From Dermatemys mawii (Eukaryota; Chordata; Testudines; Dermatemydidae): DNA of 64,000 nucleotides. This document shows positions 1-64,000 of this stretch, one piece after another. The number at the start of each line of letters is the position of its first letter. The first letter of the stretch is position 1. The position numbers and the translations under genes are program-made. The notes beneath the pieces were generated by a model. That model did not search any database and had not been told where the DNA came from. It saw only the letters and a list, made by a program, of their open reading frames with translations. The stretch covers positions 56,966,720 to 57,030,719 of the forward strand of contig ML677334.1 in the NCBI GenBank assembly GCA_007922305.1, read 5' to 3'.

Positions 1-510
1 TCACAGTTTTGCCTTGTCTCTATAATATTGTCAGTTAATATCCACAGTTCCTGCAACAGCCATTTTATTTCCCCTATATTTACCAGCAGGTTTTCAATTG
101 CACTCTGAGTGTCTGTATGTTTTCACATCTTTTAGTCTTCCCTTTTATAAATCCATTAGGTGCCGACTTTCAGTCTCCTCCAAGTACACTCTTCAAGTGC
201 AGCTGCTTGACATCTTAACTTGGCTTTGTTGCAGCCTCTTCCAAAGTATTCACTTTAGTTTCCAGTGGTTGCTGGGGTTTTTCCCTCAAGAATCACTTTC
301 TGTTCATGTCTCAAAAAAGCATAAGCACATTCCTGGCAATGCTGCTGTTACAGTTTGAGAGCTCACATTTTCTTCTAATTCAGGAAAATGTAATTCTGGG
401 AGGCCATCAGCTAGTGCTTTCCCATTATGTATATGTGCTTGGTTTCTTCTAAATCAGTATGGTCTTCTCTGATAACCATTGCCTGACCAACCTGGACTTC
501 TTGTACCTGT
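1..510. other. Unassigned AT-rich sequence, possibly the flank of a decayed gypsy element
   Basis: Frames are short and interrupted on both strands. If the gag-like piece at 511-930 is real, this interval would hold its downstream part on the minus strand. I could not recognise protease or reverse-transcriptase motifs in it. Confidence 0.3.
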
Positions 511-930
511 CTATCTGCTTATCTTGTCCATAGTGGAAGTCTTTTTTCCTGATTTGGGGTTGAATTGTGTTATCTGTGAAAGACATTGTGTAATAAAGTG
601 TTTTTTCTTGCCACATTTATAATATTTCTTTCCAAAAGCTGGAAAAACTGTGTAATCTTCTAAGTGGGATCCACAACTTGTGTCTTCTGAAAAGAGTTTT
701 GAAACCAAGTCTGTCTTTTTGAGACTCATCCTTCTGGGATTATAGGCTTGTTTGTTGCTAGGACCCAGGCGGTACATATGTTTGCCATTGTCTGTGCTTG
801 GACTGTTCTGAAATTCTGCCACTTCCCATAGCTCATTCACTGTGCTAACCTGTGTAAGTTTTGATTTATTAAGAAGTGCTTGCTCTGAGAAGCTTGATTG
901 TACAGTTTGCATCTCGATTTCACAATACAA
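511..930 (-). pseudogene. Decayed gag-like fragment (Ty3/gypsy type)
   Basis: A 139-residue open frame on the minus strand ends in a region like a retroviral-type zinc knuckle: a Cys, four residues, His, four residues, Cys, preceded by Lys/Tyr-rich sequence. The first Cys of the usual C-x2-C pair appears to be replaced by Tyr. Upstream, a Leu-x-Lys-x-Lys-Leu-Thr stretch resembles the segment before the knuckle in gypsy-type Gag proteins, which package element RNA in cytoplasmic particles. There is no convincing Pol downstream and no LTR beside it. The frame could be chance, but the knuckle spacing and the gag-like order argue for a relic of a retrotransposon. Confidence 0.4.
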
Positions 931-3900
931 GACAGCTCACGTGAGTTCAACTGGCTCAACCACACATAAAGATGTGTCAGAGTCCCAACTGACCTTTTTG
1001 TGCTTGTGTAACGACAAATGTTTCATGTACCACTTTCTGTTTGGAGAGATTTGCTCACTCATAATACTAAGGTCTATTTACAGGTATCTTCCTCTCTGCC
1101 AGGCGCTCTGATGGGCAGTAAATTATAACCATCATTTAGCTTGATACTCACACGCTATAGCTAAAACAGTTAGGACTTCCTAGTTCAAGTATAGAGAATA
1201 CATTTTTGAATCTGTTTTTCTTTTTCTGCCATTGTGGAGCTCCATCTTCATGGTTATTAAACACAGATAATTCTCTCAACTTTCACTCTGTATCTTACCA
1301 TATGCTTAGAACTATCAGTTTTTCACAAATCATGCCATTTTTATACAGTTCAGCAGAGTTCTAGTTACTAGCATTAGCTGATAACAGATTTTCTTGCAGT
1401 TTGTGCCTTTCACTTGCATTTACCCAAAGACACTGACTGTAAAGTGAAAACTGCTTTAGTTGCAATGAAGCCAATTACTATGTGTAAAACTTCACAAAGA
1501 AAAATGTCTGAGCTTACTGTAGAAATATAGATTAAATTGCCCATGAGTATTTAAAGCTGAAATATATACTTGTGAGATATAAGGCATTGGAGATACCTGA
1601 AAACATTTTTTTCTACTTCCCTCAGTTTTAATACAAACATAACAAAACTCCCAATAATTTGGAACTGCATCTAGTTAGCTTCCACCACAACATGTAGTTT
1701 TGTACGGCAACCTCAGTTTTATATTTGGGAATCAAATGTTTAACCATCTCTCATTCCTTATTAGCTAATCTCAGATATTTTTAGTTGTGGTGAAATTGAG
1801 GTGAATTGTTAATGAATCATTAATCAGTTTCAGTTTAACTGTAGTAATCTCTCTCCCTCTATCCCACCCTTCCTCACAGGAAACTGCATGAAACTAAAGA
1901 CAGTCTCATGCTTTTACCAGAAGATTTGAAACACACATCTATTCCAGTTCTCCCAAGTGGGAATTTCAACTCTTCTCTCTGTTGGCTTATGGCTGCGAAA
2001 TTAAATGGAGTCCAATGGATTTCTTTTGGCCCTTGTGGTATGAAAAATATAAAGCATGATATATTCATACTTAAAATATAATAATAATACAGAGGAAATC
2101 TGGAAATTGTCAATTATAAAAATAAATACACAAAAATATCAAGCACAGCAATTGGAACAAAGGTAGATGTAGGAGATTGGCAACATCTCTTATGATGATA
2201 ATACAGAATTCAGAAATGTTTTATAAAAGTATGGTATTGCCATTGAAGTTTCTGTAGAATATTGTAGTATACTTTTGTAAACCAGGCAGGCAATAAATCA
2301 AAAATATAATGTGAAAACTGAGGCTGATGTAAGAAGAGATGGTCAGGTATAAGTACACAGGATATAACTTTACAGTTTGGTTCTTTAGGATCAGCAAAGA
2401 GATGCATATTTTGGATGGGTAAAATTCTAAAAAAATCCCCAATCTAAACACACATTGTATGCAAGGTGGCAGTATTCATTGGGGTCTGCTTGCCACTCTA
2501 CCTGCCTCCTGTGTCAATAACAAAGACACTGCTGGATTCCCTTTTGTTTGTACCTGTTGGCACAATTGGTGAGTCACTCCAGGGGAAAAGGTTGGTCCTG
2601 TGAAATTATAGGTGGCCTATCTACTAGATTTACATAGGCCAGTTCTTGTGCAACATGTATTATTCTACTTCTTAATCTGCAGTAACTTTTTCTCACTACT
2701 GCATCGCTGCTGACCTGTGCTGGGACTCTCACAAATCTACTCCTTTTGATGAAGTATGGTATCTCTGACATCAAAAAGCCTAGATGTTTCCGTAGCCATT
2801 TTTCCCATGCAGGATGCCTGCTTATAGGTTATACAGACAGCTGCTGTTTCTGCCTATCCAGATTCCTGAAGTGAATTAAGCCTTAAAGTAAAAGGAAGAA
2901 TTAAAGGATGGAAACAGAGGACAGAAAGGAAGATAGATCAAGATAGCAAAATTCTACTTGCTCACTTTTCCCTAGAAAGTATTTATTTTGTTTGTTTGAT
3001 GTGTGATTAAATTACCCTTAGTTTTTTCATTAGTATAAATCATTTTGGTAAAAATGGTGCTAGTAAATTCTGTGCATATGCTGATAAAATTTCAATGCTG
3101 AATGATTGTCTTTTTTACTGACAGAAGTCAGTCCAATAACAGATATTACCTCACCAACATAGTCTCTCTGAGATGATGCATAGCAGACAGAGATAGCTGA
3201 CTCATTAAGGTGTAAGGAGGAAAAGAAAAAAGAGGGATAGAGAGTAATCAGAAAAGAAGTGGAACTAAGAAACTCTGAACCAAAATTGTATGGCATATAA
3301 GGACATAGAATCCTAAATATTGCTATATTTCTTCACATCAGTAGTCCATCCTGTATTGTATCCTCCCTGACATTATCTAGTACCAAATGTTTCTGAGGAA
3401 GATACCAGAAAACCCACTAATGGAAAATTATGAACTAATCTACCCACAGGGAAACTTCCTGTCTAACCTTAAGCCTGAAGCAATATGGGCCTTTTCCAAA
3501 TCCTGTATTCATCAATGGGAACCTTTCCATTTATTTCAGTGGACTTTGCATCAGGCCCTTAGGGAGAAATAAAGTAATAGAGACAGGTGTAAAATGGGAA
3601 GGAAAGAAGAAGAAAGAAAGGGAGTCTGACAAGATCTTTGGATGAATAAAGAATGTAATAAAAATGGCAATCCAATACAAAAACGAGTCATGCAATACGA
3701 AGGAAAGAAGCAGGATGGTACTATTCTACCAAGGTTAGAATGACTTTGTGATAAAACTGACATTGTTTAGAAAAAATACATGCTCACAGTAGATTCTGTC
3801 ACCCAGATCAATTTTACTTGTAATAATTTGGTTACTTCCCGATAGGTAGCCAACACCTATATGTGGGTAATGTCAATTATTTTCTATCCTGAACACTAAT

Positions 3901-6900
3901 TAGGCACTTGAACATCTCATTAACTGGATGACCAGGTCATAGGGAAAGCTCTTCTCTCTAGATCTCACATTGTTTCTTCAGATGTTTAATATGAGCACTG
4001 AAATCTATTCTGATTTTTTTTCCCATTAACGTTATGATTTCAGGTTAACCACTAAAACTGGTGACTTGGAGGAAATTCAATTTTGAGTTTTTTAATAAAT
4101 ATGTTTCTGTAATATCAAAAGCAAAACAAGAACAACTACAACCCTTTCATGGCCTTTTAATCAATATAAAGCATGATCAATTCAGTATGACATCTGAGGG
4201 AACGGGGAGGGCTGGACTATTTAGTAGTTTTATAATTATTCATTATACAACAATTTATGTTTACAGATAACTTTTAGTGAGAGATAAGGGCAATCATATG
4301 GATATAAGCATAGATTCCTTTAGCTGAAAGATGTTGAGCCCATTCAACTTCCATTGGAATTAATGGGAATCATCTCATAAAAGTGTTCAGCACTTTGCAG
4401 GATCATGCTCACGGAGCTCACTATATACTTAATAGAGCATATATTTTTCAGAAAGTCTTTTTACATGGTATTTCAGATGTCCAAGTTTTTCCTCCTGCAA
4501 ATTTTTGTCCCTAAGTTCTATGTATGCAAAAAGTTGCCTGTGCACTCTGTATTTGAGTGCAGAAATCAGAGGCTTAGAAATCAAATGTCCTGGCTTTCAT
4601 GTGCACTTTGTGCACAGAAAGCTGAGTTTGGGGGCATGCAAAAACTTAGTCACAGTTTCAGAGGTTGCTTTTTAAAATTTGACCCAGTATAGAGGCGAAA
4701 AATTCCCTTTTCTTAGTATTAGATTATTTTATCTAAGTTTATATTTGAGCTCAACCTTTGACCTCTTTTCCTGCTCGTTAAAATTTAAAAAGACTATTTT
4801 AACAAGGCATTCTTAGGTCAGTCAGAGAAGTTTCCTTCTTGCTAGTTTTGTACCTGCCAGGACAAAGTGAAAGAGCCACTAATGCTCCAATCAGTTAGTG
4901 TTGTCATCTGACAATCTTTTATCCGGGAAATCTCTTTCCCCTAATAGCTTGGGGGCAATTTAATGTCCAAGCTGGCTATTTCTAGATTGGATCTGATGAT
5001 GGTAGTGCACAGAAGTAGTAAAAGTACATCAAAGAAAACGCAGCTGTGACAGCTAAGTGTATGCTCCTAACAAGTGCACTTTGATGTGCTTTGGTAAACT
5101 GCCCACCTGTAGCGGCAGTGCTAAGGAAGTCACAAACAGGAGCAGGCAGATGCTATATACAATACTGGAGCAGCACAAACATACACATAGATATTTCAGG
5201 AAAAAGCATTTATCACATTTTACATGTACAAATCAAATTCTGTAGCACACACAGCATTAGAATGAGCTATGTCCCAGAAACATGAAGCTAGAAGGCCAAA
5301 TGCAGGATCTAGTATGAACACTCAAAACTATTTTATCTTGCTGTACTTTTTAAATAGGTTAAATAGGTTTAGAATACCTTCCAAGCTGCTAGCTGGCATG
5401 TGCTTTTTAACCTTTTATAATAATCCAATCGCATCAGTATCTGAGAAGGTGAAGGCAAAAGAAGAAGAAAAGCTTCTACCCATCTCACATACGTCAAGGG
5501 CTTCTTGCTCATTAGGCAGCTGAGTCATGGATTAACTTTCAGAATAAAAGAGTGATTTATTTGGAGCTACCATAGTCCCTGAGATGTGCTTGTCTTTCTC
5601 TCTTCCTTTTTCTCTGCTTGTCTTTATCCAAGGCTTCTGGACAGCAGACTCTGTAATTCGAATGCCCATCAGCAATATAGGATTTGATCATTAGGTTGTG
5701 ACTCTTAAACTCTCCCAATTCAACAAGTATTCTGTTGGAAAATGATGACATTTATAAATTGGATAGGATTTTTCAGCCATCCTATAGGGAGGTTAATGTA
5801 TTTTTACTTCTTAGCAACCCTCAGTTTAAATACATTTTTATCTATTGGTGCAGTGAGCAAAGAAGGTGAAAGAGGGGTGAATGCAATAAAAGTTTTGGTG
5901 ATAAAACAGATTTCATTATTTATGAGATAAGGGAATCTCACTCATTTACAATTCTGACACTTTTACATTATTTTTATTATTTTTGTACCAAAAAAGTTCA
6001 TTTCACTTTCTCTTACCTTGGCAAAATGACCATGCATTGTGGCACTCTGAATCATAAGAAATAAGTTAATTTACTGCTAGTCATCTTGAATTTATTCTGT
6101 ATTATGGTGGCTTTTGTAGAATCTTCGTAGTTAAGTTTGTTTCAGCAGAGCTAGCTCAACTACTTATTATCAATATATTCATTTTGAATCTATTTTTGAT
6201 TAGTCAGTCAATTGCAACTCAATCTTGATTTTCATCAAAGTTATTTGCAAATTTTAACTGACTATTTCATCTGAACAGTTTTCAAGCTATATAGATTGCT
6301 CATGGCCATCCATTCAGATGGTCCATTATTCACTGTGGGTGAGATGTTTAAAAGGGCTCTGCATTGGCCTAACTCTGCTCACACTGAAGTTAATAGGAGT
6401 TCTACCACAGACTTCAGTAGAAGCAGAGGTAGGCCTATAATGAGTGCTTTTGAAAATTCCACCTGATGATTTCTGGTGTGTATTTGACCACTTATATCAC
6501 ATGACATTGCTTCTGTTTCCTAATTGGACAACTGAAAAAAATTAATAGGTAGATGAATAATGAATGAAAAACTGCGAAGGTTAAATAATGCATTTCCATT
6601 AAGAATTTTGGGACTGATATAGACAGTAGCGAGACTGAAGATCGGAGACTTATTTATTGGTGCTCTGGAAGCTTTAAGTAGTCTTTATGTGGACATAAAC
6701 TACATTTCAACTATACCCTCCATGTTATTAGAGTGGAATAAAGAGGCCATAGCATAACTGAGAATCAGGCCTGATGGTCTTTCATTTTTGGAATCTCATT
6801 TGTAATCTAAATTGCAAGATGTGAACAAAAAGACTTATGAACATTTTGATATCATGGATGAAGAATGTTCTGGTTCATTTTCATCGGACACCGTAGCATT

Positions 6901-9349
6901 CACAGTTATTCAGCTTTCCAAAACCCAAATGGGCCACAGGTGAATGGAAGAAGAAACGTGAGATTTTCATCATCCGTATACAGAAAATGAACAGAGGATC
7001 AAGCCCTTTGCTGCTATAGAAATATAAAACAGATGTAGACAGTTCAAATGGTCAACTTTTGATGACCCTAATATAGGAGGATCCTCCAGTTGTGTAGAAC
7101 TGGCAAAGTCTGTCACATCCTGACTAGTGTATGGCTGAGTTCTAGTCATTCCCAGCTGTCAGTTTAGTCCTTTGGTAGTTGCTACTGGTGGGTACAAATT
7201 AGAGCTCTAAATGAACTGCCCCTCGCCATTCCTAAAATCAGGGTGGTGTACACTCAGCCATCTTTAACCCTCCTTACCCCAACACTACTTTGCCCAGATG
7301 CAAAGATGCGTTACTTCTGTATGCTTGTTAAAATGTGGCCTGGAAAGTGATGTGTGCTGGTGGCTTGGGAATCAAGGTGATAATTTGACTCACTTTATGT
7401 GCCTGTGTCTCAATAGCAGATATTTTTGTCCTAAAGTAATAGAATTAGCACAGCATTATAAATTACCAGTTGAGTCAGAAATATAGTTGCAACATTATTT
7501 TTCTTCAATATTTGCGACTACAAATTCTTTTAAAAATGGATTGCAAGTGCCCTTGGTTATGCAAAAAGATTGATTCTTAGAAGGCTCAAAAGACTTGTTT
7601 TGTCACACTTTTAAAAAAATTGGTATGTTGCCATGACAGAAATTGTTTTATAGGGACAAGAATAATGACAAATTTGAAGAATACCATGCGATATGGAAAA
7701 TGTGTTTTATATCTCAAGCAAAACCAGATGTGAGAGTAAGATGCATATGATTGCTAGGGAGGTTTTATTGGGGAGAGGTAGTTCATGAGGACTATATTTT
7801 GTTTATTTTGTTGTTTGTTCACATTTTTTTCTTTGTCATTGTTTTAAAATCAGTAAAGAAATTTTTAATGAAGAAAGATCAGAAGTTTGAACCAGCTTAT
7901 TTTATTCTTCACAGCTAATAGATGAAGTGCATTCAGTGTTAATGATACCTCTGCTTCCAAATGCTCAACATTCATCCTCTCATCTCCTCTTTTAATCTTT
8001 TTGTTAAAACATTCATTGGTACAAACCTCAGGTTTCTGTGCTTCCTGTTGCCCTCACTCACTTTATTATAAACCCTGACTCATCTGATACCTCTCAAACA
8101 TTGTCTGGTTCCATGGACAAAGCTGCAAGAAGGAAGTGTACTGAAATATTTCAGATCAGGGGATTATGCAGAAAACAATGGTTTTTTTTCCCAGGTTTTT
8201 CTACATCTCCACAGCCCAGATCAGGATTACTGATGCATAATTGCTGTAGCTCTAATCTACTGACAGAGTGGATCAATTGCTGATAATTCCAAATGGACCC
8301 ATGAGATATTGAAAAAATCTAAGTTCCAAATTAACAATGGAGACCTCTGCTTTGACTTTGGCTATTATAACCAAACAGATTTTGTTATGTCAATCAACTT
8401 GCAAACACCTACACATACCCATCTGCCAATACCACTGCCAATTCTAGAGGTTCACATACAATGACCTGCACTTCTAGTACATGGCTTTTCCCTTTGAACT
8501 ATTTTCTTAAGCAACAGAATTAACACAAGCTTTGGTTCTCAGATCACACATCGCTCGCATATACCTGTTCCTGGACAACAAGCTCATCAGACTCTTCCTG
8601 TTTAGAAAAGTTAAATCAGAAACATACAGAGCCTTAGCACGTCTTTGGGAAATGGGGTTTATTGTGAGCCTAAAGAATAGAGATCCTTCATTCATAAATC
8701 ATCACTGACATGGGCGCTCAAATAAACATTTCTCAGGCTGGAGTCTATCCAACACCAGAAAGAATAGATAAGATGCATCAGATCACATGTCATCACAATA
8801 CACCACCTTCCCTTCTTATCCCCATGAGAGCCAGTCTGCAACTCCAGAACCTAATAGTCTCTTACCTCAGGGAAGGCAATGGGAGTTCTGCTGCTCACTG
8901 CAATGGGTGCAGGATCAGATTCTGTTACTCAGGAATAACACTGTGAGTTCAATTCCATATGAAGGAACTGCAGATCTTTCTCCCCCTCACACACAATCAC
9001 CCACTGAATCAAGTGAACAGATTTAGCCCTGCAGACGCTGGATTATCTCTAACATTAGACAAATGTTTATAGTGTAAACCTTTTGATAAATAGATTACTT
9101 TTTACCTACAGCTTCTCCATGGAATTATGATGCAAGCTGTAAAGTTTGGTGGAGTGCTGCCTTTCTCCCCATCACCCACCTGCCTGCACAGAAATGTTAA
9201 CAAACAGCTAACTAAAAATCAAACTCTATACCTTGTAACAGAGAAAGGTGAAGTATGCAGGGAGGGGAATTTGTAGATCCAACCATGCATATGCTTGACT
9301 TCACCATTCATTTACATGGCCTTTAGTTGCTTCACATCCTCTTTCTCTT
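931..9349. other. No gene recognised; unassigned AT-rich non-coding sequence
   Basis: All frames are under about 85 codons with no recognisable domain. Short stretches near 4322-4400 and 6335-6470 resemble low-copy amniote repeats containing 'same-amount-of-sequence' motifs such as CCATTGGAATTAATGGGA, but they are too short and diverged to name. Nothing else supports a feature. Confidence 0.6.
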
Positions 9350-9460
9350 GTTTTTAAATTGTCCGTTTAGATTGTAAGCCCTTTTGGCAGAGAATTTGTC
9401 TTCGTTCTCTGCTGTTTGTAAAGTGCCTGGCATACTGTTAGCTCTGTTCGGATCATCATC
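9350..9460 (-). repeat. Fragment of a dispersed amniote repeat (family also at 12183 and 48838)
   Basis: Contains the motif run TAGATTGTAAGCCCTTTTGG followed by a CTCTGCTGTTTGTAAAGTGCCTGGCATA-like segment, which I recognise as the tail of a very common reptile interspersed repeat. The pieces at 12183-12440 and 48838-48945 carry the same words in the reverse complement. Class (SINE or LINE 3' end) is not certain. Confidence 0.45.
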
Positions 9461-12182
9461 ATGCTTTGAGGCATCTAGTGGTGTTATATCTGGTAATTAA
9501 CATAAAATATTGCATGTTGGGTATATGATAAGAAAAACATGTGTGGTAGCATGTGCAGGTTATGGATGATTAGGCATGTTGTTGTCCCATATACATCTAA
9601 CATCTTAATCACATTCTCTTCTTTGGCTGTGCCTTTTCATTACAGCTGTGCTTCATTCAGGCAGATAATCACTGGTAGTCAAACTTTCTATTGGTTAGTA
9701 TGAGCAAAGAGAAGATCAATATATTGAACTTCCATTCTCTCACAATAGACTCTATTCATTGTTAGAAGCCTATATGTCAAATTGCCTATGGAACCTCCGT
9801 CTTCTGAAGTGAAAAAAGCCAATGCTTTAAAATTTTGATTCAATGCAAATCTTTTTCGCTCTTTTTATAAAGGTTAGAATGTTGGAGTTTGTTGTTGGAT
9901 AGACAGATTCATAGGCAGATTTTTTTTCTCTCCAGACCTGATTATGTGACTATTCTCCAGTTAACAAGGGTTGACCAAGCATTGTCCTTTGGGCAGTAGA
10001 TGTTTATATATATATATATAGGATCCAGATTCATTGTGATCTCAAGCAGTCTGTATGGTACCTGGGATTTCCAAAAGTTCATTTTTATAAATAAAGGCTT
10101 GTTTTTTCTATAATTGTTGCTATGAACAGTTGCTTTGAATGTGATGTTAGAGTGATCAGTTTTGTGCAAAACCACAAAAGAAAGTCTTACAGGGTCAGGG
10201 TTGAATTAAGGTAGTGTCTTTTTCCAAGGAAGTACCATATGTGTCAGTACTATTCTTTGTAACCACAGTGATGTATTTAACATGTGATGTTTTCAACCCA
10301 TGATGAAGTTTATTCTATCCAGCATTTTAGCCATTTCTTTCATCAGATTTTCCTCATAAAATATGAAAGATGAATTGCTGAACAGAGTTACACAGATTGC
10401 TTAGCTGTGATCCTAGCCATTATAAGGTCTGTGAGATATATGAAACATTGATCTCTGTTACCATCTCCTGATTTCTCAAATAACTTTGCAGTCAGTACAC
10501 AATTTTGTTTGGTTAGATCCTGAACAAGATGAATATTCTTTCAGACTATGTTCTGACACTGTGCAGATTAAACTTGAATTACCTTTCATTTTGAGCTTCA
10601 GTCATTCAGCTTCTTCTACAGTGTGGCCTAATTAAAGCCAGAGTTTCCCCAAGTCAGTAGCAGCAAAAAGCCATTGGCATCTGAAGGTTGTTAGGTGACT
10701 TATGTGAAGTGAATCAGTCATGTCATTCCAGATCTTAAAAGGTAAGGGGGTCAACACAAAAATCACAACAACATTTTTGTCCTACTTTGAACATTTGTTA
10801 CCATCCCCACCAAAGGACAAAGACTAAGGCTTCAATTCAAATAGGAATAGTGAGGTATTGCTGAATTGGAGCCTGAATGTACAGGGAAAATAGATTGCTG
10901 TTCTCTTCTGGAGCAAGTACATGTAAAATAGATGTGGCACATAAGTGGGTTAGTGTAAGGAAGCATACACTATTTCTGCCTTTGCTATGCCTGTTCTGGG
11001 GATTAAAAAAGAGGACTTTGGTCTCAAAAGCTGTCAGTATGGCAGCTTTCATGAGTACAAAACTCACTCAAAAATAAATAAAATATTTAAAACAAAAACA
11101 GAATTTTGTATTTCTTAACGAAGGGGAATATAAACAAAACATGCTTCTAAATGATAGAGCCCAATGAATATTCCTTAATATCTTACTGTTAGAAACAAAG
11201 ACTGCAAGAATTGTGGGTACAGTATTGTATATACTTTGTTTTGCCAAGATATTTTTTCACTTCAGAGGTTTCAGAATTTTAATGAAAAATTCCTTGATGT
11301 ACTTTTTATTATTTAAGAGGAAGATGCTGCAGAGAACATCACAAGCATTGTAAATTATTGTTTATGTGTCAGAATGTAGGTGCCATTGTCAAACTTACTT
11401 ACAAAAGACACTGTTTCTTTTTAGCACTGGAAGAATATTTGTATAATCGGAATACATTACTATTATATATCTATGACTGTTTGGCAGGTGCACATTTACC
11501 TTAGAAACTGCAAAGGTATGCACCTTAGAAATGCCTACATGGACAGTTAGGTATAAAATGACATTAAAGAAGCACAGTTTTGTAATTGATCTGTACAAAT
11601 TTATCCTCCCTTATAACCAGTAACCTGTGGGACATCACGTGTGTGTTAGAGACCCTGCATCTGAAAGAGTATTTCTGTGAATCTTGTATGAATTGACATT
11701 TTCATTCCTGGGTATAGTCTCTTTTTTGGGGGTGGGGCATTACTTCTGCAAGGAAATATTGACAGAGCATAGTGGACACAGCAGCCCTACATTAATTGTG
11801 TAGTTTTTTCTTCTAAACTTGCCCACATCTTTAAGTACACTTGTTAGTTTATTGCTAAAGAAGTTATTTTAGACAATGAGTCACATAATAGAAATAAATG
11901 CAGCTCACTGTTAGCTATTCAGATCTTGGAAAAAAAATTAACTCTGGCCCCCAACAGATCCCAAAAGGCTTCATCAAACTTGCAGTATATCTTAAACCTT
12001 AACAGTGACCTCAGCCGTGTTCAGGCAGATTAACTTCCCAATACATGGAACATGTGACAGTCAGATGTGCTGCTACGCTGATATCAAACTAATATGAAAG
12101 CATTGGAGGTGAAAGTGGGAGTACATTATCAATAGTGTTAGAGGTAATCTGAAGATGGGATGGAAAGGTCAAGTTGCTTCTC
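9461..12182. other. No gene recognised; unassigned sequence with a short TA microsatellite
   Basis: Frames are short. A run of eight TA dinucleotides lies at 10005-10020, directly before GGATCC. Nothing else was identified. Confidence 0.6.
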
Positions 12183-12440
12183 TTAACTTATTATTATTTG
12201 TATTACCATAGCCTCTCAGAGCCATAGTCATGGATCTGGACCCCACTGTGCTACAGAACAAAAAGATGGTCCCTGCCTCCCTCCTCCCTGCCAAGGAACT
12301 TACAGTATAAGACAAAAGAGTTTTTAGTAGGCATCATGGCAAAGGAGAGTGTTGAGGAGGGGCCTGAAGGTGGATAATGAGTTAGCTGGTCAAGGTTGGA
12401 GAGAAATGTATAGAATGCAGGAAATGGAGAAATAAATAAA
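12183..12440 (+). repeat. Dispersed amniote repeat (same family as 9350 and 48838)
   Basis: Starts in TTATTATTATTTGTATTACC and runs through segments equivalent to 'GGACCCCACTGTGCTA' and 'CAGAACAAAAAGATGGTCCC', then 'GGCATCATGGCAAAGGAGAG'. I recognise this order from a repeat that is abundant in turtles. It is diverged, with internal deletions, and is the longest of three copies here. Confidence 0.5.
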
Positions 12441-12938
12441 ATAACATTAAAGTGTGCTTTAGGGCTCAGATGCCATCCATGGTGATAATGCAGAATCTAG
12501 AATATGTGTACATGTTGGGCTTAGCTACAGTGGGGGCAACGCTGAGTTCCTTCTAAGCTGTGTGGCCACTCAGCAGCCTATCAAATGCTGTGCTTTTCAG
12601 GTGCCCTTCCCCAACTGCCGTGCTGCTCCTATCTTTTGCCTCGGAGCCCGTGGCTAGCTAGCTGCTCCTGGGAGCCTCCTGCTTACTGTGCAGAGCAGGG
12701 AGGGAATGTGGTGTCCTGATGTCCCTTTGTTGCCTTAAATCCTTTTGAATATGAGATTTCGGCTCCTAGATCAGTTAAGGATTGCAAAACTAAGCACAGC
12801 AATGCCTAAATAAATATCGGAGCCTAAGTAATTTAAATGCTTTTGAAAATGTTATCCAAAGTGGAGATGAATCTGTGGTCTCTGTGAAACACCGAGTCCC
12901 TAAAAATAAATTCAATTTTTTAAAGAATACACAATGTA

Positions 12939-13238
12939 CAATAGACTCTTGATTATCCAGGATTGGGTTAACCAGGTTGTGGATTAACCAGGATATCAAA
13001 AAAATATGCATAACTCACAGGGCCGGCTCTGGCTTTGTTGCTGCCCCAAGTGAAAAAAACAACCCCAAACCACCAGGGCACAGGGCAGCCAGTAAACCAA
13101 CACCCCCTCCCCCTGGCACAGGGTGGCTGGTGAACCAACCCCCCATTCCCCATATTTCCTATGGATGGTGGTTATCCGGGATTTTATTAACCAGGACTAA
13201 TTTTTTCCCTATCATCCCGGATAATCGAGAGTCTACTG
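12939..13238. mobile_element. pogo/Tigger-type MITE, 300 bp, with TA target duplication
   Basis: The left end reads CAATAGACTCTTGATTATCC and the right end, read on the other strand, CAGTAGACTCTCGATTATCC: an inverted repeat with only a few mismatches. Both sides are flanked by TA (12937-12938 and 13239-13240), the target duplication expected for pogo/Tigger elements of the IS630-Tc1-mariner group. There is no transposase frame inside, so it is non-autonomous. The interior (about 13020-13100) contains a GGCCGGCTCTGGCTTTGTTG-like stretch with GCTGCCCCAAG that I associate with another turtle repeat, so something may be nested here. Confidence 0.85.
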
Positions 13239-13240
13239 TA

Positions 13241-15120
13241 ATTACTTGTTTACATGCTCTCAGATACAGACACTGAGAATATTTCTCTCTGAAAGTTGTA
13301 CCGTTTGTAGTATGATGTGTATATATAGATATAAATTTTAAAATAGATAAAGATAGAAAATAGATAATCTGTATATGGGAAACCATTGAGTAGGCTACCA
13401 AACTCTGCTACATTTGGTATCATTTCTATTTCTAGTACAAGTCTTGCACTGGAGTTTGGTTTTTTTAGGACAACTGTTACACTGTTAGAAGAGGTACCCT
13501 TTTAATTTTAATTTAATTTTAAAATGAGCAACCCCAATGCAACCCCATTCTTGAAGAGTTGGAGATAACCCAAAGTCCTGGGCAACATTCCCTCTTTCAA
13601 TAAAATATATTCTAATATCCAAGCCTGAGTGATCTATTGCTGGGCCCATATATAATGGCTGCTTCATTTGTTTGCACTGTCATTGTGCTACTTCTAACTC
13701 ATTATCCATCAAACCAATCTTAGATATCTTGATAATTAAAAGCTCCATAAAACCATATTCTTTTCAAAGGACAGTGACTGTGTGAATTATGTGCTGTGTA
13801 AGTTTTAGTTGTTCATTATAAATTAACTATTTTGATGCTGGCAATTGTTGCAGTCTTTGTAAATTAGTACAATATGAAAGTATCTCTGAAGTATTTTTGT
13901 GTCAGTTTTAGCATGTGAAAAATGCCATTCCTGGTAAATGGGACAGGATGTGGGCTATATTTCACCATAGGTACTTGAGGCAGGAAAGAATTGGTTGAAC
14001 TTTACATCATGCATCCAGCTTTTTTGTAAAATACTTTCACATTTATGATTCATTATAATTTTCTCTTTGGGGTTTAGTTTCTCTTTTACTATATCATATA
14101 CCAGCTTGATTTTTAGTGGCACAGCAAATGCTATAATCTGAGTTGGTTAATTCCAGTTTCATATGAATTCCTTAGAGCTACACAATGCACAATCATATAT
14201 ATAACATAACAAATCATGTAATCATAAACATAAAAAAAATTATTCAGTAGGTAAGCATAAATAATTTCAGCAAAATGTTCCCATAAGATCTATTACATTT
14301 GGAACATTATTGAGTTTGTAAAGGTTTTTATGCAAGTTTTTGTGACTAGTAGGCATATATATGTGAAAATATCTGAAACTATGGAGAATCAATGAAGCAT
14401 TATTTTGTATTCATCTCTGATAAATTGGAAATTTATCACCTATCACACTAGTGATATATTGTCACAGCTCTATTTGCTTCAGTAGAGTTTCTCTTCATTT
14501 ACACTATTAGAAGAGATCAGAAAATCAGCCCCTTCATTCTGTACCTTAAATATCTTACAAATAAAGATATCTTTATTCCTGTAGTTATAAAAAGCTGGGT
14601 GGCTTGATTGATGGGAATCATTGACTCTTTCCTATTGTAATTTATGTTGTTTTCATTGTAAATATTTTCTTATTCTACAGATCAATTTTCTGATAAGATT
14701 TTCCAGGGGCTGTATTTCAGTGTCTGACAGATAGTGACATTTTTCATTCAGGACTTTTTCATTCTTTTTTCTTGTGGGGATAGTAGTAAATTAACCACTG
14801 TCCAGTCAGGGAACATAATTCAAATCAGTTGCTCCTTTGACTAATTCAGTTGATCCTGCATTTGCCCAGTGCCACAGAGTTAAGATATTCCTATCTATTG
14901 TCTAATGTGTGCACAGTAACTAGTTTGAAGTCTGAGGAAAAGGGGTAATTTATCTTCATCAGACTAAGGGTACAGCTGAATATGAGAGAAAGTCTGGGAG
15001 GTTACAGGGCTGTATACTGAGTTTCTATTGTACTTGACTGGATTCAATACTAATTTTGAAAGACTAATTTTCCAGTAAAGTAAAAAATGTTTCATTTTGA
15101 AACATAAACCTAATTAAGGT
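13241..15120. other. No gene recognised; unassigned AT-rich sequence
   Basis: Only short frames. A low-complexity TTTTAATTTTAATTTAATTT run lies near 13501-13522. Confidence 0.6.
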
Positions 15121-15320
15121 CCAGATTTTCAAAAATTCAGCTCTTATTTAGGCACCTAAATGAATTGATTAGGTTTTTAAAAGCACTCATCACCCAGCAG
15201 CTCCTATTGAGAACAATAAAACTCAATGGGTATTTACTGCTTTTGAAAATCTAGCCACTTCATGTAGGTGTCCGCATGGGAATTATTAGATACCGAGTGC
15301 CTTTGAAAATCTGTCCCAAA
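15121..15320. repeat. Short MITE-like repeat fragment with internal inverted words
   Basis: Words such as CAGATTTTCAAAAATTCAGC, TTAGGCACCTAAATGAATTG and, at the other end, TGCTTTTGAAAATCTAGCCA with a later CTTTTGAAAATCTGTCCC resemble the reptile repeat whose two halves are inverted around 'lists' of GGCACCTAA. The two TTTTGAAAATCT copies are at 15241 and 15302. Diverged, and the class is uncertain. Confidence 0.35.
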
Positions 15321-15544
15321 ATGTCTCAGCTAACAAATGACAGTTGGTTTAATTAAACGAGAGATGAAACTCAAAGCCTTCAAAGTTGTGTTTTGTTTCA
15401 GCTAAGGATCTGCACAAAGTGATGTTTGTCAAAAGATTAATCCAACTGATCCTAAATTTCCTGAGCCCACAAAACTGGGCTGGAAATCTCAAGAGAATAT
15501 TTTTTTTCAAGTTGTTCAGACATTTCAGGTTCCTGTCCCAACCA

Positions 15545-15812
15545 GAACACAGGCTACATCTGTACTTGGAGCTAGGGGTCTGATTCCCAGCTTTCGCAGA
15601 CATGCTTGCACTACTTCTCGCCTTGGGAGCATGCTGAAAATAGTAAGGTAGCCAGTTGCATAGACAGCAGCAGCACCATGGGTTAGCCATGCGGAGTATA
15701 TACACATGGGTTAAGGCATATTTGTGCAGCTAGTGCATGCTGCAGCTCTCCGCTGCCCGTGCTCCCCTGGCTATGCTTCTATTTTTAATATGCTAGCTCA
15801 GGGAGAGGTAAC
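15545..15812. mobile_element. Partial fold-back MITE
   Basis: The left arm contains GAGCTAGGGGTCTGATTCCC, then CAGACATGCTTGCACTACTT and GAGCATGCTGAAAATAGTAA. The far side, after a centre near 15700, contains CTATTTTTAATATGCTAGCT, an inverted match to the left arm's GCATGCTGAAAATAG part. This palindromic layout is typical of a turtle MITE I recognise. The right arm stops about 50 bp short, so the copy is truncated. Confidence 0.5.
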
Positions 15813-18800
15813 ATGAATATGTTTGGAATATAAGAATCACACCTGCAGAAACTAATAATGGAAGGAAAATCCAGATGTTTAAGCGCCTTCAAGTTCAGTT
15901 AGAATTTGTGTTCAATGTACAAGGGTGAGGGGAAAGTATTTTTCAAACTGGTTCTTCCCAAGAGTGACTGTTCCTGTTTCCTATTCATTTAAAACATTTT
16001 GTTACTCCAGTAGTCTGTAATCAGGTGAAATAAAGTATATGTAGCATCTTCAAAAGAATGTATTAAGAAATTAAAGGTTTTTAATTTGGGAACAAGCAAC
16101 ATAAAGACCCACATGACTTATACAAGTAGTGATAGACAATACAATTATAAATATGGTGCCTCCTGAGTTATATACCATTGCTTTATTTTGAGATCTGTGC
16201 AAATACTGTAGGGTTTCAACCCCAATGTAGGCTTTCTAAATAAAAGCATTGAATTATCTTGGAAGGGTGGGGGAAAGGGGCAGACTGATCAGTTTTGATT
16301 CAATCCAAGATATTTGAAGACTCTTTTAAAAGACTCCATTTTCAAATTACGTTACTCAAATTATCAGGCTTTTGACCCAAGCTAAAGATATTAGCCCAGA
16401 TGCCTCCTTGTTCCCTTATCCAGCATGAGGAGAAAGTGATTGAGGAAGTGAGTTATACCTCTTTGAGCCTTAAGATTCATCTCTGGTAGCCCCGACTACT
16501 GACATAAGTTAACATCTCTGTGGGAGTGAATTTGCATAGGTCTATATATCAGCTTTGTCCTGTGACAGAGTATAGGGGACAATTAATTTAGGAGCAGGCT
16601 TTGTCACTTTATACTAGCCAAAAGTCCTCTTACATCAAGGAAATTCTCAGCTGGTCCATTAAGGCCATATTCTACCACTTTGCACAACCTGAGTGGCACA
16701 AAAAAGGAGGTGAGAATTGGGGTCAGTAGATGGATGCCTTTTCCCCAGCTCATGTTGGACAATTATTGTTTGTTGTTTCCATGAAATCCTTTGGTGATGT
16801 CATTATCAGACATTTATACTGTGAAACACAAGAGATGCACATGGCCCCTTACTGAGAGAATAAAGACTCAGGGCCATCTACTTGCACATCTTTTGTGTCA
16901 TTCAAGTGATGCAAAGGGAACGTAAAAAGACACAAATGCCAAGCAGAGTATTCCCCCATTAGAGACTGCTCTCGGTTGGTACATCTGAGCCAGATCTGGG
17001 AATAATATCAGGGAAGAAATTCTAGCCATAGGGGACAAAGATACTTGGGAAAAACCACCCAAGGGAACATGGTTGGAACTGGATTTAGTGAAAAGATAAT
17101 GTAAATAAGGACATAACTATGCAGACCCTAAAAGGGGAAGGCATCTGGTTTGAACTTGTTGCAGGAAAACATGGAGAGCAAGGTGAGTTTGGTGGTAGCA
17201 TTTTGGATAGACTGAAGTTAAGAAATTTGCACTGCAGTCCCTCAGCATGGAGAACAGCAATTAATGTAGCATTGTTGTGATATGTTTTATTTACTAGCAC
17301 CTTTCTTAGCATCTAATTGATATACTTTGCCAGTATTTCCTCCTTGGTGTAATGTTCTTCCAAAAGTGATTAGCAAACTGTCATTTCTCTTTGATTTCTC
17401 TGAGTAATATACCCAACTGGTCTAAAACCTGAATGATAGATGCTTTTATTTTGTTACATGTCATGTTTTTTTCATTTATGTTTATTACATACAGAAAGAG
17501 CTCTATCCTGATACCACTTAGCACACGAGTAGTCTCATTGTACTGAATAGATATTCAGTAGACAGTTCGATAGGGACTCGATGTGGATGCTGGAGGTTCG
17601 CCTTGGCAGAATTCTAAACAGCATGAGGGTCACATATCTATACTATGGATATATTTAAACTGTCACCTGGTCTTATGAGTTTCTAAATAATGGGCCAGAA
17701 CACTGCTGTAGCTGAACTGCTTATAGTACAATTGGGGAAGTGGCTTGAAGTTCATTATTGCATTCCTCTTGTCCTGCTTCTGCTTTGTGCAGAACCAGTG
17801 ACTTCACACTGGGTTACAACATGTTAAGTGCTGGTCTACTTTGCAAGAGCCCCTCATTGCTGAAACTACAGATAGGGATCAATGTGGTGTAGGGGGCTTC
17901 CTGACCTTGCCCATGGGTATTTATTTTGGGAGATCACCTCAACTAGGTCTTGTCCCTATTGCATTAGGCTCTATGCAAACATATACTCAATGAAAATCTC
18001 TGTCCTAAAAAGTTTTCAAGACATAGCAGCTGAATGAAACAAGTGTGGCTGAGTGCACTAGCAGCATGGAGGGACAGTGGCCTAAAAATTTCCACATGGG
18101 ATCTGTGTCAGCAGAACATTACTCTCTCTCCCCCCACAGTGTCAGTTTTAGTGCTAAATTACACCAGTGATGCAATGCAGCCTCATGGCATGATAGAATC
18201 TGGCCCTAAGTCTTATCTGTAAAATTCCAGTCCTTCACGTAATCGAAAAGGAAATATAAATTAGAAGGATCTTAGCCTCCACTTTAAATATGCCAAAAAG
18301 CACTTAGAACTGATCGTCATGTCTTGAGATTCATATGGAATGGTAATTAAGTATTCTTTAGACTACTACAGCTCTAGAAATGGTGGAGCAGCTTTTCTAA
18401 ATGAATGCTGCAAATCAGCTAAAACTTGTGTTGGATTGGATCAAAAAAGATGAAATCAAATAATTGCATAGGTTTAAAAGGTGATACATAATTAATCCCA
18501 CTAAAAAGTTAGCATTTATTGCTCAGTAGGATCAGAACCAGGATCACAGAAAATAACTCATGGTTTGTTTCCTTTTGTGCTGAAAAGGTAGGAAAATATA
18601 TTGCACTAATTTTTCAATATGTCTAAGAGGAAAAATGGGCACAGATGATGTAATAAGTATTTGACAAAACTGAATTAATGTATTAAATACAATTTGAGTT
18701 CTCGATGATGAACAATATAATTTCAGTGACTGTTTCCTTGTGGTATAATTAAGATGCATAGATGTCTTTTCTAATTGTATTGAGCTATCTGACTCACTAA

Positions 18801-19103
18801 AAGCTTACAAGACATGCAGCTAGGTTAATTAAATTATGCACATAGTGACAGTAGCAGCTGAGATCATGTATGGTGCTTGAGCTAAGAGTTCCCATATTTA
18901 TAAATCTGTCAGCAGGATGTTTTTAATGGAAGTCTTGCATCTCTGGTCTCCACTTACATGATCTGTCTACTGGAGAAAGCAAGCCAGGTTCACTAGTAGA
19001 CTTGAGCTGCTTTGTGCCTGTACAGGAAGATAAATTGGGCTTACTACTGTTTTGACTCCTGGAGTGGCACAAAAGCTACAATATACAGTTGAATCTGGCA
19101 TTT
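15813..19103. other. No gene recognised; unassigned sequence
   Basis: Frames under 76 codons with no recognisable domain. A short dispersed-repeat-like segment containing TAAATTACACCAGTGATGCA lies near 18150-18210. Confidence 0.6.
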
Positions 19104-19198
19104 ACTTTTATCTTAAGTGTAAGACTTATCTTACAATAAGACTTACGATAAGACTTACGATAAGACTTATCTTAAGACTTTTATCTTAAGTGTAAGAC
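19104..19198. repeat. Small tandem repeat bounded by an exact 22-bp direct repeat
   Basis: An exact 22-bp sequence beginning ACTTTTATCTTAAG occurs at 19104-19125 and again at 19177-19198. Between the two lie 12-bp units of the type CTTACGATAAGA (two exact copies) and variants such as CTTATCTTAAGA. This looks like local expansion by slippage or unequal exchange. Confidence 0.8.
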
Positions 19199-20438
19199 CC
19201 ATCGTTTTTCTCAGACTTCTCTGGGCTATGGAAAATAAAAAGGTTGAGTGAGTTGCTGTTTGATTTATTTTGAAAGCTGCACTTTTGGATTTTGATTTTT
19301 CAGAACCAAATAGTGGACTAAGCCACACAATTCCAACTAATTTTAACCCCCCCCCCCCCATTCTCAGCTTTGGAAATTGGAACCTTGAACTTCAAAAGTA
19401 ATATTTTTTTATTAAATTTTGTACCTGCATCTAAGATTCTGTAATTGAGTAAATTTTGCGCCATTATCTGCCAACCTTTCTCAACTGGAGTAGTACTTTG
19501 TTCCACAGGCAATCTCATGTCTTTCATCGGAGCTACTTGTGGAATAAGAAAGTACTCAAAGTGAGTAATGGAGACAGAATCTGGCCCTATATATATAAAA
19601 AAGCACTCTAATTTACCTATAGGAACATTAGCTATTGAATGCAAGCAACCATAAATAACATTCTCAGAACTCCATATTAAGATGTTAACATGTGGGAAAC
19701 TGATCATGGTCACTGAATGCTGATCTGTCCACCAACCACAATGTCATGGTTTATACTAGCACTTTGATCTTTTTGGTCTGGTAAGAATCAGTTGAATACC
19801 AATTTTTTCCCCCTAGAATTCCTAAGCAACAGATATGGGAAAGCAGTGTATGTGAGTGATTCAAAGCAATAATGCTAAACATGCTCGGTTCAGGGAAGTA
19901 TTAAAAAAATAACAAAAAAATGGCCATACATTATTTAAAAATCTCTACTGTGGGTTTTAATGATTATAGTTATATTTTCCAGACTGCATATGTATTGGCA
20001 AATACTGAATCAGAATCCTCACTTAAGATGCAATGAACAAAAAAACAAGTCTGTTACTCCATTAATAATGTATTAATATTTCTGTAACTTTATTTTTGCA
20101 TTTTCTCATACTGATTATGATAACGTATGTCAGAGTTTAATCTAGGTTGTTTCCCCCCCAAAAGAAAGAGGCGTCAAATAGTGAATGGTTTGGCAGTACT
20201 GTATTCTGTTTCTAAAGAACAAAAGAATAATTAATTGCAGTCATAACTATAATAGCTGAGTTCTTCAATTTAAAATTTTATTCCTCGTATTTCAGTGGGA
20301 GAGGTAGTCATTGTCCTTAGCACAACTATGTATTGTATCTAAATGCAAAAGATGGAAATGTTATTGTTATAACCATTGGTGCTATGTATAATTTCATTTG
20401 TCTTTTTAATATGATTTTGATTTAGAATATATAAAATC
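19199..20438. other. No gene recognised; unassigned sequence with a C13 run
   Basis: A run of 13 C lies at 19347-19359. The longest frame (131 codons, minus, 19318-19713) spans this homopolymer and has no recognisable domain, so I treat it as chance. Confidence 0.55.
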
Positions 20439-20439
20439 T

Positions 20440-20764
20440 TCGAATCATAAGACTGTGAGGGACCTTGAGAAGTCTTCTAGTCCAGTCCCCTGCACTTGAG
20501 ACAGGACTAAGTATTATCTTCTAGACCACCCCAATAGGTGTTTGTCTAAACTGCTCTTAAAGATTTCCAATGACAAAGATTCCATAACCTTCCTAGGCAA
20601 TTTATTCCAGTGCTTAACTACTCTGACAGGAAGTTTTTTCCTAATGTCCAATCAAAACTGCCCTTGCTGAAATTTAAGCATATAGATTCTTGTCTTATAC
20701 TCAGAGGCTCAGGAGAAAAAATATTCTCTCTCCTCTTTTTAACAGCCTTTTCCGTTTTTGAAAA
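20440..20764 (-). mobile_element. CR1 LINE 3' part, first half (split by an insertion)
   Basis: Reads as the reverse complement of a CR1 tail: GAATCATAAGACTGTGAGGG at the left, then GTCTTCTAGTCCAGTCCCCT, the CTGCTCTTAAAGATTTCCAA stretch and CAGTGCTTAACTACTCTGAC. CR1 moves by target-primed reverse transcription and is usually 5'-truncated. The sequence stops at the 8-bp duplication CTGTTATT and resumes at 21866. Confidence 0.85.
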
Positions 20765-20772
20765 CTGTTATT

Positions 20773-21857
20773 TAGGGCTGTTGATTAATTGTAGTTAACT
20801 CATGCAATTTACTCAAAAAAAACCATTTAGATTAAAAATAATAATCGTGCTAAATCACAGTTTTAATCACACTGTTAAACAATAGAATACCAATTAATAA
20901 ATTTAAAATATTTTGGATGTTTTTCTACATACTTAAATATGTTGATTTCAATTACAACAGAATACAAAGTGTACAGTGCTCATTTTATAGTAATATTTTT
21001 GATTACAAATATTTGCAAAATATTTTTGATTACAAATCAAGTATAGTAATATTTGATTACAAATATAAATGATAAAAGAAATAATATTTTTCAGTTTACT
21101 CCTGTAGTGCAATCTCTTTATCATGAACATGCAACTTGTAAATGTAGACATTTTTGTTATATAACTGCACTTAAAAAGAAAAAAATGTAAAACTTTAGAG
21201 CCTACAAGCCCACACTGAGTCCTACTTCTTGTTCAGCCAATCACTAAAAAAAACAAGTTTATTTACATTTATGGGAGATAATGCTGCCCACTTGTTATTT
21301 ACAATCGATGTCCTCTGGAATGGTGGATGAAGCATGAAGGGGCATATGAATCTTTAGCGCATCTGGCATATAAATATCTTGTGACGTTGGCTGTAACAGT
21401 GCCATGTGAATGCTTATTCTCACTTTCAGCATTAGGCAGCATTATCTCCTGCAAATGTAAACAAACTTGTTTGTCTAGGGGACTGGCTGAACAAGAAATA
21501 GGACTGAGTGGACTTGTAGACTCTAAACTCTTACACTGTTTTCTTTTGATTGCAGTTATTTTTTGTACAAGTTCCAGATTTGTAAGTTCAACATTCATGT
21601 TAAAAAGATTGTGCTACAGTACTTGTATTGACTGAATTGAAACATACTATTTCTTTTCTTTTTTACAGTGCAAGTATTTGTAATAAAAAATAAATATATA
21701 GTGAGCACTGTACGTTTTGTATTCTGTGTTGTAATTGAATCAATATATTGGAAAATATAGAAAACATCCACAAATATTTAAATAAATGGTATTCTATTAT
21801 TATTTTAACAGTGTGATTAATCACACAATTGATTTTTTTTAATGTGTGATATCCCTA
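20773..21857 (+). mobile_element. Fold-back hAT element, 1085 bp, inserted in CR1
   Basis: The element begins TAGGGCTGTTGATTAATTG and ends ATATCCCTA. It is flanked by a perfect 8-bp target duplication, CTGTTATT (20765-20772 and 21858-21865), as expected for hAT transposons. The two arms, roughly 20773-21290 and 21432-21857, are alignable inverted copies of each other over hundreds of bases, so the element can fold into a long stem. The unpaired centre (about 21325-21430, plus strand) encodes a piece like a hAT C-terminal dimerisation region (Lys-His-Glu-Gly-Ala-Tyr near its start, Val-Pro-Cys-Glu-Cys-Leu-Phe-Ser at its end). The rest of a transposase is absent, so this copy was non-autonomous. 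Confidence 0.92.
21327..21432 (+). pseudogene. hAT transposase C-terminal remnant
   Basis: About 34 codons keep the pattern of the hAT dimerisation domain: Trp/Lys-His region, Leu-Ala-x-Lys-Tyr-Leu, then Val-Pro-Cys-Glu-Cys-Leu-Phe-Ser-Leu-Ser, where active family members usually have Ser/Cys-Glu-Arg-x-Phe-Ser. The Arg of that motif is Cys here. The frame runs on to 21635 but is then antisense to the left arm, so only the first part is meaningful. Confidence 0.7.
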
Positions 21858-21865
21858 CTGTTATT

Positions 21866-22010
21866 GTGTCCCCTGTCAGTCTTTTCTTCTCCAGCCTAAA
21901 CAAACCCAATTTTTTCAATCTTCCCTCATAGGTCATGTTTTCTATCCTTTAATCATTTTGTTGTTCTTTTCTGGATTTTCTCCAATTTGTCCACACCTTT
22001 CCTGAAATAT
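21866..22010 (-). mobile_element. CR1 LINE 3' part, second half
   Basis: Continues the copy at 20440-20764 once the hAT element and one duplication are removed: GTGTCCCCTGTCAGTCTTTT, then CTTCTCCAGCCTAAACAAAC and CCAATTTGTCCACACCTTTC. It breaks off at about 22010, just before the LTR-like repeat. Confidence 0.85.
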
Positions 22011-22024
22011 ATGTAAATAACTTG

Positions 22025-23230
22025 TGTGATGTTACACCCCATATTATTTATGGAAATATGTTTATATTATGGATATGGCATATACAAGATATATTTCATG
22101 CAAAATGGCTCTTGTAAGGTATCATTGGAAAGGTTGTAATTTACTGAATTTGATTATCCAATTTGTATGCCCCTATCATTTATGGATCTGGAGTTAGTCA
22201 ATATTACAATTACAACTCTGGTGATACTTGGAGAAGCCCACCACACAATAAACAATCAGCCTTAATGGGCCATTAGGAAAAAGACTATGAATCTTCGATG
22301 ATGTGGATCCTCCATCTTCTGGGGGTTCCTTCCTGGTTTCATGGTTGCTTTGACACAGCAAGGTCAAGTGATAATGTCACCTGGTAAAAAGTGCCACCTT
22401 GGACACTGCTGGTACTTTTCCACTGGAAACAAAGATTTCCTGTCTTATGTATATTCTATTTAAGGATGGGGAGTTAGGCTAACAGGACTCTTCTCCATTG
22501 ACTTCGTGCCCCAGAAGAGAGACTGCTGAAAATACCTGAAGAGACAAAGGAACTGAGCTTTGGGAAAGGCAAGGGCTGAGTCTAGACTGAGATAGAGGAG
22601 GCTAGTCTGTAAAGAGAAATACCTAGAACTCTAAGCTACAGAAACTCTGCAACTTGCCTAAAACAACATTTAGGGTGAGAATTACTTCTTGAAACCAGTC
22701 TCTTTAAGGTCTTAAGCTTAGTATGTGTGTTTTGTTTTGTTTTATTTGCTTGGTAATCTGCTTTGTTCTGTTTTTGCTATCCCTTATAATCACCTACAGT
22801 CTGCCTTTTATAGTTAATACACTTGTTTTCATTTATTATTAAACCCAGTTTGTGCAATTTCTAACTGAGAAGGGGACAAGAAGTTGTGCATATCTTCCTC
22901 CATATTAAGGGAGGGGTGAATTTATGAGCTTACATTGTATAGATTTCTCTGCAGTGCAAGACAATATTATTTTGTGTGTACTTTCCAGAGGGGAGCTGCA
23001 CTTGAGTGCTGGGTGATTTCCTAGCTGAGCTTTCTCATAGACAGCTGTTGAAGACTCTGTTTGATTTTACAGCTGGTGCGCCCCTACCCTTGTGTGTGAG
23101 TGCTGCCAGAGGCCAGACAGCCTAAGTCAGCAAAACAGGGAGAGGGAGCCCAGACTAGTGGGGCAGGCAGGCTCAGTGAAATCCCAGTACATCAGGTGGT
23201 GTCCCAGAAATGGAGGTCCAACCCATCACA
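22025..23230 (+). mobile_element. LTR-like repeat (probable solo LTR), about 1.2 kb
   Basis: Starts TGTGATGTTACACC and ends CCATCACA, so its ends are short inverted repeats with TG...CA. Inside, ATTCTATTTAAGGATGGGGA looks like a core promoter and a TTATTATTAAACCC-type segment near 22836 could serve polyadenylation, in the order expected for an LTR. I recognise the TTTATGAGCTTACATTGTAT region as part of a repeat common in turtles. No internal coding part adjoins it and I see no matching target duplication, so the exact ends and class are tentative. Confidence 0.55.
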
Positions 23231-24632
23231 CGCTGACACCAAATTGTCCCTCAACCTACCCAGTATTAGCTGGCTAACTTCTGCTAAGTATCCTAGAAGA
23301 AGTGGGGACTAGCACATTTACTGTGAAAAAGTCCATTTTAATATATTTTGTTTTAAAATTGTGCTTTCAAGAAAAAAATATTGAGAATATGTTTATGCCT
23401 CTGGTATATCATGTCCAGGAAATACATTTTCCTTCTTTTCTTTAGACTTAATTCTTATCATGGCTGTTGTTGTTTGAGCATGTTAGCAGAAATATACTTG
23501 AAGACCCACATGAGCAGTGAGCTCAGAGCCCTCTATCTGACAGAATTCAGTGTAATATTAGGCCCCAAGTGTAAACTAGCATTTGAAATAGTAATGTCAT
23601 ACCATATATCCTAACACAAAGGAGAACCTAATGGGAGCTCACTGTGCAATCTTATAGGAGGTACTGTAACAAATTTTTGTTTTACTTTGTTCTGCTTAGC
23701 ACCTGCACTCACCCCCAACTGTTTAACTTCCTGTTTCCAAAATTATTTTATTCAACACTTGTTATAGCTTTAAAACAGAAACACTGATAAAATGAATAGG
23801 AGTTATCTAGTAAGCAGTATAGATGACTAATGGAAGGAGAAAAGTTAGCAAACAGGTCATGGAGCTTGAGTGATAGACTCAAAAATTAGTTTTCATTTTT
23901 AAAAAAATTATCAATCATCCAGGCATAAAACTGGTAATAGACCTTTTAAGTTGTTTTCTATACCTCATCAGCTGCTATAGCAAATCATCACTCATATTAT
24001 AAAGGTCCTGACAGGTTTTCAGAGTGCTTGTTACAGTATATTAAACTGGCATCTTCTGAAGCTGAAATGTAGTTTAAAGATTACAGGATTACTCTGCTTA
24101 CTAAAACTACACATAAAAGGGGTAAAAATAGGGGTTTGGTATATAGTTCTAAGTTTGACAGCTTCAAATCCAACACTGCTCACTTCATCATGTATCGTCC
24201 TTAAAAAGGGTCATTTATAATCATTCTGATTTATTATGTTCATATAAACAAGTTCTCCATTGTCATGCAAATGTATAAATTGTACTAATGCAGAATTGAA
24301 TTTATTATTGCTAATTGTACTCCTGAATACAGCTGGGAAAATAAAAGATTTTTCAGTTTGCTGGAAATTCTGGGGGGTGGGAGGGAGATTCAGGTTGAAT
24401 GAAATGTTTCATTCAGATTTTGGGCATTTGATTATTTTAAAATTAAAAGAATTTTGACCTGCAAAGTCATTTAAAACTGAAAACATGACATGAACTGTCT
24501 AATTTAGCAAATATCAAAATGAAATACCCAAAACGATTTTGTGAAATTGACAAGAATTCACATTGGTGCCACTGAATCTGCATTCTTCTCCAATATAAAG
24601 TTTCATGTGAAAAATGTCACCCAGCTCTACTC
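23231..24632. other. No gene recognised; unassigned sequence
   Basis: Short frames only. Nothing recognised. Confidence 0.55.
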
Positions 24633-24717
24633 CTGAATGTTATTACTAGTTCTGCCAATGATTCACTATGTGACTATAGTCAAGTAACTTAACCTCTTTG
24701 TATCCCAAGCCAGCATC
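24633..24717 (+). repeat. MIR-like SINE, left part
   Basis: CACTATGTGACTATAGTCAA followed by GTAACTTAACCTCTTTGTAT matches the MIR core order (TGTGACC..GGGCAAGTCACTTAACCTCT). It stops at an insertion and appears to continue at 25262. Confidence 0.6.
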
Positions 24718-25256
24718 TGCCATCTGGCCCTTTAAATAACCTTCATCCAGCTCAGCCTGGCCTGGCAGGAATCTTTCAGACAAAAATCAAAGCAAAATCT
24801 TCGTAATAAAGTCCTTTCCTCACAGACATCTCTTTGGGGTGCAGTTTTCTAATCTTCCTCCAGAACTTGAAGACAAGGTCAAAATCACCTCAATCCTTCC
24901 TTCCTAAAACAGAAGAGGTTAGCAGGCAAGAAGTTCTCCTGCTAATATTCCTTCCATTATGAGGAGAGAGGCAGATTATATGCTGCCCTCCTTCCCAAAA
25001 CGTGTCCTGGTTGGCTGAGAGAGAAAGGAGCGTAGGCCCACCCTGGACTACAGCCCCCCTCGTCTCAAACCTTTAAAGAAACAGTAGCCTGTTTCTCCTC
25101 TCCCTCGCCAAGGCACTATTACCTCAAGACTTCTTACCCTCCCAGTATCTGCCTCTGCTGTTCCCTAGGCCTCCCTTTGCCCCAGAACTCCTAAAATGGA
25201 TTATGTTACATCTCTCTCTATCTTTAAATTGGGGAAATAAACTTCTCTTTACAACA
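24718..25256 (+). mobile_element. LTR-like insertion inside the MIR
   Basis: A 539-bp segment with TG...CA ends separates the two MIR parts. It closes with GGGGAAATAAACTTCTCTTT followed by ACAACA, an arrangement seen at the poly(A)-signal end of retroviral-type LTRs, and starts with TGCCATCTGGCCCTTTAAAT. No coding region is attached. The target duplication is not evident, so the ends may be off by some bases. Confidence 0.45.
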
Positions 25257-25261
25257 TTATA

Positions 25262-25345
25262 TCAGTCTGCAAAAATGGCACAATAATACCTACTTCACAT
25301 AGAGGCTGAATTGAGGTTTGTAAAGCATAGTAAATCTCCTGATGA
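25262..25345 (+). repeat. MIR-like SINE, right part
   Basis: GCAAAAATGGCACAATAATA, then CCTACTTCACATAGAGG and GAGGTTTGTAAAGC follow the order of the MIR 3' half (AAAATGGGGATAATAATACCTACCTCA...). It is colinear with the piece ending at 24717. Confidence 0.6.
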
Positions 25346-25364
25346 AGGCACATAGGAATTGCTA

Positions 25365-25530
25365 CACTAAAGACTTGTCTACACTGTGCTGCAGAGAAAA
25401 CTCCAGTGGTGTGAATCGCAAAGAGCACCAAAATGTTGCATTCTGTCTCATGTGGATGCTGCTAGCAGGAACGGAAAGGTACCTAGTTCGTATTAATGTA
25501 GCTCTGTTTGAAGAGGATTGTTTGCTGAAA
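25365..25530 (+). mobile_element. Harbinger-type MITE fragment
   Basis: Begins AAAGACTTGTCTACACTG, the CTTGTCTACAC end typical of PIF/Harbinger-related elements, and shares internal order (GCACCAAAATGTTGCATTCT, TGTGGATGCTGCTAGCAGGA, AACGGAAAGGTACCTAGTTC) with the reverse complement of 50334-50548. The right terminal repeat is missing. Confidence 0.55.
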
Positions 25531-25880
25531 CTGACAAAAGGTGCTGAAGATTATTTGTATTTTACTGTAGCTATGCCCAGCATTATACAAAAGGTTACAT
25601 ATGCCACTGAAAAAATAGTTACTGCACATGAAAGGCTTACAGTGTAAAGGCATGAGTGTCTGTTGCAAAGATATGTTGAGCTTTGTCCACCAGGAACTGT
25701 ATTAAAACTGCCTAATACATCTGTATCAGCCAATATATATAGTGTAAATGAAAATGATTTTGGTCACTGATAACTTAGGCTGGTTTTGAACTATCCAAAA
25801 GTTTCCTGAACAATTCAATCTCCTTGTGTTCATTATCTAACAGTTAATTCATAACGAGGATTTAGGCTTGATCCAAAGCT
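25531..25880. other. Unassigned spacer
   Basis: Contains no recognisable feature apart from a short dispersed-repeat-like motif, TTAGGCTTGATCCAAAGCTC, at 25861, directly before the CR1. Confidence 0.45.
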
Positions 25881-25884
25881 CACT

Positions 25885-27300
25885 GAAGGCTGTGGAGAAA
25901 GTGTTTCAGGACTTTTTAGAAAAGCTGGATGAGCACAAGTCCATGGGGCCGGATGCGCTGCATCTGAGGGTGCTAAAAGAGTTGGCGGATGTGATTGCAG
26001 AGCCATTGGCCATTATCTTTGAAAACTCATGGCGATCAGAGGAGGTCCCAGGTGACTGGAAAAAGGCTAATAGTGTGTCCATCTTTAAAAAAGGGAAGAA
26101 GGAGGATCCGGGGAACTTCAGGCCAGTCAGCCTCACCTCAGTCCCTGGAAAAATCATGGAGCAGGTCCTCCAGGAATCAATTCTGAAGCAGTTAGAGAAG
26201 AGGAAAGTGATCAGGAACAGTCAGCATGGATTCACCAAGGGCAAGTCATGCCTGACTAATCTAATTGCCTTCTGTGATGAGATAACTGGCTCTGTGAATG
26301 AGGGGAAAGCAGTGGAGGGGATGAGGGGAAAGCAGTGTTATTCCCTGACTTTAGGAAAGCTTTTGATACAGTCTCCCTCAGTATTCTTGCCAGCAAGTTA
26401 AAGAAGTATGGGCTGGATTTAATGGATTAAAAGGTGAATAGACAGCTGGCTAGATCATTGGGCTCAACAGGTATTGATCAATGGCTCCATGTCTAGGTGG
26501 CAGTTGATATCAAGCGGTATGCCCCAATGGTCGGTCCTGAGGCCGATTTTGTTCAATATCTTCATTAATGATCTGGTGTGGATTGCACCCTCAGCAAGTT
26601 TGCAGATGACACTAAACTGGGAGGAGTGGTAGATACACTGGAGGGTAGGGATAGGATACAGAGGGACCTAGACAAATTAGAAGATTGGGCCAAAAGAAAT
26701 TTGATGAGATTCATCAAAGACAAGTGCAGAGTCCTGCACTTAGAACGGAAGCATCCCATGCACTGCTACAGACTAGGGACCGAATGGCTAGACAGCAGTT
26801 CTGCAGAAAAAAAACCTAGGGGTTACAGTGGACAAGAAGCTGGATATGAGTCAACAGTGTGCCCTTGTGGACAAGAAGACTAATGGCATTTTGGACTGTA
26901 TAAGTAGGAGCATTGTCAGCAGACTGAGGGACGTGATCGTTCCCCTCTATTCGGCACTGGTGAGGCCTCATCTGGAGTACTGTGTCCAGTTCTGGACCCC
27001 ACACTACACGAAGGATGTGGAAAAATTGGAAAGAGTCTAGCGGAGGGCAACAAAAATGATTAGGGCCCTGGAGCACATGACATATGAGGAGAGTCTGAGA
27101 GAACTGGGATTGTTTAGTCTACAGAAGAGAAGACTGAGGGGAGATTTGATAGCTGCTTTCAACTACTTGAAAGGGGGTTCCAAAGAGGATGGATCTAGAC
27201 TGTTCTCAGTGGTACCAGATGACCGAACAAGGAATAATGGTCTCAAGTTGCAGTGGGGAGGTTTAGATTGGATATTAGGTAAAAAAAAAAATCAGTAGGA
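25885..27300 (+). pseudogene. CR1 ORF2 reverse-transcriptase remnant
   Basis: ORF2 of CR1 encodes endonuclease plus reverse transcriptase; only the reverse transcriptase and its C-terminal side remain. The first frame (to 26401) holds the palm region: Gly-Pro-Asp-Ala-Leu-His near the start, the Phe-Lys-Lys-Gly-Lys-Lys-Glu-Asp-Pro-Gly-Asn-Phe-Arg-Pro-Val-Ser motif, and Gln-His-Gly-Phe-Thr-Lys-Gly-Lys-Ser-Cys. Frame is lost after the short duplication at 26298. The catalytic Phe-Ala-Asp-Asp motif is present but in another frame (within 26578-26883: Lys-Phe-Ala-Asp-Asp-Thr-Lys-Leu). Later blocks continue in frames 26828-27040 and 27056-27298. At least three frame breaks or stops make it non-functional. 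Confidence 0.93.
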
Positions 27301-27485
27301 GGTTGGTGAAGCACTGGAATGGGTTACCTAGTGAGGTGGTAGAATCTCCTTCCTTAGAAGTATTTAAGATCAAGCTAGACAAAGCCTTGGCTGGGATGAT
27401 TTAGTTGGGGATTAGTCTTGCTTTAAGCAGGGATTTGGATTAGATGACCTCCTGAGGTCCCTTCCAACCCTGATACTCTATGACT
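25885..27485 (+). mobile_element. CR1 LINE, 5'-truncated, about 1.6 kb
   Basis: Covers most of the CR1 reverse-transcriptase domain and the full tail. It ends in the CR1 3' signature: ACCTCCTGAGGTCCCTTCCA, then ACCCTGATACTCTATGACTC and TATG. It starts inside ORF2, so it is a typical 5'-truncated, dead-on-arrival insertion made by target-primed reverse transcription. It is the least diverged CR1 of the window, with long frames still open. There is a 17-bp duplication at 26298-26314 and 26321-26337. A short A-run at 27282 sits near the position of a GGAAAAACTTTTTCA-like segment in the family. Confidence 0.95.
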
Positions 27486-27804
27486 CTATGAAAGATTCCT
27501 TTTGTTTCAAGGGTCTTTGGATCAGGCCCTGGATGCTCCTTAGCTTTGCAATGTCTATATTCACATCTCCATTTTACTGCTCTGAACAAAATGAGTATAA
27601 TTTTCTTTGCTTGAAATACCTTTCAAAGATTGTACTGTATATGAGAAGTACCTACACACCATGCTGCTCTGAGCTGACTGTATATTTTTCCTCTATTATT
27701 AACCATTGTTCCTTAACAAACACAATTTTAAAACAATAAAAACTAGTGCAACTGTGTTGAATGCAGTTGAAAGCCCAACAAAATTGGCACAAGGAATTTT
27801 TATA
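27486..27804. other. Unassigned spacer between CR1 copies
   Basis: No recognisable feature. Confidence 0.5.
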
Positions 27805-27995
27805 GGTTTGTAGATTTCTAAGCACAGAAGGGACCATTAAATCATCTGGTCTAACCTATATATTACAGTCCATAGAATTTTATCAGGACTACAGTATGTC
27901 TTCCAGAAGGCACTCAATCTTGATTTGAAGAGATGGAGAATCCATCATTTTCCTTGGTAGTTTAGTTCAATGGTTAATTACCTTCATACTTTTTT
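27805..27995 (-). mobile_element. CR1 LINE 3' tail fragment
   Basis: In reverse complement it is a CR1 tail. On the plus strand GCACAGAAGGGACCATTAAA, then CATCTGGTCTAACCTATATA, and GGAGAATCCATCATTTTCCT with CAATGGTTAATTACC follow the usual order of these tails. Diverged and short. Confidence 0.75.
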
Positions 27996-28479
27996 GCTTC
28001 TTTTTTTCCCCCAATGTACCGCAGAGCAGATGGTCCACAAATGCTGAGATCCTCCACAGAGGTCCTACCATGTACTGCTGACATTTTTGAACCAGGAGTA
28101 TGGAGTCTGTCTAAGAAGATGACATGCGGTATTTTTTATTTTTTTAGTATTGGATCATCCATTAGAGCCGGATTTCTGCAATTGCATATAATGGAATTAT
28201 ATATAATGAAAAGCAAATCAAGAGGTTAAACTGAAAACAACTATTTTAATCTGAGCTTCTCAGATGAGTTCCTTCTCGTAATTCAGCAACTTCTTGGAAA
28301 ATTGGCATTTATTTGTCAGTTGGTTATAACTGCTCCACCACAATTGGTCTCAGTGATGTGAAATATTTGAAAGGAACATTGCTTCTGGAAAGGTAGACCA
28401 CAAAAATGCTAATAGAAAAAAAAAAACATTTTTGGTGACTATTATATTCAGACACAAACACAACCATTCAGACACAGTC
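27996..28479. other. No gene recognised
   Basis: Short frames and no recognisable repeat. An A11 run lies near 28418. Confidence 0.5.
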
Positions 28480-28925
28480 CCACCCACACTCCAATCCCAG
28501 GCCCTTTCCTGGGCAATTTCTTCCCGCTCTTCCATAGTAGCCTAGGCTGGCTGCACTGGGACTGGGGCTGGGTCAGGGGTGTGCTGGTATGCCTCTGTGA
28601 CTCAATGGGCAGCTGGCATTGAGGCCATAGCTGCACGGTCCACCTGGTGCTAAGCGTGCTGGGACCACACACCTGGCATTTCAGGGATAGTGTTGGGGGC
28701 CCGCCCAGAGCTCCAGGGCTGGGATTGATGGCCTACCCAGAGCTCTGGGGCGGGGGAGGCTGGGAGTGCTGTGGCCCAGGCACCCCAGGACTGGTGGGTG
28801 CAGTGGCAGAGGCTGCAGTGGGGGTGCTCTGGGTTCATGCGGGGGATGAGGGGAAGAGGGGAAGGGTGAGGGGGGACCTCAGGCAGAAGGGGAGGGGCTG
28901 GGAGCTAGCCTACCCGAACACTGAT
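28480..28925. repeat. GC-rich patch, probably an unclassified repeat insertion
   Basis: Base composition shifts sharply to G+C-rich sequence with repeated words such as GCCCAGAGCTC (CCCGCCCAGAGCTCCAGGGC and CTACCCAGAGCTCTGGGGCG) and GAGGGGAAGAGGGGAAGGG. The frame of 137 codons at 28647-29060 reflects this composition and has no domain. A MITE or a degenerate GC-rich tandem array is likely; no ends were found. Confidence 0.4.
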
Positions 28926-29673
28926 TCACCATCTGCCCATGCAGACTTCAGAATATTTAAAATAATCTTGGCACAATTTTCCTGGTTTTTTGAAGGGGTT
29001 GAGTCAGAATCTAGAATTGTAATCTGTTTTCTCAGTGTCATTGCTGCCTCTTTGTCTTAGGTAATGTGGGGACATGTCTGTGATTGATGCTCTGCTTTTT
29101 CTCCATACAAGAACAGACAAGATGAGAAGGACTCCAATCAGGCGTATTGACTCCATAAGAGCCACCTGTGAAATCACATGCAGCTACAAAGCCATGGTAA
29201 CGGCATCAGAAGGAAAATACTGGGGAACAGTGAAGAATTGCTTCTGTAAAGAGTAAAATGTTAGCGAGACAATAAAATATCAGCTCTTAAGCAACCTCTA
29301 AATGTAGGCTTATTAAAACATAAATTTTAGCCAAACATATTTTTGAAACAGATGTTCTTATTTGAGATGCTAATTACACATTTATGAAAGTAGCCCAAAA
29401 AAGGTTTTTTTCCTCTTTGGATATACACTTTACAGCATAATGATGTATGTTCCAGGAGGCTGCATGCCAAGGAACTACAACAGCAAAAGCGTTGTGTTGT
29501 CAGATACAGTATTAATTTGGATGATGAGGTATCTATCCAATAGATCATAACATTTTGATTGAATTCCAATATTATATTCTGGTACCTTAAAATATGAGTA
29601 TATGAAGTATTACTTTGATATTTTTATGGATTTTGTTCCTCAGATTTCCCTCTGCAATTTCAACAGACTATGA
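28926..29673. other. No gene recognised
   Basis: Only short frames. Nothing recognised. Confidence 0.5.
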
Positions 29674-30125
29674 TATTCATAGAAATTTAGAGCTGGAAAA
29701 GACCTTTAGTTTATCTAGTTGGACCATTCTCATGCAGATTCATGTTTGTTGGGTACTTTATATTGCTTTTCACATTCTAGTTTGAAATGTCTCAAGCAGT
29801 GTGACTTCTCTATTTACTATGAAAGACTATTCCATAATCTAATAGTTCGTGCTTTCAGTAAGCTCTTTTCTCTTGTTGTTCAGCCTGTTTCCCTTTGTTT
29901 AGCATCCTTCCATTACTGCTTCTTCTATGGTCCCAATAAGTATAGTTCTTGATATTTATACCTTTCAAGTACTTTTGTTGTTTCTTGGACAAGTTATACA
30001 TATTTTATTCTTTTAATTTTTCTTAATAAATCAGACTTTCCAGCCTCCTATTCATTTACTTTACTTCTTTTAAAAATGAACCCCTTCAATTTTTCTGCAT
30101 ATTTTTATATCAGAATGATCAGAAT
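29674..30125 (-). mobile_element. CR1 LINE 3' part, diverged
   Basis: The plus strand starts ATTCATAGAAATTTAGAGCT, then GGAAAAGACCTTTAGTTTAT, the usual junction of a reversed CR1 tail. Downstream words such as GACTATTCCATAATCTAATA and CTTTCCAGCCTCCTATTCAT fit older CR1 copies. The inner limit is approximate. Confidence 0.65.
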
Positions 30126-31816
30126 GGAATGCATTCACTTATATGAGTTTCCTGTCCCAAGCTGGTCTGTGGTGCTGAATACTACTTTGAGGGAGTGACT
30201 GGATTTCAGAGGTGGTTGAAAACAAATCCTCAAGGGTACTACCAAAATACTCTATCCTTACGACTCTTTTAGACTGTGATGTCCAGAGAATACTGCCATT
30301 TATGAATGGCAGGACTCTTGGTAATCTCAGATGATCAATCAACTTGTCTCCAGTTACAAAACAATCAAGTAAAGAAAAAAAATGGTATCACTATTACTTT
30401 GTCCTACCCTCAGCTGTGTCCCACTTACATTTATTTGCTTCACTCACCTATTATGTCTTATTTTTTAGCTGGCTGCAACTTGTTCCACACAGGCAGACTT
30501 GTGAGCATATTCAGAGCCTCACTGAGGTCAAGCTGGAGGAACAGGAACTAAAACAGTAAACACTTTAGGCCTTGGAGTATATAGGTTTGTACAGCACATA
30601 ATACAGTGAAGCCTTGACATGTCTAAGGACTCTACTCACTACTGAAGTGCAAATAAATAAGATTATATATCTAGCATGTTGGAAAATTTTGATTAAAATA
30701 TTAACAGACAAATGAAGATTTTGGTGATACTCCTTCCCCCATTTTCCATGGGCTATAATATGTAGTTTGGAAAGCTCATAAAACATTTTATAAAGATAAT
30801 TTATAATGAAAAGCACTATGTAAATTTATAAAAAAGTGTATTTATAAAAAGTTAACATTTTTACCTCTTAAAGATTTTAAGCTGCTAGTGTCTTGAATGA
30901 GTTAACAAAAGACTGAATATTAGGAAAATTAAATTCTAGTAGATAGATTCTGCAATGCATAAAGCATATAATCTTGAAAAATAGCTTAAGATTTCTCTTA
31001 TATCAGTAACCATCTATTAAGTATAGAAGTCGGTAACACCTAATATTTTTAGTTTATTCTGTTGCCTTTATGACCTGAGGAAACTTCAGAATCATCTTTG
31101 TGTGGAAAATTATACATATTTATACAATTATGAACCCAACACATTTCCTCTGAAAATTCAGTGATTTCCCACTAGTGAAAGCTGTGCAGCTCTTATTTGA
31201 AGGGGGCCAGTATGAAAAAGGAATAATAATTAAATGTGGAGAAAATGTTCAATGCAAAATAATGATAGAAATAGCATTAGCTATTCCAAAAGTAATATTT
31301 TTTTCTGATTAGAAAACCTTGCTATCCTCCACTGTGCAATAAACTTTGTTACACTGAGGGTTTATATTGCAGGATTTTTTATTTTATTTTTTTAGCTAGT
31401 ATGAAGGGGTTTGTGTTAGAGCTGGTATGATGAAATAAATGACTGCAGAAGGTCATTTTTAATGTATCCAAAGGACTTTCAAAGTATTTAAAGAGAAAAA
31501 TAAACTAAGTTTTTAAGAGTCCTCATCTTCCTGAAATAACGAACTACATCTTCCCCTGTCAGTCTATTATCCATAAATGCCTCTAAGTTAAAGTAACTTT
31601 CTCAGAGTTTTTGTATTTCAAGCAGATCCCAGATTTTTTTAAAAAACCAAAACCCTGCCCTCTCTTTTGCCTAATCAAAATCAGACTCATTTTTTTTTAA
31701 ATAAATGGAATTCCTAGGCTCTAGATGAACTATGGTACATTCTAGTTTAGTCAGCCATTCAGGTCTGATGTTCAGTTTCCCCTTCACCATTGCTCCTCAG
31801 TGGAGATGTTTCAGAA

Positions 31817-31849
31817 AAATTCCAACAAAATATTATTTTGTCGGAATTT
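31817..31849. repeat. Near-perfect 16-bp hairpin
   Basis: Arms AAATTCCAACAAAATA (31817-31832) and TATTTTGTCGGAATTT (31834-31849) are complementary except for one A/C pair, around a single T. It may be the core of a palindromic MITE, because diverged flanks extend on both sides. Confidence 0.6.
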
Positions 31850-34800
31850 GCAGATATGGAGACAGTTTGATATTCACCAAAGTTCTATTGGAACCTAGCC
31901 TGTCATGCAGGTTTCAAAATAGGACCTGTTTCCTGTGGGCTCACCCACCTGGCTCCTTGGCATCCCAATTTCTGGATTTCATTTTTGTTTTCCGGCTCGA
32001 AACAACTTTTCATTGATTTTTTTAAAGAAGGGTGATAGCAAAACCAAAGGCAAGGCACTGAAAAACAGGACGTGAGCAGGCAGTGTGATAATTGGAATAA
32101 TTATCTTTTTGACTTTTAAAGAGAGTAAAATTAGAATGGGAATCACTGAAGGAATGCCACAAAGTCATTTTTAGTCACTTTTTAAAACTATAATACTTCA
32201 AAGAGGCAATAAAACAATTAAATTGTGAGTAGACCATATAGCAAATTATTGTTACATCTGAATTACATTTACAAAAATGAAGGGTATGTATTCATTGCAG
32301 AGTTAACTCAGGTAATTGACACCTGGGTTGTCCTAACCCAGGAGTGAGCAGCCACACTGTAGAGCCATACTCAAATATGTCCACCTGTCCACCACTCATG
32401 TGTGGTGCGAAGACTTCTCACAGTGTATTTCATAATTATTTGTGATGCACCAAACTGTGCCGCTCTACGAATTCTTTTGCAATGTACTGTGGGAGAATTT
32501 GTCTGTCCTTCCTGGGCCCCTATCAGTAAATGGTCTTAGCCCACCAACTTAAAAAGTAAACCTTTTCCTGCTTGCATGCTCTAGATGTCTGTCAATAGCT
32601 TCCATTCCCACCAGTGATGAGGAATGGATCCACAATTTATTTCTATAATAAATGTTTTATTATTAAAATGGTCAATACGCTTTTAATAAAATTCCAAGAT
32701 GGAGAATCCATATATAAAATCTATAGCATTAAGAATGAGATTAAAATAGAATGCCAAACTTATTTCCTTTCTTGGGTTTAATTCAAGTGGTTTTTGTTTT
32801 AGACAAGTATTCTAGATGTAACATCTCTTTTTCTAATGGAGAAAAAAATCCAAGGCAAAACTGACAGAGACAAACCCCTTCCCAACCATCCCCAAGTGCA
32901 GGATTTGTCATTCAGACTAAACACTGCAAATAATTTATGTGACAGCAGAATTATTTATTTCTCATGGATGACAGCTGTCAAACAAATGACAAAAAGTGGG
33001 GCTTATCATTGATTTCAAACTGATTAATTCGTTCAATGTTTTTACAGCTTTTACTTTAAACATTGGGAGTTGCTATTAGCCATAGAAAATGAACATTAAA
33101 ATTATTTTAAAAATCCATGTTGCCATCAAGCAAAACGGATCTGTGGAGTAGATGAATGGGGCAGGTATAAATCTCATTTTAGACTCCAATTTAGCAAAAC
33201 ACTTGAAATCAATGGGACTGCAAATGCGCTCCAAGCTAGCCACATTCTTTAGTACCTTGCTGATTCAAGACCTTTGCCTAGGAACATAATTTTGCTACCT
33301 CTAGTGTGTATTTTTTGAAGAGGAGAGAATATTGTGAAAACTTGTTCACATTTTAAAACAAACTCACTTTTTTGACAACTCTCGTGTGTATGTGTGTTTT
33401 CACAAAAATTCTAGTGCATGAAAGTCCTGACAGAAAGTTTGAAAAAATAGTGACTTGTAATAAGATACCATAAAATATTCCCAGAAAGTAAATTTCAAAT
33501 GTATTATGTTGCATATGCACACTAGAAATTCTATTCTAAAAATTAAATTAATCTAGTCCAAGAGTAGGAACATACTACCTGACCCAGGTGTCAAATGAAA
33601 ACAGTTGAAATGTGAATAATAAATAAAACTGCTCACAAGCAATCTAGAGACCAGGAATGATTTGCAATAATTGTTCACAAAACATGTTTGAATAATAAAT
33701 ACTTGTGAGAAAATTGCAATTTCTTTTGAGCAATTTGCAAATAGTAAAAGATGCAAAGATTAGGTATGTGTTACAAATGATTCACTCAGTATCTTATTTA
33801 CTTGTTCTTTGCATGGACTGGAATGAGGGGATGAGGAAAACCATAAATTCACATATAAACAAACAAAAAGCCTGGAAAATAGTTAGTGTTATAAATTAAA
33901 AATAAAAATGTTATTATTCACTCAGAAAGTTGGCAAACAAAAGACAATAGTTGTAAACCCCTGGAGAATTATTCTTGTATCTTAAAATCCAGTGCTAAAT
34001 TCGTATCTATATTTTTATTTTGACTGACTTCAGATGAAGTTTCTAATCCCCTTCTGTTGTGCAGCTGATCACATTAATTCACCCTCCACAATATTTACTT
34101 AGGAGAGTAGTTAATTCATCTCTGGCTTTTTTGAAAATTTCTTTTGGAAAGTTGACCAATAATGACTGAGTTATAGCTTCCTCTTGAGAATCTGATTTGG
34201 GTGAAACATTCTCTGTGTCTTCCAGTAGATATTTAAACAAATAATTAAAGTCCTCCCACATATCTCCCAATATAGAATATACCCACATCCCATTGCTCTC
34301 CATCCTCTAAAAGGCTGGCCCCTCTGGCCTTATTCCAACAAAACAGTTAAGCACATGCTTAATTATAACCAAATGAGTAGTCCTGCTGACTTGCAGAATT
34401 GAGCTCTCAAAGATGACTGGATTCATCTTTTTTAGGAAATAGGCACTTCCTTATTGCATTACTATTCCTATTGCATTACTAATGTTAAAAGAAAAACAAC
34501 TTACTAAAATTGGCTCGGATGCTGCATTGGGTGCCTATCCCCTGAAACACTCCATGAAGGATCAGAGCCATTATAATGAAAGGGTTACATTTGTATAATA
34601 TAAGAGCATCTCTGGAAAGACTTTCAAATATGGTAAGCAAAAAAAAATGGTTGCATTTTCCTAGATTAGAGCACCAAGAGCTCTAATGACTATGAAACTT
34701 ACAATGAGCTTTTATGTCTCCCATTTAAACATGGGGGAAAATGTCACAAGCGCATTCAAGTTCTTTCCAGTCAGTCAATCTGTTGTCATATTAAGCACTG

Positions 34801-36369
34801 CTGTCTGCTCTGATGTTCTCCAGTGCCAGTCCTCTGTTCACATACCACCTGCCAGTTTCTGCTAATTGCTATCCATCTTCCATTGCTGGTCAGTCACTTT
34901 TCTTTTAGGTCACACAGTAAGTCAAAATTGGTGATGTTTGTGGAAACTCAGGTTCTAAATATCTCACGAAGAGATGCACAGGTTGTGCTGAATGTGGGTT
35001 ACAAGGATAACCTGTTTGTTCTGATCATTTTTAGCATGAGCTATTTTTCAACTACGGTATGCAAACACATTCATTGCATGGAGATTACATTCTAAAGCAC
35101 AGAAGGTCAGTTTCTGGCCTTGATACAGCCCTTTTGTGCTGCTCTAGCTGTGCAAGAAGACATAACATTTCCCTAACGAGGCTGTTATGCACCCGATTAC
35201 ACTGGGACCCAACTTGCTGTGAGTGCACCCACGAGAATGATTTCTGGGTGAAGTACTGTGTCCTATTGCAATTCCTCACTGAGCCTGGACGAGCCGTTGC
35301 CATCTGGTACAGATAAGAGCAGAACCCTAATTCGCACTCGGCAGCCCGTTGTAATAGGGAAGTGCAAAGGTGTGGCATACAGACAACTTTCCCTCCAACC
35401 CAGATTTCGTACTGGCTGGATCAGAGACTGAGCTCCAGAAGTGCTTATTTGAATTACCCTCTGAATTGAAGGATAGGAGGTTTTTGGTTTGTTTTTCATG
35501 TAGAAAGTAGTAATTCAGTATTAAATACTTTTTTTATGCCTAGCGGGTTTTTTAGGGTGGGGAAGTGGGTTGTCTAATTTTATTTTTAAAAATATTTTTT
35601 GGCTTGGTCTATAGCAAAAAAAAAAAGAGTAAGGTTCAACCTTTCTCTATATATAAGAGATGGGTCAAGCTTTTTTATGTACCCCCTGAATAAGGGTGTT
35701 GAGAGTGTTGCTAGCCCTGCATCCAACTGACTAGCTTGAGCCATCCAGAAATACTCCTCCAAACTGGCAACTAAAGAAGAGGATTGTGGCCTATTGGAAA
35801 CTGATTAAGCATGACAAGCTATCACTTCAAGCGTGAAGGATTTCCTGGCGCTGATTGCAGGCTATGGGGTTCTGGGCTAAAACAGCAGACAGACAGTCTG
35901 GATGAGTCATTTTATAGCAAGAGGGGTGAGGGGGAGAGATGTGTCTAACTGCCTTAGGGAGTGCTCTGTTTTCTTCGTGTTAAGGTTCTTATGTGTTATT
36001 ATTCTGAATTCTAAGAAATAAAGAAGTGTTATGATGCCAACTTGTACGGTTTTATCCACCACTCTCAGGGTACATGCTGTGAACATAGCAAGGATCATCT
36101 TCTGCATAAATATACATTGTTTTATTTCACTTTATAGCTATGTGCCTATTCAATGCTTTGAGCACACATGTATAATCTAATTAAAACAAAACAGGTTAAA
36201 TCAAATCCCTTCCATCCCACCAAAATTAAGTATATCCCCACAATCCATTCATACCCACTCAACCCACCATCTCAGAAAGAATATGGAAAGACAGAATGGC
36301 TTTGTACCTATACCATGGAGGTCAACAGATATAGGTTCTATTACTCCAAAGATAAGAGCTAGTTCCAGA

Positions 36370-36660
36370 ATTGGGCATCCTTTACTGAAAAAGTCCTTCT
36401 ACCAGCATTACTCCAGTTAAGTCAAACGATCTCTGTTAAATAAAGAGCCTCCCTGAATCTCAGTTGCTGCAGGAACAAGGAGATTTTCAAACATAGACTG
36501 TTTAGAGCTTTGCAGGTTAAATCTACTGCCTTTGAATTGTACCTTCTGACAAACCAGCAGTTTATGGAGACCAAGTTGTGAATAAATTGTTGGTCACATT
36601 TTACTCCTCTTGTCTTCTGGAATAGCTGTAAGGTGATGACATGGTAGTAATTAATGTGGA
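36370..36660. repeat. Possible old LINE-type repeat fragment
   Basis: The order TGTTTAGAGCTTTGCAGGTT, AAATCTACTGCCTTTGAATT, GTACC, then a CAGCAGTTTATGGAGACC stretch resembles a 3' region of an ancient amniote LINE or related repeat (GGGCTTTA..GTTAAA.CCAGCACCTTGAATTG). Strongly diverged; class not settled. Confidence 0.3.
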
Positions 36661-37620
36661 AGTGACAAAAAAAAATGCAGAAAGTTCCATAATGACTGGG
36701 GGTGGAGGGGAGAAGAATCATGACTGTCTGGCCATAGGCATATGGGGAACTCTTGAGAATGGCTGCTGTCTCCGCTTTAGTTTTTTGAATCAGTAACTTG
36801 TTTAAGTTCTAAAAAATTGTAAATGAAAAATGGAGTTTTCTTATATTTTCTCTGCCTAGAGGATGATCTACGTAGTTAGAAACTGAAATAGTGATGCTAA
36901 TTTATATCCTGGAAAGCAAGGAAAAGCCAAATTCCTTCTCATTATCTACCAATATACCCCTTTTAGCATGTTAATTGTTTCTATACTATTTGGAAGTGGG
37001 CAGAAATCAAAAACCCACATCCAAACACCAACTAACACTGGAAAAGCTGGGATTCAGTTCTGAATTTTGCAGTACAGACTGGTTATATCCATCTTTATAT
37101 TATAGCCACAGATTTTTCTGGCAACTACAGTCCTAGTTATTTCAGCCTTGCCACATAAATCCATTTTATGGTTCTATTATTCTCATTTTTCTCCTCTGCA
37201 GTTTTTATCTATCCTCAGTGATCATACCTTGGTAGTTCATATAGCACAATAATCAAATTGACTTGTACCAAGCCTTTTATATAATATTGGTACACTATCT
37301 TCTACACTTAGTTTTTGTAAATCTTACTATTCTAGTACCTTTCTGGTTATAGCTCATTACATGACATCATAGTTGCATGGTCTAGATTTAGGCAATTGAT
37401 TGCTTAGTCACATGATTAGTATCATAGGCCAAAGATTTAAACAATGGGTCTTATTAATGTGCATAATTTTATGCACGTGAATAAGTCTTTGTAGAGCTAT
37501 CACCATAAATATCATATAGGGCTACTCATGTGAAGTAAGTCCTCACCTACATGAATAAGGGCTGCACAAGCTCTCTTAATATGCTTAAATATTACAATAC
37601 GTGAACACTTTCAATAAAAT

Positions 37621-38375
37621 GATTCACAGAGTGTAAGGTCAGGAGGGATCATTTAGTCTGATCTCCTGTATAACACAGGCCATGGAATCTCACCCAGTTA
37701 TCCCTGCATTGAACCCAGTCACTTGTGTTTCACTGAAGCATATCTTCCAGAAAGGAATCCAGTCTTGATCTGAAAACATCAAGAGACCGAGAATCCACCA
37801 CCTCCATTCTGTTCCAATGGTTAATCACTCTCACTGGCTTTTATATATGTAAATAAATCTTATTTTTCATTTGAATCTTCTTGGATTTAACTTAACTGTT
37901 CTTGTTGTGCAGTTCTCTACTAGATGAACAAGCTCGTTAGTATCTGGTATTTTCTCTGAGTGAAGATATGTACGCACCATAATCAAGTCACCTCTAATAT
38001 TCTGTTTGAGAGGCTAAACAGATTGAAATCTGTCACTGTCAGATATTTTCTCCAGCTCTCAAATAATTTCTGTGACTCTTTTCTGCATCCTCTCCCATTT
38101 TTCAATATTCTTTTAGAAATGTGGACACTAAAACTGGACTTAGTATTCTTGTATTAGACTCCTCAATGTTGTATGCTAAGGTAAAATCACCTCCCTACTT
38201 CTACTAGATACTCTTCTGTTTATACATCACACTTGGAGCTCAAATTGAGTTGTTTGTCCACTACAGCTCCTAAGTTCTTTTCAGAGTCGCTGCTTTCCTG
38301 GATATAGTATCTCATTCCATAAGTATGGCCTGCATTCCCTATTCCTAGATCTATGACTTGCATTTCACAGGGCTA
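37621..38375 (-). mobile_element. CR1-type LINE 3' part, about 750 bp
   Basis: The plus strand runs ATTCACAGAGTGTAAGGTCA, GGAGGGATCATTTAGTCTGA, then TCTCCTGTATAACACAGGCC, and continues into the long CR1 tail with GATCTGAAAACATCAAGAGA, TCCAATGGTTAATCACTCTC and CACTTGGAGCTCAAATTGAG. It is on the minus strand with its 3' end at the left. Diverged, with no open frame. Confidence 0.85.
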
Positions 38376-39829
38376 AAGCCCTAAAAGATGGAAATGGAAG
38401 ATAAGTAAAAATATAAAAATAGCTAATTGTGAACTATTTGATTTTTTTTCCTATTGGATCTAAGAGATGCCAACACAGAATATAGTAGGATATCTTCTGA
38501 TGTTTTTAGGGTAGAATTTGTTTGATAAATAACAAAGGGGTTTCTTGGTTTTGTGAGCTGCTGTCTTTTCAAAAGTGTTTCTATTAGCGTTATAAAATGT
38601 ACCTCATTATTTACCTTTATCCACAATGTTGGCCAGATAAATGTATATGTAATAGTTGAAAGGGAACAGTAAATATCAAAGCTATTAAAAAGAGTCTTAC
38701 ATATTTGTTAAACATATTAATGCCTAGAAGAGTACAATACTGGATCTGTTCCCTGTCCCCTGGATCTGTATCCCTACTAATCTGTTTGGATCCGCTGGTA
38801 TTTAAAATTGTAAGTACTATAGTAACTTGATGTTTTAAGGTGTCATGGAGACAGATTACTGTTCTTCTGAGATGGTAGTCTAATTGGGTCTGCTACGAAA
38901 TAGCACAGAAGAGCCCTTGTTATCATCTCAGTACATCTATTTATAATGGGTGACTCATTTAAGAACTGCTTGGTGTTAGTGTTCTTAACACCTTCTGTTT
39001 TAGAAATACAAAACCATCTCCAAACTGAAATAAAAGGAAGCGATACTTTCTCACACTAATTAAATCGGGAACACTGGAATAGAAAGTAGAGCAAGATTTT
39101 CTTAACATCATCAGGAACATTTAATGTTGAGGTTATTCCCATTCCATTCAAAATAGAAAAAAAGATCTAGGTTTTTTAAACAGAAAATATAGATAAAGAC
39201 AAGTTCCTAAATGAGTCACAGTTCTCATTACAAAACAGAACCAACAGAATGTGGTAGGTTTGTCAATTGATATCGAAGACCTATCCAAGATGGTTAGTTT
39301 GGAGGCAGACTTGCCCCACACTGCTTGAGAGTGATAGCTCTTAACCCAGATGAACATAATGAAATTCTATATGGGGCTAATCACATTATAATAGGCTGCA
39401 TCGTGCCCAGTCAACAGAAAAAGAAGGAATCTCTGTTTTTACTTTCATCAGATTAGCATCCCTAATAAACAATGATTTTGCTCTTTCTACAAGCAGTGGA
39501 GTTGTTAACATGTTATTCACTTAGCGCACAACAGTTCACTTTTATTTTCTCAGATCTCTCATCTAGTTTGCTTTGAGGATTTTTTTTTGACAGACATTAC
39601 TTATCTGCATGCATCTTGGCTGCTATACAGTGTAAACCAATATCACGAGACCTCATCTATCATATGTACCAGACCACTATTTGAAAAAAATAATTTCTAA
39701 AACTGGTATTTTGAAGGATTTTCAAAAGCACTGGCCTTATTCTGTACCCACCACTCCAGTCGGAATTTTTCTGCTAACTTAAATAGGAATTTGTCTGTTC
39801 TTGGAAATTTGTCCAAACAGTTGATCTGG
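38376..39829. other. No gene recognised
   Basis: Short frames only. Nothing recognised. Confidence 0.5.
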
Positions 39830-40065
39830 AATATTTATTCCAGAATACTCCCTCATGTGGACACTCTTATTATGGAATAAGAGTGCCTTGTTCTGGTTTA
39901 GCTTAATCTTTTTTAAAGGTAGGTTAAGATAATTTGGAAATAAAATAATTTCCAGAATAAGAATGTCTATACAGGGGTTTAAACCAAAATAACCATTCCA
40001 TAATGATTATTCCAGAATAGCTGTTTTGTTAAATGACCATGCGCAGATAAGCCCTTAGATCAATG
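39830..40065. mobile_element. MITE-like palindromic segment
   Basis: Repeated inverted words built on ATTCCAGAATA: CTGGAATATTTATTCCAGAA (39826), ATTATGGAATAAGAGTGCCT, ATTTCCAGAATAAGAATGTC and GATTATTCCAGAATAGCTGT. The left GTGGACACTCTTATT and the right AAGAATGTCTATACAGGG are partial inverted partners, as in a reptile MITE I recognise. Ends are not defined. Confidence 0.45.
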
Positions 40066-40577
40066 CTGAGTACTTTTGAAAATCCACCATGGGGAATTTT
40101 AAGGAAAACATTGTTTCTAAAATAAAACCTGATTATCCTCCTTACTTTCTCTGAAGTCCAATGGGAACATTTTAACCTCTCATATACACAAGAATATCAT
40201 GTAACTCAGCAGAAAGTTTGACATTTGTTTTTGTAATTTCTAATACCCTTCACAGTCATTTGTGGTGTTAAGTAGAGTTGGCACAGATTATTTTGTCATT
40301 AGTGTATACTCTTACTTTTGTGAGACACTGTTTTCTGGGACATTGTGCATGAAATGTTTCTAGTGCTGAACAAGTTCCAAAAGATAATCTCAAAAATCAG
40401 TATCTGCCAAATAGTCTATTGAAAGTGCAAATTTTGGCACTTTCCGTGTCCAAGAGAATCTGTCACACTCTGTTGATGCATCTAATTTGCAAAAATAATT
40501 TGATTCCAACCATCTTGTTATAGGGGTCTGGTGGAAATGTTTTCTTTGACTATACTAGTTCAGGTTCATGATGCTAA
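40066..40577. other. No gene recognised
   Basis: Unassigned spacer before the LTR-like repeat. Confidence 0.5.
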
Positions 40578-41386
40578 TGTAAAATCCTAGCGTCAGGATT
40601 GCCTCCCCACTCTGAACTCTAGGGTACAGATGTGGGGACCCGCATTAAAAAAAAAAACCTCCCCCCAAGCTTATTTTACCAGCTTGGGTTAAAATGTTTT
40701 TCCCCAGAACACAACTTCTTCTGTGTCTGGACTTGGTATGCCACCACTATCAAGTGAGAATGTCTCAAAAACTATTGGACATGGGCCACTTGAAGCCCCT
40801 CTTTCTCTTTCCACAAAACCCTCCAAACTTATTCTCTCCCTGGGAAGCTTGAGAGAAAAGCCTCGCCTGATACTGCGAGACGTGCCCGATCCAAAACCAG
40901 GATCTTACACAATGGAAAACAAGCAGTCAGATTCTTAAAAGAAAGATTTTAATAAAAGAAAAAAAGAAAGGAATAAATCCCTTATAACCATCAATAGAAC
41001 AGCATCTACCATAATCAACAAAAGAATCAAGAACCCAAACCTCTCCCCCGAGGCAACTTTCTCCCACTGTTGATATCTCTGCTGAATCTTACAATATCAA
41101 GAATCACCCAGCCAACACTCACCCCTGAGAACCCTCCAAGTGATAAAAAGTAGGTAAACTTACTGACTACCTTACTTGATAGAAAGCTATAGTTACAGAG
41201 AAAGAAATAGGTGTGGTTCATTCCATAGCTGAGTTGAACAGAGAAGAGACCCAGAGAGAAACTGAAACTCAAAATCCTTTGTCTCCTGAGGAATTTCTTA
41301 TTGGTCAGTTGTCCACCTCTCAGGTTACCTTTAGCTTAACCCCTTACAGATAAACAGTAATTCTAGGCTACTTTATTCTTATGACA
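40578..41386 (-). mobile_element. LTR-like repeat (probable solo LTR), about 810 bp
   Basis: Read on the minus strand it would begin TGTCATAAGAATAAAG and end in GATTTTACA, giving TG...CA ends. On the plus strand I recognise the order GCGTCAGGATTGCCTCCCCA, TACAGATGTGGGGACCCGCA, CAGCTTGGGTTAAAATG, TCTTAAAAGAAAGATTTTAA and TTAGCTTAACCCCTTACAGA from a turtle LTR. No internal region adjoins it. A clear target duplication is not visible, so the ends are approximate. Confidence 0.6.
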
Positions 41387-41451
41387 CCTAGTCTGTCCCC
41401 ATTTTTCTCTGCATTTACTGAGGAATGAACTCATTCTATTGGCTTTTTCTG

Positions 41452-42092
41452 AGGGCTTGTCTACACTGGCAATTTTTTTCAATTTAAACTAATGTCACCA
41501 AGGAAAAAATCAACAAAAGCAAAGTTGCCAAAGCATGTAAACATTTGTTCCCTCTGTCGACAGATCGTGTCCACATTCAGGCACATTTGTCAACAAGAGC
41601 AATGGACTGTGGGTTTGTATCCCACAGTTCCTGGCGACACCATCCATCACTAGATGTTGTGGGAATGCGGAAACAGAGTGCCACGCATCCTGGATGTGGA
41701 AAATGTACCGTCATGTGCCGATTTGTTCCCCCCCCCCAAAGGTTTCTGGCTTCCTTTCACACTATTTTTTCAACTGTCATTCTTTTGTAGTGTGTGCCAG
41801 CATCTGTAGTGAGAAAGGATGGATCCCGCACTTCTCTCCTGTGCACTGTTAGTTGTCATGAGGACATTGCGCGTGACAGCACAGTTACTCGCAAAGTTAG
41901 CAGAGAATGAATCACAGGCACCCGACCGTGATATGGACATCAGCAATTTATCAGTGCTTTGTGCATTCACAGAGCAGCTGCATATGGTAGATCATTGCTT
42001 TGGGGCTAGGGAAACATGCACTGACTGGTGGGATCGCATTGTCATACAGATGTGGGATGATGACCAGAACCCAATCTTTTGTTCTGACTGAG
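41452..42092 (+). mobile_element. PIF/Harbinger element, 5' fragment
   Basis: Begins GAGGGCTTGTCTACACTGGC, a Harbinger-type terminus, and leads after about 365 bp into a frame recognised as the start of the accompanying Harbinger protein (next entry). The right end is missing: sequence after about 42090 is unrelated, so this is a truncated or deleted copy. A C10 run interrupts it at 41731-41740. Confidence 0.8.
41819..42091 (+). pseudogene. Harbinger transposase N-terminal remnant
   Basis: A 90-codon frame starts Met-Asp-Pro-Ala-Leu-Leu-Ser-Cys and reaches Phe-Gly-Ala-Arg-Glu-Thr-Cys-Thr-Asp-Trp-Trp-Asp-Arg-Ile-Val, then Met-Trp-Asp-Asp-Asp-Gln. I recognise this as the N-terminal part of the nuclease-type transposase of turtle Harbinger elements, where the Glu-Trp-Trp-Asp-Arg-Ile-Val segment precedes the catalytic DDE domain. 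The catalytic domain is absent: the similarity ends at about 42075 and a stop follows. The start is supported by position after the 5' terminus and by the conserved first residues. Non-functional. Confidence 0.8.
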
Positions 42093-43344
42093 AACAGGCT
42101 GTTCCTTCCATATATTCTAGAGACCATGAACTAACTCAAGACACCTACATGAAATACCATTCATATCCTTTTTACATAGATAGATAGATACCTAGAATGT
42201 GCATGTTTTCTTGTGGTTCTACTTGTCTCAGCTATTGATCCTTACATATATATATGTCTTCAAAATACACATAAACTCAGTTTCTACTGTCACGTAAGGA
42301 CACATTTTACCTTACTAATTAATCTAAAAGGTTTGAATGATCTAATTCAGACTGTGCCATGATTTTTTTTTAAATAGCAAATACAGTAAACGCACATCTT
42401 AGTGTTTTAAAGGTCCCCTCTCCCATAAATATAATAAGCATATAGAAAGCGCTTGCTACAGTATTTTACCCTTATTAATCAACTGAGAATCATTACTGTG
42501 TAGTTATAGACCATAGCAGACCCAGAAGTTGAACCCAGATCTCCTGGGTCCCAGTCTACAATGTCATAAACACAAGTTCATCTCTCTATCTGCCACCACC
42601 ATTTTATGAAAATGAATGAAGCCCTGGCACTTTATATGTGTATGTATGAGTGTGTCTCTCTGCACATGCACACATGATAAAGGCTGAATGAAAATGAAAT
42701 TAGTATTAGAAATGATTAAACTATAAGATAAATAAGGCTAGTGAGGATAATTGTCTCTAATCAAAGGTCAACCTGGTTTTTCATTATCTCTAGACACATG
42801 GACCTGCATTCCCATAACTTTCAATGTTATTTCAGGAATAGACCATCATTTTAGTGAACAATGAGCAGCAATGGTGCAAAAACACTTTTGTTATTGTGTG
42901 CTTATTTACTGCTTCCACAATAAAATTACAATGTTTTTCGGAAGATTTACAGCATTTCTATCAGGACCTATAATGCAATGTAAGATTAATTTCCCTTTCT
43001 TGCTAAGGGAATGATCAACTCTGTTGGAGATCAAACAATAAAGTGTAGAATTCCATTGACTTAAGAACCATAGGTTGTCATGGGGATAGTCATGGCTACT
43101 CAAAAGTAGTTCATTTCACTCAGCAGCATTACTAAATTGCTGTGGGAATCTGGTTGTTTTCCACTGTTGTTATAATTCTTACTGACGAAGGTTTCTTATC
43201 AGCCATCAGAGAAGACTGCATCAATATCACACTTTGCAAGGCTCAAATTGTAGTAACTTCAGATCAGAAAATTTCAAAAACTTGCAAACGCAGCTTCCTA
43301 ACACACATGCTGCAGGATAAAAAATAACGGTGACTGAACACGCA
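42093..43344. other. No gene recognised; a short SINE-like piece at 42500-42600
   Basis: At 42500-42600 the order GAAGTTGAACCCAGATCTCC, TGGGTCCCAGTCTACAATGT resembles a widespread amniote repeat (GAACCCAGGAGTCCTGGCTCCC). A GATA microsatellite of three to four units lies near 42177-42190. Otherwise nothing was identified. Confidence 0.45.
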
Positions 43345-43630
43345 CAAGACCAGCCAGCAACATTTTGGCATCTAAGGCGAGGAGTTCAAATGACGCCATC
43401 ATTCCCCCTCGCTTGGGCCAAAACTTTGAAAGGTCTTGATTCTGTCTTCTTCCTGTTCTACTCCTCTCATGGTACTGCTCTGCTACCTGCCCCAATAAAG
43501 AAGAACAAACAACTTAAAATGCCTTGTTCCAAAATTTTAAGTAACACTTAACTTTCAAACGTCTGAAGAGAAAAAATGTAACTTTTCTTGTCTGCATAGT
43601 AAACACTGACACTTTTATCTGTTTGAATAA

Positions 43631-45560
43631 TCAAAGTGGTGCTTTCTGTGCCTTCTTGGTTGCAAATATTTGAACTGCTTCCTGAAGGTCCACAGTCTGG
43701 GCCAGCTCATGCTCTATTGAGATGGTTGCAAGGCCGATCAGCCTCTGCTGTGTCATTGTGGAGCGCAGATGTATTTTTATTAACTTCAGTTTGGAGAAGC
43801 TGCATTCTCCACTGGCAACTATCACTTGAAGTGTTAGAAGTATGCACAGAGCAACCAAAGCATTTGGAAAGAGGGTGGTCATCTTATTTGTGCACATACA
43901 TTCCAGAACGGCTTTTGGAGTCGATCCTGCTGAAATGTATCTTGAAGGGCTTTCAGTTCATTACCAAAATCACTCATATCAATATTGCGCATGTCTTTAT
44001 GTTCAACAGTATCTCTAGTGCCTTGCATTACTGGTGTAGGTCTTCTTCAGGTATAATGAGCAATTTTTGAATATCATACAATATCCCAGATATACTGATG
44101 TGTTCCTTGAGCTGCATGAAACATTCTTCAACTGACTGTATTGCACACTCTAGCACAGGGGTCAGCAACCTTTCAGAAGTGGTGTGCCGAGTCTTCATTT
44201 ATTCACCCTAATTTAACGTTTTGCATGCCAGTAATACATGTTAACATTTTTAGAAGGTCTGTTTCTATAAGTCTATAATATATAACTGAACTATTGTTAT
44301 ATGTGAAGTAAAATAGCTTTTTAAAATGTTTAAGAAGCTTAATTTAAAATTAAATTAAAATGCAGAGTCCCCCTGGACCAGTGGCCAGGACCCAGGGCAG
44401 TGTGAGTGCCACTGAAAATCAGCTTGCATGCCAAAGGCGGCATGCATGCCATAGGTTGCCTACCCCTGATCTAGTACCTGGTTAGATAATTCAACTCTGA
44501 ATTGTTGTTTGGGGTCTCTTATGGGACTATCCTGTGTTTTGTAATCAAAATGTCTTCTTCTTCAGTGACTCTTGTATTCTTGAATGGGTGGGAAAATAGC
44601 TTCAGTATGAAGTTCCACTGTCAACTTCTGTGCACTCTTCAGAATGTTTTGAAATCCCTCATCTGATCAGTAAGACTGTAGGTATGACTTTGCTTTGCCC
44701 AGATGTTCCATTGCTCCAGATATATCAAGGTCAACACCTTGGAGTATCTTGCTTACAACATTTATTTCAAATAGTATGTCATGCCACAACACTAAGCCAC
44801 ACTGAAATTTGAAGTTAAGTATGTTTCTGGTAATTCAATTTCCCTCTGCCACTGTTCTCTCACAATAGTTCCTGTCATAGCATTATCCTCCATAATGGCA
44901 ACTATGGCATCATCTATCTTCCCAATTTGGTGTTTGATAGGCTTTATCACCTCCACTTGACTTTCCCATCATTTGGCACTCAATGGTTTTAGTGTCAGAG
45001 AGTTTGTTCCCAGATGTTGCTTCAAAATATGCCATCAACGAATTGATGCAGAGAAAAAATACATAGATGCTTTGGATTACATTTAAAAATTCAGCAGCCT
45101 CAATAGATGGAAACTCTATTTTCATTGTCTTTGAGGAATATGAAGTTTTTCACTTGCCTGTGGCCCATGCAGTACAAAGAAGTCCCTCAGACTACTGCTC
45201 AAGTGGATACCCAATCCTGGATCATCTAGACATAAGGAACTAAACTCAGCAGCAGCTGTTTCTTGCACCTCCACCACACTCTGATCTACACTTTTATTCA
45301 GGAACGTGCACGGTTACATCCATTTGAGATGGAGATATGGATGCTGCAGTAGCTGCCAGGTCACCTGCACTCTGACTAACTGGAAAATCAGGCATCTACT
45401 CACCACTCACATCCTCACTGGGCCCAGAAGGCTCACCGTGAACATTTGTGTCTGTGTCTCATAGCTCTATGTATCTATGTAGAGCTCCTTCCTGCTTAGA
45501 TAGAAAACTTCCTTTGCTTTCTTTCTTTTTCTGAATGCTGCCCTGGAAAAGAGTTTTCTT
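43631..45560 (-). pseudogene. hAT transposase pseudogene (ZMYM1-like group)
   Basis: hAT transposases cut and paste their element with an RNase-H-like domain and dimerise through a C-terminal region. The C-terminus is the best preserved part: the frame at 43631-43897 reads Phe-Pro-Asn-Ala-Leu-Val-Ala-Leu, then Val-Ala-Ser-Gly-Glu-Cys-Ser-Phe-Ser-Lys-Leu-Lys-Leu-Ile-Lys, and Arg-Ser-Thr-Met, matching the dimerisation block of vertebrate elements related to zinc finger MYM-type 1. The Arg usual after Gly-Glu is Cys. Upstream parts are recognisable only in fragments, for example a basic Lys-Arg-Lys-rich start near 45480-45560 and an Ile-Glu-Ala-Ala-Glu-Phe-Leu-Asn block at 45070-45110. Several stops and frameshifts and the MITE insertion make it dead. 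Confidence 0.82.
44156..44468. mobile_element. hAT MITE, 313 bp, nested in the hAT transposon
   Basis: Ends CAGGGGTCAGCAACCTTTC and, inverted, CAGGGGTAGGCAACCTATG are matching terminal repeats. The flanking octamers CTCTAGCA (44148-44155) and ATCTAGTA (44469-44476) agree at six of eight positions. There is no coding capacity. Because it interrupts the host transposase sequence it inserted after that element. Confidence 0.88.
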
Positions 45561-46056
45561 CTTTCACTTATGACTGCTGTTCTGTGCCAGCTATAGTGGC
45601 TCTCAACACTATTGAAGGGGACAAATAAGCAGGCTAGTGGCAGGGCCTAAGTGAGAGAAGATATCAGTGACTTAAGGGCCTAACTGGCTCCTACGACTTC
45701 AGTTGACTGCCTGTTCTCCTCAACAGGGAGCAGCAGGAAACAGGAAGCTCCCTGAGATGCTGGTGTTAATCAGTCTAGGCTCCTGGGGGTGCTAGAGAGG
45801 CTCCTGCTCCTCTCTCTCCTTGCAACTCCTGCTGCTTTCTATTCCCTCTCACCTTTTCTCCTGCTTGCATGTTGTGTCTCTTGTGTCTTCCTCCCTCCAG
45901 CACAGACTCCACCATCTCTGTGCATCTAGAGCAGAGAGACTACATATGCACCAGCAACAGATATAATTTTCTACACTCTGGGTCCCAGTGGTGCCCATCC
46001 ACAGTCTGGCAGCTGAGGTGTCCGCCTCAGTTCGTCTCATGGTAAGGCCAGCTCTG

Positions 46057-47454
46057 AACACACATCTATTAATAATCAAGGAGAACAAATACATTTTAAA
46101 ATTTCTAAAGTGTTGTTTCAGAAAAATATAAACATTGTATTCCAGACTTTTAGCTGGGAGCAATTTTTTTCTACTAGAAAGATATCAACAAAGGTGTAAA
46201 CTACAATCAGTTTAAATTGCTTTGAGGTTCTGTGCACACACTAAACAATGAGGACTTTTTTTCATGCAATGCAGGCTTTATTTTGATATCTGGCATTATG
46301 TTCTGCTCACAATGCAATATCATACAGAGTGACATACATCAAAAAGCCCCAAAAGAGGGAAGGTGAACTCTTTGCTCACTTCTAAGGCTAAAACATAAGC
46401 TCCTATTGGATGAGCTGAAACAAAAATAACCACACAGGAGGGGAGAAAGGCTGCTTTGTTCACCTTTGCTTGTTCTCATTCCAAAGGATTAAGGGCTTAG
46501 TTTTACAAGTTCAGCTTCCTATTTTGCTAACTCTCTGGAGTGTTGCTGTGCAATGCTTGAACACCATATTGACATTACTTGTGCTCTGTTTACACTGGTA
46601 AAACTGTATATTTACATTCCGCTGCCATCGCCCACACACTGACAAAGATTGTGAATAGTAATGAATATCATTATTTTGTGATGACTTTGATAATCAATGT
46701 CCCTATTGGAATGACCTGGAGCAAATGGATTTTTCTACACCAGTCATGTTTACAGCATTCCCAACAGCAAGATGAGGGGAGTTCTGCCTGTTGGCCTTAT
46801 TAATAAGAGAGAGAGGATGTTAGGTTTTTGTTAGGTTGGTTTGTTTATGGCACCATAATTTTCAGTTGGGAATAAAAAAACACAACAAACCAAGAATTGT
46901 TATTTATTTATTTATTTAGTATCTGATGGCCACTGGGAACTGTTTTGCAGAGCTGAAGAAGGAAAAATGGAAGTGGGGTAATCCTTCAGGGCTGAGCAAG
47001 TTTGCTCTGTATCTGACAGCCGCAGAGAAACTTTTGTTTTTCTGCTTCATTTCTCTCAGAGTGCTGGTGCTGAGGAGTCAGTTCTGTGTCATGGGGAACA
47101 CAAGAAGAAAGAGTCGACTGGAAAAATGTTGTTAGTTATAAAGACTGCCAGATTTTAGTAATACTTTTTAAAGGTCTGAAGAGCAGATAAGAGAGGAAGA
47201 GGAATTTAAAGCAGATGAGATAAAGGACACACCAGAAGGCATGAGCACAAGAAACTGGAAAATATGTGATACCCAAAAAAGAAAGGTATGAGCCTAGACA
47301 TAGATGAGAACAGAATAGTAAAAGGTGATTAGAAAGGAATGGGACACCAAAAAGAAAGGATAGAGGCAAGGGAGAGGAAAATAAGGAAGAAATAAGAGAG
47401 GGAACAACCAGAATAAATGGGAAAATGGAGGAAACACCAGCAAAAGTGAAGAGT
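46057..47454. other. No gene recognised; short TTTA microsatellite
   Basis: A (TTTA)n run of about four units is at 46902-46918. Frames are short and show no domain. Confidence 0.55.
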
Positions 47455-47740
47455 TACTTAAACTAAATGACAATGCTCGCACAAGTTCAAATGTATATAA
47501 ACCAGCCATGGATAAATTTAGGCTGGAAATTAGAGGAAAGTGTCTGTCAGTTGAGGGAGGTTCTGCATCAACTCTCAATGGGAGTAGTGTGGGCAAACAA
47601 CCTAACTGGTTTTATGATAGAGCTGGATAAATTTATGAATGAGATTATAGGATGGGGTGCCTGTGATGGCAGGGGACTGAACTCAGGAGGTCTTCTCCAG
47701 TTCTAGGAGGTCTTCTCCAGTTCTAGGTTCTTGAAAGGGA
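47455..47740 (+). mobile_element. Old CR1-type LINE fragment
   Basis: The order ATAAATTTAGGCTGGAAATT, AGAGGAAAG, then CAAACAACCTAACTGGTTTT, ATGATAGAGCTGGATAAATT and TATGAATGAGATTATAGGAT matches the end of ORF2 and the tail of old CR1-type elements. It carries an exact 20-bp tandem duplication at 47685-47724. Confidence 0.7.
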
Positions 47741-48837
47741 TGGGAGTGGGCACAAGAAAGAGAACAGAGAAAAGAGGTAAAGAGAGAAATCCATTGCATA
47801 GGACAAGAAGGCAGCAGATACAAAGCAGTATAAGGGCTTGGATAGACTATATGGTTAAATGACAACAACAAATAGAGGAAGACAGTTTCAGGAGAAAGGT
47901 CTGAGAGATGGGAAAGGAAGGGAAAAGGAAGCAACGAGACAAAGAAAAATTATGATGTGATGTGATGGCCAAAAGGAAGGGCAGCTAGACACCAGAAAAA
48001 AGGACATGGGGGATAATAAAAAAACAGTGCCATTTGAACTGGAAGCATTTTACTAGCGGTCAATGCTTTTCAACCACATTATTCCTATCTTATGGATATT
48101 TTCCTGTTTATTTAAGAGAGGTGTTGTCATTTCATTTTTTGTACTTTGCTGAAGCGTTATTTCGTTGTTCTGTTATAAATGGAATCAGGTCACATTGTTT
48201 ATCTAGATCTGCTACACCAGGAGTGACACTTACAAAAATAAAACATATTCTACTAACTAGTGCTTCAGGAAAAATAATTGCATATGGATGCATGTCTGTT
48301 GATTATATAGATGGGTCCATATTTATGAAATCCACTATTAAAATATATTAATAGATAGATAAATTGATGTTCATAACTTGACAGCAATTCTTGTAAAAAG
48401 GCAAATTAACTTGCTAGAAAAATAACCTGAAACAAATTAAGCTCAGCCTACTAGACATAAAACATGGGCTGCTCAGAAGTCTAAGATTAGGCTCAATATT
48501 TTACTACATACACTACTTCCTTTCCTCATGCTGTCATTCCCTCCCCCGACACCCCATTTCTAGGACGACTGACTCTAGAAAGCAGCACTTCCAGGAATGA
48601 TGTGCCAGCATCAGCCAAGCTAAATGACTGTCCACAGATTCCTAGCTATGCTGTTCTCTACAGCCGGAGGACCAAACTCTCTACTAGTGGAGCTGCACCC
48701 ATTTACACCAGAAGAGAATTTGGCTCTGAACCTCTGGAAAGAAGATCAAACCATTCTGGTGCATGGTCTATTGATGAAAAGGAATTTTATTTGTCGACTA
48801 TATGGTACAGGTGGAGAGGGTACATAAAACATTATTG
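47741..48837. other. No gene recognised
   Basis: Purine-rich at the left (47180-47960 has many GAGAAAG-type words), then AT-rich. The frames of 78 and 67 codons at 48602-48838 overlap each other and show no domain. Confidence 0.5.
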
Positions 48838-48945
48838 ATTATTTATTATTACAGGAGCACCTATAAGAACTGATCTAGGCCTCATTGTGCTAAACACTGT
48901 AAAAAGCATAATGAAAAGATAGTCTGAGCTAAGGAATGTGTTGGA
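48838..48945 (+). repeat. Dispersed amniote repeat fragment (same family as 12183)
   Basis: ATTTATTATTACAGGAGCAC, CTATAAGAACTGATCTAGGC, CTCATTGTGCTAAACACTGT gives the same word order as the copy at 12183 in the same orientation. Confidence 0.5.
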
Positions 48946-50333
48946 CTCAAAATTACTGCACTCATGCTGCTTACAAATACACACATGCACATACAGTCAA
49001 AAAGTCTAAAGATTTCATTTAAAAGTAGTGTGTTAAACCAATGGTTATGTCAATAATATTCATCTATAATCTTCTACTGTGTTGAAAAGAAAGAGAAGAT
49101 TCACAAACGATGGAAGAATTTAGAGATATTTAATTACATAATGGGTGAGTTATGCCAAAGAAATATTTGAAGTTTATTAGAATATGGAAAACCATATTAT
49201 CCCTAAAGTTCCTCTCTCTTTTTCTGTTTCACTGTAGAGAGTCTGCCTAAAACCTTTCCCATTTCCCTTACTGCTTGTCTTTCTGCTTTACATTTAAAGA
49301 CTCAGTATGCATATCCTCCCCAGGTCAGCCTTCACTTATGGTATTTATGAAAAGTTTACCATAAGGAAAATCACATGGGAAATAGTTTCTTTGAAGATTT
49401 TGTTCCCTGGAAACGGTGGTAGAAAGCCAGACCTTTTCTGATAATATATGGATCATAGTGCAAACACTGTGGACTATTTTTATCATTCAAACACTGAGCA
49501 GCAGAATATCAGAGGAGTAATGCCACACACAGAAACTATGAGAATCTACTGACATGAAGAGTAAATATTTCTTTTTTTAAATGTAAGCAGAGTTGAAAGA
49601 TCATGAAAGGCAGTTATGACTTTTTGTCAGTTGACTTCCGCCCATAAGCATAAAATGCCAGCTGACAAAATGTCAAGCCATTTGACTTTGCTACAAATGA
49701 AAAGAAGGAGAATGCAATATAACAGCAAAAGAAAAGGAATACACCAAAAAAAAAAAAAAAAAGACTTTGCTTTCCATTTGTTCTTTCTGTCCTTTAGTCA
49801 AGTGGAAGAAAATGTAAATATCCTGCAGGCTCGATGTTGATGCTGGAACTATGTATTAAATAAAACAAAAAGATAAGCAAATTTTGAATTACGGCTTTAT
49901 TTGTACTATCATTGACTAGAATCCCTCAATGGAAATATAGCCCCATAATTCACTCTTACCTATTTCTTTATTCTCTACAATGTATCATAAATTCCTTACA
50001 CTATGCTGCCTCCTGAGTGAATTGCTGCTTGGGTTTCTTTGTGGTGTCCTTCATGTCTGAATTATGTAAATGTACCTCTCTGTGTTTTGTGAACTGGATT
50101 CTGGAGGTTGAGTATAAATGTTTGTAATTTGCCTTTGCACAGGAAGGATATTGTGCTTTTATGACCTGATCTTTTAAATCTGTTGGATAAGTAAGAAGTG
50201 TCATCAGTACACTTTTTGGAAATTGTTCACTTCAATCAATTGGTTTACAGTGATATTTGGAAAGGGTACCTGACATCCTGTACTTACCTCACGGTGTCAC
50301 AGGCCTTGTTAAAAACTTTCAGCAAGTGAGCCT
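48946..50333. other. No gene recognised; A18 run
   Basis: A run of 18 A lies at 49746-49763. It might mark the end of a retrotransposed copy, but no recognisable body precedes it. Confidence 0.5.
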
Positions 50334-50548
50334 AGGTCTACATTACGCCTCAGTTCAGACTACCAGATCTGAATAACAGAGAGCACCAAAGTGTTGAGTG
50401 TTTGAAAGAGGATTATGTTAATGCAAACCAGGCACCTTTTAGTTCATGCCAGCAGCATCCATATGGGGCAGTTAGAGTGCAACACTTTAGTGGACTCTGC
50501 AATTCAAACCCCTGTAGTCTGCACTGCAATATTATGCAGACAAGACCT
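50334..50548 (-). mobile_element. Harbinger-type MITE
   Basis: Ends AGGTCTACATTA and, inverted, AGGTCTTGTCTGCATAATAT. Read on the minus strand the interior shares ATGGATGCTGCTGGCATGAA and CCACTAAAGTGTTGCACTCT with the copy at 25365. There is no coding capacity. Confidence 0.6.
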
Positions 50549-50563
50549 GAGATTCTGGGGAGC

Positions 50564-50581
50564 GGGGGGGGGGGGGGGGGG
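50564..50581. repeat. G18 homopolymer run
   Basis: Eighteen consecutive G at 50564-50581. Such runs are often length-variable and may be mis-assembled. Confidence 0.9.
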
Positions 50582-50699
50582 AACGGACGACGCACAACAC
50601 TGGCTGCTATTTTTGTGATGATGCTTGTAACAAGGCAACTGGCCTTTTTAGTGATTTTTGGCCCAGCTCATGTTTCAGTCCAGGTATGCCCTAGTTCGG

Positions 50700-51180
50700 T
50701 GTAATGAGGGAGGGCAGGGCTGCCACTAGGAGTTATAAATGGGAGCTCAGAGCCACAGGCGGGTTACCAGCCCAGGCAAGTGAGGCACATCCTAACCAAG
50801 AATTCCCGAAAGCTACTAAATACATTTGATTTAAATGTCACCACTCACTCTCTCCAGTAGCGAAATGAATGCCAGAAAGTTTAAGAAATGCAGTGCTGTG
50901 TGAAGCGCAAAATTTGGTATAGCTAATCTGGAGAATTGCAGCAGAGTTTGCAGGGGGCAGGGATGTAGGCTGTGCTCTGCACCTCCCAGCTCTCTATCCT
51001 ATGGGGCGGGCCTCGGGCATGCAAAAAGGAGCCACTGCCAAGCCTTAAGCCTGCTCCATGTCCCCCATGCTGACCTTGGTAGCAGTGGCACCTCAGTAGC
51101 AGCTCCAGCTCCACCACTATATTAACTCAAACATCGGGTGGGGAAGGAAATAACTATACTGTGGTTTGTGCCTCACCTGT
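50700..51180. repeat. Possible unclassified hAT-like insertion
   Basis: Starts near CAGGGCTGCCACTAGGAG (50717), a hAT-type start, and has higher G+C than the surroundings. I could not find the matching right end, so this is weak. Confidence 0.25.
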
Positions 51181-51773
51181 CAAAAAAATCATGAGTTGCG
51201 CTGCTCAGAACCCAGAGTCAGAGAGTGTAGATTCCTGACAGCTGAGAGAGCTCACAGGAAAAGCAGAGCTGAGCTGAGAGCTTTAGGGTGGGAATATGCC
51301 TGAAGGAGGGAGCAGTGAGAGCTCACTAGTGAGCAGTGGAGCCAGATCAGGCTGGTGAAACAGAAAGCAGGAAGGCTGTTCCTGCAAATGTCACCAGGCC
51401 AGAGAGTTCTGGAGAGGGCTGAAAGCTGAAAGCAGCAATGGAGATGTCTGCTGGCTCTCTGAGCTAGAGAGCTGAAGGGCCAGAGAGGGCTAAGGGCTGG
51501 GGAATAATGGGTAAGAGCTGGAACCCTATCTGGGAAGGAAACAGGGTGAAGAAGCACCCACCAGTGGGAGTGTAGTGAGAGATGCCAGAGCCACAGCAGG
51601 GATTTTGTGTGTGAGGAAACACACCAGAATCATAATGGAGACACAGGGCATGGGGAGAGCTGTCAGAGTCATAGTAGAGAACATGGTGAAAGATGCCAGA
51701 CCTGTACCAGAGAACTGGGGCCTGGGGAGAGATACTGGAGTTGTATGTGGTGTGTAGATTGGCTGTTGGGACT
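51181..51773. repeat. Degenerate tandem repeat, possibly inside an LTR-like sequence
   Basis: The right half repeats a unit of roughly 32-45 bp of the type GGGGAGAGATGCCAGAG..CAGAGAAC: compare GTGAGAGATGCCAGAGCCAC (51571), GGGGAGAGCTGTCAGAGTCA (51653), GGTGAAAGATGCCAGACCTG (51684) and GGGGAGAGATACTGGAGTTG (51723). The left half repeats GAGAGAGCTGAGAGC-type words. The origin is unclear. Confidence 0.6.
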
Positions 51774-53165
51774 TTCATAGATTCCAAGGCTGGAAGGGAC
51801 CATTGTCATAAAAGAAACAAGTCATAGCACTTCTCCAAAATAATTTATAAGCATGTCAGTCAGAGAAAAACATCCACTCTTGATTTAAAAATGGTCAATG
51901 ATGGAGAATCCGCACAACTTTTGCTAAATTGTTCCATTGGTTAATACTCTCACCATTCAATATTTATGCCTTGATTTTCAGTGTGAATTTAGCTAGTTTC
52001 AACTTCGAAACATTGGATCATCTTGTACCTTTCTCAGCTAGAATGATGAGCTCATTATCAAATATTTGTTCCCCATGTACATACTTACAGATTGTAATCA
52101 AGGCACTCATTAACCTTCTCTTTGTTAAGTTAAATATTCAAGGAGTTCAATCACTATAATTAATGTTGTCTAATCCTTTAATCATTCCCATGGCTCTTCT
52201 CTGAACCCTCTCCAGTTTATGAACATCCTTCTTGAATTGTGGGGACCAGAACTGGACACAATATTCCACCACTGGTCACATCAGTGTCAAATAGAGAGGT
52301 AAAAGAACCACTCTATTCCTACTTGAGATTCCCATGTTTATGTATGCAAGGATCATTAGCCCATTTAGCCACATAGTTACACTGGGAGCTCTTCTTCAGC
52401 TGATTATCAACCACAACCCCTAAATCTTTTTCACTGCTTCCCAGGATAGAGTCCCCCATTGTGTAAGTATATTCCTTGTTTCTATTTGTATACATTTACA
52501 TTTAGCCACATTAAAACACATGTATTTGCTTGAACCCAATTTACCAAAAGATCCAGATTGCTGAGTATCAGTGACCTGTTCTTTTCATTATTTACCACAC
52601 ACTTAATTTTTGTGTTCTTCCATTAAAACAATAAATAAATAAGCTAAATAGCATAGGGCACCCCATTAGAAACATACTTGTTCAGTAATAATTCCCCATT
52701 TACAATTACATGCTAAGACATATGAGTTTAATTCAGTTTTTAATTAAAGTGTTCCATGTTAATTTTATATTGTTCTTTTTTTCAGCCAAATGTTGTGCAG
52801 TATCAAGTCAAATGCCTTACAGAAGTCCAAGTACACTACATCAGCACTATTAACTTTATAAATCAAACTTGTAATCTCATCAAAATGATATCAAGTTAGT
52901 TTGAAAGGATCTATTTTCCATAAATCTATGTTGATTATCATTCATTATACTTTCCTCCTTTAATCAAGTGTCGTCTCAGCCTCTTCATTACCTTGCCCAG
53001 GGATCTATGTCACACTGACAGGCCTATAATTGCCTAGGTCATCTCATTTACCCTTTATAAATTCTGGCACAACATTATCTTTCTTCCAATATGCTGAATG
53101 TATTTCTTGGACTCTCCTGAGGAACTCTGGATTATGGCTGTGGAACTTCTTTATGATTTTCATGA
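51774..53165 (-). mobile_element. CR1-type LINE 3' part, about 1.4 kb
   Basis: In reverse complement this is the 3' end of a CR1-type element with its tail at 51774 (TTTCATAGATTCCAAGGCTG). Moving right, the plus strand shows TTGTGGGGACCAGAACTGGA, ACACTGGGAGCTCTTCTTCA, TCAAATGCCTTACAGAAGTC and TGACAGGCCTATAATTGCCT. The last two encode, on the minus strand, parts of the CR1 reverse transcriptase around the palm. The frame is broken throughout. This subfamily differs in its tail from the copy at 25885. Confidence 0.9.
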
Positions 53166-53479
53166 ACAAGTCTTTTGTAATAAATTAACCCCATAGAGCT
53201 TGTGAGGCGTTACCAGGGACTCTGGAACAAAAGGGGAAATTGAGGTAAATGTACCTATCTTCACAGGTACCTTGCTACAGGAGGGTACCCCAGGCAAGGG
53301 TCATGCCTTATCACATATGGTGGAGAATGCAGGCAGACAATTGGGCCCTGGGAAACAGGGACACCAGATGAGGAAAAATGAGACAGGGATCACTAACAGG
53401 GATATCTTGATCATAGGAGGAGTGTTGAGGAGGTGGTCATTCTTTGACAAAGCTGTTGGAAAAAGCCACACACCTCTAT
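53166..53479. other. Unassigned sequence left of the CACTG element
   Basis: Contains TACCAGGGACTCTGGAACAA and ACAGGTACCTTGCTACAGGA with no family I can name. It forms the left flank of the element at 53480 and ends in TAT. Confidence 0.4.
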
Positions 53480-53606
53480 CACTGGTCTACAATTTTTTAG
53501 AAGTCATCTGCTTCAGAGATAAAATGTGATATTTATTATGTATTTTGATGTGCTGAATTCAAATATGACAATTAAAACAACTGGCTACTGTTTCTAAGAT
53601 ATTTAA
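53480..53606. repeat. Left terminal inverted repeat of the CACTG element
   Basis: Pairs with 55881-56000. Matching blocks in order from the end: CACTG-x-TCTACA, TGCTTC-x-GA-x-ATAAA, ATTTTG-x-GT, ATGA, TTAAAA, TGGCT, AAGATAT-x-TTA. A 10-bp indel follows the first block. Confidence 0.75.
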
Positions 53607-53831
53607 GATTTTACATTTTGTATGTATGTTGTGTAGATAGTAGAGTTTTAATCATAAATTGTAAACCTAGGTCTTTTCATGTGTTTATGGTTGCTTTACA
53701 TGATAATATTTCACCTGTCCTGTTTGTGTAACACTTTAAAAATCAGCAAAAAGGTTATATAAATAAAATGTATTATGAAACAAAAGGCAAAAAACTATTA
53801 TGTACATAGTTTAGTCCTATTCAGTGTCTAC

Positions 53832-55490
53832 TCAGCACTTCTTGGCTTGTCTCTTGTATGCATTAAATGGAGCATCTCTTGTCACTGTCCAGCAACAGTC
53901 TGCAAGCATTGATGGGCTCCATTTGCCCTGATAGCGTTTCTCCATTGTTGCAATGTCCTGGTGAACATTGCTCGTCGCTCACTACTCCGCAGTTCGGTGG
54001 AAAAAAATCTAGATGAGAGTGCAAAAAATGTATCTTTAGTGACATGTTGCAACCAAGGCTTTTGTATGCCTTGAGGAGGTTTTCCACCAACAACCTGTAG
54101 TTGTCTGCCTTGTTGTTTCCAAGAAAATGTATTGCCACTGACTGGAAAGCTTTCCATGCCGTCTTTTCCTTGCCACGCAGTGCATGGTCAAATGCATCAT
54201 CTGGAGGAAGTTCACGAAGCTGAGGACCAACAAAGACACCTTCCTTTATCTTAGCTTCACTTAACCTTGGAAATTTTCCACGGAGGTACTTGAAAGCTGC
54301 TTGTGTTTTGTCAATGGCCTTGACAAAGTTCTTCATCAGTAAGGGTGGTAACAAAATCTTCCTTGATTCAACAAGTGGTGGATGCTGAACACTTTTCCTC
54401 CCAGGCTCCAATGACTGTCGCAGTGGCCAATCTTTCTTGATGTAGTGGGAATCTCTTGCACGACTATCCCATTCGCAGAGAAAACAGCAGTACTTTGTGT
54501 ATCCAGTCTGCAGACCAAGCAAGAGAGCAACAACCTTGAAATGGCCACAAAGCTGCCACTGATGTTGGTCATAGTTTATGCACCTCAAAAGTTGTTTCAT
54601 GTTGTCATAGGTTTCCTTCATATGGACTGCATGACCAACTGGAATTGATGGCAAAACATTGTCATTATGCAGCAAAACAGCTTTAAGACTCGTCTTCGAT
54701 GAATCAATGAAGAGTCTCCACTCATCTGGATCGTGAACAATGTTGAGGGCTGCCATCACACCATCGATGTTGGTGCAGGCTACAAGATCACCTTCCATGA
54801 AGAAGAATGGGACAAAATCCTTTTGACGGTCACGGAACATGGAAACCCTAACATCACCTGCCAGGAGATTCCACTGCTGTAGTCTGGAGCCCAACAGCTC
54901 TGCCTTACTCTTGGGTAGTTCCAAATCCCTGACAAGGTCATCCAGTTCAGCTTGTGTTATGAGGTGTGGTTCAGAGGAGAAGGATGGGAGAAAATGTCGG
55001 TCCTGTGACATTGATGGTTCAGGACCAGAAGTTTCATCCTCTTCCTTTTCCTCTTCCTCGTCTGACTCAAGTGAGAATGATTCTGGTGCATCAGGAACCG
55101 GCAGTCCTTCTCCATGGGGTATTGGGCGTATAGCTGATGGAATGTTTGGATAATGCACAGTCCACTTTTTCTTCTTTGACACACCTTTCCCAACTGGAGG
55201 CACCAGAAGTAACAATTGCTGGTATGATCTGTTGGCTCTCTCCAAATCATTGGCACTGCAAAAGGCATATATTTCCTTTTCCTGTTCAACCACTGGCGAA
55301 GATTTGTTGCACAAGTGTTGCAGCATGTGTGTGGGGCCCACCTCTTGTCCTGATCTCCAATTTTGCAGCCAAAATAAAGGTGATAGGCTTTCTTAACCAT
55401 AGTGGTTATACTGCACTTTTGTGATGCAAAAGTCACTTCACCACAAACATAGCAGAAGTTATCTGCACTGTTCACACAAGTACGAATCAT
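53832..55490 (-). pseudogene. Broken transposase-like gene of the CACTG element
   Basis: Start at 55490 is chosen because the first residues lead straight into a Cys-rich region; the stop is at 53832. Part 1 (55490 to about 55206) has C13-x2-C16 and C57-x2-C60, spaced like a treble-clef or ZAD-type zinc finger, then His89 and a Cys-Tyr-Phe motif. A 1-base loss there shifts the frame. Part 2 (about 55200 to 53965) is open for over 400 codons: a basic Lys4 stretch, an acidic Ser-Asp-Glu5 run, then Phe-Ile-Asp-Ser-Ser-Lys-Thr-Ser-Leu (Asp213 of that frame), Cys-Gly-His-Phe-Lys-Val, Cys-Cys-Phe-Leu-Cys-Glu-Trp-Asp-Ser-Arg, and His-Ser-His-Leu-Asp-Phe-Phe, ending Ser-Asp-Glu-Gln. An apparent 8-base loss follows and the last part (53950 to 53832) continues in a third frame. 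I suggest a DDE-type nuclease, with Asp213 as the first acid and a Glu lost near the second break. The role is inferred. Confidence 0.75.
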
Positions 55491-55627
55491 CTCTGCTCAC
55501 TTTGGCTAAATAGAAATGTGTCCCTTTGCAAAATCAAACACTGACAAATAAGAGAGCACAACACTGTATGATTTCTGGAGCTGATATAGGGCAATTTGTT
55601 CAGCAGAATGATGTAAGCTTCGTTATG

Positions 55628-55709
55628 ATTGCATCATCCATGACTTCTAGGAATAACATGATGCAATTCATATCATGTATGACGCAATACCAGCTTCAGA
55701 TTGCATCAT
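55628..55709. repeat. Four subterminal copies of the 10-bp motif ATGAYGCAAT
   Basis: Copies at 55628-55637 (reverse), 55658-55667 (forward), 55679-55688 (forward, ATGACGCAAT) and 55700-55709 (reverse). They lie between the gene start and the right terminal repeat, where CACTA-type transposons keep binding sites for their own protein. The motif also resembles a CRE/C-EBP half-site, so it could act in the promoter instead. Confidence 0.7.
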
Positions 55710-55880
55710 TCATTATTTTGCCTAAAAAGCAAGTACTGTCCAAACCCAGTCATAGATTTATTCATAGATCCAGTCAAAGATGTATTTTAGTCATTTCTGG
55801 TTTAAATTGAGATCCTTTCCCTTTATAACTCACTTATCCTCCGCCATTCCCATGTCAAGGGTCGTATATACTGACCCAAT

Positions 55881-56000
55881 AACATATCTTGAAAACTAGA
55901 GCCAATCAACAATTTTAAGCATCATTTTCGTTCTCAGTGACCCAAAATTGGTAAAGTTTGACTACATTTATTTCAGAAGCATTTTGGCTGTAGAGCAGTG
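55881..56000. repeat. Right terminal inverted repeat of the CACTG element
   Basis: Reverse complement of the left repeat, with scattered mismatches. On the plus strand it ends CTGTAGAGCAGTG at 56000. Confidence 0.75.
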
Positions 56001-56715
56001 TAATTAATATGGATGCTGAGGGCATGAGCATCATGACGGTAAGAATGGAGAGCCAACTGCTTAGAGAAGCAGCAGTTAAAAGATGAGATGTCTACAAATA
56101 GTGACCATTATATAGATTTAAGTGTGGAAAAGTATAGTTGACAATAGGTCCAATAAATTAAGGAGACATATGGACCAGTACAAGGGGGAAACTGCACTTG
56201 GTTTAAGAAACAAGATCTCAGCACTCTACTATACAAATCTGGCATCAAATTCTAATCTCATTTACATTGGTGAAAATTTTTAGTACCGCTGAAGATTCCA
56301 GTATAGCTCAGATTAGAATCTAGCTCTTGGGCATCAGGATTAGGCATGGAAGTAGATAATTTGGTGAAAAACAAATTAGAACCTATTCTGCTACAATAAC
56401 CTTTACCCATTTCCTGAACAGACCTCTTAATGAAACCACTATTTTTCTTTACACAAAGAAGAGGATTGAGTAGTACTCAGGAGAAATTACCAGGAGCCAG
56501 CAGACATGTAACAAAGAAATAATAGAAACAATATATTTGACCAAGAAAATGCATGAAGCAATAAAGTGAAGAGTGTATGTAACATAAATCAGTAATGTTA
56601 CTGTTACAATATAAGATATGTACCTATTATGTCTTTTATAGTAATAACATGTAAAAAAAAAAATCTAAAATCAAAAGACAAATAAGTGATTCTAAAAATA
56701 CATGAGAAATAAATA
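56001..56715. other. Unassigned; short dispersed-repeat piece near 56235-56330
   Basis: AATCTCATTTACATTGGTGA and its partly inverted partner TCAGATTAGAATCTAGCTCT flank a short segment, resembling a small palindromic reptile repeat. Nothing else was recognised. Confidence 0.4.
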
Positions 56716-57229
56716 CAGGAACTCCTCACTTAATGTTGTAGTTATGTTCCTGAAAAATGCGACATTAAGTGAAATGAGGTTAAACGAATCCAACTTCCCC
56801 ATTAATAAGAATTAATGTAAATGGGGGGAGGGCGGGGGTTAGATTCCAGGGATTTTTTTTTTTGTCAGACAAAAGGCATTATATACATTATATACATAGG
56901 AGGCAAGGAAGGGAGGGGGAGTCTGCTCAGGAGCACTGGCTCCTACCCGCCTCACTCCTGCCTTCTAAATGCGGAAAGCCAGCTGATTGCCCTGGCAGGA
57001 AGCAGGGGGAGGAGGGAAAAGGCACCGATCAGCATCTGGGAGGGGGGAGGGGCGAAACACTTTGGAGAGGGGAGGAGCCTAGGGAGGCTGCCTGTTGTGG
57101 ACAGAGCAGGCAGCCAAACAACGTAAGAGTGGAGCATTGCTCCACTTTAAATGGGCATGTTCCCTAATCGCTTAGCAACGTAACAATGAAATAACGTTAA
57201 CCGGGATGACTTTAATCGAGGACTTCCTG
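56716..57229. mobile_element. pogo/Tc1-mariner-type MITE, 514 bp, with TA target duplication
   Basis: The left end CAGGAACTCCTCACTTAATG and the right end, inverted, CAGGAAGTCCTCGATTAAAG are matching terminal repeats. Both are flanked by TA (56714-56715 and 57230-57231). Similarity of the arms continues inward (GTTATGTTCCTG.. and GTTACGTTGC..). The interior is GC-rich and non-coding. Confidence 0.85.
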
Positions 57230-57231
57230 TA

Positions 57232-59720
57232 AGTGGCTAAGAAAGACTGCAACTCCCTTGAAGGACAGTGAAAAGAAATTTTTAAAAATGGAGGGGATAT
57301 TGCTAGGGAAATAACTGACGATGTTGTCTCAGTATTCACCAGGTGTTGTAAGGAGGGAAATTCCAGAAACTGATGAGTTTTCTAGAGAAGAAAAATTAAA
57401 AAATTAATGTAACTAAGGGTAGTGCCAGAATACTATAGGTAAATAAGCAATTAAATAATACAAATGTGTATATCTAGAGCAATCAAGAAGCTAGAATGAA
57501 ACAGCTTGCTTCTCAACACTCTTGTAAACAGTGGGAGAAGGAAAAAAAGATATGGCCTGAACTTGTGACCTGGAAAGAAACTCATGTGTCACCTTTGTTG
57601 AACCAGAGATTAAAAGAAGACCCGAGTTGCCACACTCTGCAAGATAACCTAGAGATATTAATCACAAAATGATATGGAGTTTAAGGGGAATGGGGTTGTG
57701 ATTGTGTACTATGGTGACAGATGGAGAAAAGATGAGCATCATAAATATAGTTCAAAGCCCCAATCTTGACTTCAGTGAGACTCGGTGTAGACAAAAGTGT
57801 TAGTACATAGGCCTGTTAGCCTGGGATAGAATTTTGAGTTTGATTTTTGATCCTTTTATATTCTTACTAACATGTGTGGAACAAAGAACAAAGCCATTGG
57901 GTGTTACACCTGTTTTGGTTTCTTGTTTGTTTGTTTTTAACTACAGATACTTGGCAGATTAATAGAATTAGATGGGCCAGGTAGGCTCTCTCCATCCTGA
58001 ATGTTTGTATGTGAATATCTTTGAATTAGGTAAGGAGATAATCTAGAGGCACCAGTAATTATTTAAAAGAAACATGACACATCTGTGTCTTGCTATGTCT
58101 CCAGTGCTCACTAATACTCACTAAATTGCTTTATGTAAAAGAAAGTCTGTGATAAAAGGGGGAAGGGAGTCCTTTTATATTTAAGTCAAGCCTGGCAAGT
58201 TAGTTCTGTAATTTGTATCCATATGTCTTCTTTGATATTATTAAAAAGTTGTACTGTGTTTGGGATTCAGTAATTTTCAGGGAACTGATCTTAATTCAAG
58301 TGGATAGCTTACACTTTGCTGTGCAAAAAGGTACGAAAAATACCAATCATTTGAATATATCAGTATTCCACAAAAGCTAACTAAACCACACATACGTACA
58401 TATGTAAAGAATAACAAACAGGCCAATAATTAAGGGAAATGTACAAATCTATCAGGACATGAGGAGTTTAGATAATAGCTCTGAACAATTGTCTTAATGC
58501 TTACCATACATAGATAGATACAATACACTTACCGTACAATTCACTTTTATCAATCTTCTATAGAGCCTCCAGGACAGGTTTTGGTTTTGTGCATCCAGAA
58601 CAGCTCAGAAGAGAGCTTCAAAGGTGACTGTGGTGCCACCTTTACTTTCCCACAGCTCTAGGTATATTGGATTGTCCGTTCCTTTAGTCAGGGATTGCTG
58701 AGGCAGCAGGATTCCTTGACCAGACTGTCTCAGGTGCTGAAGGAAGCTGAAAGATTCCCCTGAAGCAGAGAAAGTTCCACTAGCCCTTTAAGGTAGATTA
58801 AAGATTGTTTTGCCCCACTAGGGTGAGGCAAGGATCTGGCCTTCCATGTCTGTGAATACAAAATTGTACACATACCTACTTGTTTGCAGCTGTAAAGTGC
58901 ACACATACCCATACATCCAGCATAAAAATTCTGATTTATTCACACACAGTGACATTTACAAGTAGATAGATGTTAGCAGCCAAAGCGCAGGAGTAGTATT
59001 AGACAGCTCAAGTTTGTATACACAAAGGGAGGGTGTCCTTTGACAGAAGGACATAAGAGGAGGAGAATATGTGATGGGGTAAAATCAATACATTATTGCA
59101 TGAATTAGAGATAATGACATCACCAAAGAGGCTGGCTTTGCAAGCCTTACTTACCTTGTGTATATTTTACTCAGAAAAGTAACCCCATGAATTTACATGG
59201 AGTATTCACATAAGTAATTACTCTACGGGTTATAGAACTAAGCCCTTTCAAAGGTAGGGTGAAGTGCAGTCTCAAGTCCTTCAATATAATCACCAATAAT
59301 AAGTGCAAAGTTTATTGGTACTTTATTTTTGTTAAAGTATTCTTCTTTTTCCAATTAATTTAATCTTATGAAAAGAGGCAGATTAACAGCCCTGAAGATT
59401 GAAGTAGGTGTTCAGAAAAAAGAACCAGTATAATAACAGCAGTTAGAACAGTGCTAAGCATTCACATCGAATTGGAAATAAACTCTGACTTAGTCTGGGT
59501 TTGGGCTTTTTTGCATTAGCAAAATTAATGCCATAGTGATGGTAACCTAAGAAAAGGTTAGGGAGGCACTGAACCAGTGACAGTAGACAGCAGCTGTTGA
59601 GAAAAAGGCAGCTGTGAAAGAAGTGGGGAGGGACTCTATTTTCCATGAGCATAGGCAAGTTTGGTTTTCTGTCTTGTCCTAAAGGTCTCTGGGTGTCTAA
59701 GAAAGTTTAACAAAAGCATT
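57232..59720. other. No gene recognised; unassigned sequence
   Basis: Frames are under 72 codons with no domain. No repeat was recognised. Confidence 0.55.
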
Positions 59721-59728
59721 GCTTACAA

Positions 59729-60144
59729 CAGGGGTCTCCAAACTATAGCCCGGGGTCCGGATCCGGCTCACAGCGTTGATTTGTCCGGCCCCCCCAGGTC
59801 CCAGCTGAGCAGGCACACAGAGAAGCCGCCGCTGCCCACACCCCCCGTGGAGCTGCTGCCAGCCGCCCCATCTGCAGAGGGATGAGTGGCCCCGCGGTGC
59901 AGCTAGAGGAGCAAAGGGGGCGGGGGGTCACGGCAGCGGTGTGGCTGGAGGAGCAAAAGGGTGAGTGCCCCTGCATGGCCAGAGGAGCAAAGGCAGAGGG
60001 CCGCGGCAGAAGTCGGAGGAGCAAAGGCGTGGGCTGCGGCAGCGGTGTAGCTGGAGGGGTAAAGTGGGGGAGGCGCAGTAGTGGCCCCGAAGCCCCTTCA
60101 AAAATCTAATATGGCCCTCGTCTCAAAAAGTTTGGAGACCCCTG
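59729..60144. mobile_element. hAT MITE, 416 bp, with perfect 8-bp target duplication
   Basis: Ends CAGGGGTCTCCAAACT and, inverted, exactly the same 16 bases. The flanking duplication GCTTACAA is perfect (59721-59728 and 60145-60152). The interior is GC-rich, with GAGGAGCAAA repeated at irregular spacing. Overlapping frames of 60-95 codons come from this composition. Same family as 62847-63217. Confidence 0.96.
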
Positions 60145-60152
60145 GCTTACAA

Positions 60153-61287
60153 AGCAAGCAATGTAGCCAATATTGGTGCTGCCTATTGGTCCAATGCTCG
60201 ACTGCCCAAAATATATGTTTATGGAAGTAGTTTCTAATTATTGTAATTCTGCAGAAGAAAAGGATGTCCAGGTAGTTCATTTTATTTGAATTGAATATAG
60301 TCAGTAAAATTCTCAGTTGTTGACAGGATAATTCTTCTGATTAGCTGTGTTGCCCTATTTTCTTGGTTTTGATTTTTCTATTATGCCTAAGATGTTCTGC
60401 AGTTTGCATTTTAGTCCGTCTCTCAAATATTGATGTCCGTTTTCATACTCTTTAAGAATAATGTCTCACCAGCTCAACTGACACATTACTGGGACGCTTC
60501 TCAGACCAAAGAAAAGGCAACTTATAATCAAACAATAGCTGGAGAAAGATGATTTAATTAGTTCCTACTTGTTTATATACGTACAATTGATTTCAGTTGA
60601 GAAGATTCATGAGCCTCGTGTTTCTTTTTCCTCAATCTGTAGCACTATTTTATAAAGAATTATAAAAAATACCTGTAGTTCAAGATTTTTAAACTCAGCC
60701 TCTGCACTTGAAAACAATTGCAGGCATAATTAATGTGGGTTAGTAATTTAACCATGTGATATGCCAGCAAAGTCAGGTACTTAGGTATCTAATTTCTATC
60801 AGTTTCACCCTCACTTTTAGTGTGTCTACAAAATAGAAACACAGAAAAGATCAGTTCAAACCTGGGGCTCTCTTATGTGTTAAAGTTTAGGATTATTCAT
60901 ACAAATCATATAGCTACACATCTTACTACATTTTTCACTGCCTCCCTGCTAGCAAGCAAGTCTACTGCTCTGAAAAATGATATTAACAAAATACAAATAT
61001 CACTTTTCACAGAAACAGATTTGCTAGATGGCAAATCTTAAAAAATAAGCAACCAAAAAAAAATAAATAAAAAGCAAAAGAAATAATAACAAAAATTCAA
61101 GAACATGCATAGCACATTATTTGTTTCTATTCTGTTTAGGCCCAGTAAAGAACAGAGAAAACTGTGCATTACTGTTGTTATTGAATCTGTGAAAAAACCC
61201 TACATAAAAAAATTACAATGATTTGGACATGTATATATGCATATTTATTGCCTAAAGTTAATTGGGTATTTCTGGAAAAATTGTCAG
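60153..61287. other. No gene recognised
   Basis: Short frames only; A-rich stretch near 61050-61080. Confidence 0.5.
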
Positions 61288-61698
61288 AGTGGCCACCAGC
61301 TGCACACCGAGCCCACCAAAAATTTTCTTGTGGTAACGCCTACTCTAGAACACTCCAGCACCAGCAACAACTTATTGGACATCATAATCAGCTTCAGCAA
61401 GGAATCCCTACAGTCAGCTATGTACAAGAAACCCACAGATTACCACACTTACTTCACAGATCCAGTAACCACACCAAAATATCTGTTATCTATAGCCATG
61501 CACTCAGATACCTCAGAATATGCTTCAAGAAGAAAGTCCAGGATAAATACCTTAACACACTAAAAACCACTTCCACCAGAGAAGAAGATCATATCATGTA
61601 ATGGACTACTCAAATATCCTTACAGGACCTGTTTCAATCCAAAAAAAGCCACAACAAAAACACACCTAATTGTCATGTACCATGCTATGCTGGAACCC
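61288..61698 (+). pseudogene. Penelope-like element, C-terminal coding remnant
   Basis: Penelope-like elements encode a reverse transcriptase. Here two overlapping frames hold consecutive parts of the segment after the palm. The first (to about 61450) contains Asn-Asn-Leu-Leu-Asp-Ile-Ile-Ile and Ser-Ala-Met-Tyr-Lys-Lys-Pro-Thr-Asp-Tyr-His-Thr-Tyr, the Tyr-Arg-Lys-Pro-Thr-Asp motif typical of this class. The second continues with Ile-Tyr-Ser-His-Ala-Leu-Arg-Tyr-Leu-Arg-Ile-Cys and ends at a stop near 61600. A single frameshift between them around 61450 and the stop make it non-functional. Traces continue to about 61698 (a Val-Met-Tyr-His segment), where an insertion begins. Confidence 0.8.
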
Positions 61699-62516
61699 AC
61701 ACAGAGATGGATTAAGATTTATTGGGGCCCTGGGCACAAAGAACATTTCCCCCCCCCCCCGACACTCTGGGGACCCATGGGTACCAGAATAGTGAGTGTG
61801 GTGGGGGCATGCCCCTACACTTTTAAACGTGGGAGGGCCATGCCCACTCACTTTTTAAATGGACATAGTAGCCTCGGGCAGGCATGGAGTGGCGGCGGCA
61901 TTGGCGTCATTTGGAGAAGGTGGGAGCCAATGCCAAACTGCAAGCATTGAGTCTTCAGCAACAGGAGGAGTAGTGCCACATGTGGTTGCTGACTTCATCA
62001 CAAAACCCAGGCAGCAGTGTGGGCAGCCTGTCACCAGGAGCAGGAGGGATCTGGTAGGGGGCAGCCTGGCAGCGGAAGCTGGATGCAGGCACTAAGTGAG
62101 CCCGGGTGCCATGCAATGGTCCCTGAGACCAGGCCAGTAGCAGTAGGAGCTGAACCGGCGGAGCCCTCCCTGCCCAGCTCCTCTCCATCTGTGACTATCC
62201 CAGCCCTGCAGGCCTCGGGGAGGTGGCAGGAAGCCAAACTGGATCTCCTTCCCCTGGGTCCCACTAACAGTGGCATGTCCTGGGGGGCAGGGACATGGGC
62301 TGGGGGCTGCTCTTGAGCACCCACGCCCCTGCACAGGACAGGCCAAGGGTCCAGGGCTCCCCACTGCTGCCCAGGATCACTGAGCAGATCTTACCACAAC
62401 GCTGCTCTGACTTCTCCTCCTCAGAGGGAAGAGGAGGAGCAGGAGGCAGAGTCCTGGAGGGAAGAGGCAGAAGAAGAAGCAGGGCCACAGTTCCAGCTAC
62501 AGGTATTCCTGCAAGT
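61699..62516. mobile_element. GC-rich insertion in the Penelope-like element
   Basis: Starts CAGAGATGGATTAAGATTTA followed by TTGGGGCCCTGGGCACA, a beginning I recognise from hAT-related turtle repeats. The interior is GC-rich with a C12 run at 61749-61760 and overlapping meaningless frames of up to 113 codons. The right terminal repeat is not visible, so the insertion is truncated or composite. Penelope-like sequence resumes at about 62517. Confidence 0.5.
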
Positions 62517-62822
62517 GTCCCCCAATTGGCCTTACCTGATTGTATTGGACTCATTTGCATTACTAATAGGAATCTTCCCTCTGTTGATATTCACCCCTTG
62601 TTGTCAGCTGTTGGAAACTGGTCACATCCACCCTAACTGAAATGGCCCAGTTAGCACTCGGTAAGACAACTCCCATTTTTTCACGTGCTGTGTATTTATA
62701 CCTGCCTACTGTATTTTCCACTCCATGCATCTGATTAAGTGAGTTTTAGCCCATGAACACTTATGCCCAAATACATTTGTTAGTCTCTAAGGTGTCACAA
62801 GGAGTCCTTGTTGTTTTTATAA
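62517..62822 (+). mobile_element. Penelope-like element 3' end
   Basis: The order CAATTGGCCTTACCTGATTG, TTCCCTCTGTTGATATTCAC, ATCCACCCTAACTGAAATGG, CTCCATGCATCTGATTAAGT, AATACATTTGTTAGTCTCTA and AGGTGTCACAAGGAGTCCTT is the 3' untranslated end of a Penelope-like family known from turtles. It is colinear with 61288-61698 after removal of the insertion, with some sequence lost between. Confidence 0.75.
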
Positions 62823-62846
62823 AGACACTGGATATATGGCTTATTA

Positions 62847-63217
62847 CAGGGGTCTGTAAACTTTATGAGACGAGGGCCATATTAGATTTTTGAAGGGGCT
62901 TTGCGGGCTGAAGCGACTGTGAAAAAATTCAATATATGCAAATATATGCAAAATCCCCCCCTTTGCTCCTCCAGCTACTGCCGCGCCCCCCCCCCCGTTG
63001 GTCCGCTGGGTGCTGCAGTGCCCCCCACACCCTTTACTCCTCCTGCCGCTGCGGGAGCACTCACCCCTCTGCACATGCGGCCTCTGGCAGCAGCTTGCAA
63101 GAGGGGATGGGAGGGAGCAGCGATGGCTTCTCCAGGCATGCCTGCTCAGCTGGAGGGCCAGACAAATTGAAGCCATGGGCCAGATCTGGTCCCCGGGCCG
63201 TAGTTTGGAGACCCCTG
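62847..63217. mobile_element. hAT MITE, 371 bp, inverted relative to 59729
   Basis: Ends CAGGGGTCTGTAAACT and, inverted, CAGGGGTCTCCAAACT. The flanking octamers GCTTATTA (62839-62846) and GGTTATTA (63218-63225) differ by one base. The words ACGAGGGCCATATTAGATTTTT at the left are the inverse of the right part of the 59729 copy, so the two copies lie in opposite orientation about 2.7 kb apart. Confidence 0.92.
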
Positions 63218-63225
63218 GGTTATTA

Positions 63226-64000
63226 CATTAATTTGTAACACTCTAGCCCCCTCTTTTTTGTTCTGTGAGGGCAGGCGTGTTAACAAGCCACTCCTCCTTA
63301 AATAGACCCTTAATATGTGTGTTAATTACTTATACTAATCAATCAGTTCCTTGCATTTAGCTAAGACACTCTGAGTCTTTCCCCAGACTTGAAGAAGAGC
63401 TCTCTGAAGCTCTAAAACTTTCCTTTTTCACAAACAGAAATAGGTCCCCTAAAGATATTACCTCACTCACCTTATCTCTATAATTAGAATAGACTGTTTT
63501 GAAAAATCTTCCATATAGATCTGAGTGACTATTATTTTTAAAATATTTTGTGTTGTGCTGCCTCACTGATTGTCAGACAGGTTTTCAGTACTTCACTTTA
63601 CAGCATACATTTGCATTCAGAATTCATTATGCACACATCACAAATGCTACACAATGGTTGAGTTTAAACAAGTCTTTTTTCTGTACTTTTGGATTACATA
63701 CAGCTGGCAGACTAAAGCAGAATGAAAGAGGAAAACATCAGTGGTATCTGAGGAGCATATTCTGAAAGCTACAGACATTTCCAATTACAGAACTTCCAGA
63801 AAGTGCTCTCACTTATATAGATGTTTTGAGGAGCCCAGAATCTTGTGTGTTCTAATGAACAGAGCTTTGCAAAAATGTCACTCAGAAAGTTTGCCTTTTC
63901 ACCTGTTTGCTGACAGCCCTACATGAAAAAAACCTCCAACCCTCCAAACCTTTTGCCAAGAGTATTTATATATTTTCTCAACAAAAGCTCTTTGTGTCAC
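63226..64000. other. No gene recognised
   Basis: Frames under 72 codons with no domain. No repeat was recognised. Confidence 0.5.

Follow-up and report, generated by a model that had tools for sequence, protein, structure and literature searches.

Introduction

Chapaev transposons have CAC/GTG ends, and those of the Chapaev3 group duplicate a TWA target that lies between an A and a T and encode transposases with the motifs C(2)C, LH and H(4)H (PMC4079192). The Chapaev3 family Merrow has been found in lampreys, fishes and a dragonfly, with more than 254 copies in the sea lamprey; in two lampreys it is 2,451 and 2,455 bp long and encodes 78 + 484 aa in two exons, and its members are defined by at least 80% nucleotide identity over 300 bp (PMC4079192). 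The Chapaev3 elements have been placed in a wider Transib group that is related to RAG1, and their transposases have a Cys-rich zinc-finger domain called Chapa (PMC4411706). They are listed in a blowfly, and the group is known in insects (PMC3630058).

We analysed 64,000 nucleotides of DNA from the turtle Dermatemys mawii, and this whole stretch is called the window below. We conclude with high confidence that window positions 53480-56000 (Table 1) are a dead copy of an autonomous cut-and-paste Chapaev3 transposon of the CMC superfamily that is closest to Merrow, and that its family probably entered the turtle lineage horizontally, multiplied in one burst and then decayed neutrally.

The turtle element compares with the described families as follows: It has 5'-CAC and GTG-3' ends with terminal inverted repeats, a 3-bp TWA duplication and the transposase motifs C(2)C, LH and H(4)H. 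These hallmarks, with TWA lying between A and T, are those of Merrow and, by description, are also held in common with the Chapaev3 families Garfield and Conan; in the turtle A and T are strongly preferred as neighbours, whereas in the published elements they are reported as always present (PMC4079192). The turtle consensus (below) is 2,550 bp long and its transposase 564 aa, compared with 2,451 bp and 562 aa for Merrow of Petromyzon marinus, while Garfield of the silkworm is shorter at 2,289 bp and 556 aa, as is Conan of the tenrec at 1,865 bp and 461 aa (PMC4079192). A further likeness to Merrow is that the turtle consensus protein is 88.3% identical to a protein of another lamprey (below). 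It differs from Merrow in being encoded by a single 564-aa frame rather than by two exons of 78 + 484 aa, and in its host, as no turtle appears in the host table of PMC4079192. Because the two-exon arrangement is not found and the total length is nearly equal, we refer to the element as Merrow-like and not as Merrow. Its Cys-rich N-terminus would be consistent with the published description of the Chapa domain (PMC4411706).

Table 1. Positions in the window of the Merrow-like element, its flanking duplication and its parts.
Feature	Position	Strand	Basis
Left copy of target duplication, TAT	53477..53479	.	One base differs from right copy
Whole element, decayed copy of Merrow-like Chapaev3 DNA transposon	53480..56000	- (gene on minus strand)	Ends compared with other copies
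Left outer inverted repeat CACTGGTCTACA	53480..53491	+	Terminal alignment
Degenerate extended inverted repeat, left side, limit approximate	53480..53605	+	Consensus alignment
Transposase gene, broken (4-, 15- and 8-bp deletions, 6-bp insertion, stop codon near end)	53817..55490	-	Consensus comparison
Segment with two invariant Glu (SDEHGERFHQD), struck by 8-bp deletion in window copy	53955..53979	-	Protein alignment
H-x4-H motif (HFLHSH), intact in window copy	54013..54030	-	Protein alignment
LH motif start (PPLH), His codon cut by 15-bp deletion in window copy	54339..54348	-	Protein alignment
C-x2-C motif (CFLC), intact in window copy	54475..54486	-	Protein alignment
Second invariant Asp (CGDLKV; consensus D316), His in window copy	54541..54543	-	Protein alignment
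First invariant Asp (FIDSSK; consensus D262), intact in window copy	54703..54705	-	Protein alignment
Cys-rich N-terminal region (CYVCG, CCNTC, CYFC), limits approximate	55190..55490	-	Protein alignment
Degenerate extended inverted repeat, right side, limit approximate	55880..56000	-	Consensus alignment
Right outer inverted repeat, reverse complement CACTGCTCTACA	55989..56000	-	11/12 bases match left
Right copy of target duplication, TAA	56001..56003	.	Flanking bases

Ends and copy number of the element

A sequence-only reading of the window had proposed that these positions are a DNA transposon relic with CACTG ends, and the proposed ends coincide with those of other copies. In 20 distinct other copies that were retrieved with their flanks, CACTG stands at the proposed left end in 15 and CAGTG at the right end in 15; the remainder have a changed base (three at the left, one at the right) or a different or unresolved end, or are cut by the fetched stretch. 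When the genome (1.81 Gb in 1,030 contigs) was searched with 53480-56000, the best 40 of 3,192 first-look candidates were scored and gave 42 matches of 94-100% identity, five of which, the window copy included, extend unbroken over at least bases 2-2,521. No second copy was found within the window. Patterns made from the two termini, with at most two mismatches allowed, match 3,635 left and 3,651 right ends genome-wide, and reversed control patterns of both ends gave 0 matches in the same genome. That reading had named copies of the gene with other ends, or a conserved single locus under selection, as findings that would speak against it; the ends proved to be common to the copies, and the gene does not lie at a single locus.

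Several contigs look like duplicate haplotypes, with parallel insertion places and equal or near-equal scores (C2 and C3, and also C32/C33, C34/C35 and C23/C24), so the real number of insertions should be somewhat below the ~3,600 given by the end counts.

The lengths of individual copies were estimated on one contig (C1) by pairing 100 listed left ends with 85 of 100 listed right ends, all of them exact matches. An exact right end lies within 6 kb of 59 of these left ends, and the other 41 have no exact right partner among those used. Forty-nine of the 59 paired copies measure 2,485-2,562 bp; five more are shorter, at 129 to 1,988 bp, and five longer, at 2,716 to 4,135 bp. Among copies selected for having two exact ends, the family is therefore mostly full-length and does not consist mainly of short deletion derivatives. 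A majority consensus was built from the 49, omitting the five paired copies shorter than 2,480 bp and the five longer than 2,570 bp. It is 2,550 bp long, and the window copy differs from it by 1.7% substitutions and 35 missing bases.

The inverted similarity of more than 100 bp that had been claimed for the window copy is weak there: in a local alignment of its outer 150 bp, 44 of 300 dinucleotide shuffles attain its score (3 of 300 for the consensus). What stands of the claim is found in the consensus, whose patchy end-to-end alignment beats 500 of 500 base shuffles at 120 and at 130 bp, whereas its score is attained by 3 of 500 at 50 bp and 42 of 500 at 80 bp. We therefore reject the view that the window copy clearly has long inverted repeats. 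The consensus has two copies of ATTGCATCAT and one of its reverse complement, ATGATGCAAT, between the start of the gene and the right end, at consensus positions 2178-2259 (window ~55627-55718); these are possible candidates for subterminal binding sites or promoter elements.

Target-site duplication

The duplication around the window copy is imperfect, with TAT on the left and TAA on the right. Among the 59 paired copies on contig C1, 54 have a perfect 3-bp duplication (32 TTA, 19 TAA and one each of TCA, ATA and TAC), in agreement with the earlier expectation of a 2-4 bp duplication beside many copies with exactly common ends. None of the 59 has a 4- or 5-bp duplication, and in two the duplication extends to 6 bp, the triplet being repeated in the flank. 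Transib duplications are 5 bp, unlike the 3 bp of the turtle element.

Over the whole genome, 1,990 of 2,536 exact left ends (78.5%) follow TWA, and 1,624 of these (81.6%) follow ATWA; similarly, 2,039 of 2,626 exact right ends (77.6%) precede TWA, and 1,641 of these (80.5%) precede TWAT. The contig C1 sample had given the appearance of an orientation-dependent asymmetry, with A on the left in 54 of 54 copies and T on the right in 35 of 54. This was rejected: the whole-genome values (81.6% A and 80.5% T) are symmetric, and thus the asymmetry on contig C1 is a sampling effect. The ~4,000 exact left and right ends that adjoin TWA make the family a large natural data set on Chapaev3 target choice.

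The transposase gene and its decay

As had been read from the sequence, the interior holds one minus-strand gene, with a Cys-rich N-terminus and the segments CCFLC and HSHLD; its ATG is at 55490 and its stop codon position is 53817-53819. In the consensus it encodes one unbroken 564-aa protein. A 564-aa frame is preserved in one of the 49 copies, although that copy departs from the consensus at conserved positions, and frames of 557-562 aa are preserved in three others.

When 5.8 billion proteins were searched and the best 7,987 candidates scored, 1,690 relatives of this transposase were found, of which 120 were listed. Fifty-seven of the 120 were aligned with the frame of one copy, and in these 58 sequences the following columns are invariant, in the numbering of the related protein P0002: D260, D314, C333, C336, L381, H382, H490, H495, E509 and E512. 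The Leu-His pair lies in PPLH and both Glu residues, E511 and E514 of the consensus, in DEHGERFHQ, and the Cys-rich N-terminus is also conserved in this alignment. In our own reading, these columns would correspond to the published C(2)C, LH and H(4)H motifs together with Asp, Asp and Glu.

The 49 copies have a mean divergence of 1.86% from their consensus, or 1.48% when CpG sites are excluded, and of 3.5% from one another. The pairwise value is about twice the divergence from the consensus, a star-like pattern that fits a single burst of amplification. Changes within the frame number 395 synonymous, 1,040 nonsynonymous and 59 stop, and the substitution pattern of the non-coding parts predicts 401, 1,022 and 71, respectively; observed and expected values are thus very similar, and the copies decay with no visible selection on the frame. 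Turtle substitution rates are about one third of the human rate (PMC4054807), and when this ratio is combined with absolute rates, the divergence would date the burst, as a rough estimate, to some 10 to 40 million years ago.

The history of the family may be put together as follows: A single element would have entered the turtle lineage, probably by horizontal transfer. Its DDE-type transposase of ~564 aa would bind the CACTG ends and excise the element, and insertion at A-TWA-T sites would leave the 3 bp TWA duplicated on both sides. One burst would have multiplied it into the thousands, with many full-length copies among them, and neutral decay would have followed.

Relatives in other animals and probable horizontal transfer

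The named sources among the 120 listed of the 1,690 relatives include Chrysemys picta, Lethenteron reissneri, Pyrocoelia pectoralis, Eumeta japonica, Scirpophaga incertulas, Ranitomeya variabilis and Helobdella robusta. Lethenteron reissneri is a lamprey, Pyrocoelia pectoralis a firefly, Eumeta japonica and Scirpophaga incertulas are moths, Ranitomeya variabilis is a frog and Helobdella robusta a leech. Two Chrysemys picta proteins have identities of 92.5% and 97.6% with the consensus over 374 and 255 aligned positions, respectively. The lamprey protein (P0009), which lies on a 13.8-Mb contig, can be compared with the consensus over 437 residues when an out-of-frame stretch is excluded, and its identity is then 88.3%; the firefly and frog proteins are 65.7% and 65.5% identical to the consensus. 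Horizontal transfer had earlier been suggested from similar predicted proteins in arthropods; such proteins do exist and transfer is likely, but the strongest signal comes from the lamprey and not from an arthropod.

At the 51 positions where the lamprey protein and the consensus differ, the outgroup P0002 matches the consensus in 33 cases, the lamprey in 8 and neither of them in 10. P0002 mostly agrees with the consensus, which puts most of the difference on the lamprey side, as would be expected if that copy had decayed. A tree of 38 sequences (37 of the 120 listed proteins plus the consensus) groups the lamprey protein, the consensus and P0001 with support of 100/98, and places the frog protein near those of the leech and the firefly. 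The out-of-frame lamprey stretch, when compared with the consensus in the other frame, is 78.6% identical over 42 aa, and because of this shifted-frame match the lamprey and turtle DNAs are probably also close.

Lampreys and jawed fishes split ~500 million years ago (PMC4079192), so an identity of 88.3% makes vertical descent unlikely. A Merrow-like Chapaev3 element has likely passed between animals horizontally, one lamprey protein being the support for this. We also think there is a good chance that the transfer took place no more than a few tens of millions of years ago, either between lamprey and turtle or from a third source to both, and that the burst of thousands of copies, some with unbroken frames, followed it. 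The number of turtle copies, in the thousands, is well above the more than 254 reported for Merrow in the sea lamprey, although the counting methods differ (PMC4079192).

Could the element instead be an old vertebrate resident that was kept in both lampreys and turtles with no transfer? The occurrence of relatives in a frog and in many other sources among the 120 listed would agree with such vertical inheritance, as would the fact that one lamprey protein is what backs transfer. We nevertheless regard it as improbable: identities to the consensus of 65.5% for the frog and 88.3% for the lamprey are in the wrong order for host descent, the neutral decay indicates that selection did not keep the copies alike, and the burst is young (1.9% divergence). 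Insertions common to Dermatemys mawii and Chrysemys picta were also sought and the idea was not retained, as two annotated Chrysemys picta proteins match the genome at best at 93-95%; this is a weak test, in which the best candidates were scored and the proteins may be spliced. Among viral contigs there were 46 pattern matches, and 0 were confirmed as relatives.

With horizontal transfer as the preferred explanation, the turtle joins the hosts of a group that has already been reported to jump among lampreys, fishes, insects, a lizard and a tenrec (PMC4079192). The host is the new part, and the element type is ordinary. The main text of that transfer study makes no mention of turtles (PMC4079192), the word Chapaev is absent from the main text of the painted turtle genome paper (PMC4054807), and the Chapaev passage in PMC7397244 concerns the anole. 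Our literature searches found no report of this element in a turtle and none of CMC-Chapaev with turtle, although Repbase may include a Chapaev3 entry from a turtle. The lamprey-turtle pair offers a sharp test of whether parasites or shared waters carry DNA between vertebrates.

Is the element a Chapaev3 transposon?

The element was assigned to the Chapaev3 group because it has the published hallmarks that were tested, the named Chapaev3 transposases having been compared by description (PMC4079192). The sequence-only reading had recognised no similarity to hAT, pogo, mariner, Harbinger or piggyBac proteins, and in our Pfam and NCBIfam profile searches no family reaches its cut-off; sequence and profile searches of solved structures also gave no meaningful match, including to any solved RAG1 or Transib structure. 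One might argue from the lack of coverage by these models that the element belongs to a separate, undescribed CMC-like superfamily that merely resembles Chapaev3, and the single frame, where Merrow has two exons, would point the same way. We consider this very improbable, since the length and sequence of the duplication, its A/T neighbours, the CAC/GTG ends and the three motifs all agree with Chapaev3 and the protein length agrees with Merrow. The earlier view of a distinct lineage related to CACTA/Mirage/Chapaev was thus right as to the relationship, but the lineage is neither distinct nor unfamiliar (PMC4079192), and an unfamiliar or new superfamily is not called for. That the gene is a domesticated host gene of transposon origin, as the one long open frame filling the interior might suggest, is hardly credible given the thousands of dispersed ends, the target duplications, the neutral codon changes and the broken window copy.

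Other features of the window

Three other open frames in the window resemble parts of mobile elements. The frame at 511-936 on the minus strand has a CCHC-like knuckle (CGKKKHFITQC) and no Pfam match at E 0.01, and is perhaps a remnant of a retroelement gag or ORF1. The frame at 25841-26401 on the plus strand matches reverse transcriptase (PF00078, E 4.9e-8) and is a retroelement fragment, probably of a LINE. On the same strand, the frame at 21282-21635 matches the hAT C-terminal dimerisation region (PF05699, E 3.7e-5) and is a hAT transposase remnant.
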